From NCBI GenBank assembly GCA_900317375.1, contig ONGJ01000017.1, positions 1-58,205 on the forward strand: 58,205 nucleotides of DNA, read 5' to 3'. A program made the position numbers and the translations under genes. Below the pieces are notes generated by a model, which was given only the letters and a program-made list of their open reading frames with translations, did not search any database and was not told where the DNA came from. Shown here piece by piece: positions 1 through 58,205 of this stretch (positions are counted from its first letter, which is position 1; the number at the start of each line of letters is the position of its first letter). Origin of the DNA: an uncultured Eubacteriales bacterium. Its GTDB lineage: Bacteria; Bacillota; Clostridia; Oscillospirales; Oscillospiraceae.

Positions 1-123
1 TGAACTGCATCCCGTCAAGAGGACAATGAAATAATTAAAGGAAAGTTCACAGCACTGCAGTGCTGTGGTACCCGCAAATCTCATATGGCTGCTGAGGCAT
101 CCATACGAAATTTGCGGGTTTCA

Positions 124-1059
124 TTATGCTGCTAACAAATACTGCTCGTGCTTTTCCATCGGCGTCAAAATCCCGAGTTTTCTCTGGAGCCGTTTTGTAT
201 TGTAGTAATCAATGTAATCCTCAATCATCTTCACGAGTGATTCCCGAGCTGTAAATCGCTTTCCATAGTAGCGTTCCCGCTTCAGGATGCCCCAGAAGCC
301 TTCCATCGGACCGTTATCAATACATCTGGCCACCCGGGACATGCTCTGCTGCATACCAGCCTCTTCGAGCATGCTGTGGAAGGTTCTGTTCGTGTATTGG
401 AACCCGCGGTCGCTATGGAATAGAGGATGTGCGTCTGGATTTGCTATAACAGCAGAACGGAATGTATCGAAGACCAGGGGATTGTCATTACTGTCCCGGA
501 TCTCGAAAGCCACGATGCGCCTATCATACAGATCAAGGATAGCACTGAGATACACCTTGTGGACGATTGGCCCTTCATACCACTTGAATTCCGTAACGTC
601 TGTCAGCCATTTTTCGTTCGGCCTGTATGCCTGGAAATCCCGATTCAGTTTGTTCTCGGCAATATACTGCGGATTTGCAGCATGCCGAGTACAACCGTTG
701 TTGGAATACTTGATGGTGGATTTGATCCCTTTCGCCCGGCAGATTCGGAGCATGCGCTTGTCGCTGATCTGTATCTCATGGTATTTCTCAAGATCATCTC
801 TTATACGCCGGTGTCCTTTGTCCGGATTGTCGTTATGAATCTTTTCAGCAAGCTCCGCAATTCGTTCGTTCTCCTGCTGCCGAAGGCTTTTCTTGCCACT
901 TATCCATTTATAATATGCAGACCGGGAAACCTGCAGCTTCTCGCAACATTGGTCAACCGGATATCCATACTCTGCAACACAGGCTCGAATAGCTGTATAT
1001 TTATGGGCAAGCTTTACTTGAGAAAGGCATTCCTCCTCTCCAACTCGTCCAATTTTTTT
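124..1059 (-). CDS. IS3-family transposase OrfB (DDE integrase core), reached by -1 frameshift
   Basis: The catalytic subunit. Reading back from the stop at 124, the frame stays open through about 1080 with no good start codon at its beginning, so it is probably made as an OrfAB fusion after slippage at 1053-1059. The first ATG (753) lies inside the domain. The N-terminal part holds an HTH_21-like segment (CEKLQVSRSAYYKWI). The rve core follows, with first Asp in WLTDVTEF, second Asp in FHSDRGFQYT and Glu in GPMEGFWGILK. The DDE triad looks complete and there is no internal stop, so the element may still be active. Length and order match IS150-group OrfB. Confidence 0.88.
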   Translation of the reverse strand, partial: KKIGRVGEEECLSQVKLAHKYTAIRACVAEYGYPVDQCCEKLQVSRSAYYKWISGKKSLRQQENERIAELAEKIHNDNPDKGHRRIRDDLEKYHEIQISDKRMLRICRAKGIKSTIKYSNNGCTRHAANPQYIAENKLNRDFQAYRPNEKWLTDVTEFKWYEGPIVHKVYLSAILDLYDRRIVAFEIRDSNDNPLVFDTFRSAVIANPDAHPLFHSDRGFQYTNRTFHSMLEEAGMQQSMSRVARCIDNGPMEGFWGILKRERYYGKRFTARESLVKMIEDYIDYYNTKRLQRKLGILTPMEKHEQYLLAA

Positions 1060-1745
1060 AGCAGGTCGCGCTCCATCTTCGTCATATACAGCTCATGCTC
1101 AAGTTGTGCAATCCTGATCTTCATTTCTTCTTCCGCGGTTCGTGGTTCCTGATCCTCGGTCCTTTTTCCGCGGCGATCCTCCAACCCGGCTATACCAAGC
1201 TTTTTGAATTTCTTTGTCCAGCTGTAAACCTGTTGGTAGCTGACGTTGTGCTTCTGGGCAGTCTCCTCATAATTGCATTCATTCTCCAGGCATTCTTTCG
1301 CTATGGCGATCCGCTCTTCCTGTGTTGTCTTGCGACCTGTTTTCATGCGGCTTCCTCCTGACGTCTTTTGACTGAAGTCTCCGCCGCTATTATACACCTT
1401 TATCCAGTTTCGGAGCGTTATTTTTGAATGCAATCCATATTTGGCAGCAATCGTCCTGAGAGAACCTTTGCCTTCTATGTATTCCCTTGCTGCCTGAAGT
1501 TTTATCTCGGCACTATACTCCGGATTGCTGTCTGCTTTCTCAAATGCTGCAGCGCCTTTCTCTATATATAACGCCGTCCATTCCCGTACGTTAGATCGGT
1601 TTACCCCGATCCTACGTGCCGCTTCTGACTGGCTGATCCTCCCTTCAGCGCATGCTTTTGCAACAATCAGTTTTTCTTCTGATGATACTTTTCCTCTCGA
1701 CATTGTTATGCTCCCTTCTTGATTGACAGTGATTTTCTTTTTCAC
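1014..1745 (-). CDS. IS3-family transposase OrfA (helix-turn-helix)
   Basis: A 243-residue DNA-binding subunit of the transposase. It carries two HTH_28/HTH_29-like segments: QSEAARRIGVNRSNVREW near residue 40 and the YEETAQKHNVSYQQVYSW region near residue 160. A leucine-rich, acidic coiled coil at the C-terminus (residues 205-243) is the usual OrfA multimerisation zipper. OrfA alone normally acts as regulator or competitor; with the -1 frameshift it forms the OrfAB transposase. It ends 40 bases past the slippery run and overlaps the OrfB frame. OrfA here is longer than the roughly 100 residues of minimal IS3 members and agrees with the IS150 type, which has two HTH units. Family assignment is secure; the exact IS name is not known. 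Confidence 0.9.
   Translation of the reverse strand: MKKKITVNQEGSITMSRGKVSSEEKLIVAKACAEGRISQSEAARRIGVNRSNVREWTALYIEKGAAAFEKADSNPEYSAEIKLQAAREYIEGKGSLRTIAAKYGLHSKITLRNWIKVYNSGGDFSQKTSGGSRMKTGRKTTQEERIAIAKECLENECNYEETAQKHNVSYQQVYSWTKKFKKLGIAGLEDRRGKRTEDQEPRTAEEEMKIRIAQLEHELYMTKMERDLLKKLDELERRNAFLK
1053..1059 (-). other. Slippery A7 heptamer for -1 frameshifting
   Basis: On the minus strand the OrfA codons read CTA AAA AAA TTG, which gives an A_AAA_AAA slippery run. A one-base backward slip moves the ribosome from the OrfA frame into the open OrfB frame. This is the normal IS3-family mechanism for making OrfAB. Confidence 0.8.
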
Positions 1746-1782
1746 TGTCTCTCAATTCGGGAGCATACCAGGGAGCCTTCTG

Positions 1783-1998
1783 TCAGGGGTGCATCGAATT
1801 CACCGCGCCGATATAAAAGTCCTTATGGACGGTGTGGATCACATGAACGCTGGTATCCGTTTCTATCAGGCGGCAGTCTGAGCCGATATACGAAACGGCG
1901 CGCTCCGCCTGCTCGCGCGAAGTAGCGCACAGCAGGGTACCGTCGTCGGCCCTGTTTTCCTTCGCGTGGATATAAAGGCCGGGGATCTGCGCCCGGCA
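1783..1998 (-). pseudogene. Gene fragment truncated at the IS border
   Basis: One minus-strand frame reads as plausible protein (GLYIHAKENRADDGTLLCAT, then REQAERAVSYIGSDCRLIE, then TDTSVHVIHTVHKDFYIGAV) and stops inside the IS terminus. There is no start codon in frame, and upstream it runs into the 3' end of the lipoprotein gene. It looks like an internal piece of a gene whose 3' part was cut by the IS and whose 5' part is lost. I do not recognise the family. Confidence 0.35.
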
Positions 1999-2003
1999 GG
2001 GTG

Positions 2004-3482
2004 TTATGCAATCTGCGTGTAGATGAGCTGGAAGACCTTTGCCTCCCGTTCGCGCACGCGTGCGCGGAACATGCTCTCCGTAAGCTGCGTATCACCGGGG
2101 CGCGGTTCCGGAGAATAGGCCCCGACCTGGTAATAGTACCCGTCCTTCGGAGAACCTGCTATATAGCTGATATAGCTTTCAACGGGGGTAATGCTGTCAT
2201 TCCCGAAGCGGTATACGATGGCATAGGTGTGGGATGCACCCTCGCTGCCGCTGTTGAAAATCGAATTGTCTGTACAGAGATAGTAACGGTCATTCTCGGT
2301 GGAGACCGCGAGACGCCGCGGCGTTCCGTTGACCAGCGCATAGATGTCGTACACTACGGACTGGGCGAGGGGATCGGTGCCGAGGCCGGCGATGAACAGC
2401 TCGGGCGTGCCGTCCTTGTCCAGATCCTTGAACGCGTAGCCGACATGCGGGCTGTGGGCGATCATCACGCTCAGATGATTGCTGACTGCATATTGCGCGG
2501 TATGGCCGCCGGTCTGATAGGCGGCGCGGTAAGCGCTCAATACGCCCTGGTAGGCAGTGATGTAATCCGCCACGAAAATGTAGGCGATGGAGCTGAGAGC
2601 GACACCGCCGGGGCCGTCGAAGCGGGCCTGGAAGCCCCAGCCGTTCAGGCTGAAGGGGACATTGCGCAGGGCGAGCGTGTCGTTGGCCTCGGTCTCGAGC
2701 GAGAGGCCGGGATGGAGAGACAGCGCCTCCGACAGGGTATAGACAAGCCCGTTGGGGCTGACCGCCTGCCAGGTGAGCTTCGAGGCGTTGACCGCGTGCG
2801 CGATAAACCAGGTGGTCCCGCCGACGGAAAGCGACTCGTTGGTGGGATTCTTGGTGACCGCCGGGGCCGGCCCGCTGTAGCTTGTCGGGACGGGCGCGGG
2901 TGTCGGCGCGGGCGTGGGGATCGGCGTAGAGACCGGCACAGGGACCGGCGCAGAGGCCGGCGTCGTCTGCGCCGGCTGACCCGGGGCAGCGAGGCTGCCG
3001 TCCGGGGAAAGCAGGACGCTGGTGCATTGCGAGAAATAACGGTCCGCGTAGCCGATATAGTCGGACTCGGTCATGGGATTGCCGGAAAAGTCCCTGTAAC
3101 TGGTATAGGGCTGCCCGGAAACACTGTAGAAGACGGTCCGCGTGGCAAGCGTCTGGGTGTGGATCTTCCCGTCGCGGACGGAAAACGCGCGCAGGGTATA
3201 GGTATGTTCCGTCGGACTTGCCTTGCAGAGATCTTCGCATACGTAGTAACAGACCCCCGAGGCGGAATCATAATAGCAGGGGAGCGTGCCGCTGCCGGCG
3301 TCGGCCTGGACCTGCGGGAGACCGGAGGAAAGAGGGAAAACGGCTGCGGCGAGGGGAGCGGCCATGGCCGAAAGCGCCAGCCCCTGCGGGGAAGCGGGGA
3401 GGGCACAGCCGGACAGAAGGCCGGCCAGCAGCGCGAGACACAGCAGCAGCGTACCGGCACGCGGGAGGGAGAAGCGTTTCAT
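2004..3482 (-). CDS. Secreted lipoprotein with Pro/Thr linker and EF-hand-like loop
   Basis: A protein of about 492 residues. The ATG at 3482 is chosen because GAGGTG lies 6 bases upstream; a GTG at 3491 sits inside that site. The N-terminus is a lipoprotein signal with lipobox LLSGC near residue 24. Residues 150-200 are a Pro/Thr/Ala-rich, wall-spanning-type linker (repeats of PVPVSTPIPTPAPTPAP). An Ig-like stretch follows, then a C-terminal domain with the loop FKDLDKDGTPELFIAGLG, a DxDxDG calcium-binding pattern as seen in FG-GAP/VCBS-like domains. It is probably displayed on the outer face of the membrane. Function is unknown. Its 3' end lies next to the IS-truncated fragment. Confidence 0.75.
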   Translation of the reverse strand: MKRFSLPRAGTLLLCLALLAGLLSGCALPASPQGLALSAMAAPLAAAVFPLSSGLPQVQADAGSGTLPCYYDSASGVCYYVCEDLCKASPTEHTYTLRAFSVRDGKIHTQTLATRTVFYSVSGQPYTSYRDFSGNPMTESDYIGYADRYFSQCTSVLLSPDGSLAAPGQPAQTTPASAPVPVPVSTPIPTPAPTPAPVPTSYSGPAPAVTKNPTNESLSVGGTTWFIAHAVNASKLTWQAVSPNGLVYTLSEALSLHPGLSLETEANDTLALRNVPFSLNGWGFQARFDGPGGVALSSIAYIFVADYITAYQGVLSAYRAAYQTGGHTAQYAVSNHLSVMIAHSPHVGYAFKDLDKDGTPELFIAGLGTDPLAQSVVYDIYALVNGTPRRLAVSTENDRYYLCTDNSIFNSGSEGASHTYAIVYRFGNDSITPVESYISYIAGSPKDGYYYQVGAYSPEPRPGDTQLTESMFRARVREREAKVFQLIYTQIA

Positions 3483-3556
3483 ACAGATCACCTCGTCATC
3501 GTCGGACAGATTTCGTGCGCAGGATCCGAAACGATTATATCACGCAACGGCGGTAG

Positions 3557-3685
3557 CGTAAAGAGACAGCGGTCTCCGTCTTTGCCGGAGCGGTGTTCCT
3601 GCACGAGCCGTTCTCGGCTGCAGGCCTGATCTGCTGCGTGCTGATCCTGTCCGGCATCTACGGCGTCCAGCAGTCCGGCAGATGA
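3557..3685 (+). pseudogene. C-terminal remnant of a DMT-superfamily (EamA/SMR) transporter
   Basis: The frame reads KETAVSVFAGAVFLHEPFSA followed by AGLICCVLILSGIYGVQ and a stop. This matches the last transmembrane pair of EamA or SMR exporters (the VFAGAVFLxEP motif and the final helix ending GIYGV). A stop codon lies just before it (3554-3556) and there is no start, so only about 42 codons remain. It sits directly upstream of the promoter of the small peptide gene. It is a relic of an old deletion or rearrangement. Confidence 0.6.
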
Positions 3686-3692
3686 ATCTGCC

Positions 3693-3733
3693 GTGTGTGA
3701 TTGTTTTGTGACAAAAGCTGTGGTATTGTATAG
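3693..3733 (+). promoter_or_regulatory. Promoter-type motif shared with the second small-peptide gene
   Basis: The block is GTGTGTGA, two bases, GTT, one base, TGTGACA, ten bases, then TATTGTATAG. Upstream of the other small peptide (7882-7920) the same blocks occur at the same spacing. A sigma-A reading is also possible here (TTGTTT, 17 bases, TATTGT). Transcription would start about 35 bases before the peptide's ATG. Confidence 0.55.
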
Positions 3734-3771
3734 ACGCAAATTTGAAAAATATTACCCGGGAGGTATTCATC

Positions 3772-3954
3772 ATGGAAGAGAACAAGGGCAAAGAGAAACT
3801 CAACGGCGAGCTGCTGGAAAAGATCAGCGGCGGCGGCGACGATCCTTACTACTGCGAATGGAGTCCCACCAACAGACACGAATGGGCGGATTACGAGATT
3901 GAGCCGGGCGTTCTGACCGTACGCTGCCAGTGGTGCTGGTACAGACTGTATTAA
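3772..3954 (+). CDS. Small peptide with double-glycine-type leader and Cys/Trp-rich core
   Basis: A 60-residue peptide. The ATG at 3772 follows GGGAGGT by 7 bases. The first 22 residues (MEENKGKEKLNGELLEKISG, then GG) match the acidic, amphipathic double-glycine leaders of secreted bacteriocin-like or RiPP precursors, which PCAT/C39 peptidase transporters cleave after GG. The remaining 38 residues are aromatic and hold three Cys (YYCEW and VRCQWCWYRLY). No modification enzyme or C39 exporter is visible in the window. It resembles the 7959-8156 peptide in leader and upstream motif. It may be a bacteriocin, a signalling peptide or a RiPP precursor; the family is inferred from leader pattern only. 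Confidence 0.6.
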   Translation: MEENKGKEKLNGELLEKISGGGDDPYYCEWSPTNRHEWADYEIEPGVLTVRCQWCWYRLY

Positions 3955-4007
3955 AAGGCAAGGGGCGCTTATTGAATCAGGGCCTGCTTCCGTGTATGAA
4001 AATGCTT

Positions 4008-4042
4008 CCGGCTGGGACGTAATCTGTTTGCGTCCCAGCCGG
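4008..4042. terminator. Bidirectional terminator hairpin
   Basis: A perfect 12-bp stem (CCGGCTGGGACG with its complement, 4008-4019/4031-4042) and an 11-base loop lie between the converging small-peptide and PASTA-lipoprotein genes. Only short T-rich stretches flank it. Confidence 0.7.
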
Positions 4043-4049
4043 GCTTTGC

Positions 4050-5054
4050 CTACCTGCGTTTCATGATATGCAATACTGCGGTATCTGCACCGGAAGAATC
4101 TGCGGAAATGATGATCCAGTCTGCTTTTTCTTCCGGTGATATGCTGTCCATATTGATACTGTTATTGTGTGTGTCATAGCATTCTAAAGCAAATCCGGCC
4201 TCTTTTGCGGCAAGTTCCACTTTTTCGAGGCTTCTGCCGACATAAGCCCGGCCAAAGTATTCTGACAGCAGGATGCATTTCAGCTGGATGGGGTCAGCTT
4301 TTCTTACTTTCTCACCGGGTTCCCTGTTTTGCTCGACAACAAACAATTCCTCTTCCTCAAAGTGATCGGCGTATGTTGTATATTCTATGATTTCAAAACC
4401 AAGTGACCGGAGTTCTTCCTTTGCGTCAGCGTAGGGGATATAACGGATATCCGGCATTTCAATCAGTTCTTCTATTTCGTCCAGAATTTCCGGATTGCTG
4501 AACGCGATGGAAATGCCGTGAACAAGTGTGGCCTGAAAGGTCGTTGGCCCTGCGATGCTGAAGGATCTGACAGCTTTGGGAGAGAAACTGCCGGATTTGA
4601 CAACTTTCAGTTCGTGTTCTCCCTCCAGCACGTGATCTATGAGCAGCGCAAAATCGTCACCGTTGGAAAGCCTGCCGATGATTTCGCCGTCAAGGGCGAT
4701 CTCCATATCGTACTTGTTCAAGAAGGCATTGTCTTCCGCGTGCAGATCCAGGAACAGAGGAAACTGCTGCCGGGCCTCCAAAACGATGGGAGTATCCGGC
4801 GGAAGATCTGTGCCGACTTCATGGCTTTGCGCGACAACAATGAGCTCGTCCTGATTATCCCGATCATCATAGTTTGATGTGATGTTTGTAAAACCCTGCT
4901 CCTCCAGCACTTTTTTTGCGGAAGCCAGATTCCAGCCGATCACACTCGTTATGCTGATACTGCCGATATCACTGTCCGTGTTTGCAGCATGTCCGCATCC
5001 GGTCATAAACAGCGAGAATAACAGCAGGATGACGATTATTCGTGTATTTTTCAA
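4050..5054 (-). CDS. PASTA-domain lipoprotein
   Basis: About 334 residues. A TTG at 5054 is the preferred start: AGGAG lies 7 bases upstream and the product then begins with a compact lipoprotein signal (KNTRIIVILLLFSLFMTGCG). An ATG at 5075 lacks a good site. Three PASTA-like units are visible: SVIGWNLASAKKVLEEQGF near residue 35, YIPYADAKEELRSLGFEI near 215 and YVGRSLEKVELAAKEAGF near 280. A different middle domain (about 95-190) separates the first two. PASTA repeats usually bind muropeptide/peptidoglycan on Ser/Thr kinases and PBPs; here there is no kinase or transpeptidase domain, so a free-standing surface ligand-binding lipoprotein is likely. Monocistronic, with a consensus promoter. 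Confidence 0.75.
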   Translation of the reverse strand: MKNTRIIVILLLFSLFMTGCGHAANTDSDIGSISITSVIGWNLASAKKVLEEQGFTNITSNYDDRDNQDELIVVAQSHEVGTDLPPDTPIVLEARQQFPLFLDLHAEDNAFLNKYDMEIALDGEIIGRLSNGDDFALLIDHVLEGEHELKVVKSGSFSPKAVRSFSIAGPTTFQATLVHGISIAFSNPEILDEIEELIEMPDIRYIPYADAKEELRSLGFEIIEYTTYADHFEEEELFVVEQNREPGEKVRKADPIQLKCILLSEYFGRAYVGRSLEKVELAAKEAGFALECYDTHNNSINMDSISPEEKADWIIISADSSGADTAVLHIMKRR

Positions 5055-5107
5055 CCGGTATCTCCTCTCCCGCATGGGATCTGTCGATCATCTGTCAGAG
5101 CGTTGAT

Positions 5108-5137
5108 ATTATACAGACTGCATGATGCATCTGTCAA
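5108..5137 (-). promoter_or_regulatory. Consensus sigma-A promoter for the PASTA lipoprotein
   Basis: Minus-strand TTGACA (5137-5132), 18-base spacer, TATAAT (5113-5108). Both hexamers are perfect. Confidence 0.8.
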
Positions 5138-5222
5138 TCGAACGATCAATCGTCAGGGATAAGATTATCATATTGACCCATATTGACCCGGAAAATACAA
5201 AGATGTTATTATTATTAAACAG

Positions 5223-5245
5223 GGACAGGGGACGGCTCTCTGTCC
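5223..5245. repeat. Short palindrome of the GGACAGGGGACGG type
   Basis: GGACAG (5223-5228) pairs with CTGTCC (5240-5245) around a GGGACGG-containing loop. It lies in the intergenic region that also carries two direct copies of ATATTGACCC (5172-5192). The sequence resembles short dispersed intergenic palindromes I recall from Firmicutes genomes; copy number cannot be judged from one window. Confidence 0.3.
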
Positions 5246-5306
5246 TGGCTGTATAACAAGAAGCAAATGACAGGAAAATAACAGCGTTTCCGAGAGGAGG
5301 ACAATG

Positions 5307-5855
5307 ATGGTATTATTTATCAACGCGTGTGTCCGGAAAGAATCCAGAACAAAGGACCTGGCAGATTATCTGCTGTCAAAACGGAAAGAACCGTATGAGG
5401 AAATCGATCTGAATTCGATCCGCTTCCCGATGGTCGATGAAGACTTCCTCAACTGGCGTGACCGGATGATTGCGGAAGGGGATTTCAGCGATCCCCGGTT
5501 TGATCTGGCAAAACAATTTGCCGCAGCGGATCATATCGTAATTGCCGCACCTTTCTGGGATCTGTCTTTTCCCGCGGCATTAAAGCAGTATTTCGAGCAG
5601 ATCTGTGTCCGGGGAATCACGTTTTACTATACGAAGGAAGGGATTCCCGTCGGTCTGTGCAGGGCAAAAGGCCTGACATATATCACAACCGCCGGCGGGG
5701 ATTCCTTCCCTGAAGAATACGGAGCCGGATACGTCAAAGCGCTGGCCGGGAACTTTTACGGTATCCCTGAATTCAGACTGATCAAAGCCACGGGACTTGA
5801 TATCATCGGAGCTGATGTTGACGGCATCATCGATGCGGTGAAAAAGGAGCTGTGA
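5307..5855 (+). CDS. NAD(P)H-dependent oxidoreductase, flavodoxin-like fold
   Basis: 182 residues. Two ATGs are adjacent (5304, 5307); AGGAGG lies 6 bases before the second. The order of elements fits the Flavodoxin_2 / AzoR-type FMN reductases: a beta strand and phosphate loop at the N-terminus (VLFINACVRKESRTKDLADY), then DHIVIAAPFWDLSFPAALKQYFEQI, the classic dimer/flavin motif of this family. A later strand, KGLTYITTAGG, precedes EYGAGYVKALAGNFYGI. Such enzymes use NAD(P)H and FMN to reduce quinones or azo dyes in the cytoplasm; the physiological substrate here is unknown. It stands alone between the PASTA lipoprotein and the NlpC/P60 gene. Confidence 0.8.
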   Translation: MVLFINACVRKESRTKDLADYLLSKRKEPYEEIDLNSIRFPMVDEDFLNWRDRMIAEGDFSDPRFDLAKQFAAADHIVIAAPFWDLSFPAALKQYFEQICVRGITFYYTKEGIPVGLCRAKGLTYITTAGGDSFPEEYGAGYVKALAGNFYGIPEFRLIKATGLDIIGADVDGIIDAVKKEL

Positions 5856-6069
5856 CAGTCTTTTACAGAGCAGCATGCTTTCCCTTTTTGAACAGTTTTT
5901 TCACCGATCTCCGCGCCTCGCGTCATGCCATTTGTGCGGAAGTATTGATTTTCGCCCGGACACTCTGTATAATTCCCGGTGAAAGGACCGGATTCAAGCG
6001 GCGAAAGATACCCGACACAGCAGAGCGTCCGTGTCTGTGCTGCCTCACATGGAATCCGGAGGATGCCAA

Positions 6070-6588
6070 ATGAAGGGTTTATATGCCGAAGATTTCGTGC
6101 GCTACGTCTGCCATCTGGCCGACGAGGTGCCGACCGTCTACCTGTTCGGCGGGATGGGCGACTTTGTCACCCCCGAACTGATTGAAGAAAAAGCCGCCAA
6201 ATACCCCAAATGGTACACGGCGGAAAGGCGCGCTGCGCTGTATCGACATGCGGACGCCGGCGTGCGGGGCTTTGACTGCAGCGGCCTTGTGAAACGCTGG
6301 CTCATGGGCGGGCTGGAGCACTATCATCACGAGCCTGCCCTGGACTGGAACGCCCGGCGCATGTTTGACTGGGCAAGCGAAAGCGGCACACTCGACACCC
6401 TGCCCGAGGAGCCCGGCGTGCTGCTGAACATGCAGGGGCATGTGGGCGTGTACCTGGGCGGCGGACAGGTCATCGAAGCCACGACGGCTTTCCGTCCCAA
6501 CGGCGGCGTGCAGCGCACGACCATCAACATGCAGAAGTGGACGGACTGGTACCGCCACAGCCTGATCCAATACGGGGGCACGGCTTGA
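6070..6588 (+). CDS. NlpC/P60-family cysteine peptidase
   Basis: 172 residues. The ATG at 6070 follows GGAGG by 7 bases. The papain-like core shows the catalytic Cys in GVRGFDCSGLVKRWLMGG (about residue 63) and the His in MQGHVGVYLGGGQVIEA (about residue 123). The family cleaves gamma-D-Glu-diamino-acid or related bonds of peptidoglycan stem peptides. No signal peptide, SH3 or LysM domain is seen, and the protein is short for a secreted wall hydrolase. It may act inside the cell, on small substrates, or as a single-domain amidase. It lies 123 bases upstream of the TlpA-like gene, which has its own promoter. Confidence 0.82.
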   Translation: MKGLYAEDFVRYVCHLADEVPTVYLFGGMGDFVTPELIEEKAAKYPKWYTAERRAALYRHADAGVRGFDCSGLVKRWLMGGLEHYHHEPALDWNARRMFDWASESGTLDTLPEEPGVLLNMQGHVGVYLGGGQVIEATTAFRPNGGVQRTTINMQKWTDWYRHSLIQYGGTA

Positions 6589-6644
6589 GCCGCAGCGCTT
6601 TCTGCAAATGATGTGAAAACGCCGGCGGTAAGACCGGAATAAAC

Positions 6645-6673
6645 TTGAAAACCATACGGTGTTGTGCTACGAT
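6645..6673 (+). promoter_or_regulatory. Sigma-A promoter of the TlpA-like gene
   Basis: TTGAAA (6645-6650), 17-base spacer, TACGAT (6668-6673), 39 bases before the start codon. Confidence 0.65.
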
Positions 6674-6711
6674 ACCGACAGACAGATACAGATGATCTGA
6701 AAGGAAAAAGC

Positions 6712-7869
6712 ATGAAAAAGATTCTCAGCATTCTTCTTGCAGTTCTGCTGCTTGCCCCGGCGGCCGGCAGCGCATTTGCCGTGACCGATGACGACGCGGA
6801 CGTCTGGACCGCTAAGGAGTCCGGCTTCACGCTGCGCATCCCCGAGGCTTACCGGGAGGCAAAAGGCCTGATCACCTTCAGCGATGCCGGGGAAGGCATG
6901 AATCCCGGCAGCGGCATCGTCATGTCCTCCGCGACCTATGTCGCCATGCCCACAGAGGAATATAATGCCCTGAAGGAAGAGGAGCTCGAGGCCTACACGA
7001 GCGGGGATATCGATGCGCTGTTTGCAGTCAGCGACAAGCTGAGCCCGGTGGAGTGGAACCTCTTCAACATCTACGGCATCAATCGGGACAGGGGAGAGGC
7101 TGAGCTCCGCCGCTTCCTGCTGGAGAAGGACCTGAACCCGGACTATTTCAACGGGGATGAAGAGCTGATTGCTGCCGTCACAGCCATGCATGAGAACATG
7201 AGCTTCCGGGAGATCGGCGAGAAGGACGGGCTTCGCTATTTCGTCTGCAGCTTTGACCCGGAAGACCAGATCACGCTTCGCGCTGCCGGTCAGAGCGACC
7301 CTTCGTGGCTGGACGAGTTCAAAAGCCTTTCGGCGGACAACGACAGCCTTGGCGGCTGCGTGGACCTCACCGGGGGCGTAAAGCTCGCGCCTGCCGCGGT
7401 AACGGGTTCCAGGCTCGTTTTTGAGACCACCGACCTGGAGGGGAAGCCGGTGAAGAGCGAAGAGATCTTCTCGGGGCATGCCGTCACCATGATCAACATG
7501 TGGGCGACCTGGTGCGACCCCTGCAAGGAAGAGCTGCCCGCCCTCGCGGAAATGGCGGAGAGCTATGAAAAGAAGGGCTGCCAGATCATCGGACTCTGCC
7601 TCGATGCGGAGGATGAGGAGACCATGGCCGAAGCCCGGCAGATCCTGAAAGAGGCAGGGGTGTCTTATCTCAACATTGTTCCCTTCGAGGGGCGCAGCGA
7701 GCTGCTGCCGAACAAGCTTTATCCGACGACCTACTTTGTCGACGAAAACGGCACGATCCTGGATGGAACCGTGTACGGCGCGCAGCTGTCAAAATATCCT
7801 TTGATTCTTGAAAAACTGCTGTCACAGCCGGTCCCGGAGTCGGACGGGGACGGAAAGGGAGCTGCCTGA
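6712..7869 (+). CDS. Secreted TlpA/ResA-like thioredoxin-fold protein
   Basis: 385 residues. The ATG at 6712 follows AAAGGA. The N-terminus is a signal peptide with a likely signal-peptidase-I site after AGSAFA (about residue 23). Residues 30-240 form an uncharacterised extracytoplasmic domain. The C-terminal 130 residues are a redoxin domain with the active site MINMWATWCDPCKEELPAL (CDPC) and the family cis-Pro region near KLYPTTYFVDENGTI. TlpA/ResA proteins reduce or form thiols outside the membrane. The large N-terminal domain is unlike plain ResA. The next gene downstream encodes a six-Cys small secreted peptide, so thiol handling of that peptide is a reasonable but unproven guess. Confidence 0.8.
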   Translation: MKKILSILLAVLLLAPAAGSAFAVTDDDADVWTAKESGFTLRIPEAYREAKGLITFSDAGEGMNPGSGIVMSSATYVAMPTEEYNALKEEELEAYTSGDIDALFAVSDKLSPVEWNLFNIYGINRDRGEAELRRFLLEKDLNPDYFNGDEELIAAVTAMHENMSFREIGEKDGLRYFVCSFDPEDQITLRAAGQSDPSWLDEFKSLSADNDSLGGCVDLTGGVKLAPAAVTGSRLVFETTDLEGKPVKSEEIFSGHAVTMINMWATWCDPCKEELPALAEMAESYEKKGCQIIGLCLDAEDEETMAEARQILKEAGVSYLNIVPFEGRSELLPNKLYPTTYFVDENGTILDGTVYGAQLSKYPLILEKLLSQPVPESDGDGKGAA

Positions 7870-7881
7870 CAGGGAAGCACG

Positions 7882-7920
7882 GTGTGTGACGGTTCTGTGA
7901 CAGGCCCCATGATAGGATAG
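7882..7920 (+). promoter_or_regulatory. Promoter-type motif shared with the first small-peptide gene
   Basis: GTGTGTGA, two bases, GTT, one base, TGTGACA, ten bases, TAGGATAG. This matches 3693-3733 block for block and begins 12 bases after the TlpA-like stop codon. Confidence 0.55.
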
Positions 7921-7958
7921 GGCCACAGAATGAAAGGCTGCCGAAAGGAGAAAGACAT

Positions 7959-8156
7959 ATGGACAACGAAAAGAAAAAAATGAACCATGACGACCTGAAG
8001 CAGACTGCGGGCGGCTTCCCGGGCGAATATGCCTACATCAGCACCTATTGCTGCCCCCGCTGCGGCACCCCCAACACCATCAACCAGTACTGCTATTCCG
8101 GCCAGACCACCTGGAACTGCGTGCGCGGCTGCGGGCAGTTCGTCATCAGCTTCTGA
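7959..8156 (+). CDS. Small six-cysteine peptide with double-glycine-type leader
   Basis: 65 residues, start ATG after AAAGGAG. The leader MDNEKKKMNHDDLKQTAGG is charged and ends in a GG processing-type motif. The core (about 46 residues) holds six Cys in a paired layout: YCCPRCGTP, QYCYSG, NCVRGCGQF. This could bind zinc as a ribbon (CPRC...CVRGC) or form three disulfides after export. No C39 transporter or RiPP enzyme is visible nearby. It is paired with 3772-3954 by leader style and shared upstream motif. It lies directly after a thiol-redox protein. Product class (bacteriocin, RiPP precursor or signalling peptide) is an inference. Confidence 0.6.
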   Translation: MDNEKKKMNHDDLKQTAGGFPGEYAYISTYCCPRCGTPNTINQYCYSGQTTWNCVRGCGQFVISF

Positions 8157-8203
8157 GAAACGGGCAGAACAGCGGTGCGGTCCGGAAAACAGACAAAGAC
8201 GGA

Positions 8204-8237
8204 GGGCTGAGATTCCGAAAGAATGGAATCTCAGCCC
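8204..8237 (+). terminator. Terminator-like hairpin after the six-Cys peptide
   Basis: A perfect 13-bp stem (GGGCTGAGATTCC and its complement, 8204-8216/8225-8237) with an 8-base loop. The T run after it is weak. Confidence 0.65.
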
Positions 8238-8297
8238 TTCGGCGTCCGGCGGCATGTTCCAAAGTGTCAAATTTTGCCGACAGAGGCGCAAGCTGTA

Positions 8298-8327
8298 TTG
8301 ACAGGGAAAAGGGTAAAAGGCTATAAT
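8298..8327 (+). promoter_or_regulatory. Consensus promoter of the kinase/solute-binding operon
   Basis: TTGACA (8298-8303), 18-base spacer, TATAAT (8322-8327). Both hexamers are perfect; the start codon is 39 bases downstream. Confidence 0.85.
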
Positions 8328-8366
8328 TATACAGATAAAGCAGAGCGCATGGGAGGAAGTGACAAA

Positions 8367-10913
8367 ATGAGCCGTATGAGGACATCGTGGATCATCGTGG
8401 CGAACATCGCCGTGATGGCGGCCATACTGGTCTTCGTCGCGCTGTATTCCAACCATGAGAAGAAAGAACACTACCATAACCAGGTAGAACACTTCGTCAA
8501 CACGACGATCGCCATGGAGCGCGTGACGGGAAACTACATGGTAGGGGAACAGGGAATCTGTGACAACTGGGCAAAGTATATCAACAGCCGGGACCTGACG
8601 CTGGAAGAAGCGACGGACTATGTCCGGGCGACCCATGTAAGCGAGAGCACGTCGGCCCACCTGATCGACGCGGAAAGCCTGAAGGGCTATTCCACGCGGC
8701 CGCGGCCGAACACCGAGGACGGGTACGAGGTCTCCTACGAGCGGATGGACCTGTTCGGGGACGGGGCCTGGATCGCCGATCTCGGCGAGGCGGTCAACAT
8801 CACCCGGACCTATACCAACCCCGTCAACGGGGAGCAGTCGCTGGCCTTCTGCAACCGGATCACAGTGCGGGACGAAGAGAGCGGGGAGAAGAAGCAGGCC
8901 TATCTGCTGCGCATCGTGCCGGTATCCAATCTGGAAGAAAAATGGGTCTTCCCGCAGGAAGAGTACGAGCACGAAGAGTTCTCCATCATCGACAACGAGA
9001 GCAACTATGTCATCAAGGGGCGTTCGTTCAAAAACGCCAGCTTCTTCGAGTTCTATAAATCCTACAATCAGCCCGGGATCGCCGAACAGCAGCAGCTGTT
9101 TGCGGATATTCTGTCCGGGACAGGGTCGTTTACGATGCAGGATTCCAAGAGCAGGGAATGCCTGGTCGCCCATACCCCCATCACGTCCACGAAGGGCTGG
9201 GTGCTGCTGAGCTTGGCACCGGTCAGCGACCTGAAGGCGGTTGCGGAGAACTGGCTCCTGATCGGGGTCATCACCTTCGGACTGCTGCTGCTGCTGGTGA
9301 TGGACTTTCTGTACATGCAGGCGATCAATCAGAAGCTGCAGGTCACGGCCAGGGAAGCGGACGCTGCCAATAAGGCGAAAACCGATTTTCTGTCGACGAT
9401 GTCGCACGACATCCGCACCCCAATGAACGCGATTATCGGCCTGACCACGATCGCCGAGAAGAAACCGGACGACAAGGAGGCCATCGCGGAAAACCTGAGA
9501 AAGATCCGCCTGGCCAGCAACCATCTGCTGACGCTGATCAACGACATCCTGGACATCTCGAAGGTGGAGAGCGGGAAACTGAACCTGAGCCCGGTGACCT
9601 TCTCGATCGTGGAAACCGTGCAGAACCTGATGAACCTGTCGCAGCCGATGATCAAGGAGAAGAACATCGACTTCAACATCCGTGTCAACCGGATGGAGAA
9701 GGAATATCTTTATGCCGATCAGCTGCGGCTGAACCAGATCTACATCAACATCCTCTCCAACGCCATCAAATACACGATGCCGGGCGGCAGCGTGTCGGTG
9801 GACCTGCAGGAGGAGGAGAGCGAAAAAGAAGGCTGTGTGAAGCTTGTTTACCGCGTCGCGGACACCGGGATGGGCATGAGCCCCGAGTTCCTGGAAAAGA
9901 TGTACCAGCCGTTTTCGAGGCAGACGGACAGCCGGGTCAACAGCATACAGGGGACCGGGCTGGGCCTGGCGATCACGCGGCAGATGGTCGACCTGATGGA
10001 AGGGACGATCGAGTGCCAGAGCGAGGTGGAAAAGGGGACGACCTTCACCATCACGCTGGACCTGCCGGTGGCCGAAAAGCAGCTGGAGGAGATGAAGATC
10101 GAGGGCGTCGAGGTCCTGCTCGCCGACGACGACCCGATCCTGCTGGAGACCGCGGCGGACACACTGGATTCGCTGGGGATCCGTGCGGACCAGGCCCGGG
10201 GCGGCCTGGAGGCGCTGGAGATGACCCGACAGCGGCATGAGAGCGGGAAGGACTATGACGTGGTCATGCTGGACCTGAAGATGCCGGATCTGGACGGCAT
10301 CGGGACAGTCAGGCGCATTCGGGCGGAAGTCAGTGCGGATATCCCCATCCTGCTGACCTCGGCCTATGACTGGTCCGACATCGAGGATACGGCGAAGGAA
10401 GCCGGGGTGAACGGATTCATCGGCAAACCGCTGTTCCGCTCGCGGCTGTACGAGAAAATCAGCGAGCTGCTGGGAACGGAGGCGAAGGCCCTGGAGGCGG
10501 AGGACGACCATTCGGACCTGGCGGGCATGCATATCCTGATCGCGGAAGACAACGACATCAACTGGGAGATCATCTCGGCCATGCTGGGCATGTACGGCAT
10601 CACGTCGGAACGGGCGGAAAACGGACGGATCTGCGTGGAGAAAATGGCGGCAGCCGAGGAAGGGCAGTATGACCTGATCTTTATGGATATCCAGATGCCC
10701 GAGATGAACGGCCTGGATGCGACGCGGAACATCCGCGCGCTGGAAAACCCGTGGGCGGCCGGGATCCCCATCATCGCCATGACCGCCGACGCGTTCTCGG
10801 AAAACGTGGCGGAATGCCTGAAGGCGGGGATGAACGGACATATCGCCAAACCGATTGACCTGAAGCTTGTCATCAAAGAGATTCGCAGAGTCAAGGAGGA
10901 GAAGAAAAAATGA
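8367..10913 (+). CDS. Hybrid sensor histidine kinase with two receiver domains
   Basis: 848 residues. The ATG at 8367 is chosen because of GGGAGG 10 bases upstream and because it places a membrane helix at residues 6-30. An extracytoplasmic sensor region (about 35-290) is closed by a second helix (WLLIGVITFGLLLLLVMDF, about 295-315). HisKA follows with His near 347 (FLSTMSHDIRTPMNAIIGL). The HATPase has N-box LNQIYINILSNAIKYT, G1 DTGMGMS and G2 GTGLGLAI. REC1 (about 578-705) has its acceptor Asp in VVMLDLKMPDLDG; REC2 (about 720-845) in LIFMDIQMPEMNG. No HPt or output domain is present. Its stop overlaps the next start (ATGA), coupling it to a solute-binding protein that may be its sensory partner. 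Confidence 0.92.
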   Translation: MSRMRTSWIIVANIAVMAAILVFVALYSNHEKKEHYHNQVEHFVNTTIAMERVTGNYMVGEQGICDNWAKYINSRDLTLEEATDYVRATHVSESTSAHLIDAESLKGYSTRPRPNTEDGYEVSYERMDLFGDGAWIADLGEAVNITRTYTNPVNGEQSLAFCNRITVRDEESGEKKQAYLLRIVPVSNLEEKWVFPQEEYEHEEFSIIDNESNYVIKGRSFKNASFFEFYKSYNQPGIAEQQQLFADILSGTGSFTMQDSKSRECLVAHTPITSTKGWVLLSLAPVSDLKAVAENWLLIGVITFGLLLLLVMDFLYMQAINQKLQVTAREADAANKAKTDFLSTMSHDIRTPMNAIIGLTTIAEKKPDDKEAIAENLRKIRLASNHLLTLINDILDISKVESGKLNLSPVTFSIVETVQNLMNLSQPMIKEKNIDFNIRVNRMEKEYLYADQLRLNQIYINILSNAIKYTMPGGSVSVDLQEEESEKEGCVKLVYRVADTGMGMSPEFLEKMYQPFSRQTDSRVNSIQGTGLGLAITRQMVDLMEGTIECQSEVEKGTTFTITLDLPVAEKQLEEMKIEGVEVLLADDDPILLETAADTLDSLGIRADQARGGLEALEMTRQRHESGKDYDVVMLDLKMPDLDGIGTVRRIRAEVSADIPILLTSAYDWSDIEDTAKEAGVNGFIGKPLFRSRLYEKISELLGTEAKALEAEDDHSDLAGMHILIAEDNDINWEIISAMLGMYGITSERAENGRICVEKMAAAEEGQYDLIFMDIQMPEMNGLDATRNIRALENPWAAGIPIIAMTADAFSENVAECLKAGMNGHIAKPIDLKLVIKEIRRVKEEKKK

Positions 10914-12202
10914 AGAGACTGCTATGCACCGCCCTGTCTGTCCTGCTCGCACTGAGCATGACGGCAGGCCTGCCCGGAGCGCAGGCGGACGCCGCCGGCG
11001 GCTTCCAGCCGAGGCTGGACACCGACACCGAATGCGAGATCACGGTGATCGGAAGCTATTCCAACTTCGAGGCACTGGAGGCGGAGTTCGACAGCTTCAA
11101 CGAGTTTTACCCGGATGTGGAGCTGAACTATGTGAAGCCGGACGACTACAACAACCTGCTGGGGACGGTACTGGAAGGCAAAAACGCCCCGAATATCTTC
11201 TTCGCGTTCCCGTGGATGATCGGGAACGAGAAGTACGAGAGCGTCATGGCGCATATGGAGGACCTCTCCGATGCCGGACTGGGGCTGGATCTGGAGTGCA
11301 TCCGACCCAGCCTGCTGAACTATGACGCGCAGGGGAAGCTGTCGATGGTGCCGATCTTCGCCAGGAACTACGGGATGCTGGTGAACAACGACCTGTTCAA
11401 AAAGGAAGGCCTGTCGGTACCGGGCACCTGGGATGAGCTGCTGGATGTGTGCGAGACGTTTCGCAGCAGGGGATATGACAGCCCCATGATGGGCTACAGC
11501 AAGGATTCTTCCGGCTGCCTGATGAACATCCTGGTGTATCCCGAAGTGCTGGCGGCCGTGAACGGCAATCCGGAAGCCCTGAAGGCGGCGAATGAGATGG
11601 CGCCCGAAGGCGGCGCGTGCATGCGCGGCGGCCTGGAGGCGATGATGCAGCTGATCGAAAACGGGTATATCGATCTGGAAAAGTGCGGCGAGATCAGCGA
11701 CAACTATACCGAGGTCATTCTCCGCTTCTTTGAAGGGGACGTGCCCATGATGATCTGCGGGGGGGACACCGTGTCGGGAACCGGGAAACGGGAGAGCCAG
11801 TCCGCGGCGTTTTCCAAGGCGCCGTTCACCTATTCCTTCTGCCCCGTTCCGCTGTCGGAGGCCGGAGGCTATTTTGTCGACAGCCCGTCGGTGGAATTCG
11901 CAGTCAACAGGGACTGTGAGGATCTGGACATGACCAACGAGTTCATGCGCTTTCTGATCTCGCGCGAGGAGCTGAACAAAATGGCCTCGGTGAAGCGCCT
12001 GGTCACGCCGACGACCGATCTGTCCTTCGACGCGGTGTACGAGCCCTTCGGACAGGTGCCGACGGAACGCGTGCTGTCGCCGGAGGTGATCGGCATCACA
12101 GACCCGCTGGCCGTACAGGTGCGAAACGCGTCCTTCCTGGTAGGGACCGGCGAGATCAGCATCGACGAGGCGGTCAGCGATTACGGGGCCTTCACGGACT
12201 GA
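10910..12202 (+). CDS. Extracellular solute-binding protein, family 1 type
   Basis: 430 residues, beginning inside the kinase stop codon (ATGA), so translation is coupled. The signal peptide ends near GAQADA (about residue 27) with no lipobox Cys. The fold markers are those of SBP_bac_1/8 (sugar-type): ITVIGSYSNFEALEAEFDSF, the PIFARNYGMLVNNDLFKKEG hinge region, VPGTWDELLDVCETFRSRGY, and the late DLDMTNEFMRFLISREELNK. Normally such proteins feed an ABC importer, but no permease or ATPase gene follows. With the kinase directly upstream, the likely role is ligand capture for signalling. Missing lipobox means it may be released or held by interaction with the kinase sensor domain. Confidence 0.85.
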   Translation: MKRLLCTALSVLLALSMTAGLPGAQADAAGGFQPRLDTDTECEITVIGSYSNFEALEAEFDSFNEFYPDVELNYVKPDDYNNLLGTVLEGKNAPNIFFAFPWMIGNEKYESVMAHMEDLSDAGLGLDLECIRPSLLNYDAQGKLSMVPIFARNYGMLVNNDLFKKEGLSVPGTWDELLDVCETFRSRGYDSPMMGYSKDSSGCLMNILVYPEVLAAVNGNPEALKAANEMAPEGGACMRGGLEAMMQLIENGYIDLEKCGEISDNYTEVILRFFEGDVPMMICGGDTVSGTGKRESQSAAFSKAPFTYSFCPVPLSEAGGYFVDSPSVEFAVNRDCEDLDMTNEFMRFLISREELNKMASVKRLVTPTTDLSFDAVYEPFGQVPTERVLSPEVIGITDPLAVQVRNASFLVGTGEISIDEAVSDYGAFTD

Positions 12203-12228
12203 AGCCGGGGGTCTTTCAGAAAAACTGA

Positions 12229-12257
12229 TTGCAAAGACCGCAGGAATACGATATACT
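12229..12257 (+). promoter_or_regulatory. Promoter of the HTH/H1-like gene
   Basis: TTGCAA (12229-12234), 17-base spacer, TATACT (12252-12257). A small GACCCC/GGGGTC hairpin (about 12309-12327) sits in the leader just before the ribosome binding site. Confidence 0.7.
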
Positions 12258-12349
12258 TTCAGAAACAGCCAATACAACGCAAAATACCGCAAAACACGAC
12301 AGAAGAGCGACCCCGAACCCGGGGGTCAGAAAGGAAGGAAGAATTCAGC

Positions 12350-13102
12350 ATGACAATCAAAGAATTACGCACGGAAAAAAAGCTCTCTCAGACGGCATTT
12401 GCCGAATCCATCGGTGTGAGCGCCAGCACCATCGGCGACATTGAAAGAGGGCGCACAAAGGTGAGCCCCAAGGTGGCCGAGGCCGTCAAGAACGTGTACG
12501 GCGTCGAGGTCGAGCTCGGCGAGACCGCAGCTGCAGAGGCGGCTGAGAAAGCGAAAGCAAAAGCAGACGCCGCCGCGAAACCGGCCAAAGAGAAGACCGA
12601 GAAAAAGGCTGCAGCCCCGAAGAAGACGGCAAAGACCGCCGACGGCACAAAGAAGAAGGCAGCGCCGAAGAAGACAAAGGCTGCTGAAGCGGCAAAGAAG
12701 GCCGAAGGGAAGGCCGAGGCGAAAGCCGCGGAGAAGAAAGCGGAGGTCGAGGCGAAGGCCGATAAGGCGGAGGACCTGAAGGAAACGGCGGAAGAGAAGG
12801 TCGTCAAAGCCGCTGGGGAAGTGAAGGAAAAGGCGGAAGCTGCCATCTCCAAGGCGGCAGCGGCCGTTAAAGAGGTCGAGGCGAAGACCGAGGAAGCCAA
12901 GGCCCAGGCAGCCGAGAAGGCTGAAGAGATGAAGAAAAACGCGGAGGATGAGGCGGCCGAGGTCTACAAGGAGATCAAGGACACGGTAGACAAGACCATG
13001 GAGACAGGAAAACTGGTGCTGAAGTTTGCCGAGAAGGGCGTCAAGACCCTGGCGTCTCAGGCGGCCGACTTCGTCACGAGCTTCCTGTTCGGGAAGAAAT
13101 AA
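12350..13102 (+). CDS. XRE helix-turn-helix fused to a Lys/Ala-rich histone H1-like tail
   Basis: 250 residues. Residues 1-55 are a Cro/CI-type HTH (KELRTEKKLSQTAFAESIGV, then SASTIGDIERGRTKVSPKVA). Residues 58-205 are almost only Ala, Lys and Glu, first as basic PKKTAK/KKAAPKK blocks like eukaryotic H1 or bacterial HctB/AlgP tails, then as long alternating-charge helices (coiled coil). The end, residues 205-250, is an amphipathic stretch (KLVLKFAEKGVKTLASQAADFVTSFLFGKK) reminiscent of polyhydroxyalkanoate-granule phasins. Plausible roles are nucleoid packing, with the HTH giving sequence or site preference, or granule-to-DNA attachment. It precedes a DUF1269 protein and a polyphosphate kinase. 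No known family covers the full length. Confidence 0.75.
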   Translation: MTIKELRTEKKLSQTAFAESIGVSASTIGDIERGRTKVSPKVAEAVKNVYGVEVELGETAAAEAAEKAKAKADAAAKPAKEKTEKKAAAPKKTAKTADGTKKKAAPKKTKAAEAAKKAEGKAEAKAAEKKAEVEAKADKAEDLKETAEEKVVKAAGEVKEKAEAAISKAAAAVKEVEAKTEEAKAQAAEKAEEMKKNAEDEAAEVYKEIKDTVDKTMETGKLVLKFAEKGVKTLASQAADFVTSFLFGKK

Positions 13103-13272
13103 AGGGGGCTCCTGTTCGGGTATAAGCGCCCGACTGCAGGTCTCTGCCGCTGCGCGGAAGAGTAGATTTCAACTCGCACAAAATCACTGCACCGCGCATT
13201 TACAATCTGAAATAAACCAGGTTTTGGTTTTATGACTGCGCGAATACTTGACGAAAGAAAGGAAAAACAAAA

Positions 13273-13857
13273 ATGGCACAGAAAAAAGCGAAAGCAAACA
13301 TACTGATCGTAAACTTCAAGGTTCCGAGCGAGGCCTATCAGGCATTCACCGAACTGCGGCAGGAGCCCGTCGATGACTTTTACGCCATCGGACAGGCGGC
13401 GATCGTGAAGAACGAGAAGGGCAAGTTTTTTGTCAAGGATGCCTTTGACAGCGGTTCGGCGACGATGGACGACACCCTGAAGGGCGGCGTGATCGGAAGC
13501 CTGGTCGGCATCTTGGGCGGACCGGTCGGCGTCCTGCTCGGCGGCAGCGTCGGCACGCTGCTCGGCGGGGCCAAGGATACCCACGACGCGGTGAAGGGCC
13601 TTGATCTGATCGACTGTGCCTGCGACTGCATTGCAGACGGCGAGACTGCGGTCGTGCTGCTGGTAGACGAGAAGTATGAAGCGGCGCTGACCAAAAAGCT
13701 GAGCGCGTTTGAAACCACGGTCACCAGACTGTCCGCGGAAGAAGTCGAGGCGGAGATCGAACACGCCAAGGAAGTCGCGCGCGAGCTGGAGGCCGAAGAG
13801 GTCAACCAGGATCTGACCGACATGTACAACAGGACCGGCAACAGCTTCAAACTGTAA
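13273..13857 (+). CDS. DUF1269-type protein with glycine-zipper core
   Basis: 194 residues with a ribosome site GAAAGGAA upstream. N- and C-terminal alpha/beta halves flank a hydrophobic Gly-rich segment (GGVIGSLVGILGGPVGVLLG, about residues 75-100) of the type found in DUF1269 / general-stress membrane-associated proteins. The C-terminal helix is acidic (EEVEAEIEHAKEVARELEAE). The glycine zipper suggests membrane insertion or oligomerisation. Role unknown. Separated by about 170 bases from the HTH/H1-like gene; no consensus promoter was found in that gap. Followed by a strong hairpin. Confidence 0.7.
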   Translation: MAQKKAKANILIVNFKVPSEAYQAFTELRQEPVDDFYAIGQAAIVKNEKGKFFVKDAFDSGSATMDDTLKGGVIGSLVGILGGPVGVLLGGSVGTLLGGAKDTHDAVKGLDLIDCACDCIADGETAVVLLVDEKYEAALTKKLSAFETTVTRLSAEEVEAEIEHAKEVARELEAEEVNQDLTDMYNRTGNSFKL

Positions 13858-13889
13858 TACAGGGAAACAGGGATGACCATCTGAACGCA

Positions 13890-13933
13890 GCAATACCGCA
13901 TCCATCTGCCGCAGGCAGATGGGGCGGTATTGC
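13890..13933 (+). terminator. Long hairpin after the DUF1269 gene
   Basis: GCAATACCGC (13890-13899) and CCATCTGCC (13902-13910) pair with GGCAGATGG (13914-13922) and GCGGTATTGC (13924-13933), giving a nearly perfect 19-bp stem. No clear T run follows. Confidence 0.6.
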
Positions 13934-13976
13934 CGTATGTGGAGATATCAGTCCGCGGAAAGATGCCGGGTGCATC

Positions 13977-14005
13977 TTGATGCGGGCAGGCTTTTTTGCT
14001 ATAAT
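13977..14005 (+). promoter_or_regulatory. Promoter of the PPK2 gene
   Basis: TTGATG (13977-13982), 17-base spacer, perfect TATAAT (14000-14005). Confidence 0.75.
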
Positions 14006-14037
14006 GACACAACAACCGGGTGAAGGGGGAAATAAAG

Positions 14038-14904
14038 ATGATAAAAAAATACAGATACGACGGAGACAGAAAGTTCAAGCTGTCCAAGGTCGAAACCGAT
14101 GAAACCTCGCTGGAGCCGGATCGGAAAAAGGCCGAGGCGAAGATGCAGAAGAATTTCGAAGAGATTCAGGAACTGCAGAGAAAGCTGTACGCGGAGAAGA
14201 AAGAGGGCGTGATCTTCCTCTTCCAGGCTATGGACGCCGCCGGAAAGGACGGGACGATCAGCGCGGTCCTGTCATGCCTGTCGCCGCACGGGCTGTACGA
14301 GGCGGCCTTCAAGGCCCCCTCGGCGGAAGAGATGGCACACGACTATCTGTGGCGCGTGGAGTATGCGGTGCCCATGAAGGGCGAAATCGGGATTTTCAAC
14401 CGCTCGCACTATGAAGAACTGCTCATCTACAAGGTGAAGAAGCTGTGGGAGACGCAGGCGCATGCGGACCGGATCAGCGAGAAGGACCTGCTGAACGACC
14501 GCTATAAGGATATCAAAAACTATGAGCGCTATCTGTGGCACAACAGCATCCGCACCGTCAAGTTCTTCCTGAACGTGTCCAAGAAGGAGCAGGCGCGCAG
14601 GTTCCTGTCCAGAATCGAGGAGCCGGAGAAGAACTGGAAATTCTCGGCCTCGGACTATGAGGAGCGCAAGTACTGGGATGCGTATCAGGAGGCATTTGAA
14701 ACGGCGATCAACAAGACCTCGACCGAGGAAGCGCCGTGGTATGTCATCCCGGCGGATCACAAGTGGTACATGCGCTACGTGGTCAGCGAGATTATCCTGC
14801 ACACGCTGAAGGAGATGAACCCCAAGTATCCGGAGGTCACCAAAGCGAGGCTGGAGGAGTTCGCTCGGTACAGGAAAGAGCTGGAAGAAGAGCTCGGCGA
14901 GTAA
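14038..14904 (+). CDS. ppk2: Polyphosphate kinase 2 family protein
   Basis: 288 residues. The ATG at 14038 follows GGGGGA by 7 bases. PPK2 signature elements are clear: Walker A FLFQAMDAAGKDGTI (residues 61-75), the lid region SPHGLYEAAFKAPSAEE, Walker B GIFNRSHYEELLIYKV (about 120) and the conserved ERYLWHNSIRTVKFFLNVSK. PPK2 enzymes transfer phosphate between polyphosphate and nucleoside (mono/di)phosphates in the cytoplasm. A single PPK2 domain of this length fits class I or III; distinguishing GDP/ADP from AMP use needs alignment. It is followed after 57 bases by the SpoIIE-type phosphatase gene, possibly in one transcript. Confidence 0.9.
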   Translation: MIKKYRYDGDRKFKLSKVETDETSLEPDRKKAEAKMQKNFEEIQELQRKLYAEKKEGVIFLFQAMDAAGKDGTISAVLSCLSPHGLYEAAFKAPSAEEMAHDYLWRVEYAVPMKGEIGIFNRSHYEELLIYKVKKLWETQAHADRISEKDLLNDRYKDIKNYERYLWHNSIRTVKFFLNVSKKEQARRFLSRIEEPEKNWKFSASDYEERKYWDAYQEAFETAINKTSTEEAPWYVIPADHKWYMRYVVSEIILHTLKEMNPKYPEVTKARLEEFARYRKELEEELGE

Positions 14905-14961
14905 GACAGCAGGGAAAGCGGGTAGAATCAGCGGCAACGGCCCGGAGAGGGAGACGGCAGC

Positions 14962-16661
14962 ATGAGCGGATCGTCAACAAAAACAAAGCGGCGCCTGTCG
15001 CTGACATCGCAGGTGAACATCCTGATCGTGGCAATCACGCTGGGCATCACGCTGCTGATGGTGGGCATCAGCGCGGCCAACTACCGCAAGGCGATCCTGG
15101 TGCCGGGCATACGGAAGCTTTCGGGTCTGACCGTCGAAACGAAAGATTATGTGCCGTATCTGAACTACTTTCTGCAGATGTTTCACACGGATGACTTTCA
15201 GAAAGCCAGAGCCTCGCATGAGGCGGGGGACCCGGAAAAGGACCGCTTCCTGGACTGGATGGACGCAGCACCCTCGTTTACGGCGGATGATCCGGAGTAC
15301 GGCAGAGAGAGCCTGTTTTTCGATATCATCGCCTTTGACATCCTGCTGCGCGAGACCATGGAGCAGGTCGACCTGGAGATCGCCTGCGCCGAGATCCTGG
15401 AGGACGGGAAAATCTATCGGGCAGCGCTGGAGACGAACAAGGATGAATACGGAGACTGGCAGGCGAACTTCGGCAGGGAGGAGAGCTTTTACGGTCTGAA
15501 CCCGCAGGACTTCGTCAAACCCGAGATGATTGAGACGGAGGATGGGAAGGTCCTGCTGCTGCGCTGCGTGACATTTGCCCTGGAAAAAGGACAGGCAAGG
15601 CTCTGGCTGGGCTACAACATGACGCAGCAGGTGAAAGAGTACCGCGGATTCGTGGCGAGAGCCGTCGTGTCAGTGCTGATCCTGACGGCGGCAGCGTCGG
15701 CAGTCAGCGTATATCTGCTGCGGCGATATGTGACGAAGCCCATCACGGCGCTGGCGCAGAGCGCGACGGAGTTTACGCCGGAAGAGGACGGAAGCTACAG
15801 CGCGGACAGGATCAGCAAAGTTGAGATCCGGGCGGACAACGAGCTCGGCGACCTCAGCCGGGAAATCCGCAGCATGCAGACGAGGATCGTGGAGAACACC
15901 GAGAAGCTCCGGACCATGACGGCGGAGAAGGAACGGACCAAGACACAGCTGAACCTGGCCGAGCAGATCCAGAAGGGCATGCTGCCCAGCGTCTTCCCGC
16001 CTTATCCGGAGAGAACGGAATTTGCGCTTTACGCGTCCATGACACCGGCCCTGGATGTGGGCGGAGACTTCTATGACTTCTTTATGATCGACGAGGATCA
16101 TCTGGCGCTGGTGATGGCGGATGTCAGCGGCAAGGGCGTACCGGGCGCACTGTTCATGATGGTTTCCAAAACTATGCTGAAAAACAGCGCCATGATGGGC
16201 AAATCAGCGGGCGAGATCCTGTCGGTGACGAACGACCTGATCTGCGCTAGCAACGCGACCGAGATGTTTGTGACGGTCTGGATGGGCATCCTGGAGATCA
16301 GCAGCGGGAAGATCACGGCGGCAAACGCCGGGCACGAGTATCCGGCGGTCATGAAGAACGGCCGCTTCGAACTGCTGAAGGATCGGCACAGCTTTGTCGT
16401 CGGCGGAATCGAGGGTGCCCGCTATCAGGAATACGAGCTGCAGCTGGAGAAGGGCGACAAGCTGTTTCTGTACACGGACGGCGTCACAATACGGCGGAAG
16501 AGATGTTCGGGACCGACCGGATGATCGAGGCACTGAACACCTGCGCCGGGGCGAGCCCCGAGGAGATCCTGAAATGCGTGACGGACGCGGTGGACGCGTT
16601 TGTCGGCGAGGCGGCGCAGTTTGACGACATCACGATGCTCTGCCTGGAATACAAAGGATAA
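14962..16661 (+). pseudogene. HAMP/SpoIIE-PP2C serine phosphatase, frameshifted near the C-terminus
   Basis: Two membrane helices ([20 protein letters not shown] near residue 20 and [19 protein letters not shown] near 240) flank an extracytoplasmic domain. A HAMP-like segment, a short coiled coil and a PP2C_SpoIIE (RsbU-type) domain follow, with metal residues in [10 protein letters not shown] and [14 protein letters not shown]. The frame ends early at 16524 ([13 protein letters not shown]). The missing end is found in another frame from 16488: [19 protein letters not shown] through FDDITMLCLEY. The junction at about 16487 lacks roughly ten bases compared with the family pattern [13 protein letters not shown]. 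This separates the last metal ligand (FDDITML) from the rest, so activity is doubtful. It is either a true mutation or an assembly error. Confidence 0.85.
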
Positions 16662-16671
16662 GAAAAACGGA

Positions 16672-16715
16672 GATCCCCGTTCTGTCTGACCCGAGGGACA
16701 GACAGAACGGGGATC
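16672..16715. terminator. Strong bidirectional terminator
   Basis: A perfect 17-bp stem (GATCCCCGTTCTGTCTG, 16672-16688, with 16699-16715) and 10-base loop lie between the converging phosphatase and HtrA genes. Confidence 0.85.
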
Positions 16716-16751
16716 GAAGCTTATCTTATGCGAAAACGCTGGGAAGCCAGA

Positions 16752-18011
16752 TCAGAAGCCGAAGATGCTGAAGAAATCCTCAAAGGGATTCGCGCCGAAG
16801 CCCGGGAACTCCTGCGGGTCCTGGGGCAGCTGCTCAGGCTCGGTAACGGCCCCGTCGTTTTCGGCCTGTTCCTTTTCAGCCTCTTCTTCGTTCTTGAGGG
16901 CGGATTCGGTCTTCGAGCCGATCTCGACCTGAAGCTGGATCTGCTCGCCCTGACGGTAGATCTCGAAAGTCACAACATCGCCGGGCTTGGACTTGGCAAT
17001 CGCCTGGACCAGGGAGTTGGAGTCCTTGATATCGGTATCGTTTACCTTGACGATGACATCGTTGACCTTGATGCCGGCTTTGTCGGCGGGTGCATCCTCG
17101 ACGACGGCCTGGACCACGGCACCGGCTTTGAGGCCGATGATGCCGGCGGTTTCGTCAGAGAGCGGGGAAACCGTGACGCCGATATAGGGCTTGAGCACAT
17201 AGCCGTTTTCAACGATGCTGGTGACGATGGTGCTGACGCTGTTGACAGGGATGGCAAAGCAGATGTTGTCGATCTCGGCCTCGCCGGAGAAGGCGGAGCT
17301 GGAATACTTGGCATTGGTGATGCCGACGACCTCGCCGCGCTCGTTGAAGAGGGCGCCGCCCGAGTTGCCGGAGTTGATGGCGCAGTCGGTCTGAATCAGG
17401 CCGAGGGAATTGCCGGAGCCGGTTCTGATATCACGGCTCAGAGCACTGACGATGCCGTGGGTCAGAGAGAAGGTCAGCTCGCCCATGGGGTTGCCGATGG
17501 CATAGACGGGATCACCGATGCGCAGCTTGTCGGAATCGCCGATGGTGACGGGCTTCAGATTCTCGGCATCGATCTTGAGAACGGCGACGTCGGTGGCCTC
17601 GTCATAGCCGATGACCTTGGCGTCGTAGGTCTCGCCGTCATAGGTGGCGACGGTGACGGAGTCGGAGCCGCTGATCACATGACAGTTGGTGAGAATGTAG
17701 CCGTTGTCAGAGATGATGAAGCCGGAGCCGGAGGCCTGGTAAGTATAGCCGTAGCCGTAACGGCTGTTGATCTGACCGGAGGTGGTGATGCCGACGACCG
17801 AGCCGACATTCTGCTCATAGAGATCGGCAGGGGAGAGCGAGGAGGCTTCATTGAACACGGTCTGCGTGGAAAACGCGGTCTGGTCAGCGGACTCGGCAGA
17901 GGCACTGGAACGGCCGCCGATGACGAAACAGCCTGCGAGCAGGCCGGCAAGGAGAAGGAGAGACAGGGTCTTCTGAAGAACGGAACGGGAAATGACAGAA
18001 GATGCTTTCAT
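16752..18011 (-). CDS. htrA: HtrA/DegP-type trypsin-like serine protease with PDZ domain
   Basis: 419 residues, start ATG after AGAGGTTG. The N-terminus (LSLLLLAGLLAGC, Cys28) reads as a lipoprotein signal, unlike the single-helix anchor of most Gram-positive HtrA. Catalytic triad: His111 (YILTNCHVISGS), Asp141 (YDEATDVAVLKID), Ser217 (DCAINSGNSGGALFNE). One PDZ domain follows (YIGVTVSPL ... APADKAGIKVNDVIVKVND). The tail after residue 360 is acidic and Pro/Phe-rich, ending FEDFFSIFGF. HtrA degrades or refolds damaged exported proteins at the outer membrane face. Monocistronic, facing away from GluQ-RS. Confidence 0.92.
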   Translation of the reverse strand: MKASSVISRSVLQKTLSLLLLAGLLAGCFVIGGRSSASAESADQTAFSTQTVFNEASSLSPADLYEQNVGSVVGITTSGQINSRYGYGYTYQASGSGFIISDNGYILTNCHVISGSDSVTVATYDGETYDAKVIGYDEATDVAVLKIDAENLKPVTIGDSDKLRIGDPVYAIGNPMGELTFSLTHGIVSALSRDIRTGSGNSLGLIQTDCAINSGNSGGALFNERGEVVGITNAKYSSSAFSGEAEIDNICFAIPVNSVSTIVTSIVENGYVLKPYIGVTVSPLSDETAGIIGLKAGAVVQAVVEDAPADKAGIKVNDVIVKVNDTDIKDSNSLVQAIAKSKPGDVVTFEIYRQGEQIQLQVEIGSKTESALKNEEEAEKEQAENDGAVTEPEQLPQDPQEFPGFGANPFEDFFSIFGF

Positions 18012-18168
18012 GCGTGGACAACCTCTTTTCGTTTTTGAATGATGAACCTGTTATACCACAAAATCATGAAGAAATCAGCAAAGAAATTTGAATGCTTTTT
18101 CAATCCTGTGTGAATGAATTTTCAATGGAATGTGAACTTTTTGCGACAGGGCGTAAAAATGACGCGTC

Positions 18169-18197
18169 TTGCCTTTTGCGGAGAAGCAGACTATAAT
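18169..18197 (+). promoter_or_regulatory. Promoter of the GluQ-RS-like gene
   Basis: TTGCCT (18169-18174), 17-base spacer, perfect TATAAT (18192-18197), 36 bases before the start codon. Confidence 0.75.
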
Positions 18198-18233
18198 ATC
18201 ATTGCAGATTTCGACACGCAGGGAGGCGGGCGC

Positions 18234-19175
18234 ATGACGGAGAAAAGCACGGCGGGCCAGGCAGTCGGCCGCTTTGCGCCGAGCCCGTCGGGGTATCTGC
18301 ATCTGGGTAACCTGCTTTCCGCGCTGCTGGCTTGGCTGGACATCCGCAGCCTGGGGGGCGAGATGGTTTTTCGCCTGGAGGACCTGGACCCGGCACGCTC
18401 GGACCCCGCGTTCGCAGAGGCCATGGCGGAGGACCTGCGGTGGCTGGGACTCGACTGGGACCGGGGCTGGCCGCAGGATCCCGGCTATGCCCAGTCGGAG
18501 CGGACGGCGCTCTATGAAGAGGCCTTTCAGACGCTGAAGGAGCAGGGCCTGGCGTATCCCTGCTGGTGCTCGCGCAGCAAGCGCCTGGCTGCAGCCTCGG
18601 CGCCGCATCCCGGCGAGCAGGAGGCGGACCTGGGGTGCCGCTGCAGCAGGATGAGTCAGGCGGAGCGCGAGGCGCTGCTGAAGGCCGGCCGGAACCCTGC
18701 CTGGAAGCTGAATAGCCCGGATCAGGACATCCGGATCAACGACGGGCACTACGGCCTCTTCATCCAGAACCCCGCACGGGAGGCGGGGGACTGCATCATC
18801 CGGCGCTCGGACGGCGTGTATGCGTATCAGCTGGCCGTCAGCGTGGACGACATGCGCATGGGCATTACCCGGGTGGTACGGGGAAGAGACCTGCTCGCCT
18901 CCGCGCCGCGGCAGAAGTGGCTGATCGAGACGCTGGGAGGAAGGGCACCGGACTATTGCCACAGCCCGCTGCTGACGGGGGACAAGGGCAAGCTCTCCAA
19001 GCGCCTGGGCAGCCTGAACACCCGGACCCTGCGGCAGGAAAGACGGGCGGAGGACGTGGTCGGGGAGCTGGCCTTCCTCTGCGGCCTGCGGGACCGGCGG
19101 GAGGCCGTCAGCGCAAAAGAACTGATCCCGGAATTCTCCTGGGAAAAGGTGACAAAGGAAGATATCGCGGTATGA
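18234..19175 (+). CDS. gluQ: Glutamyl-Q tRNA(Asp) synthetase-like protein
   Basis: 313 residues. The ATG at 18234 follows GGGAGG by 7 bases. It is a truncated glutamyl-tRNA synthetase catalytic core: class I HIGH-like motif in RFAPSPSGYLHLGNLLSALL, GEMVFRLEDLDPARS, and KMSKS-like DKGKLSKRLGSL near residue 265. A Cys cluster (YPCWCSR and LGCRC, about residues 110-140) corresponds to the zinc site. There is no anticodon-binding domain. GluQ-RS attaches Glu to queuosine at tRNA-Asp position 34. The role requires queuosine in this organism, which the window cannot show. Followed by a strong terminator. Confidence 0.88.
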   Translation: MTEKSTAGQAVGRFAPSPSGYLHLGNLLSALLAWLDIRSLGGEMVFRLEDLDPARSDPAFAEAMAEDLRWLGLDWDRGWPQDPGYAQSERTALYEEAFQTLKEQGLAYPCWCSRSKRLAAASAPHPGEQEADLGCRCSRMSQAEREALLKAGRNPAWKLNSPDQDIRINDGHYGLFIQNPAREAGDCIIRRSDGVYAYQLAVSVDDMRMGITRVVRGRDLLASAPRQKWLIETLGGRAPDYCHSPLLTGDKGKLSKRLGSLNTRTLRQERRAEDVVGELAFLCGLRDRREAVSAKELIPEFSWEKVTKEDIAV

Positions 19176-19202
19176 ACCGCGGCAGGAAGCTCAATAGAAA
19201 AG

Positions 19203-19243
19203 GCATTCCCGGATACTGCCGAAAGGGCGGTATCCGGGAATGC
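19203..19243. terminator. Terminator between gluQ and the converging M20 gene
   Basis: GCATTCCCGGATACTGCC (19203-19220), GAAA loop, then its near-perfect complement to 19243. It is bidirectional in position. Confidence 0.8.
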
Positions 19244-19263
19244 GCATGTTGCGGCAGAAAGCC

Positions 19264-20457
19264 TTACTGCTGGGCTTTGACGGCGGCACGGTGGTCTGCC
19301 TGAATCTGTTTCAGGAGGGCCGGGTTCTCGATCAGCTCCAGGGCGGTCAGAGCCAGGGCCTTGGCGCCCACGGAGATCGAGCGTAGGCCGGTTTCGGAGC
19401 GGGCAGCCTCGCACTTTTCCAGCGTGTGCCCCGCAACGGGGACATCGCTGATGCGGATCATGGGCTGAATGACCGGGATCACCTGAGAGACATTGCCGAC
19501 ATCGGAGGAGCCGAGGGGATGGCCGCAATCCAGATCGAGGCTTTCGCCGAGAGACGCCAGACTGCGCTGATAGACCGCGTCAAAGGAGGGGGTCGGGATG
19601 ACATTGTCAACGAGGTTGCGCTGCATCGGTTCGAGAAGACCCGTGCAGCCGGTCTGAAGCGCGGCGCCCTCGACGATTTTCTCCATCTTACGGTAAACCT
19701 CGTCCCGACGTTTTACAGAGGCGGCGCGGACGAAAAATTTGGCCTCGGTGTATTCGGGGATGATGTTCGGCGCATCGCCGCCTTTGGTGATGATGCCGTG
19801 GATGCGGACATCCTGGGGAAGCTGCTGACGCAGCAGGCCGACGGCGTTGAAGACCAGGATCATCGCGTCAAGCGCATTGATGCCCTCAGTGGGTGCGGAG
19901 GCTGCATGGGCGGCACGGCCGCGAAATTCGATGCGGATCGGCGCGCAGGAGAGCTCGGCATGGGTCGGCTCATGGATGTCGGAGCCCGGGTGCACGCAGA
20001 GAGCGGCGTCCACATCCCGGAAGAAGCCCTCCCGGACAAAGCTGACCTTGGCGCTGCCGTTTTCGCCGCCTTCCTCGCCGGGGGTGCCGTAAACACGGAT
20101 CTCGCCGCCGGTCTCGTCGAGCACCTGCTTCAGGGCGGCGGCGGCGAGGCAGGAGGTCGCGCCGAAGAGGTTATGGCCGCAGGCGTGGCCGATCCCGGGC
20201 AGCGCGTCATATTCCGCCAGAAAGACCAGCGTCGGGCCCGGCTTTTCGGAGCGGTAGACGGCAGTGAAGCCGGTACGGTGACCGGCCACGTCCGTTTTGA
20301 CCTTGAAGCCCTCCCGGGCCAGCTGGCCGGAAAGCGTCTCACAGGCGAAGAACTCGTAGTTGCTGACCTCGGGCTTTGCGTGGATATCCAGGGCGATCTG
20401 GCGGTAGACAGCGTCCTGACGGTCGACATAGGCAAGAATGCGATCTCGGTATGACAT
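19264..20457 (-). CDS. M20 family amidohydrolase (N-acyl amino-acid deacylase type)
   Basis: 397 residues. The ATG at 20457 follows GGAGGGAACC. Metal and catalytic motifs of M20D hydrolases are present: FLAEYDALPGIGHACGHNLFGA (His/Asp ligands), TPGEEGGENGSAKV (Glu-Glu pair), the dimerisation-domain motif RIEFRGRAAHAASAPTEGIN, and the last His in PVAGHTLEKCEAA. Such enzymes remove N-acyl groups from amino acids, related to AbgB/YxeP types. It is the last gene of the metQ-metN-metI operon (19 bases after metI), which suggests that the imported compound is an N-acylated or otherwise conjugated sulfur amino acid that is cleaved inside. Confidence 0.85.
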   Translation of the reverse strand: MSYRDRILAYVDRQDAVYRQIALDIHAKPEVSNYEFFACETLSGQLAREGFKVKTDVAGHRTGFTAVYRSEKPGPTLVFLAEYDALPGIGHACGHNLFGATSCLAAAALKQVLDETGGEIRVYGTPGEEGGENGSAKVSFVREGFFRDVDAALCVHPGSDIHEPTHAELSCAPIRIEFRGRAAHAASAPTEGINALDAMILVFNAVGLLRQQLPQDVRIHGIITKGGDAPNIIPEYTEAKFFVRAASVKRRDEVYRKMEKIVEGAALQTGCTGLLEPMQRNLVDNVIPTPSFDAVYQRSLASLGESLDLDCGHPLGSSDVGNVSQVIPVIQPMIRISDVPVAGHTLEKCEAARSETGLRSISVGAKALALTALELIENPALLKQIQADHRAAVKAQQ

Positions 20458-20476
20458 GGTTCCCTCCGGAAAGCGG

Positions 20477-21187
20477 TTACTTGTTGTGGCGGATCTGGAA
20501 CAGGCTGCGGTTGGTGGTGCGCTTGGCAAGGCTGTTGCCGAGACTCTGGAGCACAAAGGTCACCACCAGCAGCACGATGACGCAGACGTTGACGATATCC
20601 TGGTGATTCTGGTTCTGCCCGTAATTGATGGCGAACGAGCCGATCCCGCCTGCGCCGACGGCGCCCGCCATGGTGGTCAGGCCAATCAGGCTGATGGCCG
20701 TGACCGTGGTCACGCGGATCAGATCCGGCAGCGCCTCATGCAGATACACGCGGAAGATCAGCCCGCAGGTCCCGCTGCCCATGCTGCGTGCGGCCTCGAT
20801 TTTTCCCTCTTCGACGCCGGAGAGGGCAACCTCGACCTGGCGGGAATAGAAGGGCACGGTACCGAAGACCAGGGGCAGAATGGCGCCCTTGACGCCGATG
20901 GCCGTGCCGACCATCGCCCGGGTCAGAGGAATCAGGAAGATCAGCAGAATGATGAACGGGATCGAGCGGAAAATGTTGATGACCAGGTTCGTCAGCTGGT
21001 AGACGACGGGGTTCTGGCGGATCCCGCCCTTTTTGGTGACGACCAGCAGAATGCCGAAGAAAAGGCCGATGACAAAGGCAATCAGCCCGGCCTTCCAGAA
21101 CATCTCGACCGTGGCGGAGCAGGCGGTAAAGAACTTGGACCGATAGGTATAGAGATTGGGGGCGATTTCCTTAATCCAGGCTTCCAT
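20477..21187 (-). CDS. metI: Methionine-type ABC transporter permease
   Basis: 236 residues, start ATG preceded by GGAGGTG 7 bases away and overlapping the end of metN by 17 bases. Five predicted helices and the family's EAA-type cytoplasmic loop (EVALSGVEEGKIEAARSMGS) are visible. The MetI signatures SIPFIILLIFLIPLTRAMVG and LIGLTTMAGAVGAGGIGSFA are well conserved. MetI dimers form the pore for D/L-methionine uptake. The gene looks intact, in contrast to its ATPase partner. Confidence 0.92.
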   Translation of the reverse strand: MEAWIKEIAPNLYTYRSKFFTACSATVEMFWKAGLIAFVIGLFFGILLVVTKKGGIRQNPVVYQLTNLVINIFRSIPFIILLIFLIPLTRAMVGTAIGVKGAILPLVFGTVPFYSRQVEVALSGVEEGKIEAARSMGSGTCGLIFRVYLHEALPDLIRVTTVTAISLIGLTTMAGAVGAGGIGSFAINYGQNQNHQDIVNVCVIVLLVVTFVLQSLGNSLAKRTTNRSLFQIRHNK

Positions 21188-22202
21188 CTTTCAGCACCTC
21201 CACGCGTACATGACTGTCTTTCAGAAAACGGATCGCGGCATCCAGATCCTCCGGTCTGCCGCTGAGGACACCGATGGTACCTCCGAAGGGGTTGCCGTGA
21301 AGGTACTCCACGTTCGCCAGAATGATATTCAGCGTGACGCCGAAGCGCTGGGCAGCGACGGTCAGAACCGGCTCGCCGACGCTTTCCTTCTGAAAGATGA
21401 GCTTGACCAGCTTTTCCCCTGGCTTCAGCTGGGTGAAGCCGGAATCCTCGGCGATCATCCGCTCAATCTTGCCGAGAGGCGAGGACGAGTTGATAAACTT
21501 CTTCGTGATCTCGGCCTTCGGATCCGAGAAGACGTCATAGACGCTGCCCTCTTCGGCAATGCGGCCGTTTTCCATCACGGCCACGCGGTCGGCGATGGTT
21601 TTGATGACGGCCATCTCGTGGGTGATGATGACGATGGTGATGCCGAGCTTGCGGTTCAGATCCTTCAGGAGGTTGAGAATCGACTCGGTCGCGTCCGGGT
21701 CCAGGGCGCTGGTGGCCTCGTCGGAGAGCAGGATCTTCGGGTTCGCTGCCAGGGCGCGTGCAATGGCCACGCGCTGCTTCTGCCCGCCGGAGAGCTGGGA
21801 GGGAAAGACGTCGATCTTATCCTGCAGATCGACCAGCTCCAGCAGCTCGAGCACGCGGGCACGGATTTCTTCGCGGCTTCTGCCGGTGTACTTGAGGGGG
21901 TAGGCGATGTTGTCAAACACCGTGGAACGCTCGAGAAGATTGAAATGCTGGAAAATCATACCGATCCCGCGGCGCATTTCATTCTGGAGGCGGGTGTCCA
22001 TGCGTCTGCCCTGATAATACGGCTGGCCGGCGCGGATCTCGATGTCCCGGTATTCACCCATGGTAATGGTGCCCTCGTCGGGGGAATAGCCGATGACGCC
22101 ATATACGCTGCCATCTTCAATGGAGAGGGAGACGCCGTCCAGTGCCGTGACGTCTCCGCTCTTCAGATGGTAGGTTTTTTTCAGATTACGGACTTCAATC
22201 AC
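21171..22202 (-). CDS. metN: Methionine-type ABC ATPase lacking the Walker A loop
   Basis: 343 residues, GTG start, 8 bases after metQ with no clear ribosome site of its own, so probably coupled. Present: Q-loop GMIFQHFNLLERSTVFDNIA, signature PSQLSGGQKQRVAIARALAA, Walker B ILLSDEATSALDPD, switch His ITHEMAVI, and a C-terminal NIL methionine-sensing domain (from about residue 255). Absent: the P-loop. The sequence runs YGVIGYS directly into PDEGTITMG (residues 34-49), where relatives have GYSGAGKST plus about ten residues before the P-EGTI strand. The gap is about 16 codons, in frame, at about 22082. Without it nucleotide binding should fail. It is a real in-frame deletion or an assembly error. 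Confidence 0.88.
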   Translation of the reverse strand: MIEVRNLKKTYHLKSGDVTALDGVSLSIEDGSVYGVIGYSPDEGTITMGEYRDIEIRAGQPYYQGRRMDTRLQNEMRRGIGMIFQHFNLLERSTVFDNIAYPLKYTGRSREEIRARVLELLELVDLQDKIDVFPSQLSGGQKQRVAIARALAANPKILLSDEATSALDPDATESILNLLKDLNRKLGITIVIITHEMAVIKTIADRVAVMENGRIAEEGSVYDVFSDPKAEITKKFINSSSPLGKIERMIAEDSGFTQLKPGEKLVKLIFQKESVGEPVLTVAAQRFGVTLNIILANVEYLHGNPFGGTIGVLSGRPEDLDAAIRFLKDSHVRVEVLKDGSLD

Positions 22203-22210
22203 GGCGACTG

Positions 22211-23119
22211 TTATCCGAGCTTGCCGGCGGCGGCCTTCAGCGCATCCAGAGAATCGAACTTCTCGGAATACAGCGTCAGGGGAGCGATCAGGGTATCGCC
22301 GATGGCGACAACATCGTAGCCGTTTGCCTCGGCGTCGTTCTTCAAATAGGCCTTGTGCTGGAAGGCGTTCAGATCGATCTCGCCGGCGTTCAGCGCTTCG
22401 TTGGGCAGGTTGTAGGCGTCGAATTCGACGAGCTCGATATAGATGCCCGCATCCTGTTCATCCAGGACCTTCTGCACGGCCTGCCACTGGTCGTTGTTGG
22501 CGCCGCAGACGCCGACCTTGACAACGGTCTTGCCCTTCTTGGGGGAGGAATACTCCACGATCTCCTGGGCCTCTTCCTTGGTCAGGGTGATTTCGTCCTT
22601 ATAGTCGAAGGCAGGGAAGAAGGCCTCTTCGTAGTTGACCAGCAGGAACTCGGCAACGGCCTGGGTCTGGTAAGCCTTGACGATGGTCTGGTAGACCTCG
22701 TTCTCGGCGTCCTCGGCACGGGCGGCAATGATGTTTACGTAGGGGTTGTCGCCGTCCTCGCTCTGCTTTTCAATGATCAGGCCGTCGCGGGAGGGGATCA
22801 GCCCGAAGGGGATGGCATAGGTGCCGTTGATGGTGGAGGCGCCGAAGTCGGCGAGGGTGGAAGGCAGGGTGTTGGCTTGGACCGGGGTAACCTCGACATC
22901 ATAGAGGTAGCCGGTGATATCGGCGATCTCGGGCGTATAGCCGGCCTCCGGGTCGACCGTGATAAGACCGGCGGTCTCCAGCAGCTTGATGCCGCGGGAC
23001 AGGTTCGTGCCGTCATCGGGGATGCCGATGGGGAGAGAGTCGGCAAAGGCCGTCAGGTTCAGGGAAAGGACCAGGGCTGCCGCCAGGGCAAAGGCAAATA
23101 CGGTTTTCAGGGTTTTCAT
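22211..23119 (-). CDS. metQ: MetQ/NlpA-like substrate-binding protein with circularly permuted lobes
   Basis: 302 residues. The ATG at 23119 follows AAGGAG by 7 bases. The signal peptide ends at LTAFA-DS; there is no lipobox Cys, unusual for MetQ. Residues 27-172 match the second half of NlpA proteins (IGIPDDGTNLSRGIKLLETA, STINGTYAIPFGLIPSRDG, PYVNIIAARA, ending FFPAF, the normal C-terminus). Residues 197-302 match the first half (TVVKVGVCGANNDQWQAVQ, VEFDAYNLPNEALNAGEIDL, NAFQHKAYL, PLTLYSEKFDSLDALKAA). Joining the present C-terminus (AAAGKLG) to the mature N-terminus (DSLPIGIP) restores the usual order without a gap. First structural gene of the operon. Confidence 0.85.
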   Translation of the reverse strand: MKTLKTVFAFALAAALVLSLNLTAFADSLPIGIPDDGTNLSRGIKLLETAGLITVDPEAGYTPEIADITGYLYDVEVTPVQANTLPSTLADFGASTINGTYAIPFGLIPSRDGLIIEKQSEDGDNPYVNIIAARAEDAENEVYQTIVKAYQTQAVAEFLLVNYEEAFFPAFDYKDEITLTKEEAQEIVEYSSPKKGKTVVKVGVCGANNDQWQAVQKVLDEQDAGIYIELVEFDAYNLPNEALNAGEIDLNAFQHKAYLKNDAEANGYDVVAIGDTLIAPLTLYSEKFDSLDALKAAAGKLG

Positions 23120-23210
23120 ATCGGTTCTCCTTACTTTCATCTTTTTCTTTTGATTTGATATGGGTTATGCGTTTTTTGTCCGAAAGGGACGGGCGGAACG
23201 GATAAGGGGG

Positions 23211-23273
23211 TCACATTCGGTCCGTGCTCCCGCCGCACCGTCGGCGGGGGTATCGGTCAGGGCGTTTCAGCAT
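23211..23273 (-). CDS. Possible 20-codon ORF between attenuator and metQ
   Basis: ATG at 23273 follows AGAGGTGATACC, a strong ribosome site. It encodes a basic peptide, MLKRPDRYPRRRCGGSTDRM. The ORF begins 19 bases past the terminator U tract and contains a CCCGCCG/CGGCGGG hairpin. It ends 92 bases before metQ. It could be a second leader or a spacer; there is no homology to support a product. Confidence 0.4.
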   Translation of the reverse strand: MLKRPDRYPRRRCGGSTDRM

Positions 23274-23291
23274 GGTATCACCTCTTTAATG

Positions 23292-23328
23292 AAAAAAGAA
23301 AACCGGGAAGCCTGCTGCGGCTTCCCGG
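23292..23328 (-). terminator. Intrinsic terminator (attenuator) in the metQNI leader
   Basis: Read on the minus strand: CCGGGAAGCC, six-base loop, GGCTTCCCGG, then TTTTCTTTTTT. A perfect 10-bp GC-rich stem with a U tract sits between the Met/Cys-rich leader ORF and the operon, so read-through must be regulated for metQNI to be expressed from the upstream promoter. Confidence 0.85.
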
Positions 23329-23359
23329 TCTGGAATGAACAAAAACTGATCAGACTGGA

Positions 23360-23458
23360 TCATGAAGCGGACAGGCAGTTCAGATGAGCATAGCGACGCA
23401 TGCACATGCGGCACATGTGCATCTCGGTCATCATCATGCTGGCAAACGTCCGAATCAT
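23360..23458 (-). CDS. Methionine/cysteine-rich leader peptide of the metQNI operon
   Basis: 32 codons. The ATG at 23458 lies about 30 bases after the predicted transcription start; AAAGGA lies 11 bases upstream. The peptide reads MIRTFASMMMTEMHMCRMCM followed by RRYAHLNCLSAS: 8 Met and 3 Cys, including MMM and M-x-M-C-x-M-C-M. The stop codon is 31 bases before the terminator stem. This is the layout of ribosome-mediated attenuation as in trp/his leaders, with the operon's own substrate amino acid as the codon run. Slow decoding at Met codons when charged tRNA-Met is low would favour read-through. Mechanism is inferred; ORF, promoter and terminator are seen directly. Confidence 0.75.
   Translation of the reverse strand: MIRTFASMMMTEMHMCRMCMRRYAHLNCLSAS
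23400..23422 (-). promoter_or_regulatory. Perfect RNA hairpin formed by the Met codons of the leader ORF
   Basis: ATGCACATG (minus, 23422-23414) pairs with CATGTGCAT (23408-23400) around a 5-base loop. The stem contains Met codons 13, 15, 18 and 20 of the leader peptide, so a ribosome stalled there would melt it. Short complementarities link the downstream leader to the terminator arms (AGUCUG with CAGACC, GCCUGU with GCAGGC), but no strong antiterminator stands out by eye. Confidence 0.55.
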
Positions 23459-23496
23459 GAAACCAGAATTCCTTTCAGAAGTTTTATGATGCCATG

Positions 23497-23525
23497 AGTA
23501 TAAACGTCTGCCGTGACTTTGTCAA
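23497..23525 (-). promoter_or_regulatory. Consensus promoter of the metQNI leader
   Basis: Minus-strand TTGACA (23525-23520), 17-base spacer, TATACT (23502-23497). Predicted start near 23490, about 30 bases before the leader ATG. Confidence 0.85.
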
Positions 23526-23638
23526 TTTTCAAATTTGCCAAAAAGACGGCAGATCGAAGGGGAAATTTCTGCGTTTTTGCTGAGGAGAGGAAATCCCGCC
23601 GGCGCAGGATACAGGGAAAGAAGAGCGGGGAGAAAGGC

Positions 23639-24685
23639 TTACTCCGCACGGACAAAGCCGCTTTTGCCTGCTTTTTTGGCGGCATAGAGCGCGTCGTCCG
23701 CAGCCTTCATGCTGGCCTTGAAGTCCCCGCTACAGGGAATGTATCCGGCGGAGACGGAGAAGCTGATCACCTGACCGTCGCTGGTGGTGAAAACAACCGG
23801 CTCGCAGATCAGACGCAGGCAGCTGACCGCCTCTTCCTCGGAGGCGCCTCTCATGACGACGAGAAACTCATCCCCGCCGAGACGAAAGACCAGATCCCGG
23901 TCGGGCTGCCAGAAGACGGCCTCCAGCCGGCTGGACATGGTGCAGAGCGCTTCATCCCCGGCGGTGTGCCCGTAGGTGTCGTTGATCCCCTTGAAGTTGT
24001 CGATATCCAGAATAATGACGATGGAGGGATCATCGTTGACGATCTCCGCCATCATATGGCGGTTGTAGAGGCCGGTGAGCTGATCATGGCGGGCGAGATA
24101 GCGGAGAGATTCCATGCTCTTGCGGATGGCGTCAACCTCGATGACGAGGAAGTAGGACAGCAGATGCTCGCGGTTGTCAGGCGAGCCCTCCGGCGCAAAG
24201 ATCCCCGCGGACTCGGAGGAAGCCGGATCGAAGGGCGGAAAATGAATATCCGGAGAGTGCAGGAAAGAAGCCTCCGCCGTAAAGGCAGAGGACAGCTCCT
24301 GAATGGAGCGGGAGCTGGTGAAGAGCGACTGCATGCAGTGCGTCCAGCGCTTGCCGTCTGAGAGCTGAGAGACATAGTTGATGGAATCGTAAACGCGCTG
24401 CTTTTCATACTTGCGCCGGGCGGCTTTTTCGGAAAAGAAAAGCGCACATTCCCGTTTGTATTCGTCGGAGATCACATCGGAGGTGAGATACTTCACGGCG
24501 CCCTTCCAGGGCATCCCCGGGTCAAGATCTGCGGAAACAAAGTGCTTCCCGATGAAGATGGGGTGACAGACGTCGGCGTCATAGTCGACAAGAAGCAGAA
24601 CAGAATGCTCTGCCAGGTCGGTCTGGTTTTCGTAGCCCAGGACCTGCGCCATCTGCCAGACCAGAAGTTTTACAAATTCGTTCAT
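23639..24685 (-). CDS. Cytoplasmic diguanylate cyclase (GGDEF)
   Basis: 348 residues, start ATG after GAGGTGAATC. The N-terminal 170 residues form an unrecognised, probably sensory domain (no membrane helix). A linker helix leads into the GGDEF domain: LARHDQLTGLYNRHMMAEIV, IIILDIDNFKGINDTYGHTA (metal Asp residues), and the active loop RLGGDEFLVV near residue 270. Makes c-di-GMP from GTP. The inhibitory I-site RxxD position reads PDRD, so feedback inhibition is probably absent. Preceded by an extended -10 (TGCTATACT). An HD-GYP and an EAL protein elsewhere in the window could degrade the product. Confidence 0.9.
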   Translation of the reverse strand: MNEFVKLLVWQMAQVLGYENQTDLAEHSVLLLVDYDADVCHPIFIGKHFVSADLDPGMPWKGAVKYLTSDVISDEYKRECALFFSEKAARRKYEKQRVYDSINYVSQLSDGKRWTHCMQSLFTSSRSIQELSSAFTAEASFLHSPDIHFPPFDPASSESAGIFAPEGSPDNREHLLSYFLVIEVDAIRKSMESLRYLARHDQLTGLYNRHMMAEIVNDDPSIVIILDIDNFKGINDTYGHTAGDEALCTMSSRLEAVFWQPDRDLVFRLGGDEFLVVMRGASEEEAVSCLRLICEPVVFTTSDGQVISFSVSAGYIPCSGDFKASMKAADDALYAAKKAGKSGFVRAE

Positions 24686-24794
24686 GATTCACCTCGCAAT
24701 TTTGTCAGGGCTTGCGTTTCAATCATCGTATGAAGTATAGCACAAAACTGCGGCCATGGCTACCGAAAAATGGGCTGCGCCGGCAATAAGATTC

Positions 24795-24823
24795 TTGCGT
24801 TTTCTCTGCCTTCGCCCTATAAT
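24795..24823 (+). promoter_or_regulatory. Promoter of the corA gene
   Basis: TTGCGT (24795-24800), 17-base spacer, perfect TATAAT (24818-24823). Confidence 0.7.
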
Positions 24824-24864
24824 ACAGCGCAGAGACGATCAAAAAGCCGAATGAAGGAGCTGCC

Positions 24865-25782
24865 ATGTACTATCTGATCCAAAAAACCCTTGTAGAGTGC
24901 AGTCCTCCCGAAATGAAAACGGGAGAGAGCCAGTTTGTCGCCGTCCTGACCACGAACGAGTGGGAAGAGAAAAAAGAACTCTTCGATATGGGGATCGACC
25001 TGGGCCTGAACACGGCCGCTATTCACAACACGAAGACGGAAGTGAACTATGATTCCCTGACGGGGACCTTTTCCCTGCCGGACAGAAAGAATCTTATGAG
25101 AGCGAACCATAAATTCGCCTTTGCGTTGGATGAAAAGGGCATCGTCTTTATTGACGACACGAACACGGCCCAGCAGATTATCGAAAAGATCAAAAACTCC
25201 AGACAATGGAAAATGCCCTGTCTGGAGCGGTTCTTCTACGACTTTCTGGAGCAGATCGTGCATGAGGACCTTGACCTGATGGAAGGCTTTGAAAGCAAGC
25301 TTGACCGGATTGAAAAGGATATCCTCGACAAGGGAGAGAGCGAATACCCGAAAGAGATCAACCTGATCCGCGGAGAGATCCGTGAACTGAGAATCCATTA
25401 TGAGCAGCTGATCGACTTTACGCAGGAGCTGGAGGAGAACGAAAACGGCTTCTTCAAGGAAGAAAACCTGCGCTATTTCCGGATGTTTTCCAATCGCATG
25501 GACCGGCTGTACGGGACCGCGACATCCCTTCGGGACTACACCATGCAGCTGGGCGATCTGTATCAGTCACAGATCGAACTGAAGCAGAACAAAATCATGA
25601 CGATCCTGACGGTGGTGACCACGATCTTCATGCCGCTGACACTGATTACCGGCTGGTACGGTATGAACTTTACGCATATGCCGGAGCTGGACTCGCCCTA
25701 CGGCTATCCGCTCGTGATTGCATCGGCGCTGGTGATTGCCATTTCGTCCCTGCTTTACTTCAAAAAGAAAAAATGGCTCTGA
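24865..25782 (+). CDS. corA: CorA-family divalent metal transporter
   Basis: 305 residues with AAGGAG 5 bases before the ATG. A long soluble, helical N-terminal domain (about 1-240) is followed by two C-terminal helices. The pore motif GMN occurs in ITGWYGMNFTHMPELDSPYG at the end of the first helix, and the chain ends with basic residues (YFKKKKWL), as in CorA pentamers. The N-terminal part is divergent and shorter than E. coli CorA, typical of CorA-like proteins in Firmicutes. Mg2+ (or Co2+/Ni2+) is the likely substrate. A terminator follows. Confidence 0.88.
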   Translation: MYYLIQKTLVECSPPEMKTGESQFVAVLTTNEWEEKKELFDMGIDLGLNTAAIHNTKTEVNYDSLTGTFSLPDRKNLMRANHKFAFALDEKGIVFIDDTNTAQQIIEKIKNSRQWKMPCLERFFYDFLEQIVHEDLDLMEGFESKLDRIEKDILDKGESEYPKEINLIRGEIRELRIHYEQLIDFTQELEENENGFFKEENLRYFRMFSNRMDRLYGTATSLRDYTMQLGDLYQSQIELKQNKIMTILTVVTTIFMPLTLITGWYGMNFTHMPELDSPYGYPLVIASALVIAISSLLYFKKKKWL

Positions 25783-25836
25783 TGAGGGCGGAAGCAGATT
25801 CCCGCCGCAGGGAACCGACAACCCGTGAGAAAGGAA

Positions 25837-25863
25837 AAAGCAGGGCCTGACAGGCCCTGCTTT
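25837..25863 (+). terminator. Terminator after corA
   Basis: AAAGCAGGGCCT (25837-25848), GAC loop, AGGCCCTGCTTT (25852-25863): a perfect 12-bp stem ending in a T run. Confidence 0.75.
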
Positions 25864-25874
25864 ATGGCGAAAGA

Positions 25875-26450
25875 ATGAAAGCGAAAAAGCTGGAAGAATG
25901 GGACAGTATTGAACGCGAGTTTTTCAAAATCGACGAAGAGGAGAAAACCGCGAAGATTGTTATGCAGTATGACAGTGCGGAAGATTGGATCGACAGCACC
26001 TGTCTCACCGATACGCCGCTGATCAGCACCGAGGTATTGGACCAGATCCGGTCTGCCTTCGGCCTGGCTCCATCGAAATACAAGGTGGATCTGACGCTGC
26101 AATTCAACGATTTCGGGCCTTATACGGAGACGCAGATGGCCGACATCCTGAAAAAGAACCTGATCATCGAACTGAAGGGCAAAGTCAATGAAACCAGACA
26201 GCGAGACAGGACAGCCGTGTACTTTATTGTCGCAGGGCTGCTGAGTTTCCTGTTCATGTTCCTGATGAGAAGCGCGCTGGCAGGGGATACCATGTGGGAC
26301 GAATTCTTCTTCTACCTGTTCGATATCATCACGACCGTATCGCTTTACGAAGCGGTGACCATTCTGTTTCTGGAAAAGAAAGAAAAACTGGCCGAGTTCA
26401 GGAATCTGCTCGACAGCGTTTCCTCCATTCATTTTGAAAAGAACAGCTGA
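25875..26450 (+). CDS. Hypothetical protein with two membrane helices
   Basis: 191 residues. I do not recognise the family. The first 110 residues are soluble and acidic. Two hydrophobic segments follow (TAVYFIVAGLLSFLFMFLM near 115-135 and FFFYLFDIITTVSLYEAVTI near 145-165), and the C-terminal 25 residues are charged. The topology suggests a small inner-membrane protein with a cytoplasmic N-domain. The ribosome site is weak (GGCGAAAGA), and the start lies 12 bases after the corA terminator, so expression probably depends on read-through. It converges with the rhomboid gene. Confidence 0.65.
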   Translation: MKAKKLEEWDSIEREFFKIDEEEKTAKIVMQYDSAEDWIDSTCLTDTPLISTEVLDQIRSAFGLAPSKYKVDLTLQFNDFGPYTETQMADILKKNLIIELKGKVNETRQRDRTAVYFIVAGLLSFLFMFLMRSALAGDTMWDEFFFYLFDIITTVSLYEAVTILFLEKKEKLAEFRNLLDSVSSIHFEKNS

Positions 26451-26484
26451 GGGCCGCCCTGCACGGCAGGACGCCGCGCTGTTT

Positions 26485-27063
26485 TTACGAAGCTTTCTTT
26501 TTCCCTACGTTCAGCCGGTAGCCAACGACCGCGCCGACAATGCCGCCGAGGATATGGGACAGATTGGACACGTTATCCTGCACGAAGAGCCCTTCATAGA
26601 TCTGCTGGCCGATGAAAATCAGCGCCACCAGAATCACCGAAACGGGGATCTCGCCCTCCCGGACATTCGTGAAGGAAACCAGCAGGATAAAGGCAAAAAC
26701 CACGCCGCTGGCCCCGCAGAGGGCAACCGACGGGAAAAAGATAAAATTGACGATCCCCGTTACGAGCGCCGTGATGCCGATGACCTCGAGGATCTTTGCA
26801 CCGCCGTATTTCTCTTCCAGCATCGGCCCGAGAAGCAGGATATAGGACATGTTCCCGATAAAATGCGCCCAGCCGTTATGCCCGAGCACATGGGTGAAAA
26901 ACCGGACATAGGTCAGCGGATTCGTCAGGGAAGAGCGATAGGTCATGAAAAGCAGCCTGCTGCTTTTGCCGCCGGTAAGGAAGCCGAGGATCAGAACGGC
27001 AAAACAGGCAAGGGCAAAGCCCAGCACAACCGGAGCGTTATTTGTGATCTTCAGTTTTTTCAT
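26485..27063 (-). CDS. Rhomboid-family intramembrane serine protease
   Basis: 192 residues from the ATG at 27063 (AGAGGG 10 bases upstream; an ATG at 27072 is the alternative). Six predicted helices fit the minimal bacterial rhomboid. Diagnostic pieces are FTHVLGHNGWAHFIGNMSYI (helix 2 His/Asn motif), the catalytic Ser in ALCGASGVVFAFILL (GxSG) and the catalytic His in VSNLSHILGGIVGAVVGYRL. Rhomboids cut single-pass membrane proteins. The basic C-terminus (VGKKKAS) should be cytoplasmic. It lies 71 bases downstream of the desulfhydrase-like gene on the same strand. Confidence 0.88.
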   Translation of the reverse strand: MKKLKITNNAPVVLGFALACFAVLILGFLTGGKSSRLLFMTYRSSLTNPLTYVRFFTHVLGHNGWAHFIGNMSYILLLGPMLEEKYGGAKILEVIGITALVTGIVNFIFFPSVALCGASGVVFAFILLVSFTNVREGEIPVSVILVALIFIGQQIYEGLFVQDNVSNLSHILGGIVGAVVGYRLNVGKKKAS

Positions 27064-27134
27064 TCTTTCCATTCCCTCTTTATTTCACTTTCTGCATGAA
27101 AGGGGAGCTTTCCTCTTCTTCGGTACTCGCCGCC

Positions 27135-28079
27135 TTACAGCACGGCAAACAGGCCGCCGGCCCCGCCAGAATGGAGAAACAGGACCTTCTCATCCGGACG
27201 GAACGCGCCTTCCTTTGCCATGGCCACAAGTCCGGCAAAGGCTTTCCCTGTATAGACGGGGTCCAGGAAAATCCCCTCTTCCGACGCCAGCAGCCGGACC
27301 GCGGCATTTCCCTCCTCGGAGGGGATGGCATAGCCGGGGCCGCACATATCGCGCAGATGAAAGTCGCTGCTGCTGATCGAAACATCCGATTCCAGCAGGG
27401 CGGCCGATTCTTTCATCAGGCGGGGCGTGATCTCATCAAAGGGATCGGTATCGACCATCATGCCGTGGACCTTCGTCTGCGGCAGAAACAGCTTCGCCCC
27501 GAGCGCGAGACCGGCCATCGTCCCTCCGCTGCCTTCGGCGCAGACAATATGGTCAAAGGACAGGCCGCTGTCGCGGATTTCCTCAACACACTCCACATAG
27601 CCGATGGCCCCCAGAGCATTGGAGCCTCCGCAGGGGATCTTGTAGTACGGCTTCCCGAGCGCTTTGCCGATGCGGTCCATCTCATCGTAGATGTCGTCAT
27701 AGCTGTCTGTATCGACAAAGCGGACATCGGTACCCATCAGGTGTTCCAGCAGCTGGTTGCCAAGGCATTCCGTCACGCCGCGCTTTTTCAGAACAAGGAT
27801 TGCTTTCAGCCCCAGCTTTCCGGCCGCCGCTGCCGTCAGCATGGCGTGATTGGACTGCGCGCCGCCGGTCGTGAAAACAATCTCGGCCTTCTTCTGCATC
27901 GCATCTGCCAGCAGATATTCCAGCTTTCTGGTCTTGTTTCCGCCGAGCCCCAGACCGCAGAGATCATCGCGTTTGATATAGATATTCGTGTTCAGCAGAG
28001 CGCTGATCCGATCGAGTCTGTGAATCGGTGTCGGGAAAATCCCGAGGGATACTTTCGGAAAGTCATTGAATGATTTCAT
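27135..28079 (-). CDS. dcyD: PLP-dependent D-cysteine desulfhydrase / ACC deaminase family enzyme
   Basis: 314 residues. ATG at 28079 follows GGAGG by 8 bases. Fold-type II PLP enzyme: Lys Schiff-base motif LGGNKTRKLEYLLADAM, the Ser/Asn pair TTGGAQSNHAMLTAAAA, and the phosphate-binding loop CAEGSGGTMAGLALG. Overall order matches DcyD/YedO, which convert D-cysteine to pyruvate, sulfide and ammonia; ACC deaminase and L-cysteate lyase are close relatives and cannot be excluded. The first codons and ribosome site lie in a 40-bp tandem duplication that creates an overlapping upstream ORF. Confidence 0.85.
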   Translation of the reverse strand: MKSFNDFPKVSLGIFPTPIHRLDRISALLNTNIYIKRDDLCGLGLGGNKTRKLEYLLADAMQKKAEIVFTTGGAQSNHAMLTAAAAGKLGLKAILVLKKRGVTECLGNQLLEHLMGTDVRFVDTDSYDDIYDEMDRIGKALGKPYYKIPCGGSNALGAIGYVECVEEIRDSGLSFDHIVCAEGSGGTMAGLALGAKLFLPQTKVHGMMVDTDPFDEITPRLMKESAALLESDVSISSSDFHLRDMCGPGYAIPSEEGNAAVRLLASEEGIFLDPVYTGKAFAGLVAMAKEGAFRPDEKVLFLHSGGAGGLFAVL

Positions 28080-28138
28080 GATCCATTCCTCCTTTTTTAA
28101 AGTCATTGAATGATTTCATGATCCATTCCTCCTTTTTT
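28059..28138 (-). repeat. 40-bp tandem duplication of the start region of dcyD
   Basis: 28059-28098 and 28099-28138 are identical. Each unit carries GGAGG, an ATG and the first codons (MKSFND). Because 40 is not a multiple of 3, the upstream copy opens an 18-codon ORF (MKSFNDFKKGGMDHEIIQ) in another frame that ends just past the true start. It reads through the real ribosome site, so it could couple or dampen translation. Confidence 0.85.
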
Positions 28139-28240
28139 TCGTTATTGTATCTCATTTTTCCCTGTTTTACAACGTTTTGCTGCTTCCTGCGGCAAAAAAC
28201 GGCAGGGAGTCCGGCAGGGGTTCCGGCCTGAAGAAAGTTC

Positions 28241-28269
28241 TTGACAAAGTCCCTGCTGCGTGCTATTAT
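28241..28269 (+). promoter_or_regulatory. Promoter of tRNA-Leu
   Basis: TTGACA (28241-28246), 17-base spacer, TATTAT (28264-28269), 19 bases before the tRNA. Confidence 0.8.
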
Positions 28270-28287
28270 TTGTCACGTTACAAACAG

Positions 28288-28375
28288 GCGCGAGTGGTGG
28301 AATTGGCAGACTCGCTAGATTCAGGTTCTAGTGCTCACTCCGGGCGTGCGGGTTCAAGTCCCGCCTCGCGCACCA
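28288..28375 (+). tRNA. tRNA-Leu (anticodon CAG)
   Basis: Acceptor stem GCGCGAG pairs with CTCGCGC, followed by discriminator A and encoded CCA. The anticodon stem CTAGA/TCTAG encloses TTCAGGT, giving anticodon CAG (reads CUG). A long class II variable arm follows and the T arm contains GTTCAAGTC. All parts are complete. A terminator follows within 6 bases. Confidence 0.95.
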
Positions 28376-28526
28376 AAAACAAACGGTCATTCCGCAAGGG
28401 ATGGCCGTTTTGCTTTTGATCAAAGGGGACTTGAACGGGAGCGGGAGTGAATGAGGCGCCGGGGGCGCCTCAGAGCCGCGGCCCGGCCTGCCCCGCAGGG
28501 CAGGTCAAGTCCCGCCTCGCGCACCA
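28354..28526 (+). repeat. Duplicated tRNA-Leu 3' end enclosing hairpins (att-like)
   Basis: The last 22 bases of the tRNA (28354-28375) recur exactly at 28505-28526, including CCA. Between them lie the tRNA terminator, an inverted T-arm fragment (GGGACTTGAAC at 28426-28436), and two perfect hairpins: GAGGCGCC/GGCGCCTC (28453-28471) and CCTGCCC/GGGCAGG (28487-28504). The 28376-28677 gap holds no gene. The pattern resembles attL/attR of an integrase target with almost all of the element lost, or a tRNA-derived intergenic repeat. AT-richer DNA begins right after the second copy. Confidence 0.6.
28381..28417 (+). terminator. Terminator of tRNA-Leu
   Basis: AAACGGTCATTCC (28381-28393), GCAA loop, GGGATGGCCGTTT (28398-28410, with G-U pairs) and a TGCTTTT tail. 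Confidence 0.75.
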
Positions 28527-28677
28527 TAAAAGAGCGGTAATGATGATAGAATTGCCGTTCTTTCCGTTTTGTGCTATGATCAACACACGGACGAGCTTGA
28601 GGGCCTGTCTGTACCGCTGGATGTTGATTGGATTGGTTGGCAGACAGATAGATCGGGATTTTGTGAAGGAGAATGCT

Positions 28678-29208
28678 ATGAATGTTATAGAAGCTATCCA
28701 TTGCAGACGCAGTTATAAAGGAAAATACAAAGATATTCCTGTACCAAAGGAAGATTTGATAAAGATTATGCAGGCCGGTCTTGATGCTCCGTCTGGCTGC
28801 AACATGCAAACGACATCACTGATTGCAGTTGATGATCCGAAGATTTTGGAAAAATTCCATCTTGTGATTGAACCGCCTGTTGGAGAGACTGCACCTGCAG
28901 CTATTTGCGTTTTAACGCAGAGAATCAATGCATATCGGGATAAATGCTTTGCCGTGCAGGATTATTCGGCTGCGATTCAAAATATGCTGCTTGCTATTGT
29001 GGAGCTGGGATATCAAAGCTGCTGGTATGAAGGACATATTACCGATGATGACAAGATTTGTGACAAGATGGCACAGATTTTAAATGTGCCCGACAGCTAT
29101 GAGTTAGTCTGTTATTTACCTGTCGGAATTGCTGAAAGCGATTCCATGCAGCCTAAAAAGAAAGCGTTTGAAGAAAGGGCATGGTTTAATTCTTTTCCTC
29201 AAGTGTAA
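28678..29208 (+). CDS. Nitroreductase family protein
   Basis: 176 residues. ATG at 28678 follows GAAGGAG by 6 bases. FMN-binding nitroreductase motifs are seen: HCRRSYKGKYKDIPVPKEDL, MQAGLDAPSGCNMQTTSLIA, DYSAAIQNMLLAIVELGYQS and the late PVGIAESD. These enzymes use NAD(P)H/FMN to reduce nitro groups, quinones or other acceptors. Codon use is clearly AT-richer than in the flanking core genes. It lies after the duplicated tRNA end and 77 bases before the nitrilase gene, consistent with a small acquired cassette. Confidence 0.85.
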   Translation: MNVIEAIHCRRSYKGKYKDIPVPKEDLIKIMQAGLDAPSGCNMQTTSLIAVDDPKILEKFHLVIEPPVGETAPAAICVLTQRINAYRDKCFAVQDYSAAIQNMLLAIVELGYQSCWYEGHITDDDKICDKMAQILNVPDSYELVCYLPVGIAESDSMQPKKKAFEERAWFNSFPQV

Positions 29209-29285
29209 TAACAAATTCTGCTTTTCCGGAGATGTTATACTCAGAGCAGACGCTGGAATTGCATAGTAAAAAGGAGAAGTTCCCG

Positions 29286-30209
29286 ATGAAAGATTTAGGC
29301 AAACATATATGCCGCATTGCGGTGGTCCAGGCTGAACCGGTTCTGTTCAATAAGCAGGAAAGTCTGAAAAAGACGCTATGGTATATTGAAGAGGCGGTGA
29401 AAAACAATGCAGAACTGATCGTGTTCCCGGAACTGTTCATTCCGGGGTATCCCTTTGGGATGAACTTCGGGTTCAGTGTCGGGAAGAGGACGGAACCCGG
29501 CAGGGCCGACTGGAAGAGATATTATGATGCTTCTGTCGTGGCCGGCGGAGATGAATTCATTCAGCTCGCGGGTGAAGCGAAAAAAAGCGGTGTATATATC
29601 AGCATTGGCTTCTCAGAGCGAGATGCGGTCGGAGGAACTTTGTATAACAGCAATGCCATCTTCGAACCAGACGGAACATATAAAGTGCATCGCAAACTAA
29701 AACCTACGGGGTCGGAAAGACTTGTTTGGGGAGATGCTGATAGAAACTATTTCCCAATCACGGAAACACCATGGGGGCCTGCAGGCAGCCTCATATGCTG
29801 GGAAAGCTATATGCCGCTTGCAAGAGTCGCTCTGTATCAAAAGGGTATAACGCTCTATATCTCGCCTAACACAAACGATAATCCTGAATGGCAGGCAACC
29901 ATCCGGCATATAGCGATAGAAGGCAAATGCTATTTTATCAATTCCGATATGATAATCAGAAAAGAGTCATACCCAAAGGACCTGAATACCAAAGCAGAGA
30001 TAGCAGATTTGCCGGATATGGTATGCCGTGGCGGAAGCTGCATAATAGACCCATATGGACACTATGTTACGGATCCGGTATGGGATGAAGAGAAGATCAT
30101 ATACGCTGAACTGGACATGAGTCTTCCGGCCGCAGCCAAAATGGAGCATGATGCAGTAGGCCATTATGCAAGACCGGATGTACTTCAGCTGGTAGTATCT
30201 GAAAAATAA
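29286..30209 (+). CDS. Nitrilase (carbon-nitrogen hydrolase, branch 1)
   Basis: 307 residues. ATG at 29286 follows AAGGAG by 9 bases. The Glu-Lys-Cys triad is in AELIVFPELFIPGYPFG, TYKVHRKLKPTGSERLVWG and AGSLICWESYMPLARVALYQ. The CWE-x-Y-M-P-L form and the HRKLKPT...R...WG stretch fit true nitrilases, which hydrolyse nitriles to acids plus ammonia, better than amidase branches. Acts in the cytoplasm as large homo-oligomers. AT-richer than the core; likely part of the same acquired patch as the nitroreductase. A terminator follows at 30277. Confidence 0.85.
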   Translation: MKDLGKHICRIAVVQAEPVLFNKQESLKKTLWYIEEAVKNNAELIVFPELFIPGYPFGMNFGFSVGKRTEPGRADWKRYYDASVVAGGDEFIQLAGEAKKSGVYISIGFSERDAVGGTLYNSNAIFEPDGTYKVHRKLKPTGSERLVWGDADRNYFPITETPWGPAGSLICWESYMPLARVALYQKGITLYISPNTNDNPEWQATIRHIAIEGKCYFINSDMIIRKESYPKDLNTKAEIADLPDMVCRGGSCIIDPYGHYVTDPVWDEEKIIYAELDMSLPAAAKMEHDAVGHYARPDVLQLVVSEK

Positions 30210-30210
30210 G

Positions 30211-30245
30211 TCGTGAATACGGGTTCGAGCCCACAGGAGCAGCCA
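30211..30245 (+). other. Possible tRNA 3'-end fragment
   Basis: Contains GGGTTCGAGCCC, a T-arm-like motif, followed by ACAGGAGCAGCCA, which resembles an acceptor 3' strand plus CCA. No matching 5' half is present. It may mark the far edge of the cassette that begins after tRNA-Leu, but the match is short. Confidence 0.25.
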
Positions 30246-30276
30246 GCATTCACAGATCCTTTACATCATAATACAG

Positions 30277-30313
30277 AAAACAGATCTCACTTTAAATCGG
30301 TGAGATCTGTTTT
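30277..30313 (+). terminator. Terminator after the nitrilase gene
   Basis: AAAACAGATCTCAC (30277-30290), 9-base loop, GTGAGATCTGTTTT (30300-30313): perfect 14-bp stem ending in a T run. Confidence 0.85.
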
Positions 30314-30538
30314 ATCAATGAAGATGGACATGCATTGCGAATCGCTGTCCATACGTTAATCGAACGAAAAGTACAGCTCTGGCCTGCGCAGCGAGGTATA
30401 TGGTTTGATCTCTCTAAGGTAAGCGAACGAAAAAGTACGCCTGGACGCTTGCCCGGGCGTGCTTGTTGAGATGAAAAAGACAATGCAGAAATAGAATCAG
30501 CCTTAGATAATGACGGGTTCCGCTTCACTCAAAGAAGT
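30314..30538 (+). other. No intact gene; possible decayed reading frame
   Basis: One plus frame reads NEDGHALRIAVHTLIERKVQ onward to a TGA near 30471, and another resumes as DEKDNAEIESALDNDGFRFT. This may be a frameshifted remnant. A direct repeat of CGAACGAAAA-AGTAC (two copies about 65 bases apart) lies within it. I recognise no family. Confidence 0.25.
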
Positions 30539-31300
30539 TCAGGCCTTAAGTATGATATCAGTTCCATCCTGCGTTATTTCCAGCTCAAGATCTGCTTTCT
30601 TGCTGTTTTCCAGACACAGTCTCACGTTGGCCATGTCGCTGAAATCAACGAATTTCTCGGCGTCTTCCTGATTGACCCCTGTTGCGACCCTTCTCGCAAT
30701 CAGCCGTTTCCGGAGCAATTCTTCATTTGCTGAAAGAGATATGGTGAAATCCGCATAATCTGACAGATCCCTCCAGCCGTCAATATCCAGAAGAAGATAG
30801 TTGCCTTCCAGAAGCACAATGTCAGAATCGACTGTTATCGCGTCTTCCACCGGATTGTGAAGAAGCCGGTCATAGATTGGCCACCTGCAGGGATGCCCTT
30901 CCATCAATTCTGAAATCTTCTCCCGAAGTCTTTCCAGATCAAATGTGACGGGTGCCCCTTTGATGTTTACCATGGGAATCTCTTTCCCAGCTACAATGGC
31001 CGTATGCGTCAGCAGATATTCCTGTTTCCGATGAAAACCGTCCATTCCAATGGCTTGAAATGCCTTCTCTGGAACAGCGTCCTTCGCCAAATATTCCAGA
31101 AAACTGACGAGAGTGCTTTTTCCGGCACCGGGAGGTGCGGCAAGCATTACGAGTATTCGCGCCTGCTTTTCCGAGCACATAGAAGACAAATGCTTCAACA
31201 AAGGAATAAAAATCTCCTTGATGCTTTCCTTGCTGAAAGATGCATTAACAACGATTCCGTTAATAGTAGATGAGAAGTCTAAAAAAGAAAGCTTGTCCAT
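30539..31300 (-). CDS. P-loop kinase of the uridine kinase / phosphoribulokinase-like group
   Basis: 253 residues. Walker A is LVMLAAPPGAGKSTLVSFLE (near residue 55), followed by QAIGMDGFHRKQEYLL, a typical small-molecule-binding D-G-F-H motif of YggC/FrcK and pantothenate-kinase-like enzymes. Later motifs are APVTFDLERLREKI, WPIYDRLLHNPVEDAI, and VLLEGNYLLLDIDGWRDL (Walker B region). The end (LISRRVATG-type RLIARRVATGVNQEDAEKFV) is the lid helix. It likely phosphorylates a sugar or nucleoside; the substrate is not predictable. Upstream there is a gene remnant on the same strand rather than a complete partner. AT-richer than the core. Confidence 0.8.
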   Translation of the reverse strand: MDKLSFLDFSSTINGIVVNASFSKESIKEIFIPLLKHLSSMCSEKQARILVMLAAPPGAGKSTLVSFLEYLAKDAVPEKAFQAIGMDGFHRKQEYLLTHTAIVAGKEIPMVNIKGAPVTFDLERLREKISELMEGHPCRWPIYDRLLHNPVEDAITVDSDIVLLEGNYLLLDIDGWRDLSDYADFTISLSANEELLRKRLIARRVATGVNQEDAEKFVDFSDMANVRLCLENSKKADLELEITQDGTDIILKA

Positions 31301-31309
31301 ATGATCTCG

Positions 31310-31621
31310 TTAAGTCCTTTTTGGTATTTCTTCTTTGGAAAGCCTTATCCGATTGCCGGATCTGAAGATTTCACGATGAGCTGCCTGGGAGACCATCGAA
31401 CGTGCCAGGTCAATATCAGTGATATAGAAACCGGCAATGCAATCAACTCCAAAAGTGAAGAGGCTCGGGGAAATCGTCGCTGAAGGACCTGCTTCTGCAG
31501 GCACTCCGATCTTGGCAGGGATTTTTTCACCAGCATGATACCAGCAGAGACAAGCGGCGTCAATACCGCAAATCCAAGGCTGAAATACAGGATTTCCCGT
31601 CTTATAAATCAAAAAGACCAT
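31310..31621 (-). pseudogene. Probable gene remnant upstream of the kinase
   Basis: Two minus-strand frames look partly protein-like. One reads GEKIPAKIGVPAEAGPSATI then FGVDCIAGFYITDIDLARSM and ends 10 bases before the kinase start. The other encodes two hydrophobic helices (ILYFSLGFAVLTPLVSAGIM and LLELIALPVSISLILTW), as in the end of a permease. Neither has a convincing start or ribosome site. This is most likely the disrupted 3' part of a former operon gene. Confidence 0.3.
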
Positions 31622-31695
31622 CTGCCCTTCAGAATTGGCAAACGGTCATAAAAGATGAAGGAAAAGATGGAGTATCAGCAAAGACAAGGGAGTTG

Positions 31696-31724
31696 TTGAA
31701 ACCGCTGTCAGGATTTGCTATTAT
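31696..31724 (+). promoter_or_regulatory. Promoter with a 150-base structured leader before the nnrD-like gene
   Basis: TTGAAA (31696-31701), 17-base spacer, TATTAT (31719-31724). The transcript leader up to 31883 contains GCATCCG/CGGATGC and other hairpins, plus a CTGAGAT stretch, but does not match a riboswitch consensus I know. Confidence 0.6.
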
Positions 31725-31883
31725 AGGAATGGACAGAGCGGGCCTGGTCAGTCTGACTGCGGAGGGAACCCGCATCCGGTCCGGATGCAGCATTGCGAGA
31801 CGCTGAGATGGCGCTGATGCCTTTTCAGCTTATCTGCAGTTTCATCTGCACCGGCCACGCGATTTGGGAGGATCAGGGCCAAA

Positions 31884-32855
31884 ATGAGATCAATCCGTTT
31901 GGAAGAATATCTTGAAATAACGCGTGACTTCTGCAGCACGAGCCGGAAAGACATCACACTCCGACTGATTGAGAAGCCGGTTTTGCCGAGCAGGAGGCTC
32001 GTCAGCCATAAATACAGCTATGGACGCGCGCTGATCATTGGCGGATCCATAGGATTTTCGGGAGCACCGGCCCTTGCGGCCAATGCCTGCGAGAGAAGCG
32101 GAGCCGGCCTGACGCACCTGATGGTGCCGGAAAGCATCTATCCGATCGCCGCAGTAAAGTGTGACGGGGCGGTGGTTACGCCGCTGCCGTCCGGAGATGA
32201 CGGAAGAATGGCGAAAGAAGCTCTTGACGCAATCCTTCCCGTACTCGAAAGAGCGGATGCCTGCGCTGTCGGCCCGGGGCTTGGGCAGAATGAAGCTGCC
32301 AGGAAGATCGTTGAAAACGTGATCAAAAACGCCGGATGCCCGCTTGTGCTGGATGCGGATGCGCTGACCGCCTGCGGAAAGAACATGGATGTTCTGAATG
32401 CCTGCCAGGTGCCGACGGTCCTGACTCCGCATGAAGGCGAGTTCAGACGAATCGGCGGAGATCTGTCGCAGGGGCGGCTGCAGGGTGCACTTGCATTTTC
32501 AAAAGAATTCAGGAATGCCGTCCTCGTTTTGAAAGGATACGGAACACTTGTCTGCAGGGATGGAGAGGCCTCGGTCAACCTGACCGGCGGGCCGGCTCTG
32601 GCCAAAGGCGGTTCCGGCGATGTCCTGTGCGGCGTGATCTGTGCTTTGCTTGCTCAGGGGCTCGAACCGTTTTACGCAGCGCAGTGCGGAGTGTACATCC
32701 ACGGTGCTGCCGGAGATCTCGCAGCAGAAAGACTCGGCGAGTACTCCGTAACCCCTTCCGATCTGATAAGCTGTCTGCCTGAGGTTTTGAAAGCTTCCGT
32801 ACAAAAGCAGGGCTGCGATGGAAACTGTCTGAACAACCTGCCGGATCGGCAATAA
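31884..32855 (+). CDS. nnrD: ADP/ATP-dependent NAD(P)H-hydrate dehydratase
   Basis: 323 residues. It is the ribokinase-like C-terminal domain of YjeF, without the NnrE epimerase half. Motifs: YGRALIIGGSIGFSGAPALA, VGPGLGQNEAARKIVE, LVLDADALTACGKN, TVLTPHEGEFRRIGGD and the phosphate-binding NLTGGPALAKGGSGDVLCGV. The enzyme dehydrates the S-form of damaged NAD(P)H hydrate. The first 45 residues are extra and resemble the linker that normally joins the two YjeF domains. Followed by two small hypotheticals on the same strand, 48 and 60 bases apart. Confidence 0.9.
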   Translation: MRSIRLEEYLEITRDFCSTSRKDITLRLIEKPVLPSRRLVSHKYSYGRALIIGGSIGFSGAPALAANACERSGAGLTHLMVPESIYPIAAVKCDGAVVTPLPSGDDGRMAKEALDAILPVLERADACAVGPGLGQNEAARKIVENVIKNAGCPLVLDADALTACGKNMDVLNACQVPTVLTPHEGEFRRIGGDLSQGRLQGALAFSKEFRNAVLVLKGYGTLVCRDGEASVNLTGGPALAKGGSGDVLCGVICALLAQGLEPFYAAQCGVYIHGAAGDLAAERLGEYSVTPSDLISCLPEVLKASVQKQGCDGNCLNNLPDRQ

Positions 32856-32902
32856 CGGTGCTTTAGTGAACGCAATGAAAGAACTTGCAGCGGAGGTGCA
32901 GG

Positions 32903-33271
32903 ATGGGAACTGTTCTGCTTTTCAATATCAGCGATCTGAGAAAAATAGCCATAATCCGTCTCCTGGCATATCGCTACGGCATTCGCCTGCTTGAGGTAGA
33001 CCCGGAGCAGCAGAATCAGACCATTGACCGGCTCCTGAAAGACCCGGATGGGAAAGCATTGCCTTGTCCGGACCCGTTTCAGGACGAAATGATGGTAATG
33101 CATGATCTTTCCGGGGAAGCGTTCCATGCGCTTCTTGACACGCTGAGACGGGAAGGGAAGAGCGTGAAGCTGAAAGCGGTCGTGACGGATCATAACAGAA
33201 AATGGACAGCGCTTCATCTGCACCGCGAGCTTCTGGCGGAGGCGATGACCATGTCGAAGAGAAGGAAATGA
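32903..33271 (+). CDS. DUF3783-type small protein
   Basis: 122 residues. ATG at 32903 follows GGAGG by 6 bases. The sequence (TVLLFNISDLRKIAIIRLLA, then VMHDLSGEAFHALLDTLRRE, then LKAVVTDHNRKWTALHLHRE) fits DUF3783, small alpha/beta proteins common in Clostridia with no known role. It is cytoplasmic, with no signal or membrane segment. The basic tail ends MSKRRK. Likely transcribed with nnrD. Confidence 0.65.
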   Translation: MGTVLLFNISDLRKIAIIRLLAYRYGIRLLEVDPEQQNQTIDRLLKDPDGKALPCPDPFQDEMMVMHDLSGEAFHALLDTLRREGKSVKLKAVVTDHNRKWTALHLHRELLAEAMTMSKRRK

Positions 33272-33330
33272 TCCGGACAGGGAAGGAATGCCGTGCCCGA
33301 TAAAGCATTCCCGGCAGAATGGAGACTGAC

Positions 33331-33783
33331 ATGACCAGAAAAGAATATGCCGAAAAGCTTGCAGAGATCGATCCCGAACAGCCGGACGCCCTGGATAAGC
33401 TTGCGGCATTGAACGAAGCCGATTATATCGAACGCGGAGAAAACCTGAATGACCCTGACGTCATCGATGAGCTTTACGAAAGCACCGTGGCAGACCTGGA
33501 ACGCTGCAAAGAGAAGTACGATGACCTGCTGGGCAGAATCAACAGCGAACTGCGCAAAGCAGGGGCAACGGAGGCACAGATCAACTGGGGCCTGTTCGGT
33601 GATGTTGAACTGCCGACCATGGCATATCTGTACTGCAATGTCCTGGCCAGGAAACTGATCCGGAACAGCTTTCAGATCGTATACTGCCTCGGCGAACTGC
33701 AGATGCTCAGCAAATACACAGACAGGGTAGACATGGAGGAAGTTCGAAAGATCCGAAAAGAATACAGGAGAAGGTTTGGATGA
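33331..33783 (+). CDS. Hypothetical helical cytoplasmic protein
   Basis: 150 residues. ATG at 33331 follows GGAG by 6 bases (an ATG at 33319 overlaps that site). It is strongly acidic at the N-terminus and helical throughout (DVIDELYESTVADLERCKEK), with a central hydrophobic patch PTMAYLYCNVLARKLIRNSF and a basic C-terminal helix EEVRKIRKEYRRRFG. I do not recognise a family. Its end is followed by a strong terminator shared with the opposing lipoprotein gene. Confidence 0.6.
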   Translation: MTRKEYAEKLAEIDPEQPDALDKLAALNEADYIERGENLNDPDVIDELYESTVADLERCKEKYDDLLGRINSELRKAGATEAQINWGLFGDVELPTMAYLYCNVLARKLIRNSFQIVYCLGELQMLSKYTDRVDMEEVRKIRKEYRRRFG

Positions 33784-33880
33784 AGCACCGGCATATCGTT
33801 CCGGCAGTATTTGCAGAAAGACCGAGTTGCTTTCCTGCCGGCGTTCAAAATAGTTTACATAACAACATATGCGGGCGAAG

Positions 33881-33910
33881 AAGCAGGCAGCCGATACAGG
33901 CTGCCTGCTT
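33881..33910. terminator. Bidirectional terminator
   Basis: AAGCAGGCAGCC (33881-33892), 6-base loop, GGCTGCCTGCTT (33899-33910), between convergent genes. Confidence 0.8.
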
Positions 33911-33928
33911 GATGGTTTACTGTGAAAA

Positions 33929-35965
33929 TCAGTCGCTGGTCTTCGAAAAAGCTTTTGAAAACCCGTATGAAAAAGAATCCTGTGATTCCCGGGATGCCGG
34001 CTCTGCAGGGGCCGGATTGCCGAGAGTTTCCAATAATTCAGAAGCTTTCAGAAAGAAATCGGTTTTCGAGATGCTGCTGATAAAGATCGATACGGCGGCA
34101 TTTGCGATGTCGGATTCATTTTTCAGGACAGTCCGGTGATCGACATCGATTGCGAGACCGGCCTCGCGTCTGGTTTTTTGGATATTGACCTCAAAATCGT
34201 TTTCTTCCGTATCGTATCGCAGCTGTACCAGCCTGCCGCCCTGAGATGTCGAGCTTTTTGCCGTCATTACTGCATCCTCAGCAGAGACACGAATATCGAA
34301 ATCCACAGCGTCATCGGAACGCCTGTATGTGACATAGCTGATGCTGATGACGTCAGGAGCGAGAACAGTAAGCTTTCCTGTTATGCCCTCGCCGTTTTTC
34401 TGAAGAGTATTCAGGGCAAACGCGGAAACAGTATCTCCGTAGGAAAAGACGCCATCCTCTCGCAGGCTGTCTGCATCACCGTATGACTCATACCCATAAA
34501 CCGTCCCATCCGGAAGGCAGAGCTTTACAGCATAGACCCGATCCGATCCGGCTGCGATTTCAAATGCCGTGCCGTACAGGGATTCCGCATAGGAATTGAC
34601 GTTTTCGATGGCTTCGTCAAGCAGTTTCTGCAGGGCGGGCCGGAGATCCTCCAGATGCTTTACCCCAAACTGCAGAAGCAGCTCCTGCTGAGACATGTTC
34701 TGAGCACTGATCTCTGCTGCCCTGACGAGGACATCCATAAGCAGATCATCGTTCCTGGCGGTCGACAGCAGTTCTCTGAGCATCATGCGCCAGTCGCTGA
34801 TCTCCGGCATGCAGGTGAACGTGAGAGCCAGCTGGTTTTCGCCCAGCCCTTCAAGCGCATAGTATGCAAGCTCCTCTGCCGAGTTGTGAACACTGGCAAC
34901 GCTGAGAATGATATCCAGATACTTTTGAGCGAGCGCTGTCATGTCTTCCTCGGAGAAACCCTGATACAGCATGTCGGCAGCGCTTTCACCGTTCAATCCT
35001 GCATTTTTCATATAGGGACCGGCGATTTCCAGAAAGTCCTCATGGCTGATATAGTAACAGCCGTTCATGAGGTCGGGGAGACTGATGTAGATACCGTCGG
35101 TATCAGAAGCAAAGACCACATGCAATGGCTCAGAGCCGTTGATGACAGCGGACAGACCGTATTTTTTCAGCCCTTCATCCCCGGTATCTACAGAGTAAGT
35201 CAGGGAAGAGTTGGAAAGCCACGAATCGGCATCAGCGCCGAAAGCGTTCCCCGTGATAAGATAGTCAGCTTTTTCCGGGGTGTCGGCCTTCTGTACGGCA
35301 GCGCTTTGCTTCTCCTCTGCGATTTCAGTGCCTTGATCAGGCGTCAAAAGCTCGAACAGATATCGGGCACCCAGCGCTTCGCCTTCCACTTCACCGCAGC
35401 GGCGGCAAGTCTTCGGCTTCATGAAAGTGGCATCTTCCCAGTCATGACCGAGGGCGTCGATGACTTCCTGCTCCTTCAGAAACTCTCCGCAGACAGAGCA
35501 GTGACTGCCTTCGGTGAGGCCGGTTTCAGTACAGGTTGGCGGAACTGCTTCATCTGCCGCTTCGGTATGGCCCAGGGCATCTATGGTTTCCTGGGCTTTC
35601 AGAACCTCTCCGCAGACAGAGCAGTGGATGCCCTCCGTGAGGCCGGCTTCAGTACAGGTTGGTGGAACTGCTTCATCTGTCACTTCGGTGTGGCCCAAGG
35701 CATCTATGGTTTCCTGGGCTTTCAGAACCTCTCCGCAGACGGAGCAGTGGATGCCCTCCGTGAGGCCGGTTTCAGTACAGGTTGGCGGAACTGCTTCATC
35801 TGTCACTTCGGTATGGCCCAGAGGCGCGCCTTCTGTCTTTCCGCATTTCGAGCAGGTTGAAGGCGCAGTACATGTAGCTGGCTGCATATCATGCTTCAGA
35901 CAGCATCCCGATAATGCCAGCATCATCAGCAGAGTCAATACAACGAAAACTGGTCTTCTGTTCAT
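33929..35965 (-). CDS. Lipoprotein with tandem CxxC zinc-ribbon-like repeats
   Basis: 678 residues from the ATG at 35965. Lipobox LALSGC (Cys near 19). Residues 30-50 hold a half repeat (CTAPSTCSKCGKTEGAPLGH). Three 41-residue repeats follow, each with PPTCTETGLTEGIHCSVCGE as its core, then a degenerate unit (HDWEDATFMKPKTCRRCGEV). The repeats have C-x(n)-H-C-x2-C patterns suited to zinc or disulfides outside the cell. The remaining 470 residues are a large domain with no recognised motif, rich in beta strands (SLTYSVDTGDEGLKKYGLSA) and with one helical region. It is probably a surface-exposed binding protein. The repeats are common in Firmicutes surface proteins. Confidence 0.75.
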   Translation of the reverse strand: MNRRPVFVVLTLLMMLALSGCCLKHDMQPATCTAPSTCSKCGKTEGAPLGHTEVTDEAVPPTCTETGLTEGIHCSVCGEVLKAQETIDALGHTEVTDEAVPPTCTEAGLTEGIHCSVCGEVLKAQETIDALGHTEAADEAVPPTCTETGLTEGSHCSVCGEFLKEQEVIDALGHDWEDATFMKPKTCRRCGEVEGEALGARYLFELLTPDQGTEIAEEKQSAAVQKADTPEKADYLITGNAFGADADSWLSNSSLTYSVDTGDEGLKKYGLSAVINGSEPLHVVFASDTDGIYISLPDLMNGCYYISHEDFLEIAGPYMKNAGLNGESAADMLYQGFSEEDMTALAQKYLDIILSVASVHNSAEELAYYALEGLGENQLALTFTCMPEISDWRMMLRELLSTARNDDLLMDVLVRAAEISAQNMSQQELLLQFGVKHLEDLRPALQKLLDEAIENVNSYAESLYGTAFEIAAGSDRVYAVKLCLPDGTVYGYESYGDADSLREDGVFSYGDTVSAFALNTLQKNGEGITGKLTVLAPDVISISYVTYRRSDDAVDFDIRVSAEDAVMTAKSSTSQGGRLVQLRYDTEENDFEVNIQKTRREAGLAIDVDHRTVLKNESDIANAAVSIFISSISKTDFFLKASELLETLGNPAPAEPASRESQDSFSYGFSKAFSKTSD
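35450..35818 (-). repeat. Three 123-bp tandem repeats inside the lipoprotein gene
   Basis: Units 35818-35696, 35695-35573 and 35572-35450 encode 41 residues each (GHTEVTDEAVPPTCTETGLT ...). The first two are nearly identical at DNA level; the third has about six substitutions, so expansion is recent. Repeat number could vary between strains. Confidence 0.85.
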
Positions 35966-36012
35966 TGTTACCGGCCCTTTCTTATTGAAATTCCGTTCAT
36001 GCGGCGGCAAAG

Positions 36013-36216
36013 TCAGTCAACGTTCAGATTCTCCGGAAAGTCGGTCATCTTGAAAACCCTGTGGAGCGTATCGTTTACGCAGACAGCCTTGATGCTTCCG
36101 CTGGAAACAGTATAGCATGGAAAGCCGTCAACGGCAATGAAAAATGAAGGATAAAAGTATTGCAGGTACCGCTCTTGTGTTGCGGCACCGCTGAAAATGT
36201 GGTATGTTATGCAAAG
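36013..36216 (-). pseudogene. C-terminal remnant resembling a STAS (anti-anti-sigma) domain
   Basis: A start-less minus frame reads GAATQERYLQYFYPSFFIAV, then SGSIKAVCVNDTLHRVFKMT, then DFPENLNVD and stop. The VNDTLHRVFKMTDF end resembles the last helix of SpoIIAA-type STAS domains. It lies 48 bases upstream of the lipoprotein start. The 35966-36268 gap holds nothing else that I can call. Confidence 0.3.
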
Positions 36217-36268
36217 CTATGGTACTGCCTGCGTTTTCCGTATGGAATCACAGCGGAAATGAGGCTCT

Positions 36269-37645
36269 ATGAAACGTATCCAGTATCCTGTACATTGTAG
36301 GCGGAAGGGGGATTGCTCATTTAATGACTATCTGTTTGCGAACAAATTGTATTCCCTGAGAAAAGCCGCGGGGCTCACCCAGGCTCAGGTCGCCCGGCTG
36401 GTGGGCGTCAGCGACAAGACTGTTTCAAAGTGGGAGAACGGGAACGCCAGGCCAGCGTCCGAAGCGCTGCAAAAGCTGGCGGCGCTGTTTAAGGTGTCCG
36501 CTGGAGAGCTCTTGAAGCTTCGGGACAGAAGTGACGGACCGATGATCACAAAGATCGTCATAACAGGCGGACCATGTGCAGGAAAAACAACCGGCCTGAG
36601 CTGGATCCAGAACACGTTCTCCCAACTCGGATACGTCGTTCTTGTCGTGCCGGAGACGGCTACAGAGCTGATCAGCGGGGGCGTGACGCCGCTGTCCTGC
36701 GGAACCAATCTGGACTATCAGAAATGCCAGATGCGGCTCCAGCTTGAGAAAGAAAGCCTGTTTGAACAGGCAGCCGGGACGATGAAAACAGAGAAGGTCC
36801 TGATCGTCTGCGACAGGGGAGCCATGGACAACCGGGCATATATGGACGATCTCGAGTTTTCTCAGGTCCTTGACAGCATCGGACGCTCAGAGGTCCACCT
36901 GCGGGACAGCTATGATGCGGTCTTTCATCTTGAAACCGCCGCAAAAGGCGCAGTGGAATTCTACACGACAGAAAACAACAAGGCGAGAACGGAAACACCG
37001 GAAGAGGCCGCCGCGCTGGATGACAAGCTGATTGCTGCCTGGACCGGGCACCCGCATCTGCGTGTCATCGATAACTCAACGAACTTCGAGGAAAAACTGA
37101 AGAGGCTGATTGCAGAGATGCAGCATTTCCTCGGTGAACCGGAACCGTATGAAATCGAAAGAAGGTTCCTGATCCGCTATCCGGATGTCAAAAAGCTTGA
37201 GGCTCTCCCAAACTGCAGGAAAGTCGAGATCATCCAGACCTATCTGAAGGCAAAAGACGGGGACGAGCTGCGGATCAGGCAGCGGGGAGAAAACGGCAGC
37301 TATATCTATTACAAAACGCTCAAGCACACCGTTACACCCCTAAAACGGGTCGAGATTGAGGAGAACCTGACGCAGGATGAATATCTTCAGCTGTTGATGG
37401 AGGCGGATCCCGCCTTGCACCAGATCCGGAAGACCCGCTATTGCCTGACGTATGAAAACCAGTATTTCAAGATCGACGTATATCCTTTCTGGAATGACCG
37501 GGCGCTGATGGAGATCGAACTCCGCGATGAGAAGGAGACGGTCCGCTTCCCCGGGCAGCTTGAGATCATAAAAGAGGTAACGGACGACGGGAACTATAAC
37601 AGCAGGTCTCTTGCGCAGAATGGCGGCCGTATTCCCGAAGCGTGA
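36269..37645 (+). CDS. XRE HTH - NadR-like P-loop ATPase/kinase - CYTH triphosphatase fusion
   Basis: 458 residues, three domains. Residues 20-85: XRE helix-turn-helix (LRKAAGLTQAQVARLVGVSD, KTVSKWENGNARPASEA). Residues 92-290: AAA_28/NadR-type P-loop (KIVITGGPCAGKTTGLSWIQ) with VLIVCDRGAMDNRAYM as the Walker B/DRG motif. Residues 295-450: CYTH domain starting YEIERRFLIRYPDVKKLEAL (ExExR variant of ExExK), with acidic/basic tunnel residues ELRIRQRGENGSYIYYKTLK and RYCLTYENQYFKIDVYPFW. AAA_28-CYTH pairs are known; adding a DNA-binding domain suggests a regulator that senses or cleaves a triphosphate ligand. Substrate unknown. Confidence 0.85.
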   Translation: MKRIQYPVHCRRKGDCSFNDYLFANKLYSLRKAAGLTQAQVARLVGVSDKTVSKWENGNARPASEALQKLAALFKVSAGELLKLRDRSDGPMITKIVITGGPCAGKTTGLSWIQNTFSQLGYVVLVVPETATELISGGVTPLSCGTNLDYQKCQMRLQLEKESLFEQAAGTMKTEKVLIVCDRGAMDNRAYMDDLEFSQVLDSIGRSEVHLRDSYDAVFHLETAAKGAVEFYTTENNKARTETPEEAAALDDKLIAAWTGHPHLRVIDNSTNFEEKLKRLIAEMQHFLGEPEPYEIERRFLIRYPDVKKLEALPNCRKVEIIQTYLKAKDGDELRIRQRGENGSYIYYKTLKHTVTPLKRVEIEENLTQDEYLQLLMEADPALHQIRKTRYCLTYENQYFKIDVYPFWNDRALMEIELRDEKETVRFPGQLEIIKEVTDDGNYNSRSLAQNGGRIPEA

Positions 37646-37688
37646 AAGCATAACAGACCATCCTGGGCTGACACCTATCATTGCAAAA

Positions 37689-37724
37689 GCCGAACACGAT
37701 TGCCGGCAGGGCATCGTGTTCGGC
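37689..37724. terminator. Terminator between convergent genes
   Basis: GCCGAACACGAT (37689-37700), 12-base loop, ATCGTGTTCGGC (37713-37724): perfect 12-bp stem. Confidence 0.7.
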
Positions 37725-37829
37725 TGATTCATATCTGACGAAAATCTCTCTGGGAAGCAGCATGAAAAGAAATATGGCATTATGCAGGGAAGGATGAAAC
37801 AGCACCAGAGACAGGGCTGATGACAACAG

Positions 37830-39191
37830 TCAGGAGGATTCCACATCCACCTTGGAAACCGAAGCAGCGGAAGCAGATCCTTCTGTATGGAGTTCACCGC
37901 TGCTGATGAGATCAAGCATGATCCCTGCAAACTTCGGATCGAACTGCTTTCCTATTCCTTCGGTAAGCTCCTGCCGGACCTTTTCCGGAGAGATGGGCGA
38001 ACGATAGCTTCTTGACGAGGTCATGGCGTCATAGGCGTCGGCAACGGAGATGATGCGCGCAGATTCAGGGATCGCCTCACCGGCCAGCCCGTCGGGGTAT
38101 CCCGTTCCGTCATACCGCTCGTGATGGTAATGCGCGCCAAGACTCAGATAAGGGGACTGCTGGATGCTGGAGAGGATCTGGCTGCCGAAAACCGGATGAA
38201 GCTTGATCTGCCGAAACTCCTCATCGGTCAGCCTGCCTTCTTTATTGAGGATATCGTCATGGACGCCTATTTTGCCGACGTCATGCAGCAGGGCCTCAAA
38301 ATACACCTTCTCGCACGCATCCTCCGGCAGTCCTGCCTTTTCGGCGATCAGCCGGGAATACATCGCTACCCTGGCGGAATGGCCGCGGGTGTACCTGTCT
38401 TTCGCGTCAATCGCATTGGCCAGCGCCTCCGCGGTCTGCTCAAACATGATCCGCTCTTTGTGCTGCGCTTCTTTAAAGGATTCGATTTCGCGGTTTTTTG
38501 CCTGTGCCACGCTGTCGTTCATCGCAATCAGTGCATAGATGAAGAACACGATCACCATAAACACCATCGTCATGTTTGTCAGCGAAACGCCGTAAAAGAA
38601 GATCTGGACGATGGACATGAGTGACGGCAGGGCAATGCTGAGCGTGATGGCAGCCACGAGATTATTGTTCAGGTTTTTCCGGTACTGGATCAGCACCGAT
38701 TCCTGCAGCAGAATGATCAGGAAGGGGATAACATAGCAGAGGATATAACCCGGAGCGCGATGGTAATTGTTCTGCGCGTCAAATGTGTAATACAGGCCTG
38801 TAAACTGAGAAACGATAATCAGGACAGTGCCGATTACAAAAAGGATTTCACAGACACGCAGCTGCTTTGGCTTGAGCCGGAGCTGGCCCTCATCCTGCAG
38901 CAGGTCATAGAGATAGCGCGTCACAAGATGCGGGATAAAAATCTGGAAAAAATAAACCAGACCGTTGCTGATCCTGACCATGCTGCTGCCGAGATCACTG
39001 ACATCGCCGCGATAGAGATAGGCAGCCCGGTCAGACAGCAGAAGCAGCATGGCGGAGAGTGTCATCATCGCCAGAATACTTCTTCGCCTGGAGGACAGAG
39101 ATTTGGGTACCGCTGTCAAAACGGTAAGAATACAGCAGACCCCGCTCATAAACAGCATGATGTTGAGCTGATGTTCTTTCAGGAATGCCAT
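37830..39191 (-). CDS. Membrane HD-GYP phosphodiesterase
   Basis: 453 residues. ATG at 39191 follows AAAGGGTGAT. The N-terminal 225 residues contain about seven hydrophobic helices (7TM-type sensor). A coiled-coil linker leads to the HD-GYP domain: DAKDRYTRGHSARVAMYSRL, the HD pair LLHDVGKIGVHDDILNKEG, and HHERYDGTGYPDGLAGEAIP (GYP). The domain hydrolyses c-di-GMP to GMP or pGpG. The Ser/Ala-rich C-terminal tail is non-conserved. With the GGDEF (23639) and EAL (41103) proteins it makes three c-di-GMP genes in this window. It faces convergently to the CYTH fusion gene. Confidence 0.92.
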   Translation of the reverse strand: MAFLKEHQLNIMLFMSGVCCILTVLTAVPKSLSSRRRSILAMMTLSAMLLLLSDRAAYLYRGDVSDLGSSMVRISNGLVYFFQIFIPHLVTRYLYDLLQDEGQLRLKPKQLRVCEILFVIGTVLIIVSQFTGLYYTFDAQNNYHRAPGYILCYVIPFLIILLQESVLIQYRKNLNNNLVAAITLSIALPSLMSIVQIFFYGVSLTNMTMVFMVIVFFIYALIAMNDSVAQAKNREIESFKEAQHKERIMFEQTAEALANAIDAKDRYTRGHSARVAMYSRLIAEKAGLPEDACEKVYFEALLHDVGKIGVHDDILNKEGRLTDEEFRQIKLHPVFGSQILSSIQQSPYLSLGAHYHHERYDGTGYPDGLAGEAIPESARIISVADAYDAMTSSRSYRSPISPEKVRQELTEGIGKQFDPKFAGIMLDLISSGELHTEGSASAASVSKVDVESS

Positions 39192-39453
39192 ATGATCACC
39201 CTTTCCGTTTTGATGCCCGGGCTGATTACAGAATATCATAAATACCCGGCCGCTACAAGTGAAAAACACTCCGTTTTCTGCGTTTCCGTGTGCCGCAGAA
39301 AACGCACAGTCGGATCAGCGGATTGCATTTTCCGGGCGAAAAGGCTATAATGCTCAAAGCAGCAAGCGTGAAAAGAGAAAACACGAAGAACTGCCTTCTT
39401 CTTTTCAAAAACCCAGAATAAAAATGACATGATGATATGAGAGGATATGAACC

Positions 39454-40287
39454 ATGAGAATTGCGGTAACCTACGAACAGGGAGATGTTTTCCAGCATTT
39501 TGGTCACACCGGGGAATTCAAAGTCTATGAGGTGGAGGAAGGAAAAGTAATCAGCTCAAAAATCATCAGTTCCGACGGCAGCGGGCACAGTGCCCTTGCC
39601 GCTCTGCTGAATGATAAGGGGATCGATGTCCTGATCTGCGGCGGCATCGGCGGCGGTGCCCAGGCGGCTCTTTCGGAACGCGGGATCGAACTGTGTGCAG
39701 GTGCATCCGGGAACGCAGATGAAGCTGTTGAGGCCTATCTCCGCGGAGAACTGGTGAATACCGGGGCCAACTGTGACCATCACGGCGAAGGCCATTCCTG
39801 CGGGGAACACGGCTGCGGGGGACAGGAATGCGGAAGCTGTCACGAAGATTCCTCAATCCAGGGCCCGAACGTCGGCAAGACCTGCCGGACGCATTATCGC
39901 GGGACCTTTAACGACGGGACGCAGTTTGATTCGTCCTATGATCGCGGCGAACCTCTGGAATTTGTCTGCGGAGCCGGCATGATGATCAAAGGCTTTGACG
40001 CTGCGGTAGCGAACATGAAGGTCGGCGAGAAGGTCAACATTCACCTCTCACCCGCAGAAGCATACGGAGATGCCGATCCGCAGGCAATCTTTACGGTTGA
40101 AATAAACAGGCTGCCCGGCGCAGAAAACCTGTCGGTCGGCCAGCAGGTATATCTGCAGGATCAGGTTGGGCGCCCGTTCCCGGTAAAAGTTGCCGCAAAA
40201 GACGAAAAGACAATCACATTCGATGCCAACCATGAGATGGCGGGGAAGGAACTGAACTTTCTGATCGAACTCGTCGATGTGAAGTGA
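39454..40287 (+). CDS. NifX-like domain fused to FKBP/SlyD-type peptidyl-prolyl isomerase
   Basis: 277 residues, ATG after AGAGGA. Residues 1-105 fit the dinitrogenase iron-molybdenum cofactor (NifX/NifB C-terminal) fold: RIAVTYEQGDVFQHFGHTGE, VLICGGIGGGAQAALSERGI. Residues 106-135 are a His/Cys-rich linker (CDHHGEGHSCGEHGCGGQEC, GSCH). Residues 140-277 are an FKBP domain: THYRGTFNDGTQFDSSYDRG, FVCGAGMMIKGFDAAVANMK, HLSPAEAYGDADPQ, then an inserted-in-flap segment like SlyD. SlyD is a metal-binding chaperone; the NifX part could carry a metal cluster. A metallochaperone role is likely by domain logic only. No nif genes are nearby. Confidence 0.85.
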   Translation: MRIAVTYEQGDVFQHFGHTGEFKVYEVEEGKVISSKIISSDGSGHSALAALLNDKGIDVLICGGIGGGAQAALSERGIELCAGASGNADEAVEAYLRGELVNTGANCDHHGEGHSCGEHGCGGQECGSCHEDSSIQGPNVGKTCRTHYRGTFNDGTQFDSSYDRGEPLEFVCGAGMMIKGFDAAVANMKVGEKVNIHLSPAEAYGDADPQAIFTVEINRLPGAENLSVGQQVYLQDQVGRPFPVKVAAKDEKTITFDANHEMAGKELNFLIELVDVK

Positions 40288-40354
40288 GGCTTTCCTTCTA
40301 TTGCGCCGAGCATGTTCCGACGGCCGGCAGGCTATACAGCCCATATGCCAAAAA

Positions 40355-40378
40355 CTGCCGGGCGTAAAAGCCCGGCAG
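40355..40378. terminator. Terminator between convergent genes
   Basis: CTGCCGGGC (40355-40363), GTAAAA loop, GCCCGGCAG (40370-40378), preceded by an A run and followed by CGTTATTTA. Confidence 0.75.
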
Positions 40379-40384
40379 CGTTAT

Positions 40385-40783
40385 TTAAACAATCGGCTTT
40401 GTGTAAATCAGAGCGTTTCCTGTAAGCTTGCTCTGCGCGATGACTGCGACGGTATATTCGCCCGGTTCCGCTGTGAAGGTCATGGAATCCGAACCGGAAA
40501 TACTCGCTTCTGCAGCCGGCTCATCAGGAAAATCGGATGAGCCGAGCACCCCGTCCATAAAACGGAGGGCGAGCTTCCCATCCGGGTTGAAGTCGGCATC
40601 GACAGCGATCTGTTCATTTTCACCGACTGTCAGATAGCCGATGCCCATGCAGTCCTTTGGGCCTCTGTCTGCAGTTACGCTGATGCTGTTGTCGTCATTG
40701 CTGCTCACGACGAAAACCGGCTTTTGCCCACAGGCTGTGAGCATAAGTATGACGGCAAAAAGGATCGGCAGATATTTTTTCAT
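40385..40783 (-). CDS. Small lipoprotein, hypothetical
   Basis: 132 residues. ATG at 40783 follows GAGGTG by 4 bases. Lipobox LMLTACGQ (Cys near 18). The mature part is a small beta-rich domain (IGYLTVGENEQIAVDADFNP, SMTFTAEPGEYTVAVIAQSK) resembling Ig-like or cupredoxin-like sandwiches. Role unknown. Its start is 39 bases from the divergent 62-residue gene, so the two share a compact intergenic promoter region. Confidence 0.65.
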   Translation of the reverse strand: MKKYLPILFAVILMLTACGQKPVFVVSSNDDNSISVTADRGPKDCMGIGYLTVGENEQIAVDADFNPDGKLALRFMDGVLGSSDFPDEPAAEASISGSDSMTFTAEPGEYTVAVIAQSKLTGNALIYTKPIV

Positions 40784-40822
40784 ACTGCACCTCATGAACG
40801 TTATACGGGAAGGAATAGAAAT

Positions 40823-41011
40823 ATGAAAACAACCAGAATCTATTTTCAGGATGCTTCTTTTACCGATATCCGTGCATCGGATATTCAAACGGATGAGTTT
40901 TATCGCTGGCTCCGCTTCTCAAGTCAGAGAGACACGTTCAAACTGCCCGGGATGAAACAGGCAATCGTTCGAAAAGACGTGGCAAGAATCGTGCGGATTG
41001 CGGAAGACTGA
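40823..41011 (+). CDS. Small basic hypothetical protein
   Basis: 62 residues. ATG at 40823 follows AAGGAA by 7 bases. The sequence begins MKTTRIYFQDASFTDIRASD and ends with a basic helix MKQAIVRKDVARIVRIAED. No motif is recognised; there is no signal or membrane segment. It is divergent from the small lipoprotein. About 90 bases of non-coding DNA with an imperfect GAAATTC/GAATTTC inverted repeat follow before the EAL gene end. Confidence 0.5.
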   Translation: MKTTRIYFQDASFTDIRASDIQTDEFYRWLRFSSQRDTFKLPGMKQAIVRKDVARIVRIAED

Positions 41012-41102
41012 GGGCTTGAAGAAATTCCCCGGCGCTGTCCTCCGGGATGAGCAGAATTTCCGGAAATCCGGCTGTGGGCAGCCATGAAAAGGGCGGAATG
41101 CA

Positions 41103-42758
41103 TCAGGCCCAGTTCGGGTGCTCCCGTACGAATGTGTCCAGATTCCGCATTTCCTGATCGGGCAAAGCCTGAATGGTGTAAAGATAGACCCGCTCCTTGT
41201 CTGACGGCATGCGGGAAATCCGTATGGATCGCCATACAGCCGAAGACGTCATGCGGAAAAAGCTCTGTATAAAACCGCTTTCAAGGCGCTCATCGAGGCT
41301 GTCCAGATCGGAGAACCTGCGGTACCGCTCCTGATCGTCAGGATGGATTTCGCTGCTGCAGAACCGTTGGAATGACTCCCGCAGTTTCCCTACACTCGCG
41401 TAAGACAGAATGCTCTCGCGCGAATAGATACGCTCAGACGAATCTCTGTCAGGGTATATGACAGAAACCAGTTCGCAGGTGCTGAACAGAGCGTTTCCGT
41501 ATTGGAGCATTTCTTCTGAAGCATGGGCTTCCTTCTCTGTCTGAAAAGTCCGCAGCTGCAATGCAAGCATGGCTTTTCCTTCCTCTTTGGCCAGACAGCG
41601 GGCACGAAGCCGGTAAGAAACGCCGTTGTTCATATAATCGACTCGCTGAACGGTCTGATTGCTGACAGCATCTGTGACAAGCCGCTTCATCATCAGATAG
41701 TGATCGCTGATATGATCGTTGAACCTGTGCTCGAGTTCGTCAAGGGACGGATATCCCAACTGCCGGATGCGGTCCAGGTACGTTCTGCTGGCATAGACAT
41801 GGGACACGCTGTTCGGCTTTACTTCCAGCAGCGCAAGCGGTGTGCCGCGGTCATACCACGAGGCATTGCCAAGCTCACAGGCCTCGTCGTTCTCATGATA
41901 GTCTGTCAGGGGAGCTGTGCTCAGGAAATTGAAGAGCCCGATTTTGTCCCAATAGTCGTAATCCGCCAGGCTCTCCGACCTTTCCGGATCCTCTCGAAGC
42001 AGGCTGATAAACTGTTCTCTCGACAGCGGTCGCGAGAAGTGGAAGCCCTGGAGGGCCTCACATCCCATGGAACGGAGAAAGAGGACCTGCTCTTTGGTTT
42101 CAACACCTTCGCAGATCGTATGGATCCGCAGGGCTTTGGCCATGTTTATCATGGCGGCAAGCACCTGACGGCTTTTTTCGGAGAAGGTCCTGAGAAACAG
42201 GAGATCGAATTTCAGCGTACTGAAATCATAGTTCTGCAGGGTGTTCAGCGAAGAATACCCGCTGCCGAAGTCATCCATCCAAACGGAAAAGCCTGCACCG
42301 TGGAAGAGATTGAAAACCCGCTTAAAGGCTTCCATATCCTCAAGCATGATGCTCTCCGTGATCTCCAGTTTCAGAGATTCCGGCGGAACCCGGAATTCCC
42401 TTGTGCTTGCGATCACCCGCTCAAAGAAATCCGGCTCCGTAAAGTCATAGCGCGAGAGGTTCACAGTGAAGGAATGAACAGGAAGACCGATGTCCTGAAG
42501 ATGCCGATAAAACGCACAGGTCTGGCGCACAATTGCCATATCCAGTTCGTAAATCATGCCGTATCTTTCCAAAACCGGGATGAAAAGGGCAGGTGAGAGC
42601 AGCCCGTAAACAGGGTCAATCCACCGTGCCAGCGCTTCGGAAGCACAGATCTTCTCTGTAAACGAACGGAAAATAGGCTGAAAATACGGCTGGATACAGC
42701 CGTTTTCTATTGCCTCTGAAAAATGGGAAATGATGTATTCCTCGTTCAAGCCGGACAT
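41103..42758 (-). CDS. EAL-domain c-di-GMP phosphodiesterase with C-terminal sensory regions
   Basis: 551 residues, ATG after AGGAG. The EAL domain is N-terminal: YFQPIFRSFTEKICASEALA (E-A-L), FTVNLSRYDFTEPDFFERVI, LKLEITESIMLEDMEAF, VWMDDFGSGYSSLNTLQNYD, and ICEGVETKEQVLFLRSMGCE. Metal and catalytic residues of active enzymes (E, N, E, DD, K, E) appear present. Residues 265-551 hold one or two PAS-like domains without membrane helices, an inverted order compared with most EAL proteins. It cleaves c-di-GMP to pGpG in the cytoplasm. Confidence 0.9.
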   Translation of the reverse strand: MSGLNEEYIISHFSEAIENGCIQPYFQPIFRSFTEKICASEALARWIDPVYGLLSPALFIPVLERYGMIYELDMAIVRQTCAFYRHLQDIGLPVHSFTVNLSRYDFTEPDFFERVIASTREFRVPPESLKLEITESIMLEDMEAFKRVFNLFHGAGFSVWMDDFGSGYSSLNTLQNYDFSTLKFDLLFLRTFSEKSRQVLAAMINMAKALRIHTICEGVETKEQVLFLRSMGCEALQGFHFSRPLSREQFISLLREDPERSESLADYDYWDKIGLFNFLSTAPLTDYHENDEACELGNASWYDRGTPLALLEVKPNSVSHVYASRTYLDRIRQLGYPSLDELEHRFNDHISDHYLMMKRLVTDAVSNQTVQRVDYMNNGVSYRLRARCLAKEEGKAMLALQLRTFQTEKEAHASEEMLQYGNALFSTCELVSVIYPDRDSSERIYSRESILSYASVGKLRESFQRFCSSEIHPDDQERYRRFSDLDSLDERLESGFIQSFFRMTSSAVWRSIRISRMPSDKERVYLYTIQALPDQEMRNLDTFVREHPNWA

Positions 42759-42899
42759 GACAGGGCTCCTATCCGCCGCAAGGCTGTTTTTTTCATTATA
42801 CAGGAAATGGATCTTCCTTGTAAAGCGCTTTCTTGCCGGAATCAGCTTTTTCTACTCTTGCTGCCTACGGCATGTACGCATCCTATAGAAATCTTTTAT

Positions 42900-42928
42900 T
42901 TGACCCCGCATTGCTCCTGTGCTATCTT
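42900..42928 (+). promoter_or_regulatory. Promoter of the flavoprotein reductase gene
   Basis: TTGACC (42900-42905), 17-base spacer, TATCTT (42923-42928). The start codon is 77 bases downstream. Confidence 0.6.
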
Positions 42929-43004
42929 AAAGTCAGAGCTTCTTCACTGTCCTGACAGGGCAGGGGAGATGTCCGAAAATCTTATTATACAGGAGGAATG
43001 CACC

Positions 43005-45479
43005 ATGAAAAAACTTCTCTCGTGGGCGCTGGTTCTCTGCCTCTGCCTGGCGATGCTCAGCACGGCGGCCTTGGCCGACGGTCTCTACACGCCGGGTACC
43101 TATACGGGCGAGAGCAGCGGCCACGAAGCCGGCCTGACCGTCGCGGTCACGGTTGACGAAAACGCCATCACCGATGTCTCGATCGACGTCTCCAAAGAGA
43201 CGGCCACCATCGGCGGCGCTGCCGGTCCCGCCCTCGAGGCCCAGATTCTCGAGGCCCAGAGCACTGAGATCGACGGCGTCTCCGGTGCCACCGAGACGAC
43301 CGACGGCGTTGTACGCGCCCTGTCTCAGGCCCTGGCCGAGGCCCAGGGCAATACCCCCGGCTCCGAGAAGGCCCCCGTTCAGGACGGCACCTTCAAAGGC
43401 ACCGCACCCGGCTTCGGCATCACCGGCCAGATGACCTGCGAGGTCACCTTCAAGGACGGTGCCATCACCGACATTGCCGTCGTCGAAGAGACCGACTCCG
43501 CCACCGGCGAGTGGTTTGCCAATGCCGAGGAGCTGCTCATTCCCCGCCTGCTCGAGGCCCAGTCTCTCGGTGTCGATGCCATCACCGGCGCCACCGCCTC
43601 CTCCAACGGCATCAAGAACTGCGTTGCCCGCGCGATCAACGAGGCCGGCGGCAAGGCGGACCAGTGGTACACCCCGGTTGAGAAGAGCACCGACACGGTG
43701 ACCATCGACGGCTACGACGTCATCGTCATCGGTCTCGGCGGCTCCGGCGTCATGTCCTACTGCGCCGCGGCCGATCAGGGCGCCTCCGTCTTCGGCATCG
43801 AGGCTGCCGGCAAGATCGGCGGCAACTCCGTCTGCACCTACGGCCCCATGGCTCTGAACAGCGAATACCTCAAAAACCTCTTTAACAATGGCGAGGACTA
43901 TATCAATCCCGACGAGGTCTACGAGGTCTGGCTCGACTATGTCGGCAGCGATGAGAAGGCCGACATCATCCACGAGGCCGTCTACCAGTCCGGCACCGCC
44001 CTGGATTATTATGTCGAGAACTTCGGCTTCGAGTTCGAGGGCCGTGGCCTGCTAGGCTCCTTCGTGGTTCCCTCCTGGGATAAAGAGTGGTGCGTATACA
44101 GCGCCGACCCCGAAACCGGCTGGAACATCCTTGGACCGAACAAGACCTTCCAGTTCACCCGTGCCATGGATCTCGCCAAATCCAAGAACGAGAAGAACGA
44201 TTTCATGACCGAGCTGACCGCCGAAAAGCTCATCTTCGATGACGACGGCAAGATCGTCGGTGTCCAGGCCCGTTATTACGACGGCACCACCTACGAGATC
44301 TACGGCAAAACCGTCATCCTCGCCACCGGCGGCTTCATGGGCAATACCGAGATGATGATGGAGGTTTACGGCAGCCCCATCAATCCCATGGGCGACACCG
44401 TCAACGACGGCACCGGCATCCGCATGGGTCAGTCCGCCGGCGGCGCCACCTATGCGCTGAAGACCATGCCCATGGTCCACATCTCCCAGGTGGCCAACCT
44501 CATCCGCACGGATGATCTCACCCCCGATCAGAAGGCCGTTCTCACCGCCCTTGCCCTGACCACCGACGTGCCCGAGGTCACCACCAAAGGTGAGCCCTGG
44601 GGCAATACGAACCTCAGCGGCACCGTGGACGAGAAGGTCTCTGTCGAGATCGTCTTCGCCCCCGATTTCATGTATTACAACATCTATACCCAGGATGATA
44701 TTGATAATATCCGTGAAAGCGGTCTCTCCGAGGCCCAGGCCTCTGCCACCTCCATGTTCCTCAGTCAGGGCGGCACCCTGCCTGAGGCCGGCACTCCCGT
44801 CGCGGATATTGACACGATTCTGACCGTCGGCGCCGATTTCGGCGATGTCCTCATCGCCGAGAACCTTGCGGATCTCGCTTCTCAGATCGGCTGCGACGAG
44901 GCGACCCTCTCCGATACCCTCGGCGGCGTGGATACCGCCTATTATGCCGTTCCCTGCACCAGCTGGTGCTACGGCACGGTCGGCGGCCTGGATGTCGATG
45001 TCAACATGAATGTCCTGAAGGAAGACGGCACGCCCATCGAGAACCTCTTTGCGGTCGGCCAGGATTCTGAAGGCGTCTGCAATGTCGACGGCAAAGCCTA
45101 TACCCCCTGGGGTGGTCAGGCCCAGTCCTGGACCTTCGTCTCCGGCAAGATCGCCGGCACCGCCGCCTCGGCCTACGCGGCTGGGACTGACTCTACGCTA
45201 ACAATTGAAGGGGTTACTCTGAACAACGGCTGTCTTATGTTAGGGTCCACATACCAAATCGCATATTATGTAAGCGTAGAAGCATCGGGTGGTGCTCAAG
45301 GCGGTTATATGTATAAATTCGATATCATACAGAATGATATGGAAACTTCATCGACAGGTTGGGTCTATGACAATTTTTCTTCAGGGGAATTATCGGGTAA
45401 TGGAACTTGTTTCCTGAGAATAAGCGTTAAGGATACTGAAGGGAATACTGCTACCAATGACTATGACTTGCTGAACTGA
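43005..45479 (+). CDS. Exported flavoprotein reductase: two FMN-bind domains, fumarate/urocanate-reductase-type FAD domain, grafted C-terminus
   Basis: 824 residues. ATG at 43005 follows AGGAGG. Signal peptide ends near STAALA. Two FMN_bind domains follow, each with a flavinylation-type motif (DGVSGATETTDG, DAITGATASSNG) where ApbE-like transferases attach FMN to Thr. The FAD_binding_2 domain runs from YDVIVIGLGGSGVMSYCAAA to the usual end VDGKAYTPWGGQAQSWTFVS-GKIAGTAASAYAA near residue 725. Such proteins reduce fumarate-like acceptors outside the membrane in extracellular electron transfer. After ...SAYAA about 100 residues (DSTLTIEGVTLNNGCLML ... WVYDNFSSGELSG) are added, AT-richer, and resemble surface beta-sandwich (Y_Y_Y-like) domains. 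Confidence 0.88.
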   Translation: MKKLLSWALVLCLCLAMLSTAALADGLYTPGTYTGESSGHEAGLTVAVTVDENAITDVSIDVSKETATIGGAAGPALEAQILEAQSTEIDGVSGATETTDGVVRALSQALAEAQGNTPGSEKAPVQDGTFKGTAPGFGITGQMTCEVTFKDGAITDIAVVEETDSATGEWFANAEELLIPRLLEAQSLGVDAITGATASSNGIKNCVARAINEAGGKADQWYTPVEKSTDTVTIDGYDVIVIGLGGSGVMSYCAAADQGASVFGIEAAGKIGGNSVCTYGPMALNSEYLKNLFNNGEDYINPDEVYEVWLDYVGSDEKADIIHEAVYQSGTALDYYVENFGFEFEGRGLLGSFVVPSWDKEWCVYSADPETGWNILGPNKTFQFTRAMDLAKSKNEKNDFMTELTAEKLIFDDDGKIVGVQARYYDGTTYEIYGKTVILATGGFMGNTEMMMEVYGSPINPMGDTVNDGTGIRMGQSAGGATYALKTMPMVHISQVANLIRTDDLTPDQKAVLTALALTTDVPEVTTKGEPWGNTNLSGTVDEKVSVEIVFAPDFMYYNIYTQDDIDNIRESGLSEAQASATSMFLSQGGTLPEAGTPVADIDTILTVGADFGDVLIAENLADLASQIGCDEATLSDTLGGVDTAYYAVPCTSWCYGTVGGLDVDVNMNVLKEDGTPIENLFAVGQDSEGVCNVDGKAYTPWGGQAQSWTFVSGKIAGTAASAYAAGTDSTLTIEGVTLNNGCLMLGSTYQIAYYVSVEASGGAQGGYMYKFDIIQNDMETSSTGWVYDNFSSGELSGNGTCFLRISVKDTEGNTATNDYDLLN

Positions 45480-45517
45480 ATAAGCAGTAAGTGAGGAATA
45501 GGAACGCTGGACTCAGC

Positions 45518-45658
45518 TTTGCGGACGGCCAGGATTCCGAAGGTGTCTGCAACGTCGACGGCAAGGCCTATACCCCCTGGGGCGGTCAGGCCCAGTCCTG
45601 GACCTTCGTCTCCGGCAAGATCGCCGGCACCGCCGCCTCGGCCTACGCAGCTCGGTAA
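45518..45658 (+). pseudogene. Displaced second copy of the flavoprotein C-terminal end
   Basis: This start-less frame encodes FADGQDSEGVCNVDGKAYTP, WGGQAQSWTFVSGKIAGTAA and SAYAAR then stop. It repeats 45048-45185 but differs at several mostly synonymous sites, so it is not a fresh copy. It carries the normal termination of the FAD domain that the intact gene lost when the AT-rich segment 45184-45516 was joined. Confidence 0.8.
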
Positions 45659-45683
45659 AACCTCGTAAAAACAAATTCCAGTC

Positions 45684-45720
45684 AGACTCCTTGGAGACTT
45701 GCTCTCTGGGGAGTCTTTAT
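45684..45720 (+). terminator. Terminator after the flavoprotein locus
   Basis: AGACTCC (45684-45690) pairs with GGAGTCT (45710-45716), followed by TTTATTC. Confidence 0.6.
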
Positions 45721-45856
45721 TCAATTGATCAAAAATGCGTGAAATGTTTAGTCAGATATTGACTTTGGAGACTATTTGATTTAAACTAAATTGACACTTA
45801 AACGCATACAATTTGTAACCAATATCCTCCCTCAGTCCACAAAGGAGATGTGTACA

Positions 45857-48142
45857 TTGGCGGGGACGAATCGAAGACGAGAACGGCGGCGTTATCACAG
45901 AAGGATCGTATCTGTATTTGCTGCTCTTTTTTTTGCGCTTCAATTAACGGTTATGTCGTTGGCTGAGGCATTTGCGGCTCAGGACTCCTCTATGGAAACA
46001 GAGATTTATGGATGTGATGGTCAAGATGAGGAGCAAAATAAAGGACTGGATGAAGAAGAAATAGAATATGATGACATTGAAGATAGAGACGGAGACAGTT
46101 TTGAAAACAGAAATGTGTCTGTCTCTTCTATCCCCAATACTCCTGATAATCAAGGAGAGGATACTGAAGCTGAAGCAGAGAATAAGGGGGATGACGGAGA
46201 AGCTGTCGAAAAAACCGGTGTCTTTGATTTGACAGTCGAGACAAATGAGTGTTTAACCGTACTCTGCTTTGACGACGGTACACCCTTCCCGAAAGGAAGC
46301 GCCTTCACCGTCACCCTGCTCACGGAAGAGGAGGGAGCATACCCGGAATACTACCGACTACTGTCAGAGGCAGCGGATGCGGAGGAAGCACTGATCGGCT
46401 TTTATGCATTTACCTGGGAGATACCGGAGGAAGATTGTTACACCGGAAATATGTTTCTCACCATGATGCTGAAGGATGGTGAATACGCAGAGAGGGAATA
46501 CCGGATATATTATTACGAAGAGGACCAGTTTAAACCGTCAGAGAATACGGAGGCAGAGAAGAATACACTCTTTTTTATGTTTGCCAGACAGGGACTGTAT
46601 GCCTTGACAGTAGTGGAGCAAAAGCAAGATGGCCTGTTACCTGAAAATGTCAGTACGAATGGACTTCCTTTCTCAGATTGTACGAACAGGGAAGAGAAAA
46701 AACAGGCAGGGGACAACAGCATGGCAGCGGAAGAAAAGGAAATTATCATCACAGCAGAGGAAGTAATAGAAGAGGAGAATACAGAAATCTCTTCGAATAG
46801 AATAATGATAAAGAATCCGGCTACTGCTGCCGAGAAGAATGAAGAAACGGATTTGCAGTTTCGCGGCGCTTCAGCGAGTGCCAAAACGATACAAAGAAAC
46901 ATCTATCGGATTCATCTGTCTGCCGAAGGGCTTGCTAACAGCGAGGTTGATCATGTTATTGTTGATATTAAGGATCAGAACGGGGAAATCCGAGATACTA
47001 TGACGCTGTCAGACGAGAACGGCTGGACGGCTGACTGGGAGGCTGCTGACAGCGACGGTTCTTCGTTTTCTGCAGAGGAAACCGGCATTTATGACAGCAA
47101 TGGCAGGGATCTGACCGAGGAATGGAATTGTTCGGTGCAGTCATCAGAAGAACAGACATCTGTGAAAATGCATGACGGCTGGTCGGAGGTGGACTCCATG
47201 AACACCCTTGGCACCTATGTTATTACATTTGAAAGCGGAGGCGAACAGTATTTGCTGGCAATAGACAATCCGGACGCATTTCAAACTGCAAGCAGCGTTC
47301 AGTATATGAAGCTAACCTGCGAACAGAATGATCCGGAGAACGCTTCATGTAAAGCAACATGGATTGTCGAAAAAGTCTTTACGGAGGGAATCCGTATCCG
47401 AAACGCCGCTGTTGTCAACTTTGCTGATGTATATCTGACTACGAGACAAATCTCAAAAGAAATCACATTTGCCCTTATCAGAGATCGCTTTAATAGTCTG
47501 TCACAATTTGAGAATCATCATCTGAAGACCAAAGACAATGTTTACCTGCGAGCGACGTCGGATACCGTCTATTGTGTGGCCTCGGCAGATGAGGCGAGCT
47601 ATCTGACTGTTTATACACCTGTGATTTACAATGATAACGTGCGTGAAAAGACAGTCAGTTTCAGCCATTCTGAAAAGCCTCCACATGTTCAGAATACTAC
47701 TGCCAGGATAAAGCTAATGGTCGGGGGCAACATAGGGGACCGCAAACGGGAGTTTTCGTTTACGGCAGCAGTGAACGACAAAGACCCCATCTCTTTCACA
47801 CTCGCACACACGGAGGAGTTCTTACTGGAGGACATCCCAATCGGGGCAAAGCTGACGGTAAGAATGGAGACCTCGGATCATGTGTCTCGATCGTCATTTG
47901 GCGATAGTGTGGAAGGGGAGAGCAGTCTATCTGTACCCAGCTTTCCTGCAGAAGGTGGTACGATTCTCTTTCAGGCAAAACGCGAAACAGAGCTTAACAC
48001 AGGGATACACTATGGTAACAGATCAGTATACTTGTTCATTCTGACGACAGCGTTTGTTTACGAATTCTGTATCCAAATATTTCGGCTCAAATCTATTACG
48101 ATATCCCTGGACTTAAAAACATGGAGGAAGAAGAAAACATGA
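45857..48142 (+). CDS. Large surface protein with DUF7601-like domain and atypical C-terminal anchor
   Basis: 761 residues. TTG at 45857 is preferred: AAAGGAG lies 9 bases upstream and no ATG is correctly spaced. The N-terminus is a long basic signal peptide (NRRRERRRYHRRIVSVFAAL ... SLAEAFA). An acidic, low-complexity region (45-115) follows, then domains without clear family, then a DUF7601-like pilin domain near residue 620 (ARIKLMVGGNIGDRKREFSF). The C-terminus is TELNTGIHYGNRS plus a hydrophobic helix and a basic tail (LKTWRKKKT), resembling a sortase anchor with NTG instead of LPxTG. AT-rich codon use. The stop overlaps the next start (ATGA). Confidence 0.7.
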   Translation: MAGTNRRRERRRYHRRIVSVFAALFFALQLTVMSLAEAFAAQDSSMETEIYGCDGQDEEQNKGLDEEEIEYDDIEDRDGDSFENRNVSVSSIPNTPDNQGEDTEAEAENKGDDGEAVEKTGVFDLTVETNECLTVLCFDDGTPFPKGSAFTVTLLTEEEGAYPEYYRLLSEAADAEEALIGFYAFTWEIPEEDCYTGNMFLTMMLKDGEYAEREYRIYYYEEDQFKPSENTEAEKNTLFFMFARQGLYALTVVEQKQDGLLPENVSTNGLPFSDCTNREEKKQAGDNSMAAEEKEIIITAEEVIEEENTEISSNRIMIKNPATAAEKNEETDLQFRGASASAKTIQRNIYRIHLSAEGLANSEVDHVIVDIKDQNGEIRDTMTLSDENGWTADWEAADSDGSSFSAEETGIYDSNGRDLTEEWNCSVQSSEEQTSVKMHDGWSEVDSMNTLGTYVITFESGGEQYLLAIDNPDAFQTASSVQYMKLTCEQNDPENASCKATWIVEKVFTEGIRIRNAAVVNFADVYLTTRQISKEITFALIRDRFNSLSQFENHHLKTKDNVYLRATSDTVYCVASADEASYLTVYTPVIYNDNVREKTVSFSHSEKPPHVQNTTARIKLMVGGNIGDRKREFSFTAAVNDKDPISFTLAHTEEFLLEDIPIGAKLTVRMETSDHVSRSSFGDSVEGESSLSVPSFPAEGGTILFQAKRETELNTGIHYGNRSVYLFILTTAFVYEFCIQIFRLKSITISLDLKTWRKKKT

Positions 48143-49110
48143 AGAAAACAATATCGATCATTTTGTTGTTTCTTGTCTATCTGAGTTACACAGTTGCTGC
48201 ATATGCAGAAGGGGAGAATAACAGTTGGGATGAGAGTGATGCATCGGAAGGCCCATGTTTCACCGTGATCTACGATGGGCCTATCGGAATGACGGCACCG
48301 GAAGAGACGCTTCACTTCACAGTATCTGAAGTCAATGGACATTCGAACCCTGATCACGAAATGATTACTATACCAGATATAGCCATAAACAATAAGCAAA
48401 CTACGGTACCAATCGTTTTGCCGGAATTCAAAAGTGTTGGAGAGTATCAATACTGTATTACACAAGATGCTGGAAGCTATCCGGAATTTGAATACGATAC
48501 CGGTCAGATTATCTTTCACGTATTGGTGGGGTACGATGTCAGTGATAACATACAGATTCTTGCCACTGGAATTGGCTTTTCAGACAGTGGAAAAAAAGTA
48601 AGCTTTACTAACCGTTTTGGCTATGGAACGCTTAATATTTCAAGTAATGTCATAGGAACAGATCAGGACCGGGACAAAGACTTTGAGGTAACAATACTCT
48701 TTACAGTCCCAGAAGATAGAGAAGTTTTGAGCCCAATCAGTTATACAGTTCTATCATCGAACGGAACGAAAACTGTTGAGGGAAGCATACCGGCCAATTG
48801 GGATGGTAGGGTGAAAGAAGTCACGCTAACGCTCAAACATGGCAGTACAGCAACATTCAGCAATATACCGGCGGGGGTACTTTACAGTGTAACACAGAAA
48901 ACAGAGGCAGGTTTCGATGTACCGGAGATTTCTCCCGCCTCCGGTACAATTACAGCAGGTATATCGGAAAACACAAGTGTGACAAACAGGGCAGTTTTCA
49001 ATCTGGGGACAGGAATCCTGTTCCAGAACACAGGTCATATTATCATCCTGGTCATTGGAATCATCGGTTTGACGGTTCTGCTGCTGAGAGGGATTCGGCG
49101 AAGAGGATAG
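48139..49110 (+). CDS. Pilin-like surface protein (FctA-like and DUF7601-like domains)
   Basis: 323 residues. The ATG at 48139 overlaps the upstream stop, so the pair is translationally coupled. Signal peptide ends near AAYAEG. Residues 35-160 resemble Spy0128/FctA pilin domains, whose Lys-Asn isopeptide bonds stabilise pili (ETLHFTVSEVNGHSNP, YQYCITQDAGSYPEFEYDTG, QIIFHVLVGYD). Residues 165-280 resemble DUF7601 (TLNISSNVIGTDQDRDKDFE). C-terminus: LGTGILFQNTG, then a membrane helix and RGIRRRG, a sorting-signal layout with FQNTG in place of LPxTG. No sortase gene is in the window. Probably the shaft or partner of the upstream larger protein. Confidence 0.7.
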   Translation: MKKTISIILLFLVYLSYTVAAYAEGENNSWDESDASEGPCFTVIYDGPIGMTAPEETLHFTVSEVNGHSNPDHEMITIPDIAINNKQTTVPIVLPEFKSVGEYQYCITQDAGSYPEFEYDTGQIIFHVLVGYDVSDNIQILATGIGFSDSGKKVSFTNRFGYGTLNISSNVIGTDQDRDKDFEVTILFTVPEDREVLSPISYTVLSSNGTKTVEGSIPANWDGRVKEVTLTLKHGSTATFSNIPAGVLYSVTQKTEAGFDVPEISPASGTITAGISENTSVTNRAVFNLGTGILFQNTGHIIILVIGIIGLTVLLLRGIRRRG

Positions 49111-49141
49111 AAGGAATCAGATCAAACGCATAAAGAAGAAA

Positions 49142-49180
49142 TGACCGGTTCTCGAGACGCTATGCCTTGAGGACCGGTCA
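49142..49180. terminator. Bidirectional terminator
   Basis: TGACCGGTTCTC (49142-49153) pairs with GAGGACCGGTCA (49169-49180, one G-U), then ATTATTCC; it separates the pilin-like gene from converging kup. Confidence 0.75.
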
Positions 49181-49190
49181 ATTATTCCTG

Positions 49191-51173
49191 TTATTCGCGT
49201 ACGATGTGCTCCTGCGGCAGGGCGCCGGAGGTGATGAGCGGTACGTTCTCAAGGATGAGGGACGAGGTGTCGAGCCCATACCAGCGCTCCCGCGAGCCGG
49301 CCGCCTTGCGGATGGCGTATTTGGAGTTCAGGATGAACTCATCCAGGGTCGAGAGCTCTGTCTTCGTCGTGACGGATTTGTGGATGATGCAGAATTTGAA
49401 GGTGCCGACCGACGAGGGGCCGTAGATCGAATACTTCTTCTCCTGCACCGGCAGCTCGCCGCGGGCCAGCATGTCCTGCACGATCTGCCGCAGATAGACG
49501 TTGACGCGCTGCGGGCACTGGAAGCCGAGGTTCAGCCGGATGCGGAAGATGCAGTCGGTGCCGTAGGTCTCCAGGTTGTAGGTCATGGTCTTGGGCTCGT
49601 TCAGGACGTTGACATTGACAAGCCAGTAGGCCTGCGCCCGTTTGGTGTCCTTGTCCAGAATGGAGTAGAGGATATCCCGGTCGATGTACTCCGCGTCCGG
49701 CTCGCCGTGCAGATAGACGAGGTTGTGGGTCAGCAGGGGGATCTCGCTGTCGTTGTGCAGCGCCACCAGGCTGTCCACATGCTCCCGCATATGCAGGCGG
49801 GTGGCGTATTTCTTTTCCAGCTGGGTGCCGCGGTACCAGATGATCTCGAGGCAGAGGAGGATCAGCGTGAGGAACACGGTCACATAGCCGCCGTGCATGA
49901 ACTTGCTGAGGCTAGAGATGAAGAAGATGGACTCGATGCCGCCGAAGACGAGCAGCATCAGGAAGGCCGGGATGGGCTTCTTTTTCAGGTCCTTCAGGAA
50001 GACGAATAGCAGCAGCGTGGTCATCAGCATCGTGACCGTGATGGCGAGGCCGTAGGCTGACTCCATACGGGCGCCGGAGCGGAAATAGAGCACCACCAGG
50101 CTGCAGCCGATCCACAGCATGCTGTTGACCGTGCCGATATAGAGCTGCCCCTTGATGTCCGAGGGATAGCGGATTTCCAGATGCGGCAGCAGGTCCAGCA
50201 GGATGGCCTCCGAGACAAGCGTGTACGAGCCGGTGATCAGGGCCTGGGAGGCGATGACCGCCGCTGCTGCGCCCAGCAGCACGGCGAAGGGGCGCAGGGC
50301 GGGCGTCAGCATCAGGAAGAAGGGGTTCAGGTCCACCACGTTCCACAGCGCCGTGTCGCCCCGGCTCTGGATGATCCAGGCGCCCTGGCCGAGATAGTTC
50401 AGAATCAGGCACAGCTTGACGAAGGGCCAGCTGAAATAGATGTTCTCCTTGCCGACGTGGCCCATGTCCGAATACAGCGCCTCGGCGCCGGTGGTCGCGA
50501 GGAAAACGCTGCCCAGGATCATGAAGCCGAGCTTGTTTGCCGGGCTCAGCAGGACCCTGACGGCGTAGATCGGGTTAAAGGCCTTCAGCACCACGGGCAG
50601 GGCGAAGATGTGCGAGGCCCCCGTGATGCCAAGGAAGGAGAACCAGAGCAGCATGACCGGACCGAAGGCCTTGCCGATGCGGCTGGTGCCGGCGTGCTGG
50701 ACCGAGAAGAGCGCCGTGATGATGATCAGGGTGATGACGACGACCTTGACCTGGCCCGTGCCGAGAAAGCGGTTCATCACCTCCATGCTCCGCAGGCCTT
50801 CCACGGCGGTGGTGACAGTGACGGCCGGGGTCAGGACGCCGTCGGCCAGCAGGGCCGCGCCCCCCAGCATCGCGGGGACGATGAGCCACTTGCCGCAGCC
50901 GCGCACCAGCGAGAACAGCGAGAAGATGCCGCCCTCGCCGTGGTTGTCCGCCTTCATGGCGATCAGCACGTATTTGACGGTGGTCAGCAGGGTGATGGTC
51001 CAGATGACGAGGGAGAGCGAGCCGATGATAAAGGCCTCGTTGATCTGGGTGATCCCGCCGTTGCCCTCGAGGATCGACTTCATGACGTACATGGGCGAGG
51101 TGCCGATGTCGCCGTAGACGATCCCGATGGTTACAAGGAACATGCCGAATCGGAATTTCGACTTGTCTTTCAT
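49191..51173 (-). CDS. kup: KUP-family potassium uptake transporter
   Basis: 660 residues. About twelve helices occupy residues 10-455 and a cytoplasmic C-terminal domain the rest. Signature sequences: GIVYGDIGTSPMYVMKSILE, GEGGIFSLFSLVRGCGKWLI, GGAALLADGVLTPAVTVTTA, VFLATTGAEALYSDMGHVGK and YLGQGAWIIQS. Imports K+ with H+. The C-terminal domain is about 200 residues, shorter than in some Gram-negative Kup, and is where c-di-AMP can act in Firmicutes homologues. No c-di-AMP riboswitch is recognised in the short upstream region. The gene is GC-richer than the pilin-like genes next to it. Confidence 0.93.
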   Translation of the reverse strand: MKDKSKFRFGMFLVTIGIVYGDIGTSPMYVMKSILEGNGGITQINEAFIIGSLSLVIWTITLLTTVKYVLIAMKADNHGEGGIFSLFSLVRGCGKWLIVPAMLGGAALLADGVLTPAVTVTTAVEGLRSMEVMNRFLGTGQVKVVVITLIIITALFSVQHAGTSRIGKAFGPVMLLWFSFLGITGASHIFALPVVLKAFNPIYAVRVLLSPANKLGFMILGSVFLATTGAEALYSDMGHVGKENIYFSWPFVKLCLILNYLGQGAWIIQSRGDTALWNVVDLNPFFLMLTPALRPFAVLLGAAAAVIASQALITGSYTLVSEAILLDLLPHLEIRYPSDIKGQLYIGTVNSMLWIGCSLVVLYFRSGARMESAYGLAITVTMLMTTLLLFVFLKDLKKKPIPAFLMLLVFGGIESIFFISSLSKFMHGGYVTVFLTLILLCLEIIWYRGTQLEKKYATRLHMREHVDSLVALHNDSEIPLLTHNLVYLHGEPDAEYIDRDILYSILDKDTKRAQAYWLVNVNVLNEPKTMTYNLETYGTDCIFRIRLNLGFQCPQRVNVYLRQIVQDMLARGELPVQEKKYSIYGPSSVGTFKFCIIHKSVTTKTELSTLDEFILNSKYAIRKAAGSRERWYGLDTSSLILENVPLITSGALPQEHIVRE

Positions 51174-51264
51174 TTTATGGTACCGCCACCTTTATATCAT
51201 TGTGGTATACTTTCTGCAATTATACCCGAAGATGGGGAAAAAGGAAAGCATTTTTCTGCTCAGC

Positions 51265-51293
51265 TTGACAGAGCGGGTCCGGTGTGATATCTT
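51265..51293 (+). promoter_or_regulatory. Promoter of the FAD-dehydrogenase/flippase operon
   Basis: TTGACA (51265-51270), 17-base spacer, TATCTT (51288-51293). A GCGCTTGTGG/CCACAGGCGC hairpin lies in the leader near 51319-51342. Confidence 0.7.
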
Positions 51294-51376
51294 AATGCAG
51301 GATTTTTTTGAGCGGGCGCTTGTGGACTCCCACAGGCGCTCTGCTGTTTGATAAAGGATAAGGAAGTGTTTTCTGC

Positions 51377-52738
51377 ATGAATTATGACGTGATCATCGTC
51401 GGCGCCGGCCCCGGCGGGATCTATACCGCCTATGAGCTGATGAAGAGCAGTCTGAAGGTCGCCGTGTTCGAGCTCGGCCGTCCGCTGGATAAGCGCAGAT
51501 GCCCCATCGACGGAAAAAAGGTCAAGACCTGCATTCGCTGCCCGGTCTGCAGCATCATGAGCGGCTTCGGCGGCGCCGGTGCTTTTTCCGACGGCAAGTA
51601 CAACATCACCAACCAGTTCGGCGGCACCCTGTATGAGCATATCGGCAAGGAGGAAGCCCTGAGCCTGATGCGCTATGTGGACGAGATCAATCTTCGCCAC
51701 GGCGGGGAGGGGACCAAGCTCTATTCCACCGGCGATACCGACTTCAAGCGCAGATGCCTGGAAAACGGCCTGCATCTCCTGGACGCCCAGGTACGCCATC
51801 TGGGCACCGACATCAACTATGTCGTGCTGCAGAATCTTTATAATGAGCTGAAGGACCGGGTGGATTTCTATTTCGACTCCACCATCACGGCCGTGACGAA
51901 GACCGCCGACGGCTACGAGATTCATGTCGGCGAGCAGGTCTTTACCTGCCGGCGCTGCGTCATCTCGGTCGGCCGCAGCGGTAGCAAGTGGCTCGAGGGC
52001 GTCTGTGACAGCCTCGGGATTCCGACCATGTCCCAGCGCGTCGATATCGGCGTGCGTGTCGAGCTGCCCGCCGAGGTCTTCGAACCGATCACCGACGAGC
52101 TGTATGAGAGCAAGATCGTCTACCGTACCCAGAAGTTTGAGGACCTGGTCCGCACCTTCTGCATGAATCCCCACGGCGTAGTCGTGAATGAGAACACCAA
52201 CGGCATCGTCACCGTGAACGGCCACAGCTACGAGGACAAGGAAAAGCACACCGAGAACACCAACTTCGCCCTGCTCGTCTCCAAGCATTTCTCTGTTCCC
52301 TTCAAGGATTCCAACGGCTACGGCGAGAGCATCGCGCGCCTGTCGAACATGCTGGGCGGCGGCGTGATTGTTCAGCGCTTCGGCGATCTGGTCCGCGGCC
52401 GCCGTTCTACCGAGTCGCGCATCCGCGAGAGCTTCGTGACGCCGACCCTGGCGGCGACGCCGGGCGATCTGAGCCTCGTCATTCCCAAGCGCATCCTCGA
52501 CGGCATCATCGAGATGATCTATGCCCTCGATAAGATCGCGCCGGGCACGGCCAACGACGACACCCTCCTCTACGGCGTCGAGGTCAAGTTCTACAACATG
52601 GAGGTCGAGATCGACGAGAATCTCGAAACCCGCCACAGCGGCCTCTACGTCATCGGCGACGGCTCGGGCGTGACCCATTCTCTCTCCCACGCGTCGGCCA
52701 GCGGCATCTATGTGGCGCGCCGCATCATGAAGTCATGA
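51377..52738 (+). CDS. Uncharacterised FAD-dependent dehydrogenase (COG2509 type)
   Basis: 453 residues. N-terminal Rossmann motif DVIIVGAGPGGIYTAYELMK. A Cys-containing stretch follows (KTCIRCPVCSIMSGFGGAGA), then FSDGKYNITNQFGG, a pattern typical of the FAD-dependent proteins in COG2509. The C-terminal GxGxxA-type segment GLYVIGDGSGVTHSLSHASA closes the FAD domain. Substrate and pathway are unknown; the family is often near cell-envelope or RNA-modification genes. Its stop codon overlaps the start of the flippase gene (ATGA), so the two are co-translated. Confidence 0.82.
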   Translation: MNYDVIIVGAGPGGIYTAYELMKSSLKVAVFELGRPLDKRRCPIDGKKVKTCIRCPVCSIMSGFGGAGAFSDGKYNITNQFGGTLYEHIGKEEALSLMRYVDEINLRHGGEGTKLYSTGDTDFKRRCLENGLHLLDAQVRHLGTDINYVVLQNLYNELKDRVDFYFDSTITAVTKTADGYEIHVGEQVFTCRRCVISVGRSGSKWLEGVCDSLGIPTMSQRVDIGVRVELPAEVFEPITDELYESKIVYRTQKFEDLVRTFCMNPHGVVVNENTNGIVTVNGHSYEDKEKHTENTNFALLVSKHFSVPFKDSNGYGESIARLSNMLGGGVIVQRFGDLVRGRRSTESRIRESFVTPTLAATPGDLSLVIPKRILDGIIEMIYALDKIAPGTANDDTLLYGVEVKFYNMEVEIDENLETRHSGLYVIGDGSGVTHSLSHASASGIYVARRIMKS

Positions 52739-54345
52739 GCCGTTCCGCAGAGAAAAAGCAGAATTTCATGCACGGGGCCGCCATCCTGACGGTCGGCGTG
52801 ATCATCATGAAGATTCTCGGGGCCATCTACAAGGTCCCGCTGGGGAACATCCTCGGCGACTACGGCTACGGGATTTTTCTTTCGACCTACAACGTCTACA
52901 ACATCTTCTTCACCCTGTCGACAGCCGGCCTTCCCGTGGCGCTCTCGCGTATGATCGCTGTGGCGGACGCCCAGGGCAAAGCGGCCACCAAGGAAAAGAC
53001 CTTCCGTGCCGCCCTCCTGACCTTCGCCGTCATCGGCCTGCTCTTCGGGATGATCATGTTCTTCGGCAACGAGTGGCTCGCGCATTTCTACCTGCGCAAG
53101 CCCGACGCGGCGCTCAGCGTGCGTGCCATGGCCCCGGCCATTCTCCTGGTGTGCCTGGTTTCGGCTTACCGTGGCTACTGCCAGGGCAACGGCAACATGA
53201 TCCCGACCACCGTGGACGAGGTGCTCGAGGTCCTCTTCAAGGTCATCTCCGGTCTGCTGATTGCGGGCTGGCTCGTCCGGACCGGCCACGGCCTGCCTGA
53301 GGCCTCTGCCGGTGCGATTCTCGGCGTGTCCATCGGCTCGGTCGTTTCCCTCGCCTATATGGTGGTTTATAAGGAGCGGAACTATAAGCGCCCCGCTCCC
53401 GGCACCGGCGAAGAGACCGAGAGCATCGGCCGCATCGTTTACAACATCCTGCGCATCGGCATTCCGATTTCCCTGGGGGCCAGCATCATGGCGATTCTCT
53501 CGTCCCTGGACCCGGGCATCTGCCACAGCCGTCTGGCGGCTGCCGGCTTTTCCGAGCACCATGCCGGCGTGCTCTTCGGCGTGTACGGCAAGGTGCAGAC
53601 GCTCTTTAACCTCCCGGCGGCCTTCATGACGCCGCTGACCATCGCCATCGTGCCGGCCGTCGCCGGGGCGATTGCCCGCGGCAGCCGCGATGAGGCGGCC
53701 AAAACCTCCGAGGACGCGATGCGCATCGCCTCCGTCATCTCCATGCCGATGGGCGTGGGCCTTGCGGTGCTGTCCTTCCCGATTGTGAACATCCTCTATC
53801 CGCGCTCGCATGAGGCCGGCCCCGGCCTGCTCAGCATCATGGGCCTCGCCTCCTTCTTCGTCTGCATCGTGCTGATGGAGAACGCGATCCTGCAGGCCTC
53901 GGGGAAGGAAAAGCTTCCCATGATCGCGCTGATCACGGGCTCGCTTCTGAAGATCGCCGTCAACTGGGTCATCATCGCGATTCCCCGCGTCAACATCTAC
54001 GGTGCGCCCATCGGGACGCTCCTGGGCTATCTCTGCATGGCGCTGATTGACTATGTCTTCATCCGCCGCTCGCTGCATCAGAACCCGAATCTCTTCCATG
54101 CCTTCGGCAAGCCTGTGATCTGCAGCGCTGTCATGGGCCTCTTCGCCTTCGCCGCCTATCACGGCTTCATGGCGCTGCTTCCGCTGCACGGCAAAATGCA
54201 CATGTTCCTGAGCATGGTGCTGGCCATCCTGATTGCGGCTGCGGTCTATGCCGCGGCGGTCATCAAAACGCGCTGCATCACCCTCGAGGATATGAAGCTG
54301 ATCCCCGGCGGCGAAAAGCTCGCCCGCCTCCTGCATATGAAATAA
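52735..54345 (+). CDS. SpoVB/MurJ-like polysaccharide or lipid II flippase (MOP superfamily)
   Basis: 536 residues with about 14 helices. Typical MurJ/SpoVB N-terminus: FMHGAAILTVGVIIMKILGA, then YKVPLGNILGDYGYGIFLST. LSTAGLPVALSRMIAVADAQ and APAILLVCLVSAYRGYCQGN are family hallmarks. It flips undecaprenyl-linked precursors across the membrane. The SpoVB branch is linked to cortex peptidoglycan in spore formers; other paralogs serve wall or capsule synthesis, and the window does not decide which. Coupled to the upstream dehydrogenase and ended by a strong terminator. Confidence 0.88.
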   Translation: MSRSAEKKQNFMHGAAILTVGVIIMKILGAIYKVPLGNILGDYGYGIFLSTYNVYNIFFTLSTAGLPVALSRMIAVADAQGKAATKEKTFRAALLTFAVIGLLFGMIMFFGNEWLAHFYLRKPDAALSVRAMAPAILLVCLVSAYRGYCQGNGNMIPTTVDEVLEVLFKVISGLLIAGWLVRTGHGLPEASAGAILGVSIGSVVSLAYMVVYKERNYKRPAPGTGEETESIGRIVYNILRIGIPISLGASIMAILSSLDPGICHSRLAAAGFSEHHAGVLFGVYGKVQTLFNLPAAFMTPLTIAIVPAVAGAIARGSRDEAAKTSEDAMRIASVISMPMGVGLAVLSFPIVNILYPRSHEAGPGLLSIMGLASFFVCIVLMENAILQASGKEKLPMIALITGSLLKIAVNWVIIAIPRVNIYGAPIGTLLGYLCMALIDYVFIRRSLHQNPNLFHAFGKPVICSAVMGLFAFAAYHGFMALLPLHGKMHMFLSMVLAILIAAAVYAAAVIKTRCITLEDMKLIPGGEKLARLLHMK

Positions 54346-54350
54346 AAGGG

Positions 54351-54379
54351 AAACCCCCGCCGATTTTCGGCGGGGGTTT
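54351..54379. terminator. Strong terminator
   Basis: AAACCCCCGCCGA (54351-54363), TTT loop, TCGGCGGGGGTTT (54367-54379): perfect 13-bp stem. The A-rich left side also suits the converging gene. Confidence 0.9.
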
Positions 54380-54384
54380 CGTAT

Positions 54385-54624
54385 TCAGTTCATTTTGGCT
54401 GCCAGCCAGTCGGCAACCTGTTTCTCCGGCAAGCCCAGTCCCTTGGACAGGAACGCCGCCGTCTCGTTGAGCGTCAGACCGTCCAGGTGATTGTAATTGG
54501 TGCTGGCCGTCTCGCCGCCTTCCGTGGCGCGGCCCTCGATATAGCCGCAGTTATAGCACATATACAGCGGGATCTTCCGATGCCTGTCCAGCTCCATCTC
54601 GCTGCCGCAGCGCGGACAATTCAT
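54385..54624 (-). CDS. Small zinc-ribbon protein
   Basis: 79 residues, ATG after AAGGAGG. Two CxxC knuckles (MNCPRCGSEMELD, YMCYNCGYIEG) make a rubredoxin-like zinc ribbon in residues 1-30. The C-terminal half is helical (LTLNETAAFLSKGLGLPEKQ) and may bind a partner. No known function. It lies 41 bases downstream of hpf on the same strand, so it may be expressed with the hibernation factor. Confidence 0.7.
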   Translation of the reverse strand: MNCPRCGSEMELDRHRKIPLYMCYNCGYIEGRATEGGETASTNYNHLDGLTLNETAAFLSKGLGLPEKQVADWLAAKMN

Positions 54625-54665
54625 ATGCTGTCCTCCTTTATTTCTCCGGCATCCCGGTTGATGAC

Positions 54666-55229
54666 TCAGTCCTCGTCCAGCCCGTCGTCGCAGATCAGGC
54701 CGTATCCGCCCTGGCGGCGCTTGTAGACGACTGCGATGGCGTCGTCCGCGTCCATATTGCGGAAGACGAAGAACTCGTGGTCCAGCAGGTTCATCTGCAG
54801 GATGGCCTCCTCCGCCGACATGGGCTTGATGGAGAAGCGCTTGCTGCGCACGATCTTGAACTCGTCCGTCGGCTCTTCCGCGGCTGCCGCGGCCTCATAC
54901 GGCGCGGTCGCGGCCGCGTCCTTTTCGAAGGCGCCTTCACGCAGGCGCTTTTCCAGGCGGGTCTTGTTGCGGCGGATCTGCCGCTCGATGGCGGCGACGC
55001 CCGAGTCGATCGACACGTACATGTCGCTGGTCAGCTCGCTGGCGCGGTAGTAGGTGCCGTTGTTGTGGATGGTAATCTCGGCGCGGAAGCGGCCGCGCTC
55101 CAGGCTGAAGGTTACGAAGGCCTCACCCTCGGTTTTGAAAAACCGGTCCAGCTTCGATATCTTTTTGGTTGCATATGCGCGAAGATCTTCAGAAGAATCC
55201 ATTTTTTTCTCTGCGAAAGTAAACTTCAT
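54666..55229 (-). CDS. hpf: Long-form ribosome hibernation promoting factor
   Basis: 187 residues, AAAGGAG 8 bases before the ATG. N-terminal S30AE domain (KFTFAEKKMDSSEDLRAYAT, then the beta strand FVTFSLERGRFRAEITIHNN, DMYVSIDSGVAAIERQIRRN), a variable Ala/Glu-rich linker (about 110-128), and the C-terminal dimerisation domain (EFKIVRSKRFSIKPMSAEEA, NLLDHEFFVFRNMDADDAIA, VVYKRRQGGYGLI). This two-domain form pairs 70S ribosomes into inactive 100S particles in stationary phase. Confidence 0.95.
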   Translation of the reverse strand: MKFTFAEKKMDSSEDLRAYATKKISKLDRFFKTEGEAFVTFSLERGRFRAEITIHNNGTYYRASELTSDMYVSIDSGVAAIERQIRRNKTRLEKRLREGAFEKDAAATAPYEAAAAAEEPTDEFKIVRSKRFSIKPMSAEEAILQMNLLDHEFFVFRNMDADDAIAVVYKRRQGGYGLICDDGLDED

Positions 55230-55327
55230 CTCAAAAACTCCTTTCCTGAGGTGGGGGATAGCCCTGCAGTTATGTTACCATATTTTCGGCGGAATGAGAA
55301 GAGCTAAAATATTTTTTCACAAAAAAC

Positions 55328-55356
55328 TTGTGAATGCAGGGGAAATTCGCTATAAT
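55328..55356 (+). promoter_or_regulatory. Promoter of rsmI
   Basis: TTGTGA (55328-55333), 17-base spacer, perfect TATAAT (55351-55356). The predicted transcript start near 55363 leaves only about 18 bases of leader before the CTG start. Confidence 0.75.
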
Positions 55357-55380
55357 CGTCCCGGAAGGGAGTGACGGGCT

Positions 55381-56247
55381 CTGGATTACGGCATTCTTTA
55401 TATTGTTGCGACGCCCATCGGCAATTCGGCCGATCTTTCGCCCCGCGGCAGGAAGGTTCTGGAAGAGGCCGATCTGATCGCGGCCGAGGACACCCGGCGC
55501 TCCATGGTGCTGCTCAACAAGCTGGGCATCCGAAACCGCCTGGTTTCGAACCATAAGTTCAACGAGCACGGGAAGGCCGCCTGGTTCATTACCGAGCTGA
55601 AGGCGGGTAAATCCGTCGCCGTCATCACCGATGCCGGTACGCCCTGCATCTCCGACCCGGGCAACGAGCTGATCCGCGCCGCCGTCGGCGAGGGCATCCG
55701 CGTGGTCGGGGTTCCGGGCTGCTGTGCCGCTGTCAACGCCCTATCCGTCTCCGGCTTTGATCTCTCCAGCTTCGCCTTTCTCGGCTTTTTCCCGCGCGAG
55801 AATGCCGACCGCCTCCGCCTGCTGGACACCATGCGGCGGGACCGTACCACGGCGACCTTTGCGCTCTACGAGTCACCCCGGCGCATCATGGGCCTCATGG
55901 ACTTTCTGATCGACGCCGGGGCCCGCTGCAGCATCTGCCTGATGAACGACATGACCAAGCTGCACGAGATGAGCTTTCGCGGCACGCCCGAAGAGGTGAA
56001 GGAACAGCTCCTCCGGAAGGGGAACTATGAAAAAGGCGAGTACGCCCTGGTTCTCGAGCTCTGCGAGGATTACCGCTATCAGAAGGACGAGCATCTGGTC
56101 TCTCCCGAGGCCATGCTGGTGGACGCGATGATGCAGGGCCTGGACGCCCGCTCCGCCGTCGCGGCCGTTCTCGCGGACAGGAACAATTCCTACAGCAAGA
56201 ACGAGCTCAAGTCCGCCGCACTGAATCTGAAAAAACTATTCTCATAA
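55381..56247 (+). CDS. rsmI: 16S rRNA (cytidine1402-2'-O)-methyltransferase, probable CTG start
   Basis: 288 residues if translation starts at CTG 55381. The conserved N-terminus DYGILYIVATPIGNSADLSP precedes the first ATG (55504) by about 40 codons, and an in-frame TGA lies 9 bases before the CTG, so a non-ATG start is needed. GGAAGGGAG sits 9 bases upstream of it. SAM-binding motifs follow: ADLIAAEDTRRSMVLLNKLG, VAVITDAGTPCISDPGNELI, VVGVPGCCAAVNALSVSG, FLGFFPRE and FALYESPRRI. RsmI modifies C1402 in the ribosomal P site. The C11 protease gene follows 12 bases later. Confidence 0.88.
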   Translation: MDYGILYIVATPIGNSADLSPRGRKVLEEADLIAAEDTRRSMVLLNKLGIRNRLVSNHKFNEHGKAAWFITELKAGKSVAVITDAGTPCISDPGNELIRAAVGEGIRVVGVPGCCAAVNALSVSGFDLSSFAFLGFFPRENADRLRLLDTMRRDRTTATFALYESPRRIMGLMDFLIDAGARCSICLMNDMTKLHEMSFRGTPEEVKEQLLRKGNYEKGEYALVLELCEDYRYQKDEHLVSPEAMLVDAMMQGLDARSAVAAVLADRNNSYSKNELKSAALNLKKLFS

Positions 56248-56259
56248 AGGAGAACAGCA

Positions 56260-58205
56260 ATGGATCCTAACAATCGCCCGACCGGCAGGAAGAGAAACGT
56301 GACCGGCAAGGCCGATCCCATACACAAAAAGGAACAGGGCCTCGGCACCGGCCCGGTCGGTCCGGGCAAGCCCGGCAATTTTGTCCCGAAGCCCGAACCG
56401 CTCCGCGAGACCCGTCCGCCCGTCAGAAGGACGGCCGTCAGACGCGGCGGGGGTGTTTCCATCCTCGGCATTCTGGTTTTGCTGTTCATCTTCGGCCGGG
56501 GGCTGTTTTCCTGCGGCGGGGCTCCGAGCTACCCGGCGCAGACGCCGACGCCCTATACCGCGTACACCCCGGCGCCCACGCCGAAGCCGCAGAGCACCCC
56601 GTCCTCCCAGGGCACCGGGACGCAGAGCACGGCCGCGCCTGCCAACAACTACGGCATCGACCCGGCGAGCTTTGCTTCCTCCTCCGCGGTCACGCATACC
56701 ACGGACACCAACTCCGCCTCCGTCGACACCGCGGTCTCGGCGGAAGCCCGCGATAAGCGCACTTCCATTCTCGGCGGCGGGAAGGATAAGGTCACCGTCA
56801 TGATCTATATGTGCGGCACGGATCTCGAGTCCCGCAGCAGCATGGCGACCAGGGACCTTGTCGAGATGACCAAAGCGCGCCTATCGGACAATGTCCGCGT
56901 CATCGTCTATACCGGCGGCTGCACCCGCTGGAACAACTCCGTCGTCGCATCCGACCGCAACCAGATCTATGAGATCAAGCCCGGCGGTCTCGAGCGCCTC
57001 GAGCGCGACATGGGCTCCCAGTCCATGACGAATCCGGCGACCCTGACCTCCTTTATCAAGTACTGCGCCAAGAACTTTCCTGCCAACCGCAATGAGCTGA
57101 TTCTCTGGGACCACGGCGGCGGCTCCGTCGCCGGCTTCGGCTATGACGAAAAGTATCAGCGCAGCGGCAGCATGACCCTCGAGGGCATCAACCAGGCCCT
57201 GAAGGACGGCGGCGTCACCTTCGACTTCGTCGGCTTCGATGCCTGCCTCATGGCGACTCTCGAGACCGCCCTCGTGCTGGACCGCTATGCCGATTACCTC
57301 ATCGCCTCCGAGGAGACCGAGCCGGGCATCGGCTGGTACTATACCAACTGGCTGAACAGGCTCAGCGCGAATCCGTCCATGCCCACGGTCGAGATCGGCA
57401 AAAACATCGTGGACGACTTCGTCACCGCCTGCGCCCAGCAGACCCGCGGCCAGAGCGCCACGCTTTCCGTCGTCGACCTGGCAGAGCTTGCGTATTCCGT
57501 CCCCGCCCCGCTGAAGGAGTTTTCCCAGTCCGTGACCTCCATGATCGAGTCCGACAGGTATCAGCAGGTTTCCAGCGCCCGCAACGGCACCCGCGAGTTT
57601 GCGCGCAGCACCATGATCGACCAGATCGACCTGATCCATTTTGCGCGGAATCTCAGTACCTCCCAGGGCACCAAGCTCGCCCGGGCCCTTTCCAAGGCCA
57701 TCAAGTACAACCGGACCTCTGCCGACATGTCCGATGCCTACGGCCTTTCCATCTATTTCCCGTACCGCAAGGCCTACCGGGTGAACGAGGCCTGCAATAC
57801 CTACGACGCCATCGGCATGGATGAGAGCTATTCCGACTGCATCCGCGCTTTCGCCAGCCTCGAGGTCAGCGGTCAGGCCGGCGCCGGTGTCGGCGGCTAC
57901 AGCATCCCGTCGATTCTGACCGGCGGCTATACCTCCTCTACGGCCGGCAGTGAAGAGCTGATCTATGAGCTCATCGGCGCCTTCCTCGGCAGCGGCTACC
58001 GTCCGAGCTTCTCGCTCGACCGCGGCCTCAGCCAGGAGCAGACCGCCCGCTATATCGCGCAGAACAGCTTTGACCCCACCGCGCTCGTCTGGACCAAGAA
58101 CGCCTACGGCCAGGACGTCATTTCCCTCTCTGAAGAGCAGTGGTCCCTGGTCGAGGGCCTGGACTACAACCTGCTCTATGATGACGGCGCCGGCTATATA
58201 AACCT
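56260..58205 (+). CDS. Clostripain-related (C11) cysteine peptidase, incomplete at window end
   Basis: 648 codons are visible and the frame is still open at the last base. ATG at 56260 follows AAAGGAG by 7 bases. A cytoplasmic, Pro/Arg-rich N-terminus is followed by a membrane anchor (GVSILGILVLLFIFGRGLF, about 65-84). Next is a Thr/Pro linker (PAQTPTPYTAYTPAPTPKPQ) and the C11 domain from VTVMIYMCGTDLESRSSMAT. Catalytic His is about residue 285 (LILWDHGGGSVAGFGY) and Cys about 329 (DFVGFDACLMATLETAL). Clostripain-type enzymes cut after Arg/Lys and self-process. It is membrane anchored, unlike secreted clostripain, and likely acts on the outer face. Confidence 0.88.
   Translation, partial: MDPNNRPTGRKRNVTGKADPIHKKEQGLGTGPVGPGKPGNFVPKPEPLRETRPPVRRTAVRRGGGVSILGILVLLFIFGRGLFSCGGAPSYPAQTPTPYTAYTPAPTPKPQSTPSSQGTGTQSTAAPANNYGIDPASFASSSAVTHTTDTNSASVDTAVSAEARDKRTSILGGGKDKVTVMIYMCGTDLESRSSMATRDLVEMTKARLSDNVRVIVYTGGCTRWNNSVVASDRNQIYEIKPGGLERLERDMGSQSMTNPATLTSFIKYCAKNFPANRNELILWDHGGGSVAGFGYDEKYQRSGSMTLEGINQALKDGGVTFDFVGFDACLMATLETALVLDRYADYLIASEETEPGIGWYYTNWLNRLSANPSMPTVEIGKNIVDDFVTACAQQTRGQSATLSVVDLAELAYSVPAPLKEFSQSVTSMIESDRYQQVSSARNGTREFARSTMIDQIDLIHFARNLSTSQGTKLARALSKAIKYNRTSADMSDAYGLSIYFPYRKAYRVNEACNTYDAIGMDESYSDCIRAFASLEVSGQAGAGVGGYSIPSILTGGYTSSTAGSEELIYELIGAFLGSGYRPSFSLDRGLSQEQTARYIAQNSFDPTALVWTKNAYGQDVISLSEEQWSLVEGLDYNLLYDDGAGYIN

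Follow-up and report, generated by a model that had tools for sequence, protein, structure and literature searches.

The DNA ahead of the methionine transporter genes metQ, metN and metI is very probably a ribosome-mediated transcription attenuator of the trp/his type, with methionine as its signal. It lies on the minus strand of the window, the whole stretch of 58,205 nt analysed here, which comes from a draft genome of 3.08 Mb. The original prediction, attenuation with the operon's own substrate as the sensor codon, is supported by conserved Met codons, terminator and promoter, by a covarying antiterminator and by the spacing of these elements. The parts of the proposed device, their conservation, the covariation and the spacing are legible in the sequences themselves. 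The features of the window are:

23520-23525, minus strand: -35 box TTGACA, read from the sequence
23497-23502, minus strand: -10 box TATACT, with a 17-nt spacer to the -35 box
23360-23458, minus strand: leader ORF (uORF1) of 32 codons with 8 Met and 3 Cys, with homologues in relatives
23400-23422, minus strand: Met-codon hairpin, perfect 9 bp, ATGCACATG/CATGTGCAT
23364-23376, minus strand: region 2, candidate antiterminator 5' arm GCCTGTCCGCTTC, formed by the last leader codons
23310-23324, minus strand: region 3, GAAGCCGCAGCAGGC, comprising the terminator 5' arm, the loop and the start of the 3' arm; predicted partner of region 2
23301-23330, minus strand: predicted intrinsic terminator hairpin, -24.3 kcal/mol
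23292-23302, minus strand: U-rich tract TTTTCTTTTTT, read from the sequence
23211-23273, minus strand: uORF2, a second short ORF encoding MLKRPDRYPRRRCGGSTDRM up to its stop, ending CGA-ATG-TGA and preceded by the SD-like AAAGAGGTGAT
22211-23119, minus strand: metQ, circularly permuted methionine-binding protein (Pfam/NCBIfam and structure match)
21171-22202, minus strand: metN, ATP-binding protein with NIL domain (Pfam/NCBIfam)
20477-21187, minus strand: metI, permease (Pfam/NCBIfam)

A re-check of the sequence between 23525 and 23497 bore out the proposed minus-strand promoter, and the ORF at 23458-23360 has the composition originally ascribed to it, including a run of three Met at codons 8-10. 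Its product is MIRTFASMMMTEMHMCRMCMRRYAHLNCLSAS; a Shine-Dalgarno-like GAAAGGAA precedes it, and its stop codon occupies 23362-23360. The perfect 9-bp hairpin made by the Met codons was likewise recovered as described. The terminator reads CCGGGAAGCC-GCAGCA-GGCTTCCCGG and is followed by the 11-base U-rich tract; its computed fold comprises 12 bp, compared with the 10 bp counted originally. Protein domains and families place the three transporter genes downstream, as had been claimed: Pfam assigns the metQ product to the NlpA lipoproteins, that of metN to ABC plus NIL and that of metI to BPD_transp_1, and the top NCBIfam matches are MetQ, MetN and MetI, all under the curated cut-offs. The metQ start was corrected and likely lies at 23119, after AAGGAG. 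Behind metI, positions 19264-20556 of the minus strand hold a gene that we take, by eye from its sequence, to encode an M20-type amidohydrolase; it may belong to the operon, and a similar gene follows metQ in locus L109.

For comparison we used 90 distinct Met-dense short ORFs, picked for a metN, metQ or metY motif at most 1.7 kb downstream (downstream labels: metN 58, metQ 31, metY 1); because this motif was required, the association with met genes is built into the set. An intrinsic terminator follows in all 90 leaders, 9-45 nt past the stop codon and each at -12.5 kcal/mol or better. Among shuffled controls any hairpin at all occurred in 21 of 90, and -12 kcal/mol was reached in none. The terminator stem covaries, with two-sided changes in 10 of its 12 pairs; a terminator conserved in relatives and compensated in its stem, which the original prediction had named as supporting signs, was thus found. 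A promoter of the form TTGACA-N16..18-TATAAT (at most 2 of 12 mismatches) precedes 86 of the 86 leaders with at least 90 nt of upstream sequence (shuffled: 1 of 86). SD-like sequences stand before 82 of the 90, a count to be read in the light of start codons having been picked with the SD in mind.

The aligned leader cores keep their reading frame, all gaps being multiples of three, and share the peptide pattern MMM..M.MC.MCM. It is mainly the Met positions, together with the Cys positions, that are conserved, while the residues between them vary (H/R/Y/C; C/F/M/G/W) and codons have been gained or lost in frame among relatives. Conservation of the leader as a peptide motif would also suit a nascent-peptide arrest of the TnaC or SpeFL kind, in which a Met-rich peptide together with a tunnel ligand (methionine or SAM), and not a shortage of Met-tRNA, stalls the ribosome. 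We regard such an arrest as improbable: the variable residues and the in-frame codon changes speak against it, no conserved non-control residues of the exit-tunnel-contact kind are seen in leader 1, where positions other than Met and Cys mostly vary, and stalling at high methionine would, given the anatomy of the leader, be expected to raise uptake, not to lower it.

The leaders contain a median of 10 Met (n = 90). Their cores also average 2.0 Cys, with at least one in 89 of the 90, and one might ask if cysteine, or cysteine and methionine jointly, is sensed in a more general response to sulfur supply. This is unlikely, although somewhat less so than peptide arrest, since the cores hold 8.2 Met on average and never fewer than 6, the downstream targets are methionine uptake and metY, and 178 of the 179 core Cys codons are TGC (the other is TGT), a uniformity explicable by the hairpin. 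Moreover, the Cys of MCM is replaced by Arg (CGC or CGT) in 6 of 70 aligned rows, the first base being T in the remaining 64; these rows come from two alignments, A2 with 40 of 49 metN representatives and A3 with 30 of 31 others. An unaligned scan of the same codon (n = 87) gave TGC in 72, CGC in 5, CGT in 3 and others in 7. As the Cys codons are conserved too, cysteine could contribute as a co-signal to what we read as a methionine attenuator.

Cells of the Met-codon hairpin are paired to 97.8% and 98.9% in two alignments of relatives, although the Met codons fix most of the columns. The original prediction had looked to compensatory changes in both stems: the terminator stem shows them, whereas covariation in the Met-codon hairpin is weak, being matched by 13 of 500 shuffles in one alignment and by 408 of 500 in the other. 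In 79 of the 87 leaders whose 5' arm has one codon between two Met codons, that codon is Y-R-C (Cys, Tyr, Arg or His), a preference that, as a sequence pattern, fits selection for hairpin pairing. This element may be a pause hairpin.

A structured leader with a terminator ahead of a met operon also brings to mind a novel riboswitch or T-box that drives the terminator, the leader ORF being incidental. We consider this highly improbable. The leader keeps its reading frame, and the consensus fold of the leaders contains the Met hairpin and the terminator and no other element. No Rfam family matches the leader: a covariance-model search of the window and 17 relatives returned no SAM riboswitch and no T-box in the leader, only tRNAs, and at E-values up to 5 just two unrelated weak matches appeared, in agreement with the original remark that SAM-I and T-box signatures are absent here. 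The SAM-I riboswitch itself occurs in the genus at about one copy per genome (92 of 102 genomes). In five of the five loci opened, the window's own genome included, it precedes metK, as named from sequence (L258, at 30480-30574 of G000:C55, and L259-L262). With SAM-I before metK and the Met leader before the uptake genes, the genus seems to use separate devices for sensing SAM and methionyl-tRNA.

The original prediction found no strong antiterminator. This was overturned: in the window, region 2 can form 12 pairs with region 3 (-16.9 kcal/mol), joining the last leader codons to the 5' arm and loop of the terminator. We compared, in 5000 permutations, the pairing of each leader's region 2 with its own terminator and with those of other leaders, omitting leaders for which fewer than 30 nt were available as control. 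Own pairing was better on average, with z-scores of -10.9 (84 leaders), -9.8 (59), -8.8 (50) and -7.3 (35) at similarity limits of 95, 80, 70 and 60%, respectively, and none of the 5000 permutations was as good at any of these limits. A control stretch from the 5' side gave z-scores of +1.4 to +2.5. All 48 settings of a parameter grid were negative as well (z -2.2 to -9.7, 51 leaders). Narrower versions were weaker: measured against dinucleotide-shuffled copies of region 2, pairing with the 5' arm and loop had a mean z of -0.75, and cross-pairing with the 5' arm and loop without the 3' arm gave -3.2, -2.2 and -1.55. As the visible pairing extends through the loop, the target was enlarged after these weak tests to take in 4 nt of the 3' arm, and the strong cross-pairing z-scores depend on this post-test choice.

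The start of region 2 lies a median of 16 nt (interquartile range 14-18) past the last Met codon of the core, and a median of 6 nt separates the end of the region from that of the stop codon (n = 90 for both); in the window it begins 22 nt past the last core Met codon. In 80 of the 90 leaders, the footprint assumed for a ribosome at the stop codon reaches into region 2. As measured on these sequences, the spacing is what ribosome-mediated attenuation requires.

We then modelled folding of the RNA transcribed to just beyond the terminator loop, with a ribosome stalled, at the stop codon or absent. An alternative fold of the kind sought by the original prediction was found: for the window, the predicted probability of the antiterminator is 0.95 with a stalled ribosome, 0.00 with one at the stop codon and 0.19 for untranslated RNA. 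Across the 90 leaders it averages 0.91 in the stalled state (84 of 90 above 0.5) and 0.22 with the ribosome at the stop codon, where 14 of 90 still favour the antiterminator and where the low value is partly built in, as the model masks that stretch. Without a ribosome the mean is 0.79 (75 of 90 above 0.5); that untranslated RNA would be terminated is accordingly a prediction for the window and not a general one. At equilibrium, the full-length fold of the window favours the terminator even with a stalled ribosome; the decision would consequently have to be co-transcriptional, as in trp.

From this anatomy we infer a transcript start, translation of the leader, stalling and read-through, with methionine as the physiological signal. 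RNA polymerase would initiate near 23490 and a ribosome would translate the Met-rich leader. With ample Met-tRNA, the ribosome would reach the stop codon and cover region 2 (23376-23364), leaving region 3 to form the terminator (23330-23301), and transcription would end before metQ. When Met-tRNA is scarce, it would stall at the Met codons (codons 8-20); region 2 would stay free and pair with the 5' arm and loop of the terminator, allowing read-through into metQ-metN-metI and thereby more methionine uptake.

The occurrence of the window's leader in relatives is beyond chance. A 39-nt leader pattern with at most three mismatches matched 49 of the 102 genus genomes, whereas the reversed pattern, run as control, matched none. 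A profile built from 32 leaders (A1) detected the leader in 65 of the 102 and in 26 of the 34 high-quality ones; the 37 genomes of the genus without a match include incomplete ones. Beyond the genus, an order-wide profile search found the leader in 4 of 394 genomes, a class-wide search with a wider profile in 4 of 391 (the match in G703 was judged chance), and a phylum-wide search in 1 of 398; the window's own genome is included in the first two counts and is the only one in the third. A protein search with the window's leader alone gave matches in 21 of 149 genomes, mostly chance, and only L004, L006 and the window itself were clear leaders among the translated matches.

Scanning GTDB contigs for ATGNNCATGNNCNNCATGTGCATG yielded at least 120 stretches. 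Among the 120 listed, a met gene lies at most 1.7 kb downstream of 40 of the 45 short Met-rich frames, compared with only 3 of the 75 other frames; of these three, L151 and L185 are 6-Met leaders and L148 carries a false label. The Met codons are kept in relatives next to met genes, as the original prediction would have it. Five Met-rich frames are without a met gene (L142, L154, L231, L234 and L253); L142 and L154 look like chance matches, L231 and L234 like true leaders, and L253 is ambiguous. Small proteins rich in Met and Cys can bind copper or zinc, and the ORF might in principle encode such a trans-acting protein, its position being incidental. We find this scarcely credible given the company of met genes just described; in addition, the 3' codons of the ORF can pair with the terminator and show covariation with it, and the leader ORF has no Pfam or NCBIfam family above cut-off.

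Carriers of the attenuator-type leader among the GTDB matches listed include Oscillibacter sp. ER4, a Faecousia sp., a Christensenella sp. MAG and Candidatus Apopatosoma intestinale. Three further leaders, from three other families, precede metY (O-acetylhomoserine sulfhydrylase, named from sequence). The Streptomyces matches L171 and L175 are not upstream of met genes.

The classical amino-acid leader-peptide attenuators are trpL, hisL, thrL and ilvL of Proteobacteria. Like these, the leader described here combines runs of cognate codons in a short ORF, an antiterminator from the RNA of the leader's end, an intrinsic terminator and an operon for the same amino acid; unlike them, it would respond to methionine, and its hosts are Clostridia. 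A further peculiarity is that the Met control codon doubles as the initiation codon, so that starvation would also affect initiation. Accounts of methionine regulation in Firmicutes usually centre on SAM riboswitches, T-boxes and repressors. The S-box (SAM-I, RF00162) and the methionine T-boxes control methionine genes by premature termination; unlike the window's leader, they use an RNA aptamer or tRNA binding and have no leader ORF. A large group of gut Clostridia appears to divide the work, with the SAM level acting on metK and methionyl-tRNA acting on methionine uptake through a trp-like attenuator. Methionine would thereby join the amino acids whose leader-peptide attenuators have comparative support, and the leader would offer a ready sensor for methionine limitation.

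Among open-licence full texts, a body of literature that largely leaves out subscription papers, one precedent for a Met leader peptide was found, metL of Streptomyces lividans TK24. According to the available parts of that report (PMC8079986), metL is a predicted Met leader (MSTTSDRTPATEATTTPGARCMCRRMCAF) directly before metNIQ, a leaderless ORF with 3 Met including the start and no Met run, for which the authors report no typical Rho-independent terminator. As far as these parts of the report go, the two share a Met-containing leader directly before met transporter genes, and differ in that the leader here is SD-led and comes, across many genomes, with a terminator and an antiterminator that covaries. 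His leader peptides before hisS paralogs in bacilli are called, in the accessible sections of the source, the first beyond Proteobacteria and Actinobacteria apart from ermC (PMC2965389). Going by those sections, they too are 'regular' amino-acid leader peptides in Firmicutes in place of a T-box, with a different amino acid, different genes and a different lineage. A survey of Actinobacteria gives, in the portion available, no conserved RNA structure for methionine operons (PMC1262725).

Between the terminator and metQ, the window's uORF2 probably adds a second methionine-linked step. An SD-led ORF with an in-frame CGA-ATG within 150 nt of the terminator is present in 25 of 35 loci in which metQ or metY comes first; L115 and L263 also carry one and fall outside this count owing to the filter. 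Among loci beginning with metN there was none (0 of 57), nor was a uORF2 found at the Oscillibacter sp. ER4 locus (L139). When any Arg codon was allowed, 24 of 33 loci yielded 29 distinct Arg-ATG sites in ORFs of this type, and every one of these sites uses CGA; by comparison, CGA makes up 156 of 3569 Arg codons in the met genes of a partly overlapping set of loci. After the terminator no hexamer is commoner than CGAATG, which occurs in 25 of 33 loci (shuffles: mean 0.68, maximum 3), and the codon pair occurs twice, in frame, in five loci (L031, L032, L049, L051 and L206). CGA-AUG ORFs like that of the window, often ending in Arg-Met-stop, are carried by metQ loci within L027-L240 and also by L281-L298.

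Across the order, the pattern AGGAGN{4,10}ATGN{15,45}CGAATGTGA, in which CGA and the stop are fixed, gave 18 matches in 16 of 152 genomes searched (reversed control: 2). Thirteen of the 18 are in-frame ORFs ending RM-stop, all directly before metY (12) or metG (1), as named from sequence; they stem from six families, some being close relatives, and 2 of the 13 have a Met-rich ORF within 330 nt upstream. Within the genus the pattern had 15 matches, none of them an in-frame ORF ending RM-stop; the window's uORF2 has a different SD and misses the pattern. CGAATGTGA alone occurs twice in the window, compared with 0.6 expected. Upstream of uORF2 and before metY, L285 and L289 have Met/Arg-rich leader ORFs (MKMRLMRMC.., MRMRIRMC..) with terminator-like hairpins, which are perhaps divergent forms of the poly-Met leader.

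Leader peptides of the TnaC and ermC types are short ORFs whose last codons before the stop are fixed. The uORF2 elements resemble them in their fixed last codons and in that the RNA following the ORF can pair with the metY ribosome-binding site, and differ in having peptides that vary apart from Arg(CGA)-Met; an NCBIfam search with the uORF2 peptides gave no family. Structure between uORF2 and the gene was not in excess (mean z -0.09, 32 loci), three metY loci being exceptions with z-scores of -2.4 to -3.8. In a post hoc test prompted by these three loci, the RNA after CGA-AUG paired with the ribosome-binding region of metY or metG (z -3.9, 12 loci, 3 of 5000), with no such signal at metQ loci (z -0.9, 25 loci, 906 of 5000). 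The complementarity to the metY ribosome-binding region, seen right after CGA-AUG for instance in L283, L292 and L298, is arranged as in translational attenuators. A Rho site after uORF2 was considered and dropped, C exceeding G in 16 of 25 with no clear Rho signature.

We tentatively suggest, at somewhat short of even chances, a two-stage methionine switch in which the poly-Met attenuator is followed by a regulatory ORF with the in-frame Arg(CGA)-Met dicodon, often with a stop codon right behind it, as its only fixed feature. A slow CGA in the P site may make the following AUG hypersensitive to low Met-tRNA and thus turn the two codons into a codon-pair sensor; at metY loci, a ribosome held at CGA-AUG could free the metY ribosome-binding site from pairing. 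If true, the CGA-AUG mini-ORFs before metQ, metY and metG would be a codon-pair regulatory element. No description of CGA-AUG leader ORFs was found in open-licence full texts, where subscription papers are for the most part not represented. An inverted repeat resembling ACCAACCTA..TAGGTAGG lies right after the metY -10 box in L115, L263, L264, L287, L288, L290 and L298; we presume a likeness to an operator of the Rrf2/CymR type.

From the order of its structural matches, the window's MetQ is circularly permuted: residues 206-301 match residues 7-102 of PDB 3k2d, and residues 29-162 match 99-228. For another family, circular permutation is on record in the available part of a report on Tp0684 (PMC4990184). 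Of 40 distinct MetQ-like ORFs in the loci retrieved, 36 have the motif normally found in the middle of the protein near the N-terminus instead; L185 and L253, both among these 36, are doubtful. In L109 (contig C4 of G150) there are tandem met transporter operons, each with its own Met leader, and one of the two MetQ proteins is permuted, the other canonical.
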